A DNA stretch of 45,881 nucleotides from Bacteroidales bacterium (GTDB lineage Bacteria > Bacteroidota > Bacteroidia > Bacteroidales > UBA12170), in assembly GCA_027858955.1 (NCBI GenBank), contig JAQIBR010000240.1, forward strand, positions 1 through 45,881. Direction: 5' to 3'. Shown in pieces: positions 1 through 45,881 of the stretch. Positions within the stretch are counted from its first letter, which is position 1, and every line of letters starts with the position of its first letter. A program made the position numbers and the translations under genes. The notes beneath the pieces are model-generated. The model saw only the letters and a list, made by a program, of their open reading frames with translations. It had not been told where the DNA came from and ran no database searches.

Positions 1-413
1 GGATGAGTGTATAAATAATAGTTCACACCATCGGCAAAAGCATTCATGAGTTTTTTCAGCCATTCAGGACTATGTTCATATTCCTTTTGAACTTCAATAG
101 GATCAATATATAATTTCATTCTGAGATCAGAATAAATAGCAGCTTCACCATCAAATTCGGCCATTCGACCCATCGCGGTAGCATAATTAACTTCCACACG
201 GTTGAAATCATCTTCGCATTGCGCATATATCAATCCAAAAACAGCATCAGAATCTGTTTTACCGTATACGTGAGGGATTCCCCAATTGTCGCGAATAATA
301 GTTGTGTTTTCAGCTTGTTTTTCCCATCTTGCCAGATCATTGTTGGCATTTGGATTGCAGGCTGTAATAAATAAAAAGATTAGGAACATGCTTTGGATTA
401 GTTTTCTTTTCAT
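1..413 (-). CDS. Penicillin acylase family lipoprotein, N-terminal part only
   Basis: The gene starts at 413 and runs off the left edge, so about 137 residues are visible of a family normally 700-800 long. The N-terminus is a lipoprotein signal with a lipobox ending FITAC (Cys19), so the mature protein is probably lipid-anchored in the envelope. Next comes TTIIRDNWGIPHVYGKT, then an AQCEDDFNRVE stretch, both typical of the alpha-chain start of S45 Ntn hydrolases (penicillin G acylase, acyl-homoserine lactone acylase). The catalytic Ser at the beta-chain start lies outside the window. Substrate cannot be told: amide antibiotics, AHLs and other N-acyl compounds are all possible. Confidence 0.85.
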   Translation of the reverse strand, partial: MKRKLIQSMFLIFLFITACNPNANNDLARWEKQAENTTIIRDNWGIPHVYGKTDSDAVFGLIYAQCEDDFNRVEVNYATAMGRMAEFDGEAAIYSDLRMKLYIDPIEVQKEYEHSPEWLKKLMNAFADGVNYYLYTH

Positions 414-711
414 GATTTGATTATTAGGGTTATGAGTTTGCTTTTTCTTTGATTGGCATGATGAATCCATTCTCATTCAAAAATATAAAAAATTTCCAAG
501 GAGTCAATTTTAAATCAGAATCAATTGTATATTCTTTAAATGGCTATTTCAGGAAAAAATGCGTTTGAAATATTTTTTTTACCACTCAAGAAGGGATGCC
601 TTTGGCAAAAAGCACAAAGGCGTTACCCCTCACTGAAAGTAAAATATCACCAAAGCAATTCAAAAATTGTTGATAGAACTACAACCTTAAGTTCACTCCA
701 AAATATTAAAA

Positions 712-925
712 AGTCCTGAAAGGACTGAACTTGAATAACCGTGGGCTTCAGCGTGAGCTCAGTCGAACGGTGCAACCCACGGAAGGATGATAGATGAACT
801 TACAACCCTTAAAGGGTTGAATATTAACATATTACAAGTTCAACCCTTTCAGGGTTGTGATTTCAATTTCGCTTATTTTCCACCGGTTACACCAGTGGTT
901 ATTCAAATTTTATCCCTTCGGGATA
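712..925. repeat. Cluster of six dispersed-type palindromes in a gene-free stretch (414-1081)
   Basis: The 668 bp between the acylase start and the esterase stop hold no credible gene. They hold a run of short palindromes: AGTCCT-gaa-AGGACT at 712-726; CCGTGGG and CCCACGG arms at 739-745 and 776-782; CAACCCTTaAAGGGTTG at 803-819; CAACCCTttcAGGGTTG at 841-857; CACCGGT-tac-ACCAGTG (one mismatch) at 881-897; and TATCCC-ttc-GGGATA at 911-925. Palindromes of these types recur between genes in many Bacteroidota genomes. The 739-782 element is disrupted: its arms enclose about 30 bases containing GAGCTCAGTCGAACG, which resembles another common repeat. An open frame through the cluster at 787-1032 is not a gene. 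Confidence 0.75.
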
Positions 926-1081
926 ATCTATCGACTTTTCTGAGTGGACTCAACATTAAATTTATAAATTTTCTTTTGTGGGATTTGGTGTTTTGGAGCT
1001 TTTGTGGCATTTATTTTATTTTAATTGGATAAATACCCTTAAACTTTAGCAAATCAATTAGAGAATGAGCTCGGCTAATTC

Positions 1082-1945
1082 TTAATGCTGGTGAAATGCA
1101 TCTGATACAAATTCCAATACTACTGGGAGCGACTCACGCCAATAAGTCCAACTATGACCACCATTCCTAATTCGAAATTCATGTGGAATTTCTTTTTTTC
1201 GCATAGCGATATGTACAAGACTATTTCCTTCGTATAAAAAATCGTCATCTCCACAATCGATAAACCAACGAACTGATTTAATTTTCTCAGTAGCTACATT
1301 ATCAATTAGAGACAGTGCATTGTGCTGTTCATAATAAGCTTGTACCAGCGAATCGGAATAGTTTTCTTTATTTCTTGAAAGCCGTGCTTTTAAATCATCA
1401 ACTGAAAGCGGTCCTATATAAGCGCTCAATGGGCATGCCGAAGAAAACATATCAGTACGATGTAAAGCATACATAAAAGAGCCTCCGCCGCCCATCGAAA
1501 GACCTGCTATGGCACGAAAGCGTTTTTCATCTTTACTTCGATAAGTCTTTTCGACATAAGGAATTAGCTCATCAAAAAAGAAATCTTCATATTGCCAATC
1601 GCCTTTGATATCGTTGAAATAACCTCGTCGGCCTGTTTGGCCATCAGGCATAACAATTATCATTGGCGTTGCTTTGCCTTCTTTGATTGCATTATCAGCT
1701 ATTCGCAGAATTTCTCCGAATTGTATCCACCCTGTTTGATCATCACCTGCACCGTGAAGCAGATAAAGAACAGGATAACTCCTATCGGAAGTTTCATAAT
1801 CAGGCGGCAGATAAACAGCAAATTTCCGTTCGCTTTTAAGAATTTTACTTGTCATTGAAAGATTATCATAAACCTTTCCACTCTGCCCGAAGCTTATCAG
1901 TGATATCAGAAAGCTTAATGTTAATAACGATACGTATTTTTTCAT
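1082..1945 (-). CDS. Secreted alpha/beta-hydrolase esterase (putative esterase / feruloyl esterase-like)
   Basis: This is a 287-residue esterase of the PF00756 type (esterase D / feruloyl esterase / antigen 85 fold). A signal peptide covers about residues 1-20 (cut near SFGQ). The fold markers are LYLLHGAGDD (60-69), the nucleophile elbow GLSMGG with Ser150, an acidic residue in CGDDD (233-235), and the catalytic His264 in NGGHSW. The enzyme probably hydrolyses carboxylic esters, for example on plant polysaccharides or other extracytoplasmic substrates, in the periplasm or outside the cell. No polysaccharide-utilisation genes flank it, so the substrate is open. The downstream side is the palindrome cluster. 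Confidence 0.88.
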   Translation of the reverse strand: MKKYVSLLTLSFLISLISFGQSGKVYDNLSMTSKILKSERKFAVYLPPDYETSDRSYPVLYLLHGAGDDQTGWIQFGEILRIADNAIKEGKATPMIIVMPDGQTGRRGYFNDIKGDWQYEDFFFDELIPYVEKTYRSKDEKRFRAIAGLSMGGGGSFMYALHRTDMFSSACPLSAYIGPLSVDDLKARLSRNKENYSDSLVQAYYEQHNALSLIDNVATEKIKSVRWFIDCGDDDFLYEGNSLVHIAMRKKEIPHEFRIRNGGHSWTYWRESLPVVLEFVSDAFHQH

Positions 1946-2006
1946 TTTTGTCTTTTTAAATAAGTTTTATTTATACAAAAAACATATCAATCTATAATTC
2001 TGATAA

Positions 2007-2309
2007 TTATAATCGAAAGAAACCTTGAAAAAGCTTTTGTGCTATTTCATAGTTCTCACGATTAAGACAATATTTTATTTTTGGCGCTTCAATTTCGCCT
2101 TGGATCAAACCTGCATTTTTTAATTCTTTAAGATGCTGAGAGAGTGTGGATTTCGCGATGGGCAATATCTCCGATAAATCGCCGCTATAACAACAGGATT
2201 GTTTAGAAAGTAATTCGATGATATACAGGCGAATTGGATGACCCAACGCTTTTGCAAAGCGTGCAGCTTGTTTTTGATTTTCTGTAATTGAAATATTTGT
2301 TTTTTCCAT
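2007..2309 (-). CDS. ArsR-family winged-helix transcriptional regulator
   Basis: This 100-residue protein is an ArsR/SmtB-type regulator. GHPIRLYIIELL (23-34) opens the winged helix, and the recognition helix reads AKSTLSQHLKELKNAGLI (52-69). A CC pair (Cys39-Cys40) sits in the position where many Bacteroidota ArsR proteins have cysteines, which would allow thiol or metal(loid) sensing, but no classic CVC motif is present. The gene stands alone between the esterase and a methyltransferase; no ars or metal-efflux gene adjoins it, so the effector is unknown. It probably regulates its own promoter at 2321-2351. Confidence 0.88.
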   Translation of the reverse strand: MEKTNISITENQKQAARFAKALGHPIRLYIIELLSKQSCCYSGDLSEILPIAKSTLSQHLKELKNAGLIQGEIEAPKIKYCLNRENYEIAQKLFQGFFRL

Positions 2310-2320
2310 AATTATTTTCG

Positions 2321-2351
2321 CAATATTACGTTTAATAAATTATTTTGGCAA
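2321..2351 (-). promoter_or_regulatory. Candidate promoter of the ArsR gene
   Basis: On the minus strand a TTG (2349-2351) is followed after 20 bases by TAATATTG (2321-2328), a 7/8 match to the Bacteroidota -7 box TAnnTTTG. The start codon lies 12 bases further on. The match is good but not perfect, and the region is AT-rich. Confidence 0.4.
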
Positions 2352-2378
2352 CATCAAGTACTTAATAAACAAACACTA

Positions 2379-3482
2379 TTAAGCATTCATCATTTTCAAA
2401 ACCCATATTTCTACCATTTCGGAATCACGCCAGTTTAGGTTTCTTTGCGTTTTTTTCGAAGCTGCGCCAACCTTTTTTTGTGAGAAAAATTCTTTTTGAA
2501 ATCGATTTTCATTAGCTAACTCTCTCTCAATTGGATGATATTCTGTTACTTGTAATATCTGCGCCAAATTCGAAAATAATAAAACCACTCTTCCACCTAT
2601 TTCCAGATGTTTTTCTGCTTCAGCAAAAAATCGCGGAAATAAATTCTCATCATAATAAATGGCTTTGTCCATGCCTTCTAAATTATAGGAAGCAGGAATC
2701 CAGGGTGGATTAAAAACAATTAATTCCGTTTTTAAATTGAGATTAGCAAACAAATCTCCATATATCAAATCTATTCTCGATTGCAATTTATTTTTTTCCA
2801 AATCTTCATTCAAACCAATCATAGAATTCGGATTTGAATCTGTTCCATACACTTTTTCAAAACCATGTTTCAACATCTGAAAAGAAAGCACACCGCTACC
2901 AATTCCAATATCTATTGCTGTTTGTTTTGTTCCTTTATAAGTTTTCAGCCAGCTATTAAAAAGTTTCAAATGTTCGAATCGGGTTGGAAAATAAGTTCCG
3001 AACCAAGGAAAAATTCTCCTGTCCAACACAGGAATTTCAATACCTTTTTGATACCATTGCCAGGAACTGTTCAGACCTTGAACCTGCGGAAAAGGTAACA
3101 AAAACTCATTTAATTCAGGATATAATATTTTTAACCAACCAATTTCCGGAGCTTTTTTTGCGCTCAGCTTTTGCTCACGTACAACTAACAAAATGCGATG
3201 CGAAATTTCTCTAAATACTGAACGAAAATCACGCTGTCCTTGAAATGATTGATCAGAATATTTGTTTTTAAGATGTTTTTTTAATGCATTCAACACTAGA
3301 AGACCACTGCTGTAGAAATCGACAATTAAAACAGAATAACCTTCAATAAGAGCATCAATAGCAATTTGCGAATCCATTTCACGATTAAACGGGACTACAT
3401 CAATATTCGAAATAATTGGTTCAGGCCTATCTGCCTGTATTTCTTTGTTTAATATTCTTATTTTTAATCTTGATTCTTTCAT
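2379..3482 (-). CDS. Class I SAM-dependent methyltransferase with NPPW motif
   Basis: The start is taken at the ATG at 3482 (a TTG codon precedes it in frame), giving about 367 residues. The C-terminal half is a Rossmann methyltransferase: SAM-binding DIGIGSGVLS (about 191-200), acidic GTDSNP after strand 2, and FNPPWIP (about 257-263), the NPP[YFW] signature of enzymes that methylate amide or exocyclic nitrogen atoms (PrmC, RlmG, RsmC relatives). The N-terminal 160 residues are family-specific and I do not recognise them. Likely targets are a release factor, ribosomal protein or rRNA base; the sequence does not decide. It precedes the ArsR gene on the same strand, 69 bases away. Confidence 0.72.
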   Translation of the reverse strand: MKESRLKIRILNKEIQADRPEPIISNIDVVPFNREMDSQIAIDALIEGYSVLIVDFYSSGLLVLNALKKHLKNKYSDQSFQGQRDFRSVFREISHRILLVVREQKLSAKKAPEIGWLKILYPELNEFLLPFPQVQGLNSSWQWYQKGIEIPVLDRRIFPWFGTYFPTRFEHLKLFNSWLKTYKGTKQTAIDIGIGSGVLSFQMLKHGFEKVYGTDSNPNSMIGLNEDLEKNKLQSRIDLIYGDLFANLNLKTELIVFNPPWIPASYNLEGMDKAIYYDENLFPRFFAEAEKHLEIGGRVVLLFSNLAQILQVTEYHPIERELANENRFQKEFFSQKKVGAASKKTQRNLNWRDSEMVEIWVLKMMNA

Positions 3483-3684
3483 CAATATTTCTGAAATTTC
3501 ATATTACATTTTCCTTTTTCAAAGATATATGATATCCTTAATAATGCAGGCAGAAAAAAAATGAACACAAAAAATCTGTTCCAAAAATTGAGTTTCGCCC
3601 TGATTTGGTTGTATTTTTATAGAAGAATTTCATAATGATTCAAATGATATAATTGTTTTACAAAAAATTAAAAAGGAGGTTGAT

Positions 3685-4149
3685 ATGCCAGATGACAGAT
3701 TAAAAAAGTATTTAGATGACAATCAGGTTGAATATATTACTATAAGTCATTCACGAGCTTTTACTGCCCAAAAAATTGCTGCCAAGGCACATGTCCCAGG
3801 AAAAGAATTAGCCAAATCCGTCATTATAATGATGGATGGAAAAATGGTAATGGCAGTATTACCTGCTTCTTATCGAATTGATTTTCAGCAGTTGAAAATT
3901 GCTCTTGGAGCTAAAAAAATTAATCTGGCTCAAGAATTTGAGTTCAAAAATAAGTTCCCTGACTGTGAAGTTGGAGCCATGCCCCCATTTGGGAATCTAT
4001 ATGGTATTGATGTATATGTAGCAAAAAGTCTGGCCGAAGACGAAGTAATTGCTTTTAACGCCTGCACTCATTCATTGCTAATAAAAATGAAATATAAGGA
4101 TTTCGACAGACTGGTCAAACCAAAAATTTTAAAATTCACTGTAAAATAA
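3685..4149 (+). CDS. YbaK/EbsC-type aminoacyl-tRNA editing protein
   Basis: This 154-residue free-standing editing domain resembles YbaK/ProX, which deacylates mischarged tRNA (typically Cys- or Ala-tRNA-Pro). The family signals are the early HSRAFTAQ stretch, GKELAKSVIIMMDGK with conserved Lys44, and GAMPPFGNLYG, the substrate-loop glycines. Length is typical. It is a lone plus-strand gene, convergent with the PLP enzyme downstream. Its ribosome-binding site is unusually strong for this phylum (AGGAGG, 6 bases before the ATG), which fixes the start. Confidence 0.87.
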   Translation: MPDDRLKKYLDDNQVEYITISHSRAFTAQKIAAKAHVPGKELAKSVIIMMDGKMVMAVLPASYRIDFQQLKIALGAKKINLAQEFEFKNKFPDCEVGAMPPFGNLYGIDVYVAKSLAEDEVIAFNACTHSLLIKMKYKDFDRLVKPKILKFTVK

Positions 4150-4228
4150 TACAACTAGTGAGACAGCTGTTAAGTCATTTGCATTACGAATTTTTGAAAA
4201 GATAATCAACTCTAATTACAGTCATTTT

Positions 4229-5221
4229 CTATTCAAATAATTTGTCGTAATAAGCATGGAGTAATGGTATTCCACCCGTATGAATAAAGACAACTGTATC
4301 ATCTTTTGTGATTCGACCTGATGCAATATAAGCGATAAGTCCTGACATTGCCTTTCCAGTATAAACAGGATCCAAAAACAGTCCTTCTGACATGGCCAAA
4401 AGCTTTATTGCTTTTAAACCCTCCACTGTGGGAACTCCATAGCCTTCTCCTACAAATTTATCGTCGATAATAATTTTTGGAGCTGTATCAATATCAAGGG
4501 AGATGTTATTTATTACTTCATTTGTCAAATCAGAAACAATATTTCTTGCCGTTTCTGTAGAATGCAATACGCTAATTCCAATAATCTTAGATTTATAATT
4601 CTTTTTCATAAATCCTGCAAGCAAGCCTGCTTGTGTTCCTCCACTACCTAATGCAACAAAAACGTAATCAGGCGGTTTAGTATTTAATCTTTCAAATTGA
4701 TCAATAATTTCGTTGGCACAATCAACATAGCCAAGTGCTCCAAGTAAATTTGAGCCACCGAATGGAATAATGTAAGGCTTTCCACCCGAATTTTTAATTC
4801 TTTCAGCCACTTCCATCATTGCTATTTGATAATCATCATCTTTTTCAATTGCAACAATTTCTGCATCCATAAGATTCATTAGAAGAGCATTGCCGCTTTT
4901 ATTGAAAGCAGAATTTTGCTCAGGAATTAATTCCTTACACACAACAATTGATTTCAATCCAAATTGGCAAGCTACACCCACAAGAGCTCTAGAAGCATTT
5001 GATTGATAATGCCCTGCAATAATTAAAGTATCGCAATTTGTGGCCAAAGCATCAGCAACTAATCTTTCATATTTCCTGAGTTTGTTTCCGCCTCCGCCTC
5101 TCCCACCTTCATCATCTCTTTTAATGTAAATTTTTGGACCTAAATGTTTAGACAAATTAGGCAAAAACTCGAGAGGTGTTTCTCGGCCAAAAAGAATTAC
5201 TTTTTGTGTATTGTTTGGCAT
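4229..5221 (-). CDS. D-cysteine desulfhydrase / ACC deaminase family PLP enzyme
   Basis: This 330-residue enzyme belongs to the tryptophan-synthase-beta-like PLP fold. IYIKRDD (31-37) and the glycine-rich GGGGNKLRK (42-50) place the Schiff-base lysine at Lys47. GHYQSNASR follows, where relatives have GxxQSNHxR; the Asn is kept, but the usual aromatic or His positions differ. Further on, LGSGGTQAGLLAGF is the phosphate-binding segment. The family includes D-cysteine desulfhydrase (to pyruvate, H2S and ammonia), ACC deaminase and L-cysteate sulfo-lyase; the changed QSN context means the amino-acid substrate cannot be set from sequence. It is convergent with the YbaK gene. Confidence 0.8.
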   Translation of the reverse strand: MPNNTQKVILFGRETPLEFLPNLSKHLGPKIYIKRDDEGGRGGGGNKLRKYERLVADALATNCDTLIIAGHYQSNASRALVGVACQFGLKSIVVCKELIPEQNSAFNKSGNALLMNLMDAEIVAIEKDDDYQIAMMEVAERIKNSGGKPYIIPFGGSNLLGALGYVDCANEIIDQFERLNTKPPDYVFVALGSGGTQAGLLAGFMKKNYKSKIIGISVLHSTETARNIVSDLTNEVINNISLDIDTAPKIIIDDKFVGEGYGVPTVEGLKAIKLLAMSEGLFLDPVYTGKAMSGLIAYIASGRITKDDTVVFIHTGGIPLLHAYYDKLFE

Positions 5222-5288
5222 CTTAGAATATTAATTTAAAACAATATTTATAGCTGAAATTGAAACATTATCCATCATTTCAAGAAAT

Positions 5289-6044
5289 TTAACCATCTTG
5301 CCTTGCAAAAACACGTCTTAATAATTCTGACGTACGAGCCTTAGGATCTTTACGAATACGCATTTCCTCTTCTTGAATTTTTAGAAATAAGCCATCCAAA
5401 GCTCTATGAGTAAGGTATTCGTCGAGTTTAACATTTACAGGTTCAAATCCGGCAATTCTACCAACAATTGTATTTGCTATTTCGTTCCATTTTCCTGTTA
5501 GCAAATCCCAACTTTGATTGGGGGAGATATTGCTTACTAATTTTTTTTCTAAAGATGTATTAATTTTTGGTTTGTATAATGCAAATAGCTGTTCATATGT
5601 TGTTTTATGTAGATAGGCAGTAGCTGCATTGTCAGCGCCTTTTAAAATGCCAAAAGCATCGGCAATGTTCATACTTCTAATGCTATTTACAAAAATAGGT
5701 TTTGCTTCTTTAGCGGCATCTTCTGCAGCTCTATTAATTTTTAGCAGAACATCATCGAGCAACTGACTACCTCCTGGAATCTTATTTATATTCTTTACAA
5801 TGATATCTGCTTCAGGAGGTAAAAGAATTTTCACCAGTTCATCTTTATAATAACCATCTGAAATTGCAAGAATATTAACTGATTTGCTTGCACCTTGCAC
5901 CAAGGATTCTTTCAAACCATTAATTATATCATTTTGAGGCAAAGGCACAGCTCCTCCCATAGTTTGTGTAGCAATTTGATTTAACTCGGCACAGCTGCTC
6001 AAAATAAAAAGCAGGCTAAACGCTATGATTTTTGATTGTTTCAT
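5289..6044 (-). CDS. DUF4197 lipoprotein
   Basis: This is a DUF4197-family protein of about 251 residues. I place the start at the ATG at 6044, because from there the N-terminus is a lipoprotein signal (MKQSKIIAFSLLFILSSC, Cys at 18); an upstream in-frame ATG at 6074 would add 10 non-signal residues. The mature part has the family's NGLKESLVQGASKSV near the start, the PGGSQLLDDVLLKINRAAE stretch, and a C-terminal LTHRALDGLFLKIQEEE-type segment. DUF4197 proteins are secreted or lipid-anchored and mostly helical; no biochemical role is established. It lies upstream of, and on the same strand as, the PLP enzyme, 67 bases away. Confidence 0.85.
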   Translation of the reverse strand: MKQSKIIAFSLLFILSSCAELNQIATQTMGGAVPLPQNDIINGLKESLVQGASKSVNILAISDGYYKDELVKILLPPEADIIVKNINKIPGGSQLLDDVLLKINRAAEDAAKEAKPIFVNSIRSMNIADAFGILKGADNAATAYLHKTTYEQLFALYKPKINTSLEKKLVSNISPNQSWDLLTGKWNEIANTIVGRIAGFEPVNVKLDEYLTHRALDGLFLKIQEEEMRIRKDPKARTSELLRRVFARQDG

Positions 6045-6255
6045 TATTGGTTTTTTATTTAATAAATTATGCATCGTTTCTTAAAATCTAAAAAGATACA
6101 AAATATTTTGCTTTATGCTTAGTATTCCTTTCTGCAGTACGGGGCAAACGCATCTTAAAAACAGTTATATTTAGTTCCCCAAAATCCGTAAGTCAAATCA
6201 CCCCAAGTCAAGATGCTTACTTTTTTAAACTACGATAAACTTAGTGCTATGAATC

Positions 6256-6360
6256 TTTACCGCAAAGGCCGCAATAATTACGCAAAGTTTGCAATTTTAT
6301 TTGTCATTGATTCTTAGTGCTTGCGTTCTTTGCGAATTCCTTAGCGTTCCTTGCGGTAAA
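6256..6360. repeat. Inverted repeat of the TTTACCGCAAAGG type
   Basis: TTTACCGCAAAGG at 6256-6268 is mirrored by CCTTGCGGTAAA at 6349-6360. Between them lie further GCGnnnTTTGCG / CGCAAAG variants (6281-6287, 6322-6334). This Acc-GCAAAG repeat type is dispersed between genes in Bacteroidota and some other phyla. It sits in the 456 bp between the ABC exporter stop (6501) and the DUF4197 start; no gene is seen there, and the rest (6045-6255, 6361-6500) shows nothing further. Confidence 0.7.
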
Positions 6361-6500
6361 ATTAGATGCGTTAGCCCTGTTGTGCAAAACTAAGTTACTT
6401 TGTGGTTCAATTTTTATCTTTACTAGAAAGGCACCCAACGGCAACTCAAAGTTAAGCAAAGGTTTTATTAGTCAAATCTTTTAATAACAATCTTAAAAAG

Positions 6501-8273
6501 CTAAACCGCGAATTGCAATTCACTTAAATTTTTATAAATGCCATTTGATAATTCCATTAATTCCTCGTGCGTCCCTTCTTCTGCTATCTCACCTAGCTTA
6601 ACTACTACAATATTATCAGCCTTTCTGATAGTTGACAAACGGTGAGCAATAACAATGGAAGTTCTGCCAATCATTAATTTTTCTAAAGCATCTTGTACTA
6701 ATCTTTCGGATTCAGAATCCAAAGATGAAGTAGCCTCATCAAGAATCAATACTCTAGGATTTTTCAAAACTGCTCTTGCTATAGCTATTCTCTGACGCTG
6801 ACCACCTGATAATTGCGTTCCTCTTTCACCAACAAGAGTTTCCAATTGATCTGGAAATCGACTAATAAATTCCATAGCATTAGCTTTTTCGGCTGCATTT
6901 AATATCTCTTCATCGCTAGCAGATTCTTTTCCATAAGCTATATTTTCTTTTATCGTTCCGCCAAACAAAAATATATCCTGCGGTACTAATGCGATTTGAC
7001 TTCGCAATACTGAGAGAGGATAATCATGCGCATCTATTTCATCAAAAAATAGTTCACCCTTATTGGGATAATGTAATAATAAAAGCAAAGATGCTAAAGT
7101 GCTTTTTCCCGCCCCACTTGCACCTACAAGCGCAATTAGTTTATTTGAATCAATTTTTAAATTGATGTTTTTAAGCACTTTTTCGTCAGGTCTTGTTGGA
7201 TAAGAAAAATTAAGATTATTAAGTGTTATGCTTCCCCTTAATAGAAATTTATTCTCAATGACTTTAACATCAGTGATATCTTCTTCTTCTTCTTCAAATA
7301 GTTCAAATAAATCCTCAGTTGCGCCTATAAACTTTTGAATTTTTGCAAAAACTGTTGCCAAACCACCAATATTTCCACCAACAAAAACGGAATAAATGAC
7401 GAATGAAAATAAATCGCCAGATTCTAATTCTCCTGCAGTCATTAACCTTGAGCCTTGCCAAACTACAGCTGAGATAGCACCAAATAATCCAAGAATAATA
7501 AAGGAAGAAAAAGCGCCTCTATATTTTCCGCTTTTCATCCCCAATTCGGCAATTTCGATAGTTTTCTTTTTATATCGGTCTATTTCGATATGCTCATTTG
7601 TAAATGCTTTAACAGATTGTATTCCTTGTAAGGTTTCTTCAACAATGGTATTAGAATCAGCTACTTGCTGCTGAACATCTTTAGAAAACTTTCGGATAAA
7701 TTTTCCAAAAACCCTTGCTAAAATCATAGCCGGAGGCAAAATTACCAGCATAAATAAAGTCAGCTTAACCGATGTAATTGCTAATAATGTAGTACCGCCA
7801 ATAATGATAATGATCTGACGAATAAATTCGGCCAATGTGGTAGTTAAAGTTTCTTGCAGAAGTGTTACGTCTGCCGAAATCCGACTGTTTAATTCCCCTA
7901 CTCTTCTTTTTTCAAAAAATTTTAAAGGCAATTTTATTAGATGATTATAAGTAGCTCGACGTAAAAGTGCCAATGATTTTTCAGTGACATTCACAAACAA
8001 GACAATTCTAAAATAAGAAAATACAGATTGTACAATTAGTAGAGCTATTAAGAAAAGCCCCGTTTGATTAAGTGTCTGACCAAGAGTTCCTTGATTTCCT
8101 GAATTTACTATATCACCCAATAACTTCGGAAAAGCTAAGTTTGCAAGACTAGAACCCAATAAGAAGAACATTCCCAACAAATACTCTTTGCCATAAGGAC
8201 GAATATATCCCCAGAGTTTAAATGCATTTCTAAATCCTTCTCTAGTTATTTTTTTCTTTGGAGGTTTCTTCAT
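6501..8273 (-). CDS. ABC exporter half-transporter (MsbA / ABCB type)
   Basis: The 590 residues fuse a six-helix membrane domain (about 25-330) to a nucleotide-binding domain. The ATPase motifs are complete: Walker A GASGAGKST (384-392), Q-loop in VPQD (430-433), signature LSGGQ (488-492), Walker B VLILDEA (508-514), D-loop SSLD and H-loop His544. A short acidic run (EEEEED, 327-332) marks the linker. It should work as a homodimer exporting a lipid, peptide or drug from the inner membrane. It is closest in layout to MsbA and mitochondrial ABCB10-like proteins; the substrate is not readable. It is followed downstream by the 6256-6360 repeat. Confidence 0.92.
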   Translation of the reverse strand: MKKPPKKKITREGFRNAFKLWGYIRPYGKEYLLGMFFLLGSSLANLAFPKLLGDIVNSGNQGTLGQTLNQTGLFLIALLIVQSVFSYFRIVLFVNVTEKSLALLRRATYNHLIKLPLKFFEKRRVGELNSRISADVTLLQETLTTTLAEFIRQIIIIIGGTTLLAITSVKLTLFMLVILPPAMILARVFGKFIRKFSKDVQQQVADSNTIVEETLQGIQSVKAFTNEHIEIDRYKKKTIEIAELGMKSGKYRGAFSSFIILGLFGAISAVVWQGSRLMTAGELESGDLFSFVIYSVFVGGNIGGLATVFAKIQKFIGATEDLFELFEEEEEDITDVKVIENKFLLRGSITLNNLNFSYPTRPDEKVLKNINLKIDSNKLIALVGASGAGKSTLASLLLLLHYPNKGELFFDEIDAHDYPLSVLRSQIALVPQDIFLFGGTIKENIAYGKESASDEEILNAAEKANAMEFISRFPDQLETLVGERGTQLSGGQRQRIAIARAVLKNPRVLILDEATSSLDSESERLVQDALEKLMIGRTSIVIAHRLSTIRKADNIVVVKLGEIAEEGTHEELMELSNGIYKNLSELQFAV

Positions 8274-8372
8274 GTACTTACAATTGATTCAATCTATCAT
8301 CAATAGCAAAATCTATCCTAAGCTATTTAAGAAGCAAGGATCTTTGATTTAAATAGTTCTAATTATTGAGAT

Positions 8373-8615
8373 TTATTTTTTCTTCAAATTCCAACCTATA
8401 ATGTATCCTACTAATGCTCCAACACCAGCTACTATCCATACTTTTGTTCTTGTTGAACTTAATACAGCATCTGAAACAATATTGCCTAATAAACTATCAG
8501 AAATTCCAAATAGCATTTTGAGACCCAGATCAGGAGCATATATTTGCCAACCAGCAACAAACCCAACAACACCCAATATTAAAGCTATGACAATTGATTT
8601 ATTAAAATTCTTCAT
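8373..8615 (-). CDS. Small two-helix membrane protein, unknown function
   Basis: This 80-residue protein has two hydrophobic helices, about residues 8-25 and 60-77, joined by a 35-residue loop (YAPDLGLKMLFGISDS...), and it ends in a basic KKK tail. Glycines inside both helices (GVVGFVAG, GVGALVGYIIG) suggest tight helix packing. Both ends are probably cytoplasmic. It lies 99 bases upstream of the ABC exporter on the same strand and may be co-transcribed with it. I do not recognise the family. Confidence 0.6.
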   Translation of the reverse strand: MKNFNKSIVIALILGVVGFVAGWQIYAPDLGLKMLFGISDSLLGNIVSDAVLSSTRTKVWIVAGVGALVGYIIGWNLKKK

Positions 8616-8766
8616 TTAATATATATTTAATTTGCTATTTATAATATCTACAAATTTAGATATTATAATTAAGAGTCCATTCCGAAAAAAGCTTTTTTGC
8701 TACCAATAAAAAAGTCTGTGCAACTGATAAAACAAATAATTAATGCAAATGATCATATAGATTAAT

Positions 8767-10038
8767 TTATGTTCTTAATTCTCTCGTCGTTTTTCTATAA
8801 AACACCCAAGAAGCTAGCAAACCTATGCTTGCAAATATAGCAAGCATTATAAATACATGCTGATGACCAGTTTCTCCAGGAGAATTATCCAGTAGATATC
8901 CCATAATAGGACCCACAAAAATATCTGGTGTAAATCCAACAAATGAAATAATACCTACAGCTGTACCAGTTATTGATAAAGGAATATTTCCTTCTTTCAA
9001 TGCCGCAAAATACAAAGCCCTAATTGCGTAAGTTCCTATTGCCGTGCCAATTAATGATAAGAAAAACGGAATATGCATATTTGCATCAATAATTCCAGAA
9101 GCAAATATCAAAGACCCCAAAAGCATTACTATAAATCCTAATATCATCCATAAAGATTTTCTCGATTGGTCGGCAAGAATTCCTATGCTAATACCTACTA
9201 CTGGCCTTATGTAAAGCAGAAAAGTTCCGACCTGTGCAGCTTCTATTTCATTATAAAACATTACTTCCTTTGCATAAAGTGAAAAAACGTCTGTTATTTT
9301 ATAAGCAACATAAGCACATAAAATAATGAGCATCAGCCACCACACACTGGGAATTTTTGCCACTTCACGAAAATTGGATATGGAAATTTTCATCTGACTA
9401 TTCTCTCCCAAGGAATTATCATCATTTTTGAGATTCATAAAAAGCAATACCAGCAAACCTATAATTCCTACAAAAGATGAAGAAAAAAGAATCACATAAC
9501 GAAAAGCTTCCTTGCGTTCTACCAAGCTAGCTGCTTCTATATCAACATTTGTAAAAATTGAAAAAATAAGGACTGCTAACGATCCTATTCCAGCTGCAAC
9601 AAGCCCTCTGCCGCCATCTAATATGCCAAAGGCCCTTCCTTGCATATTCGCTCCTCCCCATATTCTAGTAGCTTTTATCATTGCTCCCCAAAACAAAAAA
9701 ATGGTAGTAAATCCCCAATATCCAAAAATTAACTTCATTATATTATAAGAAGGATAGGCTGACATAAATATACCGCCTATGGCTGTAAGGAATAAAGCAA
9801 ATGAAATTAGGAGTCTAGGCTGAAATCTATCAGCTAGCCATCCACCCAATAAATAGGATATCATAGCAACTACGCCATAAATAGAAAATAAAGTTCCTAA
9901 TTCCAGATTAGTTAGATTGAATACATCTAAAAAGGTTGGTCTAAATACACGAGCCAAAACAAAAGGTAAAATAAAAATGGCTTCGCCGGCTAAAATAAGA
10001 AGCAGCATAAAGTGGATAGGTTGTTTTTGTTTTATCAA
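8767..10038 (-). CDS. MFS transporter (UhpC/GlpT-YihN-like)
   Basis: This 423-residue protein has about 12 membrane helices and the major-facilitator signature GGWLADRFQPR (about 65-75) between helices 2 and 3. The stretch FWGAMIKATRIWGGANMQGRAFGILDGGRGLVAA resembles the YihN branch of the organophosphate/sugar-acid transporters. Substrate is unknown: the YihN name comes from a sulfoquinovose locus, but no sulfoquinovose catabolic gene is in view. The start appears to be a TTG at 10038; the next ATG would cut into helix 1. It has its own leader, since 542 bp separate it from the upstream gene. Confidence 0.82.
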   Translation of the reverse strand: MIKQKQPIHFMLLLILAGEAIFILPFVLARVFRPTFLDVFNLTNLELGTLFSIYGVVAMISYLLGGWLADRFQPRLLISFALFLTAIGGIFMSAYPSYNIMKLIFGYWGFTTIFLFWGAMIKATRIWGGANMQGRAFGILDGGRGLVAAGIGSLAVLIFSIFTNVDIEAASLVERKEAFRYVILFSSSFVGIIGLLVLLFMNLKNDDNSLGENSQMKISISNFREVAKIPSVWWLMLIILCAYVAYKITDVFSLYAKEVMFYNEIEAAQVGTFLLYIRPVVGISIGILADQSRKSLWMILGFIVMLLGSLIFASGIIDANMHIPFFLSLIGTAIGTYAIRALYFAALKEGNIPLSITGTAVGIISFVGFTPDIFVGPIMGYLLDNSPGETGHQHVFIMLAIFASIGLLASWVFYRKTTRELRT

Positions 10039-10580
10039 ATCTTTTATTTTTAAAACCTTAAAATTAAACTTTTTCCCTCATTAAATTATTAATCTGTTTT
10101 CATTTTCATATAAACGTCGTAATCTTCATACAATACACTTTCTTGATATTCATTAAATTATATAAGTTCCATAAAAAATAAACCCAATAATTATGGTTAT
10201 TAAAACATCTTTAATTTCCGTTTGTTTCGTATTTGATAATAGCCAGATTGAGGTAAGTTGTCTCTACGGTTAAAAGATTTGGAATGAATTCTCCGGTAGC
10301 CGAGAGAGGTGGTTAATAACTCAATATGGCTTAGAAAGAAGTCTTGGAAAAAATGTTAGAAACTCCCAAAATAACAACTCTTCTATTTAAATATAGCGGT
10401 GCTTTGGGGCATCTCTTTATACTTATAGCCAGTATAATCTCCTATCTATCTGATACTTACATTAACATTCGTTTCATCACATTTTTATCATTCCGGTCAT
10501 ACAAAATCAAAAAAGCCCCGCAGAACAGGGCTTATAATAAAAATAGAAAATAATAATTCTCTATTCAAAAAGTTATCTCG
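10039..10580. other. Gene-free stretch with an unexplained GC-richer segment
   Basis: No credible gene lies in these 542 bp. The segment 10250-10345 stands out from its AT-rich surroundings: it contains CTCCGG-tag-CCG(A)GAG (about 10290-10305), which can fold into a 6-bp stem with one bulged base, followed by GAGGTGGTTAATAACTC. It could be the remains of a mobile element or a structured RNA, but I match it to no known family. The right end carries the terminator of the DUF6789-like gene. Confidence 0.4.
10509..10533 (-). terminator. Rho-independent terminator after the small DUF6789-like gene
   Basis: On the minus strand AAGCCC, a nine-base loop, then GGGCTT is followed at once by TTTTT. It lies 48 bases after the stop codon at 10581 and separates this gene from the MFS gene. 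Confidence 0.75.
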
Positions 10581-11012
10581 TTATGCTTCAGCTCCTTTAA
10601 CAAAATACACTACAATAATACCATAGACAATATGCCCAACAATACTACCAATCATCATCAAAACCATGTTTCCTTCTGGAGAGGGCATTGCACCGAATAT
10701 TGCACCCATAATAACCCTGACAATCTGTGCAAAAACAAAAACGGCCAAACCAAATATAATACCTTTTACAACCCAGCTTCCTACTTTGGTAAGATGGGAC
10801 TTAAGTAGATAAATATACAATAAAGCAAAAATAACTCCAATTACAAAATGCATTATCCAACCAACCAATACAGGGACTCCCATCATTATAGAAAGCATTT
10901 CTGCAGGATTCATTTTTGGCATTCCCATCATAGGACCGACAAACATAAATAAGGTCATTACAAGGGTAGCGACTAAGCCACCAATTACTGATTTTGAAAC
11001 TTTAGTGTTCAT
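10581..11012 (-). CDS. Four-helix membrane protein, DUF6789-like
   Basis: This 143-residue protein is nearly all membrane: helices at about 8-28, 45-70, 82-103 and 118-138. Methionine- and glycine-rich turns (FVGPMMGMPKMNPAEML, IMMGVPVLVGW) are typical of the DUF6789 family of small inner-membrane proteins. No catalytic residue stands out and no function is established. It is a single-gene unit: own terminator downstream, and 90 bp to the SGNH gene, which is transcribed away from another operon upstream. Confidence 0.65.
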   Translation of the reverse strand: MNTKVSKSVIGGLVATLVMTLFMFVGPMMGMPKMNPAEMLSIMMGVPVLVGWIMHFVIGVIFALLYIYLLKSHLTKVGSWVVKGIIFGLAVFVFAQIVRVIMGAIFGAMPSPEGNMVLMMIGSIVGHIVYGIIVVYFVKGAEA

Positions 11013-11102
11013 TTTTTAAGGTTTTAAATTTATAAAAAAGGTTTTTAAAGATTAAAGGTAAACAATTAATTGATTCTAACATACAATTAATCAAATTATT
11101 AC

Positions 11103-12455
11103 TCAATGATTTTTGTCATTGTAATATTGAATGACACTGATAACGCGATTATTTTTCGGAAGCGTATTATTAATAATTGCAATATATGTTTTAGCGATTT
11201 CTGCAAAAACCGGATTCGATGGATGCAGCTCGTCATACCAATATTTTCCTTTCCTTTTGTTATTATTAACCTCCAAAAAACGAGTGAAGCCTCTTACATC
11301 CACATGGTAGATATTTGGATATTCTTTTCCCAGTTCGATAAGCATTTCGTTAAAATCAAACATTAAAGCCATGATAATTGATTCTTGCGTGTATTGATCG
11401 AATATCCCTCTGTTTTCCAATGGTTTTTGAAGCCATTTGCCATTACGCATTAGCATTCTGACACCAATTTTTTTTCGCGAATTCGGTATGGCATAATCAT
11501 AACCCTGCGTAATAATTTTTAATGAATCAAAATGGGCGGGATCTATCTTTCTAATTGATTCAAAAAGTATTTTATATTCTAGCTTAAAAGTGACCAACCA
11601 TCGATAAAAATTTTTATGGATATAGCGTCGACCATTGACAATTTTTTCAAGATTTTCAGCATCGATATTGGAAGTATAGAGCGACAATGAATCAGAAAAA
11701 AAATGGTATTCAATCGGACAAAAATTTGCATTGCACATAGGCACTGCTTTATTGTTTTGCCGTAAAACAACGTACTCTTTATAATCATTCAAAAAGGGTG
11801 AGTCTTTGGCAATTGGTTCATCAGCTATCATTTTTGATAATCGGTGCTCTCCTACCATATCGTTTCCTCCTCCGCTAATGATAAAGACATCGGGTTTTAG
11901 ACTTCGATATTCGTTCTGATAATCGCCACTCGAAATCATATTCGAAACCCAATCGCCTCCTGATGCCAAACTGTAAATAGCCAGATTATCCTGTTTTATT
12001 AAATTGTCAGTGACTTCATGTAAAAAAAGCGGAAACTCGAACCAGGAATCGCCTTCAACAAGAACTATTTTGTTGTAAGGATACATCTCTTTATTTGCAA
12101 AATTTCGCTCAATCTTTTTTTCAAATATATTATCTTTTTTAACTTGCGATTTTTTATTTAGATAACCTATTAATCCCTCAGAGGCAGTAGATTCATTTTC
12201 AATAATAGCTCTTGAACCAGTAAATATTGAAGCTGTAATTTGATTAAGTTGTTCTTTATCAACATGTTTTAGATTGGAACAAAGTACACGCCAATTTGTA
12301 TCGTTTTTGTTAAAGAAACTCGTTGGGTTTACCCATAAAGAATCCAGAAAATCGCTCACCAGACTTTCTTCTGCCTTAGAAACTTTGTTTTGGGGAAAAG
12401 CATTCATTCCTAAAAGAATAAAAAAAGCGATACTAAATTTTATTTTGAAATTCAT
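11103..12455 (-). CDS. Secreted SGNH/GDSL-like hydrolase
   Basis: This 450-residue exported protein starts with a signal peptide (1-21, cut near NAFPQ). All SGNH landmarks are present: block I as GDSW (135-138, nucleophile Ser137), a glycine in ASGGD, block III GGGND (195-199, Asn198) and block V DELH (408-411, Asp408 and His411). The first 120 residues are a family-specific helical extension. It probably cleaves an ester in the periplasm or outside the cell; substrate unknown. It follows the TauE/SafE gene by only 11 bp, so the two are likely one transcript. Confidence 0.75.
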   Translation of the reverse strand: MNFKIKFSIAFFILLGMNAFPQNKVSKAEESLVSDFLDSLWVNPTSFFNKNDTNWRVLCSNLKHVDKEQLNQITASIFTGSRAIIENESTASEGLIGYLNKKSQVKKDNIFEKKIERNFANKEMYPYNKIVLVEGDSWFEFPLFLHEVTDNLIKQDNLAIYSLASGGDWVSNMISSGDYQNEYRSLKPDVFIISGGGNDMVGEHRLSKMIADEPIAKDSPFLNDYKEYVVLRQNNKAVPMCNANFCPIEYHFFSDSLSLYTSNIDAENLEKIVNGRRYIHKNFYRWLVTFKLEYKILFESIRKIDPAHFDSLKIITQGYDYAIPNSRKKIGVRMLMRNGKWLQKPLENRGIFDQYTQESIIMALMFDFNEMLIELGKEYPNIYHVDVRGFTRFLEVNNNKRKGKYWYDELHPSNPVFAEIAKTYIAIINNTLPKNNRVISVIQYYNDKNH

Positions 12456-12466
12456 TTCATTAAAAA

Positions 12467-13330
12467 TTAGTTGATTAGAGAGATCAGCATAAATCCGCCG
12501 ACCACAACAAATAAGACTGAAACGCCGATTTTCATTTTATCTTCAGGCAGCTTCTTCTGCATATAGGGTCCTAATTGTCCCCCGATAATTACGCCGGGAA
12601 TGGTAAAAATAATAACATTAATAATTTGATTAAAAATTGCGGGGTCGGCTGCTGAGATAAATTCATAAAAATGTCCAACAGAAGCCACCAATACTGTTAT
12701 TACAACCACAAATATTGAAGTTGCGATTGCCACAGGAGGAGGCACTTTACACTTAGCCACCAAATGGTATTCCTGAAGTTCGGCTAGCCCAACGGATATC
12801 ATTCCAACAAAAGCACCGCCGATACCGGCAAAGAATCGTCCCATATCTTTATGACAAACAGTATATTTATACTCCTTGCCATTTTTATCGATTAGTAGTT
12901 TTTCAAAATGAACTTTATATTCTTCCTTACGTTCTGTTTCTTTTTTATCTTTTTCTTCTTTTCGCCAAGAAGTAAATAATTGCGAACCGATAAAAATAAT
13001 TCCTACAGCAAAAATAGCCTTCAGAATATCCGGTGGCACCTCGCTGCCAAATACTGTTCCCAAGATTGCTAAAGGAACAGAAAACAACAAAAGGTTTAAA
13101 CCCAATTTATAATCGATGAGTTTAGCTTTCATATAGGCGACCAGTCCTGATGAAAAACCAAAAAGTTCAGTAATGAGTGCTGTTCCAACTGCAACAGAAG
13201 GGTCTAACTTTAGTGCCAACATAAACAAAGGAGAGAAAAATACAGCGCCCCCAATTCCACTTGACATTGCGATAGTCGCTATGAGAATGGATATGGGCAA
13301 TAAATACCAAAGATCGAAAGTGATTTCCAT
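12467..13330 (-). CDS. TauE/SafE-family membrane permease (sulfite/organosulfonate exporter type)
   Basis: The 287 residues form two TauE/SafE repeats with about eight helices. The N-terminal half has the family's SGIGGAVFFSPLFML and VGTALITELFGFSSG; the second half begins GRFFAGIGGAFVGMISVGLAELQEYHL and ends in a hydrophobic helix. A charged insert (about 123-165, WRKEEKDKKETERKEE) lies between the halves. Family members export sulfite, sulfoacetate or related anions, though many are of unknown specificity. It lies 88 bp after the Rieske-ThDP gene and directly before the SGNH gene, so it may belong to the operon that starts at 18,843. Confidence 0.82.
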   Translation of the reverse strand: MEITFDLWYLLPISILIATIAMSSGIGGAVFFSPLFMLALKLDPSVAVGTALITELFGFSSGLVAYMKAKLIDYKLGLNLLLFSVPLAILGTVFGSEVPPDILKAIFAVGIIFIGSQLFTSWRKEEKDKKETERKEEYKVHFEKLLIDKNGKEYKYTVCHKDMGRFFAGIGGAFVGMISVGLAELQEYHLVAKCKVPPPVAIATSIFVVVITVLVASVGHFYEFISAADPAIFNQIINVIIFTIPGVIIGGQLGPYMQKKLPEDKMKIGVSVLFVVVGGFMLISLIN

Positions 13331-13418
13331 AGCTATAATAGATTATATTGATTTTGAAATTCTGTCATCTTCCACCTAGTTTTTGACTTCCAACTTCCGT
13401 CTTCCAAAGCTCCCTCCC

Positions 13419-15365
13419 TTAGATCAAAGTAACATCACAAATGATTTCAAGAAGTGCAGGGCCATCGTGTTCGCTGATTTTTCGCATAGCTGATTCGATC
13501 TCTTCCTTTTTTTCAACGCGTATACCCAAAGCACCACAATTATTTGCAAAATCGGCAAAATTAGGATTGTGGACATCTGTTTGCCAGACTTCCAATTCTG
13601 AAGCTCTTTGCTCCTTCGAGATTTTACCCAACTCGGAATTGTTAATTAGGATATGTTTGATTGGCATATTGTATTTTACCAAAGTAGTTATTTCGGCAAG
13701 GTATTGTCCCAAACCGCCATCGCCCGACACAGACCAAACAGGTCTTGTGTTTTTAACAGCAGCCCAAGCTCCCATCGCTGCAGGCAAGGCGAAGCCAATA
13801 GAGCCCAAATAACCCGACATTAAAACAGCTTGATTTTTACATTCAAAATAACGACCAAAAGAATAGGCATTATTTCCGACATCAACTGCAATCACAGCAT
13901 TATCAGGAGTAATTCTGTTCATCGCATCAAAAACAGCTATCGAGCTTATCCCTTTTCCAAGGTCATCTTTCAGTCTGCTTTCTTTTTCTGCTTTCCATAT
14001 ATTCCAGCGCGAATCAATTTCTTCTCTTTGATTGAATGTCTTCAACTTTCCAGTCAATGCTTTATGCATTAAGTTGCAAGTCACTTCTATCTCGCCCCAA
14101 AGAGCAACATCAATTTTATGAAATTTGCTCAATGCCATCGGATCGAAATCAACTTGAATAAGTGGTTTCTTAGGGGTTATTCCAGTATGATTGGAAAAGG
14201 AAGCTCCAAATACAATAAGTAAATCGCTTTCGTTCATAAACCAGGAAGCGATAGGCGTACCGCTTCGACCCAAAACCCCACATCCCAAAGGGTGATTATC
14301 AGGAATCAATCCCTTTCCTTTAAAAGTGGTAATCACGGGGCTGTTCATCATCTCGGCCATTTTAATTATTCCAGGCATTGAGTATCGGGCACCATGACCC
14401 ACAATAATTACAGGTCGTTTCGCTTTTCCTATCAATCCTATCGCTTTTTCTAACATTTCAGCAGGAGGAGAAATTGTAAAAGGTGTAATTCTTCCTTCAG
14501 GAGTTTGAGCTTCTTCATCAATAGGCTTAGCGATAAATTGAACCTCATCAGGGAAAGTAATATGCGAAACATCTCTTGTGATAATAGCATGTTTTAACGC
14601 TTGTGTCATCAACTCGGCATGTTTACTTTTTTCCTGAACAGCATGATTGAAACCCGCTACCGTTTGAAAGGCTTTTAGCAAATCTACTTCTTGAAATGCT
14701 CCAGTTCCCAAAACCTGTGTATTTACTTGTCCTGATAGAGCCAATAAAGGAACTCTATCGACTTTTGCATCCCACATTCCGGTAAACATATTGGTAGCTC
14801 CAGGACCAGCAATTCCAAAACAAACAGCTGGTTTTCCGGTGAGCTTAGCATATCCACTGGCTGCAAATGCTGCGGCACCTTCGTGCCGGATTCCAAAATA
14901 TTGTAATTTTCCTTTTTCTGCTAAACGTCGCATAGCATCAGCAACACCAAGATTACTATGACCAACCATTCCAAAAACAGTATCTACGCCCCAATTGACC
15001 ATGGTTTCCATCATCACATCTGAAATGGTAGGCACGTGAGCAACTTCTTCCATCAATCCAACATAAAAAGCTCCATTTTCTTCTTTTACCTCATAAGGAT
15101 CAACACCATCATCAAAACCTGGAGCTTTTCCTGTACACGGATGATAATCCCAACCATGCCAAGGACAACGTAAAATACCATTTTCTATACTGCCTTCACC
15201 GAGCGGCCCTCCTTGATGCGGACAACTATTATCAAGCGCACATATTTTTCCTTCGAAATGAGAAAGAGCAATTTGTTTTTGCCCGGCTGTAACGGTTATT
15301 ATTCGGCCCTCAGCCAATTCCTTTTTATTATCGAGTACTTTATACCAAACTATTTTTTTACTCAT
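13419..15365 (-). CDS. Rieske domain fused to a pyruvate-oxidase-like ThDP enzyme
   Basis: These 648 residues join two modules. Residues 1-105 are a Rieske [2Fe-2S] domain: C48-P-H50 and C67-PW-H70 ligands, in a NirD/ferredoxin-like layout. From about 112 to the end is a three-domain ThDP enzyme of the acetolactate synthase/pyruvate oxidase family: VFGMVGHSNLG, the catalytic glutamate in RHEGAAAFAASGYAKLTG (Glu162), the central domain, and the ThDP-Mg motif GDGG...NN in the C-terminal third. The GTGAFQEVDLLKAF stretch and early part look most like PoxB. Family knowledge suggests decarboxylation of a 2-oxoacid; passing the electrons to the fused Rieske cluster is my inference. It is the last gene of the tight operon, 4 bp after the YjeF_N gene. 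Confidence 0.85.
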   Translation of the reverse strand: MSKKIVWYKVLDNKKELAEGRIITVTAGQKQIALSHFEGKICALDNSCPHQGGPLGEGSIENGILRCPWHGWDYHPCTGKAPGFDDGVDPYEVKEENGAFYVGLMEEVAHVPTISDVMMETMVNWGVDTVFGMVGHSNLGVADAMRRLAEKGKLQYFGIRHEGAAAFAASGYAKLTGKPAVCFGIAGPGATNMFTGMWDAKVDRVPLLALSGQVNTQVLGTGAFQEVDLLKAFQTVAGFNHAVQEKSKHAELMTQALKHAIITRDVSHITFPDEVQFIAKPIDEEAQTPEGRITPFTISPPAEMLEKAIGLIGKAKRPVIIVGHGARYSMPGIIKMAEMMNSPVITTFKGKGLIPDNHPLGCGVLGRSGTPIASWFMNESDLLIVFGASFSNHTGITPKKPLIQVDFDPMALSKFHKIDVALWGEIEVTCNLMHKALTGKLKTFNQREEIDSRWNIWKAEKESRLKDDLGKGISSIAVFDAMNRITPDNAVIAVDVGNNAYSFGRYFECKNQAVLMSGYLGSIGFALPAAMGAWAAVKNTRPVWSVSGDGGLGQYLAEITTLVKYNMPIKHILINNSELGKISKEQRASELEVWQTDVHNPNFADFANNCGALGIRVEKKEEIESAMRKISEHDGPALLEIICDVTLI

Positions 15366-15369
15366 GTGA

Positions 15370-16053
15370 TTAGCGTTTTAACTTTAGGATGTTGTTTTTA
15401 TGAAATGGTAATTCTTGTATTCCGAATTTGGCATAAACCTCTTTAGGAATACCAAGATCTGCAATGTATATTTCAGTATTGGGAACTAGATTATAAAGTA
15501 TTTTCTTGGGAGCAGCTAATGTTAATACTTTAGCTGCTCGGAAATAGGGTAAATTCACATCACCCAAAAAGCCTGAAGGAATATCGAGTGAAACTTTTTG
15601 TGCAGTACTTTTATTTGCTTCAGCAATAATTTTTAAAAGCGAAGAATCTAAAGGAAGTCGTTGTGAAAAACCCAGATAGGCATCAATCCAAATATCAGGA
15701 TTAGAAATAGGTTCAATTTTAGCCCCAAACTTAATGGCTCTATTGTATTGTGCAGCAGGGATTTCTTTTGTGAGTTTAGTAAAAACATCAAGATAAACGT
15801 TATAGCCCCAAGCGGACAATCTTCGAGCAGCAACTAATCCTCCTCCACCATTGTTACCATTTCCAATACCAATTTTTATCGTCTGAGATTTAGAAGCAAA
15901 ACTGGCAATAAGATTTGCCAATTGTAAACCTGCATTTTCCATCATCAATTCAATGGGTAAATGATAATTTTCTACGGCATAATAATCCATTTCGCGAAAA
16001 CAATCTAAATCGAATGCTTTTTCTAATGGAAAGAATAATTCAGGATATCGCAT
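15370..16053 (-). CDS. YjeF_N-domain protein (NAD(P)H-hydrate epimerase-like), kinase domain absent
   Basis: This 227-residue protein matches only the N-terminal half of the bifunctional Nnr/YjeF enzyme. Family marks are LMMENAGLQLA (36-46), GNGNNGGGGLVAARRLSAWGYNV (64-86), DAYLGF and VSLDIPSGFLGD. The usual GNNGGDG loop reads GNNGGGG: Gly71 replaces the conserved aspartate. Epimerases of this family repair damaged NAD(P)H (NADHX), so this copy may have an altered or non-enzymatic role. It sits inside the Rieske operon, 35 bp after the zinc-ribbon gene and 4 bp before the Rieske-ThDP gene. Confidence 0.78.
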   Translation of the reverse strand: MRYPELFFPLEKAFDLDCFREMDYYAVENYHLPIELMMENAGLQLANLIASFASKSQTIKIGIGNGNNGGGGLVAARRLSAWGYNVYLDVFTKLTKEIPAAQYNRAIKFGAKIEPISNPDIWIDAYLGFSQRLPLDSSLLKIIAEANKSTAQKVSLDIPSGFLGDVNLPYFRAAKVLTLAAPKKILYNLVPNTEIYIADLGIPKEVYAKFGIQELPFHKNNILKLKR

Positions 16054-16088
16054 GAATTAGAATTTAAATTCACTGTTTATAATTCTTT

Positions 16089-16319
16089 TTAAGCGTTTTT
16101 CAATGTGCATGTTGGACATTCAAAACTATTTTTTCCCTTAACAAGCTTAATCCCTTGTAATCGAGTAACCAAAAAATCTTGAATAAATGCGTGATTAGCT
16201 TTTCTATTATTTACGTCAATTTGTTTATCGATATACATTTTTCTAATCATATTATCATATTCTTGTTCTCCCCAACAATTCGGGCATAAGCCTTCCGGTG
16301 TTTTGCCTTTTGTTTCCAT
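16089..16319 (-). CDS. Small zinc-ribbon protein
   Basis: From the ATG at 16319 this is a 76-residue protein with two CxxC pairs: CPNC about 12 residues in and CPTC about 6 residues from the end. They probably bind one zinc or iron atom and bring the ends of an otherwise helical, charged middle together. An upstream in-frame ATG at 16364 would add a short hydrophobic stretch and abut the preceding stop codon exactly; I prefer 16319 because METKGKTPEGLCPNCW looks like a natural N-terminus. Function unknown. It is translated from the same mRNA as the two Rieske fusion enzymes and may help in electron transfer or cluster handling (inference). Confidence 0.68.
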   Translation of the reverse strand: METKGKTPEGLCPNCWGEQEYDNMIRKMYIDKQIDVNNRKANHAFIQDFLVTRLQGIKLVKGKNSFECPTCTLKNA

Positions 16320-16364
16320 AGCAGAAAGGCTGAAAAAACGAATTAATGTGTTGACCATAATCAT

Positions 16365-17972
16365 CTATTTTATTCCTGCATAGTGAATGTCTGTCAGTTT
16401 ATGCATTTCGCGATTAAAGGTACTTAAATCGTCAAAATTGAACTTCTTAATATCGTCATGACCGCAAGCCCGAGCTACCACTTTTATTAAGTCATTGGTG
16501 GCAATGAAGAAATTATATAACTGCTTTGCAGACTGCTCTATAATAATACGTTGTCGGAGGCTTTCTTTTTGCGTGGCAATACCAACGGGACAATTGTTAG
16601 TATGGCAAGCTCTCATCCCCAAACAACCAACTGCTTGTAAAGCTGAATTAGAAACTGCAATGGCATCGGCGCCCAACATCATTGCTTTTGCAAAATCGTC
16701 TGCAATGCGCAAACCACCAGTAATAATGAGTGTAACATCCTTTGCTCCCACTTTATCAAGATGCTTTCTAGCTCTCGCGAGGGCAGGAATTGTAGGAACA
16801 TTAATATTGTTTCTTAAAATGGAAGGTGCAGCACCTGTCCCTCCACCTCTACCATCCAAAATAATATAATCTACTCCTGTCTCCAAAGCAAAATCAATGT
16901 CTCTTTCAATATGAGATGCCGCAATTTTAAAACCAATTGGAATCCCTCCTGTTTTTTCGCGAACTTCATTGGCAAATAAAGCGAAATCTTTTGCTGTAAT
17001 CAAATTACTGAAAGCGGCAGGACTTATTGCTGCCTCACCTTCTTTCAATCCTCTTACTTCTGCAATTTCTTTTGTGACTTTATCACCGGGTAGATGTCCA
17101 CCGGTTCCTGTTTTAGCTCCTTGTCCGCCTTTAAAATGAAAAGCCTGTGCTTTTTTAACTTTATCCCAAGAAAAACCAAATTTTCCCGAAGCCATTTCGT
17201 AAAAATACTTTGAGTTGTTTTCTTGTTCTTCTGGCAACATTCCACCTTCTCCACTTGCAATTCCAGTGCCTGCCTTTTCGGCTCCTTTGGAAAGTGCTAT
17301 TTTTGTTTCGCGCGAAAGCGCACCAAAACTCATATCAGAAACAAAAATAGGTATATCGAGAGTTAAAGGTTTTTTAGCTTTTGGACCAACGACCACTTTT
17401 GTAATTACATTTTCTTCGTCGAGCAAGGGCCTGCTTGCTAATTGAGCCGGTAAAAACTGAATATCTTCCCATTTAGGTAAAGTATCTCTATCAACACCCA
17501 TAGCTTCCGTAAAACCGTGATGACCAATATTTTTTAAACCATTCTTTGCTAATTCTTTAATGTAACCCGTGAATGGTTCTGTAGCTTCTGGATTCGTATC
17601 GGCATACTCACCCAAATATTCATTTCTGTTAAAAGGTTGTGGATTCTTTATACTAAAAGCATTTATTTCATCAGCATCAATATATACTTTATTATCTTCG
17701 ATAACAACAGTAAATTTTTCTAATGCTTCCTCATTATTATATTCGGAAACACCGGTATCGACTCTATAATCCCAACCATGAACCCCGCAAATTATATTAT
17801 CTCCTTGAATATTTCCATCAGCCATTAAGGCTCCTCGATGTAAGCACCTTCCGTAAAGAATGGAAACCTGATCATCGTATCTAATAATTACTAAATCAAT
17901 ATTTTCTACCAAAGCATGTTTGGGTACTCTATTTACTAAATCAGAAAATTTGCAAAGTTCTATCCTTTTCAT
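16365..17972 (-). CDS. Rieske domain fused to a glutamate-synthase-like FMN/[3Fe-4S] oxidoreductase
   Basis: These 535 residues begin with a Rieske domain (1-100; ligands C43-L-H45 and C62-GV-H65), then carry the FMN-binding TIM barrel of the glutamate synthase large subunit (about 175-520). The barrel shows GEGGM, KGGQGAKTGTGGHLP, the FMN-site DGRGGGTGAAP and the three-cysteine cluster motif C450...C456...C461 (GCLGMRACHTNNCPVG), which binds [3Fe-4S] in GltS. The amidotransferase and GXGXG structural domains of true GltS are missing, so glutamine-dependent glutamate synthesis is unlikely for this chain alone. Predicted cofactors are [2Fe-2S], FMN and [3Fe-4S]. Neighbours overlap or nearly touch on both sides. 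Confidence 0.85.
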   Translation of the reverse strand: MKRIELCKFSDLVNRVPKHALVENIDLVIIRYDDQVSILYGRCLHRGALMADGNIQGDNIICGVHGWDYRVDTGVSEYNNEEALEKFTVVIEDNKVYIDADEINAFSIKNPQPFNRNEYLGEYADTNPEATEPFTGYIKELAKNGLKNIGHHGFTEAMGVDRDTLPKWEDIQFLPAQLASRPLLDEENVITKVVVGPKAKKPLTLDIPIFVSDMSFGALSRETKIALSKGAEKAGTGIASGEGGMLPEEQENNSKYFYEMASGKFGFSWDKVKKAQAFHFKGGQGAKTGTGGHLPGDKVTKEIAEVRGLKEGEAAISPAAFSNLITAKDFALFANEVREKTGGIPIGFKIAASHIERDIDFALETGVDYIILDGRGGGTGAAPSILRNNINVPTIPALARARKHLDKVGAKDVTLIITGGLRIADDFAKAMMLGADAIAVSNSALQAVGCLGMRACHTNNCPVGIATQKESLRQRIIIEQSAKQLYNFFIATNDLIKVVARACGHDDIKKFNFDDLSTFNREMHKLTDIHYAGIK

Positions 17973-17973
17973 A

Positions 17974-18843
17974 TTAAACTTGTTTTAAATGCTTCATAAT
18001 CATTTCAATTCCTTGAGAATAAAAAGATTTTACCAACTCATACTGTTCATCAGGAGTTTTTTGTTGCATTATTTCAGAATGCCTTAAAACCGCTCCACTC
18101 CAGTTGGGTATCATCCATTGTCCAGCAATTAAGTTGACTAAATCATTAGAACCATCAATTGATTTTTCTGACCAAAAACTTAAATAATAATAAGGCTCAT
18201 CTACCATACTGTCGGGTATTGCCAATCCAATTCCAATAGACTGAGAAGCATCTCCATTTTCATTTTTAGATATGACAAAATAGGCTCCGGTATCAAAGTG
18301 ATGAGGCCAAATCCTGATCGTTTCATCAACGTTAAATAAAGGAGCAATATCATTGAGAACGAGCTTGGCATTTTGCCTGTAATTTGCATTCTCAATAAAA
18401 GCGCTTTTATTTTTCAAGGAAAAAGCAGCTCCTGAATCTATATGATGTTCAGGAATTTCGTAATGCAGTTCATCAGTGAAATTTGTTACATCCACACCCA
18501 AATCCAAAAGGCCTTGTTTTAATTCGCCAAAAACTGTTTTCTTGGTTTTACCATCAAGAAAAATATCTTTTTTAGAATTCATTTTCTTATCAAAGATACT
18601 CAGCTTTAAATCTGTCAATCTCAAGGCTACACGAAAACCACTTGGTAAAGGATTTCCAAGGAGAATATTATCATCGAATATAAATTCCATGTTTGTATTG
18701 CTGTCATCAGCTTTATTAGGAATCAGATGTTTGCCAACAAAGGCGATAAATTGAGCTGCTTGATGTTGTTGTTGGAGAGCATCTTTTATCTCTTCGTTAA
18801 ATGGGTTTGATAATTGCTTCCAGTTTTTATTTTGTGTATTCAT
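17974..18843 (-). CDS. Hypothetical protein, first gene of the Rieske operon
   Basis: I do not recognise this 289-residue protein. It has no signal peptide or membrane helix and is predicted to be soluble. Notable stretches are HYEIPEHHIDSGAAFSLKN (about 127-145) and IRIWPHHFDTGAYFVI (about 178-193), two histidine-rich motifs that could be a metal or active site, followed by a Trp/Tyr-rich segment (YYYLSFWSEK) and GQWMIPNWSGAVL. The gap to the Rieske-GltS gene is 1 bp, so the two are almost surely translated together. As first gene it is the best clue to what the operon does. Confidence 0.7.
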   Translation of the reverse strand: MNTQNKNWKQLSNPFNEEIKDALQQQHQAAQFIAFVGKHLIPNKADDSNTNMEFIFDDNILLGNPLPSGFRVALRLTDLKLSIFDKKMNSKKDIFLDGKTKKTVFGELKQGLLDLGVDVTNFTDELHYEIPEHHIDSGAAFSLKNKSAFIENANYRQNAKLVLNDIAPLFNVDETIRIWPHHFDTGAYFVISKNENGDASQSIGIGLAIPDSMVDEPYYYLSFWSEKSIDGSNDLVNLIAGQWMIPNWSGAVLRHSEIMQQKTPDEQYELVKSFYSQGIEMIMKHLKQV

Positions 18844-18886
18844 ACTTATTTATTTTGAAAATTTCGTGCTTTCTTAAACTTTTCAA

Positions 18887-19070
18887 TCGCCGCCGTGCTG
18901 ATTGGTTCGTTTCCAAAACAATGAAAGGCGGCTCTTTTTTTCCGTGATGTTCCTATCCTGGGGTTACGTTCTGCCAAAGGCATTCCTTTGGAAGTACCTT
19001 ACTTCTCCTCAGGCTATTATATTTCGCGCTTTCAGCGCTTTTTCTTAACTCTTAACTTAGACTCTTAACT
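18887..19070. repeat. Dispersed intergenic repeat, copy A (downstream of the DUF427 gene)
   Basis: The copy begins TCGCCGCCG, passes a GGCGGCTCTTTT segment, then a stretch with CCTGGGGTTACG, GGCTATTATATTT and GCGCTTTCAGCGCTTT (itself a small palindrome), and ends in TCTTAACTCTTAAC-type low complexity. The same order of blocks occurs in copy B at 19477-19656. Repeats with the GGCTATTATAT...CTTTCAG block are widespread between genes in Bacteroidota. Confidence 0.7.
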
Positions 19071-19352
19071 CTATTTTATTACTTCTACTCCATGCCAAAA
19101 AGCGACATAATCTTTAATTTCTTCAGCCATTGCTTTTGGATTGGGATAGTACCAAGCTGCATCATTATTGATTTTCCCATCAACTACAACATCATAATAC
19201 GAAGCTGTTCCTTTCCAGGGGCATACAGTTTTTGTTCCGCTTGTTGCAAGAAATTCTTTTCTAATAGTGTTGGTGGGGAAATAATGATTCCCTTCTATTT
19301 TAATCGTTTTATCACTTTCAGCGATAACTTGACCATTCCATATTGCTTTCAT
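19071..19352 (-). CDS. DUF427-domain protein
   Basis: This 93-residue protein is a single DUF427 domain. The start MKAIWNGQVIAESDKT, the GNHYFPTNTI strand, and the CPWKGTASYYDV motif (about 44-55) are the family core; it ends with DYVAFWHGVEV. Length is normal for a one-domain member. The domain is a small beta fold with a conserved Cys-Pro-Trp-Lys-Gly-Ser/Thr motif; no activity is firmly established. It is boxed on both sides by copies of one dispersed repeat (18887-19070 and 19477-19656), on the same strand as the ergothioneine-type genes. Confidence 0.88.
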   Translation of the reverse strand: MKAIWNGQVIAESDKTIKIEGNHYFPTNTIRKEFLATSGTKTVCPWKGTASYYDVVVDGKINNDAAWYYPNPKAMAEEIKDYVAFWHGVEVIK

Positions 19353-19476
19353 TTTGCTATTGTTTTTGTTGTTCTGTTTTTATTTCTTGCTTAGAAGTCA
19401 AGCTCTGACATTACATTATTTCAAATCATTAATATCACGCCAATTCTTAAATCTTCATTATTAATAAAATACTCCA

Positions 19477-19656
19477 TCGCCGCCGACCGTTCTATTTCGT
19501 TCCAAAACCAAGCTGGCGGCTCTTTTGTGTAGTTTTCTTAGCTCCTAGGGTTTCGTTCGTTCCTCTCTCCACCCTAGGCTATTATATTTAGCACTTTCAG
19601 CGCTTTTCTTCACTCTTAACTCTTCTTCACTCTTCTTCACTCTTCACTCTTAACTC
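19477..19656. repeat. Dispersed intergenic repeat, copy B (upstream of the DUF427 gene)
   Basis: It has the same blocks in the same order and orientation as copy A: TCGCCGCCG, GGCGGCTCTTTT, CCTAGGGTTTCG, a GGCTATTATATTT block, CTTTCAGCGCTTTT, then CTTCACTCTTAACTCTT low complexity to 19656. It fills the 304 bp between the DUF427 start and the stop codon of the methyltransferase gene. The 19353-19476 part shows nothing further. Confidence 0.7.
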
Positions 19657-20619
19657 TTATTTTATTTTCCATAAGGAGTTCACAAAGTATTGTCGTTGAT
19701 CGAAGAAATTCCTGACAATTTCGAAGCCCGATTTTTCGGCTAATTTATTTATCATCTCCAAATCATACTTTTGCGACCTCTCCATAAATACTTTTTCACC
19801 GTCTTCAAAATGAATAGTTTTATCTAGACTTTGAATATTTACTTCTTGTGCTATCTTGCTCATTAAATAGCTTTTTGCTGTTCCTGAATCGGAGTTATAC
19901 AATTCTTTATGACTGAAATTATTCAAATCAAAATTAGCATCAAGCTCTGTATTAATTCTTTGCAAAAGATTTAAATTAAATGCAGCAGTGTGCCCATGTG
20001 GATCGTTATACGCATTTAAGATTATATGTGATTCTTTTTTTAGATCAAAACCAATAAAAACCATATCCTGATTTTGCATTACTGCTTTTAAATTATCTAG
20101 AAAACTAATCGATTCTTCTGGGGAATAATTCCCAATATTCGATCCTAAAAAAAGAATGATTTTGCGAGAATAACCATTTATTTCAATCTCTTTCATCAAT
20201 TCGAAATAATCACCAATCCGGCCTTTAACCTTTAAATCAGGAATTTGCTTATTCAAATCATTTACAAGATTTTCAATCGCTACCCTTGAAATATCGATAG
20301 GAGCATACCTAAAATCGACTTGCTGATTTAAAAAATGCGTCAAGAGAATTTTTGTTTTTAAACCATCTCCAGCACCTAATTCTACCAATTCAAATCCATC
20401 ACTCGATTTAACAAATTCTTCAAAAATGGATCGCTTTTGGGTCTGAAATATTTCCAATTCACAATCGGTGAGGTAATATTCGGGCATGCGCATAATGTCC
20501 TGGAATATTTGGCTACCGCGATCGTCGTAAAAGTACTTCGACGACAAATATTTAGGCTTAGCCGATAAACCATGAAGTGCATCTTTAGCAAATTCTGTCT
20601 GGACTTCAATTTGTTCCAT
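19657..20619 (-). CDS. eanA: L-histidine N-alpha-trimethyltransferase (EgtD/EanA family)
   Basis: This 320-residue SAM enzyme belongs to the EgtD family, which converts histidine to hercynine by three N-methylations. Visible signs are FYDDRGSQIFQDIMRMPEYYLTDCE near the N-terminus (family start, substrate-contacting Tyr region), the SAM motif VELGAGDGLKT (79-89), FLGSNIGNYS, and a C-terminal MERSQKYDLEMINKLAEKSGFE. Length is typical. It follows the triple-rhodanese gene by 1 bp. That partner, and the absence here of EgtB/EgtC/EgtE, point to the anaerobic EanA role rather than the oxygen-dependent pathway. Confidence 0.88.
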   Translation of the reverse strand: MEQIEVQTEFAKDALHGLSAKPKYLSSKYFYDDRGSQIFQDIMRMPEYYLTDCELEIFQTQKRSIFEEFVKSSDGFELVELGAGDGLKTKILLTHFLNQQVDFRYAPIDISRVAIENLVNDLNKQIPDLKVKGRIGDYFELMKEIEINGYSRKIILFLGSNIGNYSPEESISFLDNLKAVMQNQDMVFIGFDLKKESHIILNAYNDPHGHTAAFNLNLLQRINTELDANFDLNNFSHKELYNSDSGTAKSYLMSKIAQEVNIQSLDKTIHFEDGEKVFMERSQKYDLEMINKLAEKSGFEIVRNFFDQRQYFVNSLWKIK

Positions 20620-20620
20620 G

Positions 20621-21922
20621 CTACAATTGATTTACTGATTCTTTTATTTGAGGCACACCTGTTTCATATGGATTAGCCGGATCATTACTCCATTCGAACC
20701 AACCTCCGTCAAATACCGAAACTCTAGGCCAACCAATTAACCAAGCATTAAAAAAGGCTTCGCTTCCACGCCATCCTGTACCACAATAAAAGGCTAAATG
20801 CTTATCAGGAGTAATACCTGCATCTTTCCATATATCTTCAACTTCGTGATATTCACGAATTGTATGATCGAGATTGCGGTAGTTTTCCATATGGTAAGCG
20901 TCTGAACCACAGTTACCGAAAATTGCACCCGGAATTCTTCCTTTTTTCTCAATATAATTGTATCCACTCACTTCGCCAATAAATTCCGACCAACTTCTAA
21001 CGCTAACCAATTCAGCATCTTTTGACACTAACATTTCTTTAGCTTCAGGAATGTCTACAGCAAATTCGGGATACTGAGGAATAGAAAGCCCAAAAGATTT
21101 TACAGCTTGTTTAGCAACATCTAATGTTTCTACAGCATAACCTGCATCAGTCCAAGATTGAAAACCGCCATTCAGAATTCGAATATCTTTTACGCCAGCA
21201 TAAAGCATAATAAAGGCATTTCTTATGGCTCCAATATCTCCAGCGGCACTGCCAGGGAATGGATCTTCATTATTTGGGAACATAAATTTCCCATAAAGTA
21301 CAACTGTAGTATCGGCAGTTATACCGTGTTCCAATAATGCTTTTTCTATTTCTTTTGGAGAGCGTCGATTCCAGATTTCCGGAGCCTCAAGTGCCAATGT
21401 ATCCATATCAATTGCTCCCGGAATATGGCCGCTTAAATAAGCATCTCTATTCCTATAATGTGAGTGTACTATCACAAATTTATCATTGTTATAATGCTCA
21501 GGATTAGCTGCCGTCTTTAATTCATTTACCCATTGAGCAGAAACTAAATTTTTAAACCTGGCAAGTTTTTCCATAGGAAGCTCGGCATTAGCTGACCATT
21601 CATTTATAAAATTTTCATAGAGGTATATGTCAGTATAACCAGCATTTAAAAAATATTTTTCTACTTTTTCTGCATCTTGAATATTATAGCCATAAATTAC
21701 AATTTTCCTATCAAGAAGAATTCCTTTGGATCGAACTATCTCAATCCAGTCAATATATTTCGTCCATTTTAAAGGTAAACTTTTGGCACTTTTGATATGG
21801 CCACCGCGCTCTTCATTTTGCATTCTCCAGCCATTATATGCATCAATGGAACGCACATCGATAAGTATTCCTTGTTGCTTGTTTATAAAAGATATAAGGT
21901 CAATTGTTGAGATTCTTTTCAT
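20621..21922 (-). CDS. eanB: Triple-rhodanese sulfurtransferase, probable EanB (hercynine to ergothioneine)
   Basis: Three rhodanese domains follow one another (about 1-115, 125-270 and 285-430 of the 433 residues from the ATG at 21922). An in-frame ATG at 21973 would add 17 residues with no domain content. Only the third domain has an active-site cysteine loop, YCGTGWRGSE. From the longer start the Cys is 397 with Tyr396, Thr399 and Tyr338. In Chlorobium limicola EanB I recall Cys412, Tyr411, Thr414 and Tyr353 as the persulfide and catalytic residues; every one is offset by exactly 15. EanB moves sulfur from polysulfide onto the imidazole C-2 of hercynine without oxygen. Direct coupling to the histidine methyltransferase supports this. 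Confidence 0.82.
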   Translation of the reverse strand: MKRISTIDLISFINKQQGILIDVRSIDAYNGWRMQNEERGGHIKSAKSLPLKWTKYIDWIEIVRSKGILLDRKIVIYGYNIQDAEKVEKYFLNAGYTDIYLYENFINEWSANAELPMEKLARFKNLVSAQWVNELKTAANPEHYNNDKFVIVHSHYRNRDAYLSGHIPGAIDMDTLALEAPEIWNRRSPKEIEKALLEHGITADTTVVLYGKFMFPNNEDPFPGSAAGDIGAIRNAFIMLYAGVKDIRILNGGFQSWTDAGYAVETLDVAKQAVKSFGLSIPQYPEFAVDIPEAKEMLVSKDAELVSVRSWSEFIGEVSGYNYIEKKGRIPGAIFGNCGSDAYHMENYRNLDHTIREYHEVEDIWKDAGITPDKHLAFYCGTGWRGSEAFFNAWLIGWPRVSVFDGGWFEWSNDPANPYETGVPQIKESVNQL

Positions 21923-22060
21923 TTTCTTATAATTATTTTTTAAATACAAATTGTTTTGAAACACTAAGTTCAATTATATTGTTCATAATCAATCGTATTT
22001 CTATTTTTTTAACAAAATATTTCATTCATGTATCATCAAGACAATTCAATATTAAATAAA

Positions 22061-22504
22061 TTAATACTTATTTTTCTCTATTCCGACTTTTCCTAATTCC
22101 AGAAATTCTGTTGGACTTAAATATCCAGGATAATATACTAAAGGATTACCTGATGAATCAAGAATGAATAGCGATGGATAAGCCTGTACTTTTAATTCAC
22201 CAGCTACATTCACCCCATCTCCTTTTTCACCATCGAGAGTTACATTAATAAAATGCTCATTGTAATATTCGCCGACATCTGGATCAGGAAACGTATTCTT
22301 CTTTAGTGCTTTACAAGGACCACACCAAACTGCATAGACATCCAAAAAGATAGGTTTATTTTCTTTTTGAGCTAAGAGCAAAGCTTCTTGCCACGTCCCA
22401 TCAAAAAATTGAACCCCTTCGGTAGTAGAATTGCTTAGATTCTGCGCAAAGGATATGCTAAAGATTGCGAATAAAAATACGAAGTTTAGAATCATTTTCT
22501 TCAT
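22061..22504 (-). CDS. Exported thioredoxin-fold protein
   Basis: The 147 residues start with a signal peptide (1-20, cut near SFAQ) and contain a thioredoxin fold with the active-site motif WCGPC (Cys61, Cys64) and a cis-proline region VQAYPSLFI. It is therefore a periplasmic thiol-disulfide protein, of the thioredoxin_7 / DsbD-gamma-like type. It is 138 bp upstream of the EanB start on the same strand. A link to sulfur transfer there is possible but not shown: EanB should be cytoplasmic. Confidence 0.86.
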   Translation of the reverse strand: MKKMILNFVFLFAIFSISFAQNLSNSTTEGVQFFDGTWQEALLLAQKENKPIFLDVYAVWCGPCKALKKNTFPDPDVGEYYNEHFINVTLDGEKGDGVNVAGELKVQAYPSLFILDSSGNPLVYYPGYLSPTEFLELGKVGIEKNKY

Positions 22505-22611
22505 CTTGAAAACTATTTTAGATTAATACATCTTAAGAGTAGTCAAATTGAAAAATCCTGACAATTTAAAGTATAAAAAATGAGAGTAAATATAAAAATT
22601 AGAAAGCAATT

Positions 22612-22911
22612 TTACAAAAAAACTATATCATTTATCAACTCTTTACCAACAGCCTTGTTTAGAGATTTAATCAAACTACTTTTAGAATAACCCATTTCTT
22701 GTCGTAATGCAGGGGAATTCAAACGTACATAGATAATTTCTTTATCTATAATTAAAGACTTGGTTTGTTTCGCAATAGTTTGTCCTACAACATTTTCCCA
22801 TTCATTTTTCATTCGATGTTCATCATATTTACGAGAAATACCATATGCACGTAGAAGATCATGGAAAACTTGATCTATTTTCTTTTCGTTGTTCTTGCTA
22901 AACTCGACCAT
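22612..22911 (-). CDS. DUF721 (DciA-like) protein
   Basis: This 99-residue protein is of the DUF721 family: a WENVVGQTIAKQTKSLIIDKEIIYVRL core and a SPALRQEMGYSKSSLIKSLNKAVG KH-like part. In other bacteria family members (DciA) load the replicative helicase DnaB. The start overlaps the 3' end of recF by 14 bp, an arrangement common in Bacteroidota that fits a role in replication or repair. Confidence 0.85.
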   Translation of the reverse strand: MVEFSKNNEKKIDQVFHDLLRAYGISRKYDEHRMKNEWENVVGQTIAKQTKSLIIDKEIIYVRLNSPALRQEMGYSKSSLIKSLNKAVGKELINDIVFL

Positions 22912-24019
22912 TATTTATTTCTTTTACTGTGCCCTTAACTACTTCAAATAATCGATGATCTAATGCAGTTGCATCAAATAGCTTCTCTATTCTTTCTTTT
23001 TGCGTATCAGTGATAAATACTTGCCCAAAATTCTCCTCACTCACCAATCGAATCAACTGCTCTACTCTTTGTGTATCAAGCTTATCAAAAATATCGTCGA
23101 GCAGCAAAATAGGTTTGAAAGACTTTAGCTTACGCATAAACTCAAATTGGGCTAACTTAATTGCAATAACATAAGATTTTTGCTGTCCCTGAGAACCGTA
23201 TTTTTTTAACGGAAATCCGTCGATCAAAAAGTCTAAATCGTCTTTATGTGCTCCAACAGAAGTATATCTAATGGCCCTGTCCTTGGCTAGATTTTCTTTT
23301 AACAAATCTTCCATTTTTCCTTCACACAGTGATGATTGATAATTCAATTCAACCTTCTCATTACCACCGCTTATCAATGTAAAATATTGCTGAAATATTG
23401 GAATAAATTCATCCACAAACTCTTTGCGTTTATTAACAATTTCATGCCCGAGTTTTATCAGTTTTACATCCCATATTTCTAATGCAATTTCATCAAAATA
23501 TCTTCTCTCAGCAAAATTCTTTAAAAGTGCATTTCGTTGAGCTAAGGCCTTATTATAATCGAGTAAATTATGTAAATAATTCCTATCGAATTGAGAAACA
23601 ACACCATCAATATATTTTCGTCTAACCTCACTCCCATTATTAATCAAATCCCTGTCGTATGGCGAAATCATCACCAAAGGAATAAGACCAATATGATCGG
23701 CCAAACGATCATATTTCTTTTCGTTAAGTTTAAACTGCTTGTTCTGATTGCGCTTCAACATACAATGTACCTTATCAATTACATTTTGTTGTCGGACATA
23801 TATGCCATGAATACCAAAGAAATCATCTTCATGACGAATATTTTGCGAATCAATTGGATTGAAATAGCTTTTGCAAAAAGATAGATAGTAAATGGCATCC
23901 AGCACATTGGTTTTTCCTGCGCCATTTTGTCCAATAAAACAATTAATGCGTGGAGACAGCAGCAATTCGGCTTCTTTATAATTTTTAAAATTGGTGAATT
24001 TGAGCTGTCTAAGATACAT
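22898..24019 (-). CDS. recF: DNA replication/repair protein RecF
   Basis: This 373-residue SMC-like ATPase has Walker A GQNGAGKTN (30-38), the signature-like YGSQGQQKSYVIAIKLAQ, and Walker B PILLLDDIFDKLD. Together with RecO and RecR it loads RecA at single-strand gaps. The first residues MYLRQLKFTNFKNYKE and the overall length match the family. It is the first gene of a two-gene unit with DUF721. Confidence 0.95.
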   Translation of the reverse strand: MYLRQLKFTNFKNYKEAELLLSPRINCFIGQNGAGKTNVLDAIYYLSFCKSYFNPIDSQNIRHEDDFFGIHGIYVRQQNVIDKVHCMLKRNQNKQFKLNEKKYDRLADHIGLIPLVMISPYDRDLINNGSEVRRKYIDGVVSQFDRNYLHNLLDYNKALAQRNALLKNFAERRYFDEIALEIWDVKLIKLGHEIVNKRKEFVDEFIPIFQQYFTLISGGNEKVELNYQSSLCEGKMEDLLKENLAKDRAIRYTSVGAHKDDLDFLIDGFPLKKYGSQGQQKSYVIAIKLAQFEFMRKLKSFKPILLLDDIFDKLDTQRVEQLIRLVSEENFGQVFITDTQKERIEKLFDATALDHRLFEVVKGTVKEINNGRV

Positions 24020-24102
24020 AAAAGCCTATTTTATTTTGAATCAAAGATAGCAAAATTAGAGATTTATAAGCTGTATAAAAGCTTTTAAATTTAGATTTAC
24101 AA

Positions 24103-24984
24103 CTATTTGAGCAACTCTTCTACGCGCAATTGAGTTTCATTTAAAAGCCAAATTGGTGTTGAAGTTGCACCTGATATACCAATTCTTCTATTTTTCTGAA
24201 ACCATTTCTTTTGAAGCTCATCCGGATTAGAAATAAAATATGCCCGTTTTACTTTTTTCTTCCCCACTTTAAAAAGATATTTACCATTTGAACTTTTTCT
24301 ACCGCTTACAAAAACTAATATATCCTTATCACCTAAGAAATCGATTAATTGCATATCGCGTTTAGCAACATATTTACATATAGATTCTACAACTTCCAAG
24401 GAATATTTTGTTGCCTTTTCAGTTTTGCGTTTGTGTTCAAAAGCTTTTACAATTTTTTTGTATTCGGCTTGATATTTAGTGGTTTGCGAAAGAATTACGG
24501 TAGGTTTTCTTGTATTCAATTTATTAATATCTCCAACATTTCTTACAATATGGAACTCACTGTTGCAATATCCTTTTAAAGCAATTATTTCTGCATGATA
24601 AATATCGCCAAACAAAATAAGTTGTCCGTTTTGCTCTGCAATTTTCTTACTAAGCTTGATAACTTGATTTTGCAATTCCTTTACAATTGGACAGGTAGCA
24701 TCAACTATCTCAACATTATAATTTTCTGCAATTCGATAAGTAGAAGGTGTTTCACCATGTGTACGAAAAAGCATATTTTTTCCACTTTGTTCTACTATTT
24801 GGCAATGAGAAACTATTTGCAACCCTTTTTTCTCCAAACGCTTAATCTCCTCATCATTGTGAATTAAATCGCCTAAACAAGCAAGTTCTTTATTTTCCTC
24901 CAAAAGCTCTTCGGCCATCTGAATAGCTCTTTGCACACCAAAACAAGGCCCTGCACCCGAATCAATATAAATGTTTGCTTTCAT
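24103..24984 (-). CDS. ispH: 4-hydroxy-3-methylbut-2-enyl diphosphate reductase IspH
   Basis: This 293-residue enzyme does the last step of the MEP isoprenoid pathway (HMBPP to IPP and DMAPP) with a [4Fe-4S] cluster. The three cluster cysteines are Cys14 (GPCFGV), Cys98 (DATCPIV) and Cys203 (ESICKYV). Substrate-binding residues also match: His42 (LIHNDEE), His76 (RTHGETP), His130-x-Glu132, Thr168/169 (SQTT) and an SSNGK loop. Standard length. It is divergent from the prolyl oligopeptidase gene. Confidence 0.94.
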   Translation of the reverse strand: MKANIYIDSGAGPCFGVQRAIQMAEELLEENKELACLGDLIHNDEEIKRLEKKGLQIVSHCQIVEQSGKNMLFRTHGETPSTYRIAENYNVEIVDATCPIVKELQNQVIKLSKKIAEQNGQLILFGDIYHAEIIALKGYCNSEFHIVRNVGDINKLNTRKPTVILSQTTKYQAEYKKIVKAFEHKRKTEKATKYSLEVVESICKYVAKRDMQLIDFLGDKDILVFVSGRKSSNGKYLFKVGKKKVKRAYFISNPDELQKKWFQKNRRIGISGATSTPIWLLNETQLRVEELLK

Positions 24985-25117
24985 AATTAATAAAACTACA
25001 AATAAAACCCAAAAACTGCTGTTAATGTTAAAAAGAAAATTACATTTTTAAACATTTTTTTTGCTACTTTTATGCAAATTTTATAAATTATTCCTTTCAA
25101 AATAAATACAAAATCCT

Positions 25118-27238
25118 ATGAAAAAAATTATTTTTTATTTTGTTTTAAGCGGCTTAATTGCATCATCTTGTGAGCCGACAAGTAAACGTCTTGATTATCC
25201 GGTAACTGACAAGGGCGATGTAGTTGATAATTATTTTGGCACTGAAATTGCCGATCCTTATCGCTGGTTGGAAGACGATAATTCCGAAGAAACCAAAGCT
25301 TGGGTTGAATCTCAAAATGCAGTTACTTTTGGCTATTTAGAAAGCATTCCTTTTAGAGATAAAATTAAATCTCGTTTAACAGAAATATGGGATTATCCAA
25401 AATATGGCTTACCCTACAAACGAGGAGATTTTTGGTATTACTCCAAAAACGACGGTTTGCAGCAGCAATCAGTTGTTTATCAAATGGATAATTTAGAAGG
25501 TGAACCTCGAGTTTTCCTCGATCCTAACACTTTTTCTGAGGATGGTACTGTTGCGCTCAGCGGCTTATCTTTTTCGAAAAATGGAAAATATGCAGCTTAC
25601 AGTATTTCTTCGGGAGGATCTGATTGGCGTGAAATATTCGTTATTGATGTGGAAAAAGGCGAAAAAATGGCTGACCACCTTAAATGGATTAAATTTTCAG
25701 GAATGTCGTGGTTAGGCGATGGCTTTTTTTATAGTCGCTACGATGCTCCTGTGGAAGGTGATGAGCTGAAAGGCGTAAATAAAAACAATAAAGTGCTCTT
25801 CCATAAAGTTGGCACAAGTCAGGATGATGATAAATTGGTTTATGAAGACTCATCAAATCCATTGAATATGTGGAGTATTTACACTACTGATGATGAGAGC
25901 ATTATCGTATTAACTGGAAGCACACCTTCAACACGTGGAAATTCGCTTTATTACAAAAAAGCAACTGATAAAAGAGATGAATTTATTCCTATTGAAGAAT
26001 CCTACAATCACCAAACTTATATAGTTGATAATGTTGGTAGTAGCTTATTTGTAATGACCAATAAAGATGCCCCAAAAAACAAACTATTTGCGTTAAATAC
26101 CGAAGACAAATCGCAAACACGCAAGGAAATTTTGGCAGAAATGGAAGATGTATTGGATGGAGTTGAAATAAATGGTGGAAAAATTTTGGCAAACTATATG
26201 CACAATGCAGCTTCGCAAGCATTTATTTTTGATTTATATGGCAAATTGATTCACGAAGTTGAATTCCCCGGCCTTGGTACTGTAAGTGGTTTTACCGGTG
26301 ATAAAGACAGCAATATAGCATTCTATTCTTTTACTTCTTTTACTTTTCCAAATGTTGCCTACAAATACAACATCGAAACTAACAAAAGTGCAGTTTACAG
26401 AGAAGCTGAGATTAATTTTGATTTCGATCAATATGAAACCAAACAGATTTTTTATGCTAGTAAAGACGGAACTCAGATTCCTATGTTTATCACACATAAA
26501 AAAGGGCTTGAATTAAATGGGAAAAATCCTACTTTGCTGTATGGTTACGGCGGATTTAACATCAGTCTGACTCCCAGTTTTAGTGTTACAAATCTTGTTT
26601 TCCTTGAAAATGGCGGTGTTTATGCAATGCCTAATCTACGTGGCGGAGGTGAATTTGGTGAAGACTGGCATCAGGGCGGAACTCAATTAAACAAGCAAAA
26701 TGTTTTTGATGATTTTATTGCTGCGGCAGAATACCTGATTGATAACAAATACACCAGCAGCAAAAAATTAGCCATCCGCGGAGGTTCAAACGGTGGATTA
26801 CTTGTCGGTGCCTGCATGACACAACGACCTGATTTATTTAAAGTTGCCATTCCTGCAGTTGGAGTTATGGATATGCTTCGTTATCATAAATTTACTATTG
26901 GATATTATTGGGCTACTGATTATGGAACTTCAGATGATTCTATTCATTTTGAAAATCTGTTAAAATATTCGCCTTTACATAATATTCAAGCAGCTACAAA
27001 ATACCCGGCAACATTTATTACGACTGCAGATCACGACGATAGAGTGGTTCCTGCACATAGCTTTAAATTTGCTGCTGAATTGCAAGCTAAACAAAGCGGA
27101 AATGCTCCCGTTGTAATTCGCATTGAAACAAAAGCTGGTCACGGTGCAGGAAAATCAACAGAGAAAATTATTGAAGAATATACTGATATGTGGTCGTTTG
27201 TATTTGCTAATTTGGGCATTACACCACTTTATAAATAA
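25118..27238 (+). CDS. Prolyl oligopeptidase (S9A), lipoprotein
   Basis: The 706 residues begin with a lipoprotein signal (Cys18 in ASSCEP), then DPYRWLEDDNSEETKAWVESQN, the seven-bladed propeller, and the hydrolase domain. The catalytic triad is Ser557 (RGGSNGG), the aspartate in ADHDDRVVP (638-641) and His675 (KAGHGAGKST). It cleaves short peptides after proline; the lipid anchor puts it in the envelope, so it likely works on periplasmic or scavenged peptides. Confidence 0.93.
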   Translation: MKKIIFYFVLSGLIASSCEPTSKRLDYPVTDKGDVVDNYFGTEIADPYRWLEDDNSEETKAWVESQNAVTFGYLESIPFRDKIKSRLTEIWDYPKYGLPYKRGDFWYYSKNDGLQQQSVVYQMDNLEGEPRVFLDPNTFSEDGTVALSGLSFSKNGKYAAYSISSGGSDWREIFVIDVEKGEKMADHLKWIKFSGMSWLGDGFFYSRYDAPVEGDELKGVNKNNKVLFHKVGTSQDDDKLVYEDSSNPLNMWSIYTTDDESIIVLTGSTPSTRGNSLYYKKATDKRDEFIPIEESYNHQTYIVDNVGSSLFVMTNKDAPKNKLFALNTEDKSQTRKEILAEMEDVLDGVEINGGKILANYMHNAASQAFIFDLYGKLIHEVEFPGLGTVSGFTGDKDSNIAFYSFTSFTFPNVAYKYNIETNKSAVYREAEINFDFDQYETKQIFYASKDGTQIPMFITHKKGLELNGKNPTLLYGYGGFNISLTPSFSVTNLVFLENGGVYAMPNLRGGGEFGEDWHQGGTQLNKQNVFDDFIAAAEYLIDNKYTSSKKLAIRGGSNGGLLVGACMTQRPDLFKVAIPAVGVMDMLRYHKFTIGYYWATDYGTSDDSIHFENLLKYSPLHNIQAATKYPATFITTADHDDRVVPAHSFKFAAELQAKQSGNAPVVIRIETKAGHGAGKSTEKIIEEYTDMWSFVFANLGITPLYK

Positions 27239-27250
27239 TCATATACATTC

Positions 27251-27319
27251 AAGTCATCGGATGACTTATTTTAAAACAGCCAATTATTTCAAGACTCCAT
27301 TTTGAGTCATCCGATGACT
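27251..27319. repeat. Pair of identical 15-bp palindromes
   Basis: AGTCATCGGATGACT (27252-27266) and its reverse complement AGTCATCCGATGACT (27305-27319) lie 38 bp apart between the oligopeptidase stop and the rfbC start. Each is a perfect palindrome around one centre base. They could be an intergenic repeat family or paired operator sites. Confidence 0.5.
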
Positions 27320-27400
27320 ATCAGATTAATAGCCTTTGTAAGAAAAAAATTGTTTTTTGAATATTTTGCGCATCTTTATACCATCAAAAAAAGAACATGT

Positions 27401-27946
27401 ATGCAAATAATTACAACTAAAATTCCTGACCTTCTTATAATTAAACCAACAGTCTTTAGCGATGATAGAGGTTATTTCTTCGAGTCGTATAACAAAGAAC
27501 TTTTTTTATCCAAAGGAATTGATCAAAACTTTGTACAAGATAACGAATCAAAATCAAATAAGGGCGTTTTGCGAGGATTACATTTTCAAATACCGCCATT
27601 TTCTCAAGGAAAATTGGTTCGTGTTGTAAAAGGAGCAGTATTGGATGTTGCAGTTGACCTGAGAAAATCATCGCCTACTTTTGGCCAATGGGAGTCGATA
27701 GAATTAACCGAAGAAAACAAGTTTATGTATTGGATTCCTCCTGGATTTGCTCACGGTTTCATTACTTTAGAAGACAATACCGTATTTTTTTATAAATGCA
27801 CTAATGTGTACAACAAATCTTCTGAGGCTAGCATTCAATGGAACGACCCAGATCTAAATATAGACTGGGGTAATGATATTAAACCCTTATTATCTGATAA
27901 AGACAAAGTTGGCCCATCTTTCAAAGATTTTATCAGTCCTTTTTAA
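27401..27946 (+). CDS. rfbC: dTDP-4-dehydrorhamnose 3,5-epimerase
   Basis: From the ATG at 27401 the protein has 181 residues, the family's normal length; the frame is open upstream to 27302 but that part runs over the palindrome pair and has no homology. Family motifs: FSDDRGYFFESYN, QDNESKSNKGVLRGLHFQ (catalytic His in RGLHFQ), VVKGAVLDVAVDLR and the PPGFAHGF loop. It makes dTDP-L-rhamnose precursor for surface polysaccharide. rfbA, rfbB and rfbD are not in the window, so this copy is solitary. Confidence 0.93.
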   Translation: MQIITTKIPDLLIIKPTVFSDDRGYFFESYNKELFLSKGIDQNFVQDNESKSNKGVLRGLHFQIPPFSQGKLVRVVKGAVLDVAVDLRKSSPTFGQWESIELTEENKFMYWIPPGFAHGFITLEDNTVFFYKCTNVYNKSSEASIQWNDPDLNIDWGNDIKPLLSDKDKVGPSFKDFISPF

Positions 27947-27970
27947 AATTTCAAACCATAATAATCTCTA

Positions 27971-28882
27971 ATGAAAATGAAAAAATCAAATCTACTTACA
28001 ATTCTAGCTAGTTTACTTATTGGCATTCTAATTAGCTTTAGTTTTAGCAATAAATACGAAATTACTCCAGATGAATACGCTGATGGTTTTGAAGAAAACA
28101 CCAAAGTATTTGCAGTAGAAATTCCTCGAAATATGAAATTTGCCGATGAAAAAGTCCCTCTCGACAGGTTTTATGTTGAGGAAGCTTTTGAGCGCGAGAT
28201 GACCGTGAACACTTATTTTCATTCATCTTCTATTATTCTTATTAAAAGAGCAAATCGATGGTTTCCTATAATTGAACCTATTCTGGAAAAAAACAATATT
28301 CCTGAAGATTTTAAATATCTGGCAGTTGCCGAAAGCGGATTAGTCCATGTAGTTTCTTCTGCTGGTGCAACAGGTATATGGCAAATTATGAAACAAACAG
28401 GCAGAGAGTACGGATTGGAGGTAAACAATGATATCGATCAACGATATGATGTTGAACTTGCCACAGAAGCTGCATGTAAATACTTAAATAAGGCTTATGA
28501 GAAATATGGTAATTGGACTTTAGTCGCTGCATCATACAATGCAGGTATGGGTAAAATTTCAGATGAAATAGTCCGTCAGCAGCAAAACAATTATTACGAT
28601 ATGATTTTTAACGAAGAAACAGGTCGTTATGTCTATCGTATTATTGCGCTAAAAGCACTTTTAGAAAAGCCTGAAGATTATGGTTTTTATCTTCGAAGAA
28701 AAGATCTTTATAAGCCTTATAAACTTGATAAAATTACGGTAGATACTGCTATTAATGATATTCCGGGCTTTGCAAAATCGTATGACTTAAATTATAAGGA
28801 ATTTAAAATTTATAATCCTTGGATTAGGCAAGCTTATTTGGCAAATAAATCGGGGCGCACTTATACTATTCTTGTTCCTTAG
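27971..28882 (+). CDS. Lytic transglycosylase (GH23/SLT domain), membrane-anchored or exported
   Basis: The 303 residues have an uncleaved-looking N-terminal helix (7-26) and a GH23 transglycosylase domain in the middle: YLAVAESGLVHVVSSAGATGIWQIM with catalytic Glu121, then the AASYNAGMGKI motif. The C-terminal 60 residues (YKEFKIYNPWIRQAYLANKSGRTYTILVP) resemble the LysM-less linker that precedes LysM domains in MltD-type enzymes, but no LysM is left. It cuts peptidoglycan glycan strands to 1,6-anhydro ends. It follows rfbC by 24 bp. Confidence 0.88.
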   Translation: MKMKKSNLLTILASLLIGILISFSFSNKYEITPDEYADGFEENTKVFAVEIPRNMKFADEKVPLDRFYVEEAFEREMTVNTYFHSSSIILIKRANRWFPIIEPILEKNNIPEDFKYLAVAESGLVHVVSSAGATGIWQIMKQTGREYGLEVNNDIDQRYDVELATEAACKYLNKAYEKYGNWTLVAASYNAGMGKISDEIVRQQQNNYYDMIFNEETGRYVYRIIALKALLEKPEDYGFYLRRKDLYKPYKLDKITVDTAINDIPGFAKSYDLNYKEFKIYNPWIRQAYLANKSGRTYTILVP

Positions 28883-28983
28883 CCTAATTAAATGGCTATT
28901 TATCATTCTTTTTTTCTTTTGAAAACACCTAAAATTATAAGTAAAATTTTTTGCACTTTTGCAAATTAATTTTAACGGTTTTG

Positions 28984-31854
28984 ATGAGGCAAAAAAAAAC
29001 AGAGGAAACGACAATTACAACGCAAGAAGACTTCATTGAAATCTACGGAGCCAGAGTTCATAACCTCCAGAATATGGATGTTAAAATTCCGCGTAATAAA
29101 TTGGTGGTTATCACCGGTTTAAGCGGAAGCGGGAAATCTTCTTTAGCCTTCGATACAATTTATGCCGAAGGTCAGCGCCGCTATATGGAAACCTTCTCGG
29201 CCTATGCCCGTCAATTTATAGGAAATCTTGAACGACCTGATGTAGATGAAATAAAAGGACTGAGTCCGGTAATTTCAATCGAACAAAAAACCACCAATAA
29301 AAATCCGCGCTCCACTGTTGGAACTGTTACAGAAATATACGATTTCCTACGATTGCTTTATGCTCGAACTGCAACCGCCTATTCGTACAATACAGGCGAA
29401 GCAATGGTGCAATATACTGAAAAACAAATTCTTGAACTGATTTTCAGCAAATTTCCCGATCGAAAGATAATGCTTCTGGCACCAGTTGTGAGCGGAAGAA
29501 AAGGACATTATCGCGAACTATTCGATCAAATTGCACGTCTCGGATTTATCACAGCACGTATCGACGGAAAAATTGAAGATGTTTATAGAGGAATGCAATT
29601 GGATCGTTATAAAGTTCATGATATCGAAATCGTTATTGACAAGTTAATAGTTGCTGAAAAGTTCGAAGAACGAATTGCAAAATCTATAGAAACATCTTTA
29701 AAACATGGAAAAAGCAGCTTATCTGTTTTAGATATTGAAACAGGCAAGACATATTTTTTTAGCAAGCAATTGATGTGCCCAACTACGGGCATTGCATATC
29801 CATTACCTGAACCCAACACTTTTTCTTTTAACTCCCCCTACGGAGCTTGTCCAAATTGTAATGGATTGGGAACGGTCTCAGAAATTGATATCGATAAAAT
29901 TTTTCCAAACAGAAGAGTCAGTATACGAAAAGGCGGAATTGCGCCCATGGGATCTTATAAAAACAATTGGATTTTCAATCAATTACAAGCGATAGGCGAA
30001 AAATTCGATTTCAATCTTGACTCATCTATTGACGAACTTCCTGTTGATGCAATACAAACTATTTTATATGGTTCGAGTGAAACAATTAAAGTAAAAAAAG
30101 AATATTTAGGTGTTATATCGGAATACTCACTTAATTTCGAAGGCATTATAAATTTCATTCAAAATCAGGAAGATAACGGAAACTCCACTGGAATAAAGAG
30201 ATGGGCTGCGGGATTTATGAATTTCAATGACTGTCCTACTTGCAATGGCAACCGTCTAAAAACAGAAGCTTTACATTTTCGCATTGCAGCGAAGTCCATT
30301 TCTGATATTGCCAAAATGGATCTCATTAGTCTTTATAAATGGATTGATAATATAGATTTCTCTGATAACGAAAAAAATGCTGTTATCAGTAAAGAAATTT
30401 TGAGAGAAATTAAAAACAGATTAAATTTCCTCCTGGATGTAGGTTTAGGCTATTTAAGTCTGAATAGAACCAGTAAAACACTTTCAGGCGGAGAATCGCA
30501 GCGTATTCGTCTTGCAACACAAATTGGATCTCAACTTATCGGTGTTCTATATATTTTGGATGAACCAAGCATTGGACTCCACCAAAGAGATAATCAGCGA
30601 TTGATAAAATCTCTTAAAAATCTCCGCGACATCGGAAATTCTGTAATTGTTGTTGAGCACGATCAAGAGATGATTTTAGCAGCCGATGAAGTTCTTGACA
30701 TTGGTCCAGGGGCTGGCGTTCACGGCGGTAAAATTGTTGCTCAGGGTAATCCTTCAGGAATGAAAGATTGTAGTAGCTTGACTTGCGAATACATCAGCGG
30801 ACGTAAAATCATTCCAATTCCAACTAAACGGCGTGAAGGAAATGATCTTGAAATAATATTGAAAGGAGCCACGGGAAATAACCTAAAAAATGTAGATTTA
30901 CACGTCCCTTTAGGAAAATTTATTTGTGTAACAGGTGTTTCAGGAAGTGGAAAATCGAGTTTGATTAACAGTACCCTCTACCCTATTTTGAATCAGTATT
31001 TTTATCAGGGAGTTAAAAAACCTTTACCTTATAAAAGTGTTGAAGGTTTAAAACATATTGATAAAATAATAGAAATAGACCAATCACCGATTGGAAGAAC
31101 ACCACGCTCAAATCCTGCTACCTACACTAAAGTATTTGATGATATTCGCAAACTTTATACAGATCTGCCCGAAGCAAAAATCAGAGGTTATCAAGCAGGG
31201 CGATTTAGTTTTAACGTGAAAGGAGGGCGCTGCGAAAGATGCAGAGGCGGAGGAATTAGAGTTATCGAAATGAATTTCTTACCTGATGTTTCGGTAGAAT
31301 GTGAAGACTGCCAAGGAAAGCGTTATAATCGCGAAACACTTGAAGTGCGCTATAAGGGAAAATCGATTAATGATGTATTAAATATGACCATTAATCAGGC
31401 GGTTAAATTTTTCGAGAATATTCCTTTTATTATTAGGAAAATCAGAACCTTGCAAGAAGTTGGGCTTGGCTATATTACTCTTGGTCAACAGTCAACAACA
31501 CTTTCAGGCGGTGAAGCACAACGCGTAAAATTGGCCGCTGAACTTTCTAAAAAATCGACCGGAAATACACTTTATATTCTTGACGAACCAACCACCGGAC
31601 TGCATTTTGAAGATGTAAAAGTGTTGTTGGACGTATTGACTAAGTTAATGCATAAAGGCAATACTATTATAGTGATCGAACATAATATGGAAGTTATAAA
31701 AACTGCAGATCATATAATTGATCTAGGGCCGGAAGGTGGCGAAGGCGGAGGAATGATTCTTGCTCAAGGCACACCTGAAGAAGTTTGTGAATCTAATAAA
31801 GGATTTACATCGGGTTTTTTGAAAGAAGTATTGAAGAAGTGTAAACCTGTATGA
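28984..31854 (+). CDS. uvrA: Excinuclease ABC subunit UvrA
   Basis: From the ATG at 28984 (an earlier in-frame ATG at 28951 adds 11 residues without homology) this is a 956-residue UvrA: two ABC ATPase halves with Walker [10 protein letters not shown] (45-53) and [10 protein letters not shown] in the second half, paired LSGGE signatures, and Walker B ILDEP in both. The C-terminal zinc finger CERC...CEDC and the CPTCNG element are intact. The first zinc module reads CPTT...CPNC, so one of the usual four cysteines is absent; I recall this as common in Bacteroidota UvrA. It recognises damaged DNA for nucleotide excision repair. Confidence 0.95.
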
Positions 31855-31884
31855 GATGGAAATCCTTCTAGAATCTTAGGACCA

Positions 31885-31984
31885 GTCAGGGCTTCACGTA
31901 AAGTGAAACTGTACGTTTTATTCTTAGGTATATCTTGTAATTCCTGGCTAGTAAGGGCTTCACTTAAAGTGAAACCCTTACTAG
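31885..31984. repeat. Two hairpin repeats between convergent uvrA and aroA
   Basis: The right copy (31948-31984) is a long hairpin: CTAGTAAGGG and TTCACTT arms mirrored by AAGTGAA and CCCTTACTAG, with one C/A mismatch and a one-base turn. The left copy (31885-31911) keeps AGGGCTTCAC/GTGAAAC but has lost the outer arms. No T-tract follows either strand, so they look like a dispersed palindromic repeat and could slow polymerase from both sides. Confidence 0.65.
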
Positions 31985-32002
31985 ACGATTATTTGGACGC
32001 CC

Positions 32003-33259
32003 TTACTTCCAAACTTCAACTTTCACTCCAAGTTTTTTCAAATCATCAAAAAAATGTGGATAGGATTTTTTAACACTTTCAGCATCAATAATTTGTATCG
32101 ATTTTTTTGCCGTCAAGCCTAAAACTGCCGCCATCATTGCCATTCTATGATCATGGAAAGAAGAAACAGTTCCTCCGTTGGATTGAACACCTTCAATCAT
32201 CATTTCATCTTCTTCAAAATCAATCATTAATCCCAACTTTTTAAATATATCCTGAATCGCTTCAGCCCTATTACTTTCTTTATGGATTAAACGATGAACT
32301 CCTTTAATTCGACTTACTCCATTACAAGCAGCAGCTAATGCAGCCAAAGGCGGAAATAAATCAGGCGTTTCGGTAGCATCGTAAATAAAAGGTTTTAATT
32401 CTTTTTTTTCAACAAAAATTGAATTTTCTTTCTGCACAATATTTGCTCCTACCTGTTTTAATACTTCCACTATTCTTTTGTCTCCCTGCAAAGAGTCTCT
32501 TCTCAAATTATCTATTTGCACTGAACCGTTTATAGCAGAAGCGACCAAAATAAAAGCAGCACCGCTCCAATCTCCTTCAACCAAATATTTATCAGCATTA
32601 TATTGTTGATTCCCATTAATCTGGAATCGAGAAAAATCTTTATGTTCGATCTTAATTCCAAAATCATTTAAAAGGTTGATTGTCATATCGATATACGGCT
32701 TGCTTTTTAGATTTTTTACCAATAATTCACTACTTTTGCTTACTTTTGGTAAAGCCATAAGCATACCACTAAGTAGCTGAGAACCTTCACTTGCATCAAA
32801 AATAATTTGACCACCTTTCAGATGACCTTGAATTTTGATGGGTGCAAAACCATTAGTGGTTTGGCAATTAACTCCATTTGATTTTAAAACGTTTTCAATT
32901 AGATGCATTGGTCTTTTCTGCAAAGTCCCTTTTGCATTAATAATAAAATTCTGATCATATAATGCTAAAATGGGTGAAAATAACCGAATCCCCAGTCCTG
33001 ATTCGCCAATGTTTAAATGAGATTTTCTTGGATTTTGATTCGGAATTATATGCAAACGGCTACCCTGTATTTGAATAGTTGCGCCTAAGTTTTTCACCAA
33101 TCCCAATGCCGCATCTGCATCTGCACTTGCTGAATAGCCATCAATTTGAACTTGTTTTTCAGATAGAAATGCAGCGGCAATAGCTCTTTGCAACATACTT
33201 TTTGATGCGGGAGCTTGAAGCTCGCCAAAAATTTTTGATGGAAAAACTTCAATATGCAT
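32003..33259 (-). CDS. aroA: 3-phosphoshikimate 1-carboxyvinyltransferase (EPSP synthase)
   Basis: This 418-residue enzyme joins shikimate-3-phosphate and PEP. Signs: the N-terminal ASKSMLQRAIAAA (catalytic Lys20), GESGLGIRLFSPILA, GSQLLSGMLMAL, the ATETPDLFPPLAALAA segment with the catalytic aspartate, HKESNRAEAI and SFHDHRMAMMAA. The substitutions (SMLQRA for the usual SISNRA) are of the Bacteroidota type. Last gene of the aromatic operon, 4 bp after the DAHP synthase gene. Confidence 0.93.
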   Translation of the reverse strand: MHIEVFPSKIFGELQAPASKSMLQRAIAAAFLSEKQVQIDGYSASADADAALGLVKNLGATIQIQGSRLHIIPNQNPRKSHLNIGESGLGIRLFSPILALYDQNFIINAKGTLQKRPMHLIENVLKSNGVNCQTTNGFAPIKIQGHLKGGQIIFDASEGSQLLSGMLMALPKVSKSSELLVKNLKSKPYIDMTINLLNDFGIKIEHKDFSRFQINGNQQYNADKYLVEGDWSGAAFILVASAINGSVQIDNLRRDSLQGDKRIVEVLKQVGANIVQKENSIFVEKKELKPFIYDATETPDLFPPLAALAAACNGVSRIKGVHRLIHKESNRAEAIQDIFKKLGLMIDFEEDEMMIEGVQSNGGTVSSFHDHRMAMMAAVLGLTAKKSIQIIDAESVKKSYPHFFDDLKKLGVKVEVWK

Positions 33260-33263
33260 AGTT

Positions 33264-34358
33264 CTATTCTATTGCTTTGTTAATTATATCAGTTTGATTA
33301 TTTATGCTTTCCTGATGAATTGCTTTAAAAATTTTAGAGATTAAATCTGGACTAAGACCTTTGGCATTTCCTAAAGTAATACTCTGTTCGATTACCTCAT
33401 TCCATCGATTATTTTGCAAAACAACCATATTATTATCACGTTTAAATTCTCCTATTTCACAAGCAACTTTCATGCGAGCCTCCAATATTTCCATTAATTC
33501 ATGGTCGAAATAATCAATTTTTTTCCTTAAACCAGAAAGGCGAGAATGTTTTTGCTGTGTTTCTCCTTTTGAACGAATTTTTAAACCACGAATTAATTCT
33601 TCAAATTGGCCTGGGTTGATCTGCTGCGATGAATCGCTCCATGCATCATCAGGATTAGGGTGCACTTCTATCATCAATCCGTCAAAATCCAAGTCCATCG
33701 CTTTTTGTGACAATTCTTTAATTAAACTGCGTTTTCCACCTATATGACTTGGATCATTAATTATTAACAATTCCGGAAATCGTCGTTTTAATTCAATAGG
33801 AATCTGCCAATTAGGAGCATTTCTGAAAGCAGAATCACCATAACTGCTAAAACCACGGTGAATAGCAGCAAGTTTAGTAATTCCCGATTTATTAAAACGC
33901 TCTAAAGCTCCAATCCACAATTCTAAATCAGGGTTGATTGGATTTTTTACAAATACGGGAATATCTACACCTTTTAATGCATCTGCAATTTCCTGAACGG
34001 CAAATGGGTTAACCGTTGTTCTAGCACCGATCCAAAGTACATCAATATTATGTTTTAAAGCCTCGTAGACATGTTTAGCATTGGCAACCTCCGTAGCAAC
34101 TTTAAGTCCGGTTTCTTCCTTAACTCGGCTTAACCATTTAAGACCATCTGAACCAACACCTTCAAAAGTATTAGGACGAGTTCTTGGTTTCCATATTCCA
34201 GCTCTAAACACAGAGATATTTTGACTTGCTAGTGCATGGGCAGTTTCAAGTACCTGAGCTTCTGTTTCGGCACTACAAGGTCCTGATATTAAAAAAGGTC
34301 GGTCTAGATTATCTAATCCCCATTCACTTAATGGTTTGAGTTTTAATTTCGTTTTCAT
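33264..34358 (-). CDS. Bifunctional DAHP synthase / chorismate mutase
   Basis: Residues 1-262 are a type I-beta (KDO8P-like) DAHP synthase: GPCSAE (26-31, metal Cys28), WKPRTRPNTFEG, ATEVANAKH, GARTTVNPF and NDPSHIGGKR. Residues 270-355 are an AroQ chorismate mutase: SRLSGLRKKIDYFDHELMEIL with Arg278, Arg295 and Lys306 as active-site basics. The protein thus starts the shikimate pathway and commits chorismate to prephenate. C-terminal mutase fusions of this kind often give feedback control by prephenate or aromatic amino acids. It lies 22 bp after tyrA. Confidence 0.93.
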   Translation of the reverse strand: MKTKLKLKPLSEWGLDNLDRPFLISGPCSAETEAQVLETAHALASQNISVFRAGIWKPRTRPNTFEGVGSDGLKWLSRVKEETGLKVATEVANAKHVYEALKHNIDVLWIGARTTVNPFAVQEIADALKGVDIPVFVKNPINPDLELWIGALERFNKSGITKLAAIHRGFSSYGDSAFRNAPNWQIPIELKRRFPELLIINDPSHIGGKRSLIKELSQKAMDLDFDGLMIEVHPNPDDAWSDSSQQINPGQFEELIRGLKIRSKGETQQKHSRLSGLRKKIDYFDHELMEILEARMKVACEIGEFKRDNNMVVLQNNRWNEVIEQSITLGNAKGLSPDLISKIFKAIHQESINNQTDIINKAIE

Positions 34359-34380
34359 AGTACTTTGGTATTTTTTGGCT

Positions 34381-35229
34381 TTATATTGATTGATTTATTA
34401 TTTTATAAATGGCATTCGATTTCTCCATCAATTGATTTAATCCTTCTTTATTTTCGTTTTGTATATGTTCTTTAAAAAGCTCAAGATTTGAAATATAAAG
34501 CTTCAAAGCCTCTAACATATTGTCTTTGTTTTGCAGGAATATTGGATTCCACATATCAGCAGAACTACCTGCTAATCTAACTGTTGATTCAAAACCGCCA
34601 CCGGCAAGATTATAAATATTACGCTCTTTATCTTCTACATTATAAGCTGTAAGCGCCAATGAGAAAGACAAAATATGCGAAAGATGCGAAAGATATGCCA
34701 AATCCTTGTCATGCTCCACAGCATCCATATATATCAATTTCATATTTAATGACTTAAACAAAAGCTTAACCAAATTTAATGGCATACGAGCATTCTTTTC
34801 AGGATTGCAGATAATAGCTACTTTATTTGTAAAAAGCTCTTCAAAAGAAACTGCCGGTCCGGAATTTTCTATACCTGCCATTGGATGGGCAGCAACAAAA
34901 TTTTGTCCGTTTGGATGTTTTGCCGCTAAGTCTACTATTTCTTTTTTTGTAGAACCCATATCAACAACTACTTGTTCTTCAAGTTGATCCAAAAGAGAAG
35001 GCATAAGTTCCAATATACCATCAACCGGAGTTGCCAAAATAATAATATCGGCATCTTTGGCACCGTCCAATACTTCTGAGGAATTATCAATAAGTTTCTT
35101 TTCCAAACAATAAGACAAATTTTCCGCTGCATTGTCGTAGCCGATTATTTCATCAGCAAAACCACTTTTTCTCAAGCATTTAGCTAAAGAGCCTCCAATT
35201 AATCCTAATCCAATAATAAATACCTTCAT
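34381..35229 (-). CDS. tyrA: Prephenate dehydrogenase
   Basis: This 282-residue NAD(P)-dependent enzyme turns prephenate into 4-hydroxyphenylpyruvate. The dinucleotide motif is GLGLIGGSLA (7-16); the active-site part is FVAAHPMAGIENSGP with His115, and a HDKDLAYLSHLSHIL helix follows in the dimer domain. There is no ACT domain, so tyrosine feedback at the protein level is not expected, which leaves transcription as the likely control point. It follows the aminotransferase by 9 bp. Confidence 0.92.
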   Translation of the reverse strand: MKVFIIGLGLIGGSLAKCLRKSGFADEIIGYDNAAENLSYCLEKKLIDNSSEVLDGAKDADIIILATPVDGILELMPSLLDQLEEQVVVDMGSTKKEIVDLAAKHPNGQNFVAAHPMAGIENSGPAVSFEELFTNKVAIICNPEKNARMPLNLVKLLFKSLNMKLIYMDAVEHDKDLAYLSHLSHILSFSLALTAYNVEDKERNIYNLAGGGFESTVRLAGSSADMWNPIFLQNKDNMLEALKLYISNLELFKEHIQNENKEGLNQLMEKSNAIYKIINQSI

Positions 35230-35238
35230 GTTCTATAA

Positions 35239-36402
35239 TTATTTAATGATTCTATTTAATGCTTCATTTAAAATTGCTTTATCATTTGCCAAAGATATTC
35301 GAATATAACGTTCTCCATTTTTTCCAAATATAAAACCGGGAGTAATAAACACTTTCTTATTTTGAAGAATATCTTCGCTAAATTCCATTGATGATTTAGC
35401 TTCTTGTGGAATTTTGGCCCAAATAAACATTCCTGAGGACTCATTATCAAAGTCACACTTCAATGTTCGTACTATTTCTTTTCCTATTTCCCTTCTAACT
35501 GTATATACCTCACGTTGAGTTTTATACCAATCTGCTGTATTTTGAAGTGCTATAGTTGCAGCCAATTGTATTGGCTTAAACATACCTGAGTCCATATTTG
35601 ACTTAACCTTTAAAATAGCTTGAATAAAATGTGAATTTGCACCTATCATTCCAACTCTCCATCCCGCCATATTATGCGATTTGCTTAAAGAATTCAATTC
35701 AATAGTAATTTCTTTTGAACCATTAACTGATAAGATACTCAATGGTTTATCAGTGCTAATTAAGCTATATGGATTATCGTTTACAATCAGAATTCGATGT
35801 TTTTTACAAAATGTAATCAACTGCTCAAAAAGTTTTTTTGATGCAGATTTGCCAGTTGGCATATTTGGATAATTAACCCACATAAGCTTAACATTACTTA
35901 AATCCATTTTTTCGAGTTGATTAAAATCGGGGCACCATTTATCGGATTCTTTTAAATCATATACAACGGCTTTCGCTTCGCAGAGTGATGCTACGGCTTT
36001 ATATGCGGGATATCCAGGATCAGGAACTAAAACCTCATCGCCGGGATTTAAAAAAGCTAAAGAAATATGCATTATTCCTTCTTTTGATCCCAATAAGGGT
36101 AAAATTTCAGTTTCAGGATTTAGTTCAACTTGATAAAAATCCTTATACCAGTTAGAAAAAGCTTCTCTCAACTCAGGAATTCCAGTATAACTTTGATAAC
36201 CATGATTAACCGGGTCATTAGCAGTTTGTATCAATTCATTAATAGTATTTGCCGATGGAGCCAGATCAGGATTCCCAATCCCCAAATTGATTACAGAATG
36301 GCCATTGGCATTCATTTTGCGGATTTCTGCCAGTTTTGTTGAAAAGTAATATTCATTAACAGTTTGAATCCTATTCGCCGGTTGAATTAATATTGAACTC
36401 AT
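35239..36402 (-). CDS. PLP-dependent class I/II aminotransferase (aromatic operon)
   Basis: This 387-residue fold-type I aminotransferase has INLGIGNPDLAPS, the GYQSYTGIPELREAF segment, DPGYPAYK, NYPNMPTGK and the PLP lysine in SLSKSHNMAGWRVGM (Lys241). It is closest to the LL-diaminopimelate / aspartate-aromatic aminotransferases. As first gene of an operon with tyrA and chorismate mutase it most likely transaminates 4-hydroxyphenylpyruvate (and phenylpyruvate) to the amino acid. The start lies 23 bases beyond the second attenuator's T-tract. Confidence 0.88.
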   Translation of the reverse strand: MSSILIQPANRIQTVNEYYFSTKLAEIRKMNANGHSVINLGIGNPDLAPSANTINELIQTANDPVNHGYQSYTGIPELREAFSNWYKDFYQVELNPETEILPLLGSKEGIMHISLAFLNPGDEVLVPDPGYPAYKAVASLCEAKAVVYDLKESDKWCPDFNQLEKMDLSNVKLMWVNYPNMPTGKSASKKLFEQLITFCKKHRILIVNDNPYSLISTDKPLSILSVNGSKEITIELNSLSKSHNMAGWRVGMIGANSHFIQAILKVKSNMDSGMFKPIQLAATIALQNTADWYKTQREVYTVRREIGKEIVRTLKCDFDNESSGMFIWAKIPQEAKSSMEFSEDILQNKKVFITPGFIFGKNGERYIRISLANDKAILNEALNRIIK

Positions 36403-36424
36403 TTAGTGTATTTAAGTTTTAATC

Positions 36425-36452
36425 AAAAAAAAAGTCCTACGTGTGCAGAACT
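36425..36452 (-). terminator. Attenuator 2: intrinsic terminator before the aromatic operon
   Basis: On the minus strand AGTTCTGC-ACAC-GTAGGACT (36433-36452) forms an 8-bp stem with two G-U pairs, followed by T9. A competing antiterminator pairs GGACT..AAGC (36474-36484, starting inside the stop codon of leader peptide 2) with GCTTaAGTTC (36448-36457), which uses up the terminator's 5' arm. Confidence 0.85.
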
Positions 36453-36483
36453 TAAGCTATATTTAAACATAATGCTTTTAGTC

Positions 36484-36543
36484 CTATTGGTAAAACAGGT
36501 AATAATAATTCCAAAAATAATAGTTACTACATTTTATCATCAT
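36484..36543 (-). CDS. Leader peptide 2 of the aromatic operon (Tyr/Phe-rich, 19 aa)
   Basis: The peptide MMIKCSNYYFWNYYYLFYQ has six Tyr, two Phe and one Trp in 19 residues and begins with ATG ATG. The stop codon TAG ends at 36484, where the antiterminator's 5' strand begins. A ribosome finishing the peptide would cover that strand and let the terminator form; a ribosome stalled at Tyr or Phe codons would leave it free. It starts 14 bases after terminator 1's T-tract. Confidence 0.85.
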   Translation of the reverse strand: MMIKCSNYYFWNYYYLFYQ

Positions 36544-36556
36544 ATTTTTTTTGCAT

Positions 36557-36584
36557 AAAAAAAGCCCCAAATTACTTTAGGACT
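36557..36584 (-). terminator. Attenuator 1: intrinsic terminator between the two leader peptides
   Basis: On the minus strand AGTCCTAAA-GTAA-TTTGGGGCT (36563-36584) forms a 9-bp stem (two G-U pairs) with a GTAA tetraloop, followed by a run of six T. A competing antiterminator pairs AGGATTGCTTT (36611-36621, directly after the leader 1 stop codon) with AAAGGAGTCCT (36579-36589): 10 pairs and one G-G mismatch. Confidence 0.85.
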
Positions 36585-36621
36585 CCTTTATATTAGTTTA
36601 TATAATACACAAAGCAATCCT

Positions 36622-36675
36622 TTATAGCATAAAATACCAATAATAAGAATAACGATATGTATAAGTTTTCATCAT
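36622..36675 (-). CDS. Leader peptide 1 of the aromatic operon (Tyr-rich, 17 aa)
   Basis: The peptide MMKTYTYRYSYYWYFML has six Tyr, one Trp and one Phe in 17 residues, again starting ATG ATG. Its stop codon TAA touches the 5' strand of antiterminator 1. The -7 box ends only 8 bases before the first ATG, so the mRNA should have almost no untranslated 5' end. Such composition by chance is very unlikely, and it matches the tyrosine-directed enzymes downstream. Confidence 0.88.
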   Translation of the reverse strand: MMKTYTYRYSYYWYFML

Positions 36676-36683
36676 TTATATTG

Positions 36684-36713
36684 CAAATGTAGAATTGTTT
36701 TTGAAACCGGCAA
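36684..36713 (-). promoter_or_regulatory. Promoter of the aromatic (tyrosine) operon
   Basis: On the minus strand TTG (36711-36713), 19 bases, then TACATTTG (36684-36691), a full match to the Bacteroidota primary-sigma consensus. Transcription should start at about 36677-36680, just before leader peptide 1. It is back to back with the LOG-gene promoter at 36752-36781. Confidence 0.8.
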
Positions 36714-36751
36714 TAATTTTTTTTGAAAATTCAGATAGCGGCTCCTAATTC

Positions 36752-36781
36752 TTTGATTAATCGCTAATTTCATTATTTTTG
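36752..36781 (+). promoter_or_regulatory. Promoter of the LOG-family gene
   Basis: TTTG (36752-36755), 18 bases, then TATTTTTG (36774-36781), a full TAnnTTTG match. The ATG follows at 36803, 21 bases on. Confidence 0.7.
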
Positions 36782-36802
36782 CGACTCAAATTGAAAAGAA
36801 TT

Positions 36803-37225
36803 ATGAATCAGAATGATGAAGAAAAAATAAAACAGGCCATTAAACACCAAACCTGGACAAAGACAAAAGCACAAGACTCATGGTCAATTTTTAAGATAAT
36901 GAGCGAGTTCGTTGATGGTTTTGAAACAATGAACAAAATTGGGCCCTGTGTTTCGATTTTTGGATCTGCCAGAACAAAACCTGATCAAGAATTTTACCAA
37001 ACGGCTGTAGATACTGCTTACCTGTTAACTAAAAATGGCTTTGGAGTAATTACAGGAGGCGGCTCCGGAATTATGGAAGCTGCAAATAAAGGAGCACAAG
37101 CGGCAAGTGGAAAATCAGTAGGATTAAATATAGAATTGCCTTTTGAACAACACGCTAACCCGTATATAGATCAAGATAAATTTTTTAGTTTTCATTATTT
37201 CTTTGTAAGAAATATAATGTTATGA
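36803..37225 (+). CDS. LOG-family (lysine-decarboxylase-like) protein, N-terminal part of a split gene
   Basis: From the ATG at 36803 this part has 140 residues: GPCVSIFGSARTKPDQEF, VITGGGSGIMEAANKGA (nucleotide loop) and FHYFFVRNIML, where the frame stops at TGA 37223-37225. In whole LOG proteins the sequence goes on as FVRK.MFVKYAQGFVVMPGG, and that continuation is in the -1/+2 frame directly after, in the next entry. One missing T after ATGTT would explain the break. LOG enzymes release adenine-type bases from nucleotide 5'-monophosphates (cytokinin-activating reaction in plants; AMP/GMP nucleosidase-like in bacteria). Confidence 0.75.
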   Translation: MNQNDEEKIKQAIKHQTWTKTKAQDSWSIFKIMSEFVDGFETMNKIGPCVSIFGSARTKPDQEFYQTAVDTAYLLTKNGFGVITGGGSGIMEAANKGAQAASGKSVGLNIELPFEQHANPYIDQDKFFSFHYFFVRNIML

Positions 37226-37512
37226 AATATTCTCAGGGTTATATAGTTATGCCGGGAGGATTTGGCACATTGGATGAAATGTTTGAAGCAATCACTCTTA
37301 TTCAAACAAACAAATTGATATGTTTTCCTATTGTTTTGGTTAAAAAATTCTATTGGTGTGGTTTGCTTGATTGGATAAAGCAAAACCTCTTAGCCGAAAA
37401 TAACATTAGCGAAAATGATCCGGAGCTTTTTCAAATTGTGGATACTCCAAAAGAAGCTGCTGAAGTCATAGATAATTTCTATCAAAAATTTGCCCTTAAA
37501 CCAAATTTCTAA
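37222..37512 (+). CDS. LOG-family protein, C-terminal part of a split gene
   Basis: This 96-residue continuation carries the catalytic signature PGGFGTLDEMFEAITLIQT and the C-terminal helices (LAENNISENDPELFQIVDTP, EAAEVIDNFYQKF). Its ATG overlaps the TGA of the first part as ATGA, so translational coupling could still yield both halves. Neither half has any other damage. Either a very recent frameshift, a sequencing error, or a truly split two-chain enzyme is possible; no slippery heptamer is present at the joint. Confidence 0.75.
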   Translation: MKYSQGYIVMPGGFGTLDEMFEAITLIQTNKLICFPIVLVKKFYWCGLLDWIKQNLLAENNISENDPELFQIVDTPKEAAEVIDNFYQKFALKPNF

Positions 37513-37513
37513 T

Positions 37514-37969
37514 ATGCTTTGTAAAATACCTTTTGAATTAGTGGCTATTGAATCTGATGGTGTTCATATTATACTAAATGCTAAAATTAACCAAAATGAT
37601 TGTCGTTTATTGATAGATACCGGAGCATCTCGTACAGTTTTTGATCAAAACAGAATCTCTATGTTCGTTGATGAACTTGAGATGCAGGAAAACGAGCAAC
37701 TTTCTACTGGTCTGGGAACCAATGACATGAAAAGCCATATAATTATATTGGAAAGTCTCGAAATTGGAAATGTTTATTTGCGAGATTATATTAGCGTAAT
37801 TATTGATATGATACATATCAATAAATCGTTTGAAACTTATGGTTTACAAGCTATTGACGGAGTAATTGGTGGTGATATTTTGCTGGATTATAAAGCTGAA
37901 ATTGATTATCGAAAAAAAGAACTTCGTTTGAGAGTTCCAAAAAAGCTCTTAAAAGATAATAATTGCTAA
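37514..37969 (+). CDS. Retropepsin-like aspartic protease domain protein
   Basis: From the ATG at 37514 (1 bp after the LOG stop) this 151-residue protein carries one retroviral-protease-like domain: LLIDTGASRTVF with the catalytic DTGA (35-38), and the second conserved segment IDGVIGGDILLDYKAEIDY. As in retropepsins, two chains would be needed for one active site. No signal peptide is seen. Bacterial members are little studied; the substrate is unknown. It overlaps the open frame of the next gene by a few bases only if that gene's upstream ATG were used. Confidence 0.78.
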   Translation: MLCKIPFELVAIESDGVHIILNAKINQNDCRLLIDTGASRTVFDQNRISMFVDELEMQENEQLSTGLGTNDMKSHIIILESLEIGNVYLRDYISVIIDMIHINKSFETYGLQAIDGVIGGDILLDYKAEIDYRKKELRLRVPKKLLKDNNC

Positions 37970-37989
37970 TTTTGCCTAAATTGATTTTT

Positions 37990-39690
37990 ATGAACTCTTA
38001 TAACTTGAAATTCCTTCGACTACAACTACAAATAAAACTTGTCGTATTTTTATTTGCATTTAGTTTGATTAGCATTCAGCTTCAAGCACAAATAAGTCTA
38101 GGTGGTAAACCTGCTTCTTTTCGCTTAGAAAAATTCGCAGAAAATGAAGTTGCCTATTCTCCAAAAATTCCTTTTTCTTTAAACAAGAGTGAGCGTATAG
38201 AAAAACAATGTACTGCATACGAATTTGGAAAAATATTACCTCTCAATCAAAGCTTAGGCGACCCTAATTTTGGTACTCAAATAATTGATTATAAAGGCAA
38301 TACTATATGGAAAGCGATTATTACTTCTAAGAATGCGCTTGCCTTAGGATTGTATTTTTCAGACTTCTATCTTCCTAAAGGGGCGGAATTATTTATCTAC
38401 TCACAAGACAAAAAACAAATTATTGGTTCATACACTTATATAAACAATTCTGAATCAGGCTTATTTGCCACCGAATTAATTTTGGGTGATAAATTAGTAA
38501 TAGAATACAACGAACCTGCTTCTGTTGCCGGTTTAGGTAGATTTACTATTGATGAAGTGTTACATGCATATAGAGGGGTGAGCGATTTAAAAAATACAAG
38601 TAATTTTGGCGACTCTGGTAGTTGCGAAGTAAATGTAAACTGCTCTGAAGGAGTTGATTATGAAAATCAGAAAAATTCGGTTGTCCGCATCCTTATTAGA
38701 GAAGGCAATACATCATATTGGTGTACAGGAAGTGTTGTTAACAATGTAAATAACAATCTAACACCTTTTATTTTAACAGCAGACCATTGTGGAAACGGTG
38801 CAAATACAAACGATTTAAACCAGTGGATTTTTTATTTTAATTATCAAACTGCTAATTGCGATAATCCAGTGGAAGAGCCCATCCCTAATACCATGACTGG
38901 GTGTTCTATGTTAGCCGCTAGTTCCAATGCTGGTATTTTAGGGTCTGATTTTTATCTTGTTTTATTAAATGAAAATATACCTACTGACTACAACGCATAT
39001 TTTATGGGTTGGGACAGAACAGGTAACGGTAGCACTAATGGAGTTACTATTCACCACCCCGAAGGTGATATAAAAAAAATATCAACCTATACATCATCTT
39101 TAGTTTCATCAACTTACACAAGTGGTGGATTGGTTGGATTAACAGATAGTTCATGGGAAGTTGTTTGGGACGCTACTACAAATGGTCATGGTGTTACCGA
39201 AGGTGGCTCATCTGGCTGCCCTATATATTCCCAAGATGGATTTTTAATTGGCACACTGACAGGTGGTTGGGCTTCGTGCTCAGACCTAAATGCAGAGGAT
39301 TATTATGGTAAATTCGATTTCCATTGGGATAAAAATGGTTCCACACCTGCAACACAATTAAAACCCTGGCTGGATCCTGATAATACAGGAACTATGCAAC
39401 TATCTGGTTTTCCTGTGGCAATTGATGATAGGCCAAATATTAGCTCTGATTTTTTTACCCTTTTCCCGAACCCATCCAATGGCCAAATTAAATTACGTTT
39501 TAACCAAAATACATATAGCGAAACATATAATATTCGCGTTAGCAATATGTTAGGGCAATCTGTTTATAATGATAAAGTTGTTATCTATTATCAATTGGAT
39601 TTAAAATTGCAATACCTTCAAAAAGGAGTCTATTTTCTAGAAATTGAAGGCGAAAACCAAAGACAAACGCAGAAAATAAGTATTCAATAA
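37990..39690 (+). CDS. Secreted trypsin-like (lysyl endopeptidase-type) serine protease with T9SS sorting domain
   Basis: Starting at the ATG at 37990 the protein has 566 residues with a signal peptide (about 1-33, cut near LQAQ). The protease domain follows an N-terminal prodomain-like region: DSGSCEVNVNCSEG, then His266 in LTADHC, Asp320 in SDFYLVLL, and Ser408 in GGSSGCP. This layout, with the SCxxxxxC start, matches Lys-C-like S1 proteases. The last 80 residues (FFTLFPNPSNGQIKLRF ... KGVYFLEIEG) form a type A sorting domain of the type IX secretion system, so the enzyme is secreted or surface-bound. Confidence 0.9.
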   Translation: MNSYNLKFLRLQLQIKLVVFLFAFSLISIQLQAQISLGGKPASFRLEKFAENEVAYSPKIPFSLNKSERIEKQCTAYEFGKILPLNQSLGDPNFGTQIIDYKGNTIWKAIITSKNALALGLYFSDFYLPKGAELFIYSQDKKQIIGSYTYINNSESGLFATELILGDKLVIEYNEPASVAGLGRFTIDEVLHAYRGVSDLKNTSNFGDSGSCEVNVNCSEGVDYENQKNSVVRILIREGNTSYWCTGSVVNNVNNNLTPFILTADHCGNGANTNDLNQWIFYFNYQTANCDNPVEEPIPNTMTGCSMLAASSNAGILGSDFYLVLLNENIPTDYNAYFMGWDRTGNGSTNGVTIHHPEGDIKKISTYTSSLVSSTYTSGGLVGLTDSSWEVVWDATTNGHGVTEGGSSGCPIYSQDGFLIGTLTGGWASCSDLNAEDYYGKFDFHWDKNGSTPATQLKPWLDPDNTGTMQLSGFPVAIDDRPNISSDFFTLFPNPSNGQIKLRFNQNTYSETYNIRVSNMLGQSVYNDKVVIYYQLDLKLQYLQKGVYFLEIEGENQRQTQKISIQ

Positions 39691-39720
39691 CAAACTGTAT
39701 TCAAAAATATTTTAACATTA

Positions 39721-39750
39721 AAGCCCATCCGTCTACATACAGATGGGTTT
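39721..39750. terminator. Bidirectional terminator hairpin between convergent genes
   Basis: AAGCCCATC (39721-39729) pairs with GATGGGTTT (39742-39750) to give a 9-bp stem. Toward the plus strand TTTCTTTATTT follows; toward the minus strand TTTAATG follows. It sits 30 bp after the protease stop and just past the RHH gene stop. Confidence 0.7.
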
Positions 39751-39752
39751 CT

Positions 39753-39923
39753 TTATTTAGGATTCCTTCCAGCTTTCTTTAATGCTTCTGAAAGCAAATA
39801 TTCTATTTGTCCATTAGTACTACGAAAATCATCGGCAGCCCACTTTTCCAATGCTTCCATCATTTTTGGATGCAACCGCAAGGCAAAAGCTTTCTTCTTC
39901 TTTATTTTATTTTCGTCTGGCAT
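39753..39923 (-). CDS. Arc-type ribbon-helix-helix DNA-binding protein
   Basis: From the ATG at 39923 this is a 56-residue RHH protein: basic KKKKAFALRLHPKMMEALEKWAADDFRSTNGQIEYLLSEAL layout with a beta-strand (AFALRL) and two helices, like Arc and similar repressors. It is 25 bp downstream of the SPFH gene, a pairing I know from other bacteria. It may repress the shared promoter through the inverted repeat at 40824-40850 (inference). Confidence 0.8.
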   Translation of the reverse strand: MPDENKIKKKKAFALRLHPKMMEALEKWAADDFRSTNGQIEYLLSEALKKAGRNPK

Positions 39924-39948
39924 AAATAAATTATTTAACCGAAAAGGT

Positions 39949-40803
39949 TTAATGATGCAAAGTACCTGCATTTACAATCGGTGCAGCATCCTTATCACTT
40001 ACCAAAACAACCATCAAATTGCTCACCATAGCTGCTTTGCGTTCATCATCCATCTCAATAATATCTTCATGTTTCAATTGGTCGAGAGCCATTTTTACCA
40101 TACTAACCGCACCTTCTACAATTTTAAATCGAGCGGCAACTATAGCTGTTGCTTGCTGACGTTTCAACATGGCTTGAGCAATTTCTTGCGAATAAGCTAA
40201 GTAGGAAATTCGGGCTTCAATAACTTCTATTCCTGCAATTTCTAAACGCTCCTTTAATTCTGACTCTAATTTATGATTAACGATTTCGCCACCAGAGCGT
40301 AGTGTTATATCGGCTTCATTATCATCAAAATTATCATAAGGATATTTTCCAGCCAATTGCCGTATAGCTGCTTCTGACTGAATATCAACAAAATGCACAT
40401 AATCATCAACATCAAAAGCAGCCTTAAACGTATTATTTACACGCCAAACTAAAACAATTCCAATCATAATGGGATTTCCAACATGATCATTCACTTTAAT
40501 GGGCGAAGAGTCTAAATTACGTGCTCTTAACGAAATTTTCTTCTTTGTAAAAAAAGGATTCGCCCAGAAAAAACCATTATCAAGGGTTGTTCCTTTATAT
40601 GATCCAAAGAGTATCATAACCATCGATTCATTTGGATTAACAATAAAGTATCCAAGAGCAGTAAATATACCAAGAACCAAAAATAGGATAAAAAGAGGCA
40701 TTTTAGTTATTATTAAAAGTGGTATGGGAACCAAAATCAATAATAGTGTCACTATCAACATTGCATAACCTGATGATGGACTAAATTTTTTTTCTTCTTT
40801 CAT
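39949..40803 (-). CDS. SPFH (stomatin/prohibitin/HflK)-domain membrane protein
   Basis: The 284 residues start with two hydrophobic helices (about 13-33 and 35-55), followed by an SPFH domain: VNPNESMVMILFGSYKGTTLDNGFFWANPFF, then a helical C-terminal part (about 170-250: QEIAQAMLKRQQATAIVAARFKI) that would form a coiled multimer. Such proteins build ring- or cage-like assemblies on membranes and organise proteases or lipids. Transcribed with the RHH gene. Confidence 0.86.
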   Translation of the reverse strand: MKEEKKFSPSSGYAMLIVTLLLILVPIPLLIITKMPLFILFLVLGIFTALGYFIVNPNESMVMILFGSYKGTTLDNGFFWANPFFTKKKISLRARNLDSSPIKVNDHVGNPIMIGIVLVWRVNNTFKAAFDVDDYVHFVDIQSEAAIRQLAGKYPYDNFDDNEADITLRSGGEIVNHKLESELKERLEIAGIEVIEARISYLAYSQEIAQAMLKRQQATAIVAARFKIVEGAVSMVKMALDQLKHEDIIEMDDERKAAMVSNLMVVLVSDKDAAPIVNAGTLHH

Positions 40804-40823
40804 GATATTAAATTTTATAATTT

Positions 40824-40854
40824 ATTATGATATTATTTTGATATCACAATATTA
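40824..40854 (-). promoter_or_regulatory. Promoter with overlapping inverted repeat (candidate operator) of the SPFH-RHH unit
   Basis: An inverted repeat ATTATGATAT-N7-ATATCACAAT (40824-40850, one mismatch in 10 bp) lies 20 bp before the SPFH start. On the minus strand TAATATTG (40847-40854), a 7/8 -7 box, overlaps its outer end, and TTGACA lies 18 bases further upstream. A repressor bound to the repeat would cover the transcription start. Confidence 0.5.
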
Positions 40855-40956
40855 CAACATTTCCATATCAAATGTCAAGTTTTTAAAGAATTATTTTTTA
40901 ACAGATTGTTAGAATTTTCGATCCCAAACGCGAATCAATTTTATGTTCCTTTGTAT

Positions 40957-41883
40957 ATGCAACAGAAAATTCTACTTTTAGGGACATTATTAATACTAGG
41001 AATTATGACAATAAATGCTCAGAATAATCCAAAATACAAATCTTTAACCACAGAAGAGGAACAAGTTATTGTTTATAAAGGAACTGAGCGCCCTTTTTCC
41101 GGACAATACAATGAACATAGCGAAGATGGCAATTATAATTGCAAGCGCTGTGGTGAAGCACTCTATAATTCGGAGGATAAATTTGATGGACATTGTGGTT
41201 GGCCAAGTTTTGATGACGAAATTCCTGGTGCTATTGAGCGTAAAATAGATGCTGATGGACGTAGAACAGAAATATTATGTTCCAACTGTGGCGCTCATCT
41301 AGGTCATATTTTTGAAGGAGAACAATTTACAGATAAAAATATCCGCCATTGCGTTAATTCCATTTCACTCACTTTCGAAGCTATTAAAATGCCGAAAAAT
41401 AATATAGATACAGCTTATTTTGCAAGTGGTTGTTTTTGGGGAACTCAATACCATTTCCAAAAACAAGAAGGTGTAATATCTACAGAAGTCGGTTTTATGG
41501 GTGGTCATCGCGATAAACCAAGTTACCAGCAAGTGAGTAGCGGCCAGACTGGACATGCTGAAACAACAAAAGTAATTTTTGATTCTGAAAAGATAAGTTA
41601 CGAAAAGCTCGCCAAGCTATTCTTTGAAACTCACGATCAGGGACAATTAAATCGACAAGGTCCGGATATTGGCACTCAATATCGTTCAGTAATTTTCTAT
41701 GCATCTGATGATGAACGTAATATAGCAGTAATACTTATAGACGAACTACGCAAAAATGGCTTTACCGTAGTAACAGAATTAACTCCAGCTAGTACTTTTT
41801 GGATTGCCGAAGACTATCATCAAAACTACTATCAGAATAAAGGAGGAACTCCATATTGCCATATTTACCAAAAAAAGTTTTAA
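40957..41883 (+). CDS. msrAB: Exported MsrB-MsrA methionine sulfoxide reductase fusion
   Basis: From the ATG at 40957 the 308 residues begin with a signal peptide (1-21, cut near INAQ). The MsrB domain comes first: zinc cysteines C62/C65 and C108/C111, nucleophile Cys132 in IRHCVNSISL. The MsrA domain follows with GCFWG (Cys159), GFMGGHRDKPSYQQV and the THDQGQLNRQGPDIGTQYRS block. It repairs both R- and S-methionine sulfoxide in exported proteins. Reading the frame from 40906 would add 17 residues and bury the signal peptide. Divergent from the SPFH gene. Confidence 0.93.
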   Translation: MQQKILLLGTLLILGIMTINAQNNPKYKSLTTEEEQVIVYKGTERPFSGQYNEHSEDGNYNCKRCGEALYNSEDKFDGHCGWPSFDDEIPGAIERKIDADGRRTEILCSNCGAHLGHIFEGEQFTDKNIRHCVNSISLTFEAIKMPKNNIDTAYFASGCFWGTQYHFQKQEGVISTEVGFMGGHRDKPSYQQVSSGQTGHAETTKVIFDSEKISYEKLAKLFFETHDQGQLNRQGPDIGTQYRSVIFYASDDERNIAVILIDELRKNGFTVVTELTPASTFWIAEDYHQNYYQNKGGTPYCHIYQKKF

Positions 41884-41906
41884 TCTAATTTCGCATAAGA
41901 AAAAGC

Positions 41907-41914
41907 TACCTTTG
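41907..41914 (+). promoter_or_regulatory. -7 box of the rRNA methyltransferase gene
   Basis: TACCTTTG is a full TAnnTTTG match ending 19 bases before the TTG start codon at 41934. No clear -33 TTG is seen, so the call rests on the one box. Confidence 0.5.
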
Positions 41915-41933
41915 CAAAAAATTAGACCAGACC

Positions 41934-43658
41934 TTGAAAGATTTATACATTGCTAAAACATTTGCAGGATTAGAGGAAATTTTAGCTCAAGAACTCCGTG
42001 ATTTACAGATAGAAGAAGTAGAAATTCTAAATCGTGCCGTTTCGTTTAGAGGCGATTTAAGAGATTTATATACCGCCAATTATTGGTGCCGAACTGCCAT
42101 AAGAATACTAAAACCAATAGCAGATTTCCCTGCTGAGGACGAATTGGCATTGTACAAAGGCATTCGTTCTATCGATTGGTCGCAGCTTATAGGTTTGGAA
42201 GATACTTTTGCTATTGATTGCACACTTAGCAATTCAAAAATCAATCACTCTCAATATGCAGCCTTAAAAACTAAAGATGCAATTGCCGATCAGTTTGTAT
42301 TTAAATTTAAGGAAAGGCCAAATGTTGATGTAGTTCAGCCTACACTTCGCGCAAGCATATTTATTCAAAACAACCACTGTACAGTTTCTCTAGATACTTC
42401 AAATATATCTTTACATAAGCGTGGATATAGAGTTAGTGCGGGTTCTGCTCCATTAAACGAAGTTCTTGCGGCAGGCATGATTCTATTAAGCGGTTGGGAT
42501 AAAAAAAGTCATTTTGTTGACCCAATGTGTGGTTCAGGAACACTGCTCATCGAAGCTGCTTTGATTGCAATGAATGTTCCACCAGCTAGCTATCGTAATT
42601 ATTTTGGCTTTTTGAACTTTAAGGATTTTAATGCAGAGCTCTGGAAAGAAATTAAAATCGATGCTTTAGCCAAACAACGTGATTTTGATTTTAAGATTGT
42701 AGGAACTGACTTAGCCGCCGGAATGATAGCTGTAGCAGAGAAAAATATTAAATCTGCACATCTTAAAAATGAGATACAACTCGAACAAGTTCCTATGCAG
42801 GAATTTACGCCACCTGAAGGCCCAGGAATAATAGTTTGTAATCCACCTTATGGTGAACGTATCCAAACACGCGACATTGTTGAATTGTATCGTGCTATGG
42901 GCGATACAATGAAAAGAAAATACGGCGGTTATTCAGCTTGGGTTATCAGTTCTGATATCATTGCTCTGAAACAAATAGGTTTATATCCTTCACGCAAACT
43001 CGAACTTTATAATGGCCCACTTGAATGCCGTTTTGAAAAATTCGAAATATATGAAGGCAGCAAAAAGGAAAAATACAAATCCTTTGAATCATCGGATAAA
43101 CGAGATGTAGACAGACCAAAAGGACCATCTTATAGAAGAAAAGACGATTGGGATAGGGAAGGAAAAAATACCAAATTCAAAGGAAAAACAAAAAGCGAAT
43201 GGGATCTAGATTCTAAGGAAAGAGAGCAAGCAAAAGCTAGACGCCAAGAATCAGACGAAAGAAAACCAAGAAGAACTGATACAGACAGTGGAGAAGAAAA
43301 ATCGAGCTCTACTACTAAAAGCCGTCCACCAAGAAGAGAATTTGATAGATCGAAAGACAGAAAATCAAACAGACCTTATTCCGACAAAAAAGACGGAGGT
43401 TCGAGCTATGATTCCAAAAGCCGTGGACCAAGAAAAGAATTCGATAAATCGGACTATAGAAAATCAAGCAAGCCATATTCAGACCGAAGAGACGAAGGTT
43501 CAAGTTCATCTCCAAAGCCAAAAAGAGAAGTAAAAAAATTCACCAGAGAAATACGCGAACGTAAATCTGATTCTGATAAATCTGGCGTTAACACAACCTA
43601 TTATCCAAAAGGCCGTCCACCAAGGAAAAGAATTCCTAAAAAGCCCGATAATGATTAA
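41934..43658 (+). CDS. THUMP-domain class I SAM RNA methyltransferase (RlmL/Trm14-like) with long basic tail
   Basis: The 574 residues start at a TTG (no ATG upstream; the THUMP part begins at once: LYIAKTFAGLEEILAQEL). Residues 1-160 form the N-terminal ferredoxin-like/THUMP unit, then the methyltransferase: DPMCGSGTLLIEAALIAMN (199-217), GTDLAAGMI and CNPPYGERI (about 304-312), the signature of N2-guanine rRNA/tRNA methylation. About residues 375-574 are low complexity (Lys, Arg, Asp, Ser) with two near-tandem units (SRPPRREFDRSKDRKSNRPY / SRGPRKEFDKSDYRKSSKPY), surely disordered and probably RNA-binding. Confidence 0.85.
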   Translation: MKDLYIAKTFAGLEEILAQELRDLQIEEVEILNRAVSFRGDLRDLYTANYWCRTAIRILKPIADFPAEDELALYKGIRSIDWSQLIGLEDTFAIDCTLSNSKINHSQYAALKTKDAIADQFVFKFKERPNVDVVQPTLRASIFIQNNHCTVSLDTSNISLHKRGYRVSAGSAPLNEVLAAGMILLSGWDKKSHFVDPMCGSGTLLIEAALIAMNVPPASYRNYFGFLNFKDFNAELWKEIKIDALAKQRDFDFKIVGTDLAAGMIAVAEKNIKSAHLKNEIQLEQVPMQEFTPPEGPGIIVCNPPYGERIQTRDIVELYRAMGDTMKRKYGGYSAWVISSDIIALKQIGLYPSRKLELYNGPLECRFEKFEIYEGSKKEKYKSFESSDKRDVDRPKGPSYRRKDDWDREGKNTKFKGKTKSEWDLDSKEREQAKARRQESDERKPRRTDTDSGEEKSSSTTKSRPPRREFDRSKDRKSNRPYSDKKDGGSSYDSKSRGPRKEFDKSDYRKSSKPYSDRRDEGSSSSPKPKREVKKFTREIRERKSDSDKSGVNTTYYPKGRPPRKRIPKKPDND

Positions 43659-43710
43659 ATAATTGTATTTTCGTAAGACTAATTTTATTTGCTATTTATA
43701 TTCGTCTAAT

Positions 43711-45881
43711 TTGAAAATAAGTAAAACATATCTCTTATTTCTTAGTTCAATATTTGTTCTGCTAAGCGCTTGCAATGTGAACAAGAATTTAGCAGAAGAT
43801 GAATATCTTTTGCATAAAAATAGGATTATTCATACCGACAAATCAGTTCGGGCTGCTCCTTTAGAAGACTATTTAACTCAACAAGCAACTCCAAAATTTT
43901 TAGGCTTTTTCTATAATAATATTGGAATATATTATGGTTTAAAAGACAAAGATGGCTGGTTTAATCGTTGGCTTTTACGTGTATTTGGAGATGAGCCTGT
44001 TTTTATTGACAAATTCGCAGCAGAAGAATCGGTTAAACGGATGAAATCTTTTTTACATAACCTATCTTATTTCAATGCAGATATCGATATCAATTATAAA
44101 GCCAAAGGCAAAAAAATAACAGTAGAATATATTGTTAAACCTCAAAAACCATATATAATCAATCATTTTGAGTGGAAATCTGCCGACACCTTGATAATAA
44201 AGAAAATTAATTCTATTTCAGCTAAAACACTTATTAAAGTGGGTGATGTCTATAATTCTTACTTTTTAGATGATGAAAGAGATAGAATTACTGAGTATCT
44301 ACGTTCAAATGGTTATTATCGATTCAATAAAAACTACATAAATTACAGTGTTGATAGTGCTTTTAACAATCAAAGCCTTTCAATTGTTGGAAGAATTAAT
44401 TTACCGTCAAATATCATAAAGGACTCCACTAAAATTCAAAAACATCAACTTTATTCTGTTCGAAATCTCTATATATATCCAAATTACGAACCCTTATCGG
44501 TATTTGATTATGCACCTGACACATTAATTGTAAATATTCCTTCGGATGATGATGAAAAAAGTCTTGATAAATATCATTTTATTTATTACAACGCATTAAA
44601 AATTAGACCAAAAATAATTGCACAATCCATTTTCATGGGGAACAACTCTATATTTAATGTTGGCGATCTCAAAAGATCTTATCAAAAACTAAATCGTTTT
44701 CCAATATATAAATATGTAAATATTAGCTTTGCTGAAGATAGTATTCTAAGAGAATCAAATACACTTCCATTGGACGTTTCTATTCGATTATCAAGAACAA
44801 AAACTCAATCGTATACAATTGAAACTGATGTTACTAATACTTCGGGCGATTTAGGATTACGTGGAAATTTAGTGTACTCAAATCGTAATATATTTCGAGG
44901 AGGCGAGAAGTTTAGCCTTCGACTTTCAACAGCCTTGGAAAGTCGTGCTTATGGCAGTTACGAAAACTTCAACGATAATTTGCTTTTCAATACAATAGAA
45001 TATGGTTTATATCTAAATCTACTTACTCCTAACTTTTTGGCTCCTGTTAAGCAAGCACGTTTCCCAAAATATTTAGCTCCGCGAAGTATTTTCCAGTTAA
45101 GCTATAATTTTCAATCTCGACCAAGTTACGAGCGTCATCTTGGAAATACTTCATTTGGATACGAGTGGGATATCGGTCAATATGCTTTGCATCGAATGTT
45201 TCCCGTGGATTTAAGTATGATTAAGATATTCCCTTCGCCAGAGTTTCAGGCCGACCTTGATACTCTTACAAATGTTAGATACAAAGACCAATATACCGAT
45301 CATTTTATTGCCGCTCTCAAATATAATCTGATATATAATACTCAGAAATCTAATAAATGGAAGGATTTCACTTATTTACTTTTCCGATTTGAAGTTGCTG
45401 GAAACCTTGCTTCTTTAGTTAACAGTATGTCTGAATCCTTACCATCTTCTGACGGATACTATACTCTTTTTGGAATTCGCTATGCTCAATTTGTTCGTGG
45501 CGAATTAGATTTTCGACGTTTTTATGCCTTCCCAAATAAACAAGGATTTATTTATAGAACAATTTTTGGTCTAGGTGTTCCATACGGAAACTCAACTGCT
45601 TTACCTTTCGAAAAAGGATTTTACGGTGGTGGAGCAAATGGAATGCGTGGCTGGGCTTTCCGAACGCTTGGCCCTGGTGGATATTCCGAAACAAATCTCA
45701 ACGAATTCGACAAAATGGGTGAGATAAAATTAGAAGCTTCAGTAGAATATCGATTTCCAATAATATGGTACTTAAACGGAGCCTTATTTGCAGATGTGGG
45801 CAATGTTTGGTTGCTGGAAAAAAACGACCTTTTTCCTGACGGACATTTTCAGTGGAACAAGTTTGCAAGCCAGTTGGCCAT
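43711..45881 (+). CDS. BamA/TamA-family outer membrane protein (lipoprotein, 3' end outside window)
   Basis: Reading starts at a TTG at 43711 and stays open to the window end (723 codons). A lipoprotein signal comes first (LLSAC, Cys21). The middle holds POTRA-like repeats (for example KPYIINHFEWKSADTLIIKKINSISA, RDRITEYLRSNGYYRF, FPIYKYVNISFAED), followed by a C-terminal surface-antigen (D15) barrel: GGEKFSLRLSTALE, FYGGGANGMRGWAFRTLGPGGY and IKLEASVEYRFPI. The MRGW-type motif is the BamA/TamA VRGF counterpart. The lipid anchor is unlike true BamA, so this is a TamA-like paralogue that may help insert or export outer-membrane proteins or lipids. Confidence 0.87.
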   Translation, partial: MKISKTYLLFLSSIFVLLSACNVNKNLAEDEYLLHKNRIIHTDKSVRAAPLEDYLTQQATPKFLGFFYNNIGIYYGLKDKDGWFNRWLLRVFGDEPVFIDKFAAEESVKRMKSFLHNLSYFNADIDINYKAKGKKITVEYIVKPQKPYIINHFEWKSADTLIIKKINSISAKTLIKVGDVYNSYFLDDERDRITEYLRSNGYYRFNKNYINYSVDSAFNNQSLSIVGRINLPSNIIKDSTKIQKHQLYSVRNLYIYPNYEPLSVFDYAPDTLIVNIPSDDDEKSLDKYHFIYYNALKIRPKIIAQSIFMGNNSIFNVGDLKRSYQKLNRFPIYKYVNISFAEDSILRESNTLPLDVSIRLSRTKTQSYTIETDVTNTSGDLGLRGNLVYSNRNIFRGGEKFSLRLSTALESRAYGSYENFNDNLLFNTIEYGLYLNLLTPNFLAPVKQARFPKYLAPRSIFQLSYNFQSRPSYERHLGNTSFGYEWDIGQYALHRMFPVDLSMIKIFPSPEFQADLDTLTNVRYKDQYTDHFIAALKYNLIYNTQKSNKWKDFTYLLFRFEVAGNLASLVNSMSESLPSSDGYYTLFGIRYAQFVRGELDFRRFYAFPNKQGFIYRTIFGLGVPYGNSTALPFEKGFYGGGANGMRGWAFRTLGPGGYSETNLNEFDKMGEIKLEASVEYRFPIIWYLNGALFADVGNVWLLEKNDLFPDGHFQWNKFASQLA

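Follow-up and report, generated by a model that had tools for sequence, protein, structure and literature searches.

Leader-peptide attenuation is a textbook mechanism that is usually told as one unit per operon, the classical examples being the E. coli trp, his, and pheA attenuators. The best-known members, E. coli trp among them, also carry a protector hairpin; in E. coli it makes untranslated leaders terminate, but it is not definitional for the class. For tandem or serial attenuators, our searches of the open-access literature turned up mgtCBR, tandem riboswitches, and otherwise just cases that were unrelated or synthetic. The leader of the Salmonella mgtCBR mRNA contains two successive ORFs that both affect elongation; the two respond to different signals (ATP and proline), their effects are additive, and the tandem is unlike intrinsic terminators (PMC3641672). 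In B. thuringiensis, measurements on a triple c-di-GMP riboswitch, whose serial units share one ligand, showed a more stringent and more digital response (PMC4759541), and two synthetic attenuators placed in series improved dynamic range (PMC3753616). In flavobacteria, structured 5' elements that belong to no Rfam family lie upstream of pheA and hisG, and leader-peptide attenuation is suspected ahead of amino-acid operons; tandem units and Tyr-specific leaders are not among what the available sections of that report describe (PMC9723704). Our searches of the open-access literature found no report of Tyr codons in leader peptides, nor one of serial leader-peptide attenuators that share a signal, although an earlier description of the latter is possible.

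The window analyzed here, the whole 45,881-nucleotide stretch of a Bacteroidales genome, contains on its minus strand two short Tyr-rich ORFs downstream of a single Bacteroidetes-type promoter, as seen by direct reading (Table 1). The promoter is followed by ORF 1, antiterminator 1/terminator 1, a short spacer, ORF 2, and antiterminator 2/terminator 2, and the aminotransferase gene starts 22 nt 3' of the second T run. Tyr accounts for 6 of 17 residues in the first peptide and 6 of 19 in the second. The 5' strand of antiterminator 1 (36621-36616) lies directly 3' of the ORF 1 stop codon, while the stop codon of ORF 2 itself forms the first nucleotides of the corresponding strand in unit 2. In both units the 3' strand of the antiterminator is the 5' arm of the terminator, and the two hairpins are therefore mutually exclusive. 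Reading and folding thus bear out the peptides, T tracts, and exclusive hairpins described in the initial annotation, as well as its placement of each stop codon against the antiterminator. The ATG-ATG start that it gave to both units is conserved in unit 1 (6/7 species of the genus) and not in unit 2 (2/7). Its order of enzymes was right for the aminotransferase and TyrA, whereas the third gene, given as chorismate mutase, encodes a DAHP synthase-chorismate mutase fusion and is followed by aroA.

Table 1. Features of the leader region and the operon behind it, in window coordinates.
Feature	Position	Strand	Details
Promoter	36684..36713	-	TTG 36713-36711, 19-nt spacer, TACATTTG 36691-36684; Bacteroidetes-type TTG / TAnnTTTG
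Leader peptide ORF 1	36675-36622	-	MMKTYTYRYSYYWYFML; 6 Tyr, 1 Phe, 1 Trp
Antiterminator 1	36621-36579	-	-14.1 kcal/mol; equalled in 1/200 shuffles
Intrinsic terminator 1	36557..36589	-	-14.2 kcal/mol; T7 ends 36557
Leader peptide ORF 2	36543-36484	-	MMIKCSNYYFWNYYYLFYQ; 6 Tyr, 2 Phe, 1 Trp
Antiterminator 2	36486-36446	-	-10.0 kcal/mol (folding)
Intrinsic terminator 2	36425..36453	-	Stem 36453-36432, T run to 36425; -9.5 kcal/mol
Class I/II aminotransferase, first operon gene	35239..36402	-	Pfam PF00155 1.2e-60; substrate-neutral family assignment
tyrA, prephenate dehydrogenase	34381..35229	-	NF006307 above its cut-off
DAHP synthase fused to chorismate mutase	33264..34358	-	PF00793 + PF01817
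aroA, EPSP synthase	32003..33259	-	TIGR01356 above its cut-off

Like the classical attenuators, both units combine a short ORF enriched in end-product codons with an antiterminator that competes with an intrinsic terminator, the position of the ribosome presumably deciding between them. They differ in that the codons are dominated by Tyr, two units stand in series, and a strong protector hairpin is missing. Each unit qualifies as a leader-peptide attenuator on all the defining features that sequence analysis can address. No covariance model of a known Rfam leader or T-box matched the leader at its gathering score, Phe_leader (RF01859) reaching 17.5 bits against a cut-off of 55. Separately, a SAM riboswitch (72.8 bits) is present in the locus of one relative (L083, 3217-3316, minus strand). 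The distance from the TAnnTTTG box to the first ATG is 8 nt in the window and 7-8 nt in all seven species of the genus, compared with about 20-29 nt in most other leaders. Because the first ATG lies just 8 nt past the box, the mRNA from which the window's leader peptide is translated may be almost leaderless.

Both units are present in 7/7 species of the clade with an aminotransferase-first operon, all from the same genus, in which the aminotransferases of the other six species are 71-82% identical to that of the window. All of them have an ORF 1 of 17 codons, and the core of ORF 2 is likewise conserved. Across these species, pairing holds in 97% of cells for terminator 1 and in 98.6% for terminator 2, while the pairs of antiterminator 1 are kept in 88% of cells, with both sides changed in 5, and the tested outer pairs of antiterminator 2 in 100%. 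The peptides and hairpins, whose lack of conservation in close relatives the initial annotation had named as a refutation, are thus both conserved. Two sister species that retain pheA inside the operon also have two units each. Most hairpin changes within the genus are one-sided, so that maintenance is shown more than covariation; taken alone, covariation inside the genus is weak, since the terminators changed mostly on one side. Since compensatory changes there were too few, an order-wide test in which hairpin arms were swapped between genomes was used instead.

A unit was called wherever a short ORF with 5 or more Tyr/Phe in a stretch of 12 codons stood ahead of an intrinsic terminator. This detector finds two units in the zone of the window, while dinucleotide shuffles of the same zone gave one unit in 2/500 cases and two units in 0/500. 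Shuffled zones of relatives gave any unit in 0/796, and the reverse strands gave one unit in 5/199. The double unit of the window is not a product of chance, and the results are independent of the detector's threshold, with 34, 34, and 33 doubles at 4, 5, and 6 Tyr/Phe, respectively.

The arm-swap test covered 205 units. The upstream strand pairs with the 5' arm of its own terminator at a median of -16.0 kcal/mol, compared with -10.5 kcal/mol for arms exchanged with those of other genomes (p 4e-35), and the complementarity is thus genome-specific. From the last Tyr/Phe codon to the start of the antiterminator strand the median distance is 10 nt (IQR 8-12), a spacing that fits the footprint of a stalled ribosome, quoted as 12-15 nt from the P site (PMC3641672). 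A ribosome stalled on the control codons would just leave the antiterminator strand free, while a ribosome that had reached the stop codon would mask it. When the footprint was kept unpaired in constrained folding, the in silico probability of the antiterminator was 0.75 with a stalled ribosome, 0.00 with a ribosome at the stop codon, and 0.63 with no ribosome; in the same order, the window's units gave 0.80/0.12/0.80 (unit 1) and 0.68/0.00/0.60 (unit 2). A protector or pause hairpin between the ORF and the antiterminator strand was sought and not found, the ORF:strand pairing being -8.3 kcal/mol vs. -8.0 kcal/mol in shuffles. As this pairing is not strong, untranslated leaders may read through.

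A conserved GGGA..TTTGTATG-like stretch recurs 3' of the 5' strand of the antiterminator, at 36620-36605 in the window and in the same place in many relatives, and within it TG[TC][AG]T occurs in 50% of cases vs. 10% in shuffles. We take this stretch to resemble the consensus elemental pause of E. coli polymerase, and it is possibly a polymerase pause site. A pause here would synchronize polymerase and ribosome, and a model holds such synchronization to be essential for sensitive attenuation (PMC1183508).

What the leaders sense can be judged from the genes that follow them. In most genomes pheA heads the operon, with the leader ahead of it, whereas in the window's clade pheA is located elsewhere. 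The median Tyr/(Tyr+Phe) is 0.42 for leaders with pheA in the operon (n=141) and 0.63 for those without (n=34; p=1.6e-14), and counted by family the values are 0.44 (37) and 0.67 (14; p=2e-6). In the other species of the clade, the relocated pheA has its own single leader that is Phe-rich and nearly Tyr-free (e.g., MYFDFVFGFLFCFPKS and MITVNTIRFFFYFKMEA), while the doubles of the two sister species whose operon still includes pheA are of mixed Phe/Tyr content. Trp-rich leaders lie upstream of trpE and His-rich leaders upstream of hisG. Together these patterns are strong comparative evidence that the leader ORFs serve as amino-acid sensors.

Some individual loci deserve mention. The Phe-rich attenuator of the relocated pheA is seen at six sister loci, and the window genome's relocated pheA (L114, G000:C148) shows neither a leader nor a terminator within 520 nt upstream, where repeat-like sequence is found. 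In four species of the genus (L124-L127), hisG is preceded by one His-rich leader (MYLSQLHHHHFHTGPQASRK and relatives) with a terminator after it; hisG itself was not found in the window genome.

The trpL peptide of Sinorhizobium reportedly acts in trans, and the YYYL core of unit 2 is well conserved across the seven species, as might be expected if the peptides or the terminated leader RNAs acted in trans here as well and attenuation were secondary. Such a role would need neither the tie between codon content and operon gene content that is seen across families nor the constraint on ORF-to-antiterminator spacing, and we regard it as highly improbable.

That leaves the relationship between the two units, which cis-acting attenuation could use in more than one way. 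Each window peptide contains one Trp codon and 1-2 Phe codons, and the Trp of unit 1 is conserved in 7/7 species of the genus, features that would suit units reading different amino acids (e.g., Tyr vs. Phe/Trp) with OR/AND logic as in Salmonella mgtCBR. This arrangement is distinctly unlikely, however, given that in 34 distinct tandem pairs the Tyr shares of units 1 and 2 are correlated (Spearman 0.71) and do not differ systematically (Wilcoxon p=0.52), and that in genome G050 both units are Phe-free. The same pairs give no support to the earlier idea that different Phe content tunes each unit. The units could also belong to separate transcripts from two promoters and not act in series at all. 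A promoter of the TTG/TAnnTTTG type stands ahead of 126/176 first units and, within <=60 nt upstream of the start, ahead of 0/36 second units, with 7/1050 in shuffles; the chance TATTTTTG within ORF 2 of the window does invite such a reading, but it has no TTG at the correct distance, and two promoters are accordingly extremely improbable.

With no promoter of its own for the second unit and an equal Tyr:Phe bias in both, the two units would therefore read the same signal, serially, on one RNA, and both appear to lie on one transcript. The locus is very probably two complete ribosome-mediated transcription attenuators in series that respond to the same signal, which would be charged tRNA-Tyr, with Phe and perhaps Trp also contributing to some extent; the initial annotation's proposal of two tandem Tyr-responsive attenuators is thus the best reading. 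It draws on the observed anatomy, conservation, genome-specific complementarity, dependence of codons on gene content, and absence of a second promoter, from which we infer the response in vivo and the multiplicative effect. With ample tyrosine, the ribosome would reach the ORF 1 stop codon and cover the antiterminator strand, terminator 1 would end transcription, and any polymerases escaping it would face the same test again at unit 2. When tyrosine is scarce, the ribosome would stall on Tyr codons upstream of the strand, both antiterminators would form, and the operon would be transcribed. Because the same test is met twice in series, read-through should be roughly the product of two probabilities, giving less leak, a steeper response, and added logarithmic gain. 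Riboswitches repeated for one ligand and synthetic attenuators in series behave in this way. In layout this resembles mgtCBR, with two serial leader ORFs on one transcript (judged by the one promoter); it differs in that the same amino acid would be read by both, as their equal codon bias indicates, and a hairpin and T run end both units. The likeness to serial riboswitches lies in the repetition of complete sensor-plus-terminator units for one signal, although here the sensor would be a ribosome translating a leader ORF and there it is an aptamer.

To place the window among its relatives, the same aminotransferase gene and its upstream DNA were examined in an evenly drawn sample of the order, with enough upstream DNA in 127 genomes (124 from the draw and three more of the window's genus). 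The detector found one Phe/Tyr attenuator unit ahead of the operon in 88 of these, two in 31, and none in 8, so that about a quarter of the sampled relatives have the doubled arrangement. Doubles occur in 16 of 49 families, as well as in the trp operon of sister species, and doubling is not peculiar to the operon of the window. In the trp operon, two Trp-rich units (MNINNWWLLDL, then MTISAKYWWRYSGIQT) with a terminator each stand in series about 300 nt upstream of trpE in two members of the window's genus (L122 and L123; G009 and G003), and a further double is found at L250 (G016); most relatives, the window genome included, have one unit there.

Changes between one and two units number at least 8 on a PheA tree, with a best count of 11, figures that are approximate because the tree was made with FastTree. 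In family f61, one relative retains the homologue of unit 1 alone and another that of unit 2 alone; the extra unit is the upstream one in f23, and the single unit corresponds to unit 1 in f117, f63, and f79. From these patterns, each unit behaves as a module that can be gained or lost at either end. Recent internal duplication was rejected as a general origin, similarity between units exceeding the between-family 95th percentile in only 9/36 pairs; some pairs may have arisen in this way, and the sequences of the window's clade give no sign of it. A single unit is enough for most relatives, and the second is therefore not essential. The number of changes and the lone homologues in f61 are indeed what a near-neutral extra unit would produce, one unit sufficing and others often coming and going. 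We nevertheless consider this unlikely, as both units were kept throughout the seven-species clade and in both of the pheA-containing sisters, with hairpins intact in all seven species.

If the second unit is kept for its effect on two same-signal attenuators in series, the effect may concern leak. A polymerase without a following ribosome would read through the first unit, and a second, independently translated unit would square that leak, an argument that is attractive because these leaders have no protector hairpin. Doubling as a general leak-proofing device for Bacteroidales attenuators is a tentative proposal, somewhat short of an even chance, and if true it would explain the repeated origin of doubles of equal specificity, also in trp. 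Same-signal serial attenuators that are recurrently gained and lost look like an arrangement that has not been described. The Tyr-specific leaders, together with the matching Phe-specific leader that accompanies the split of the operon, make a clean case of codons following gene content. Because a single bacterial order has the same operon in nature with either one unit or two, and has switched between these states repeatedly, the benefit of serial attenuation, in leak and in steepness, is directly testable. Taken across the order, the distribution of these leaders suggests that the doubled arrangement may be a recurring way of tightening control over amino-acid synthesis.
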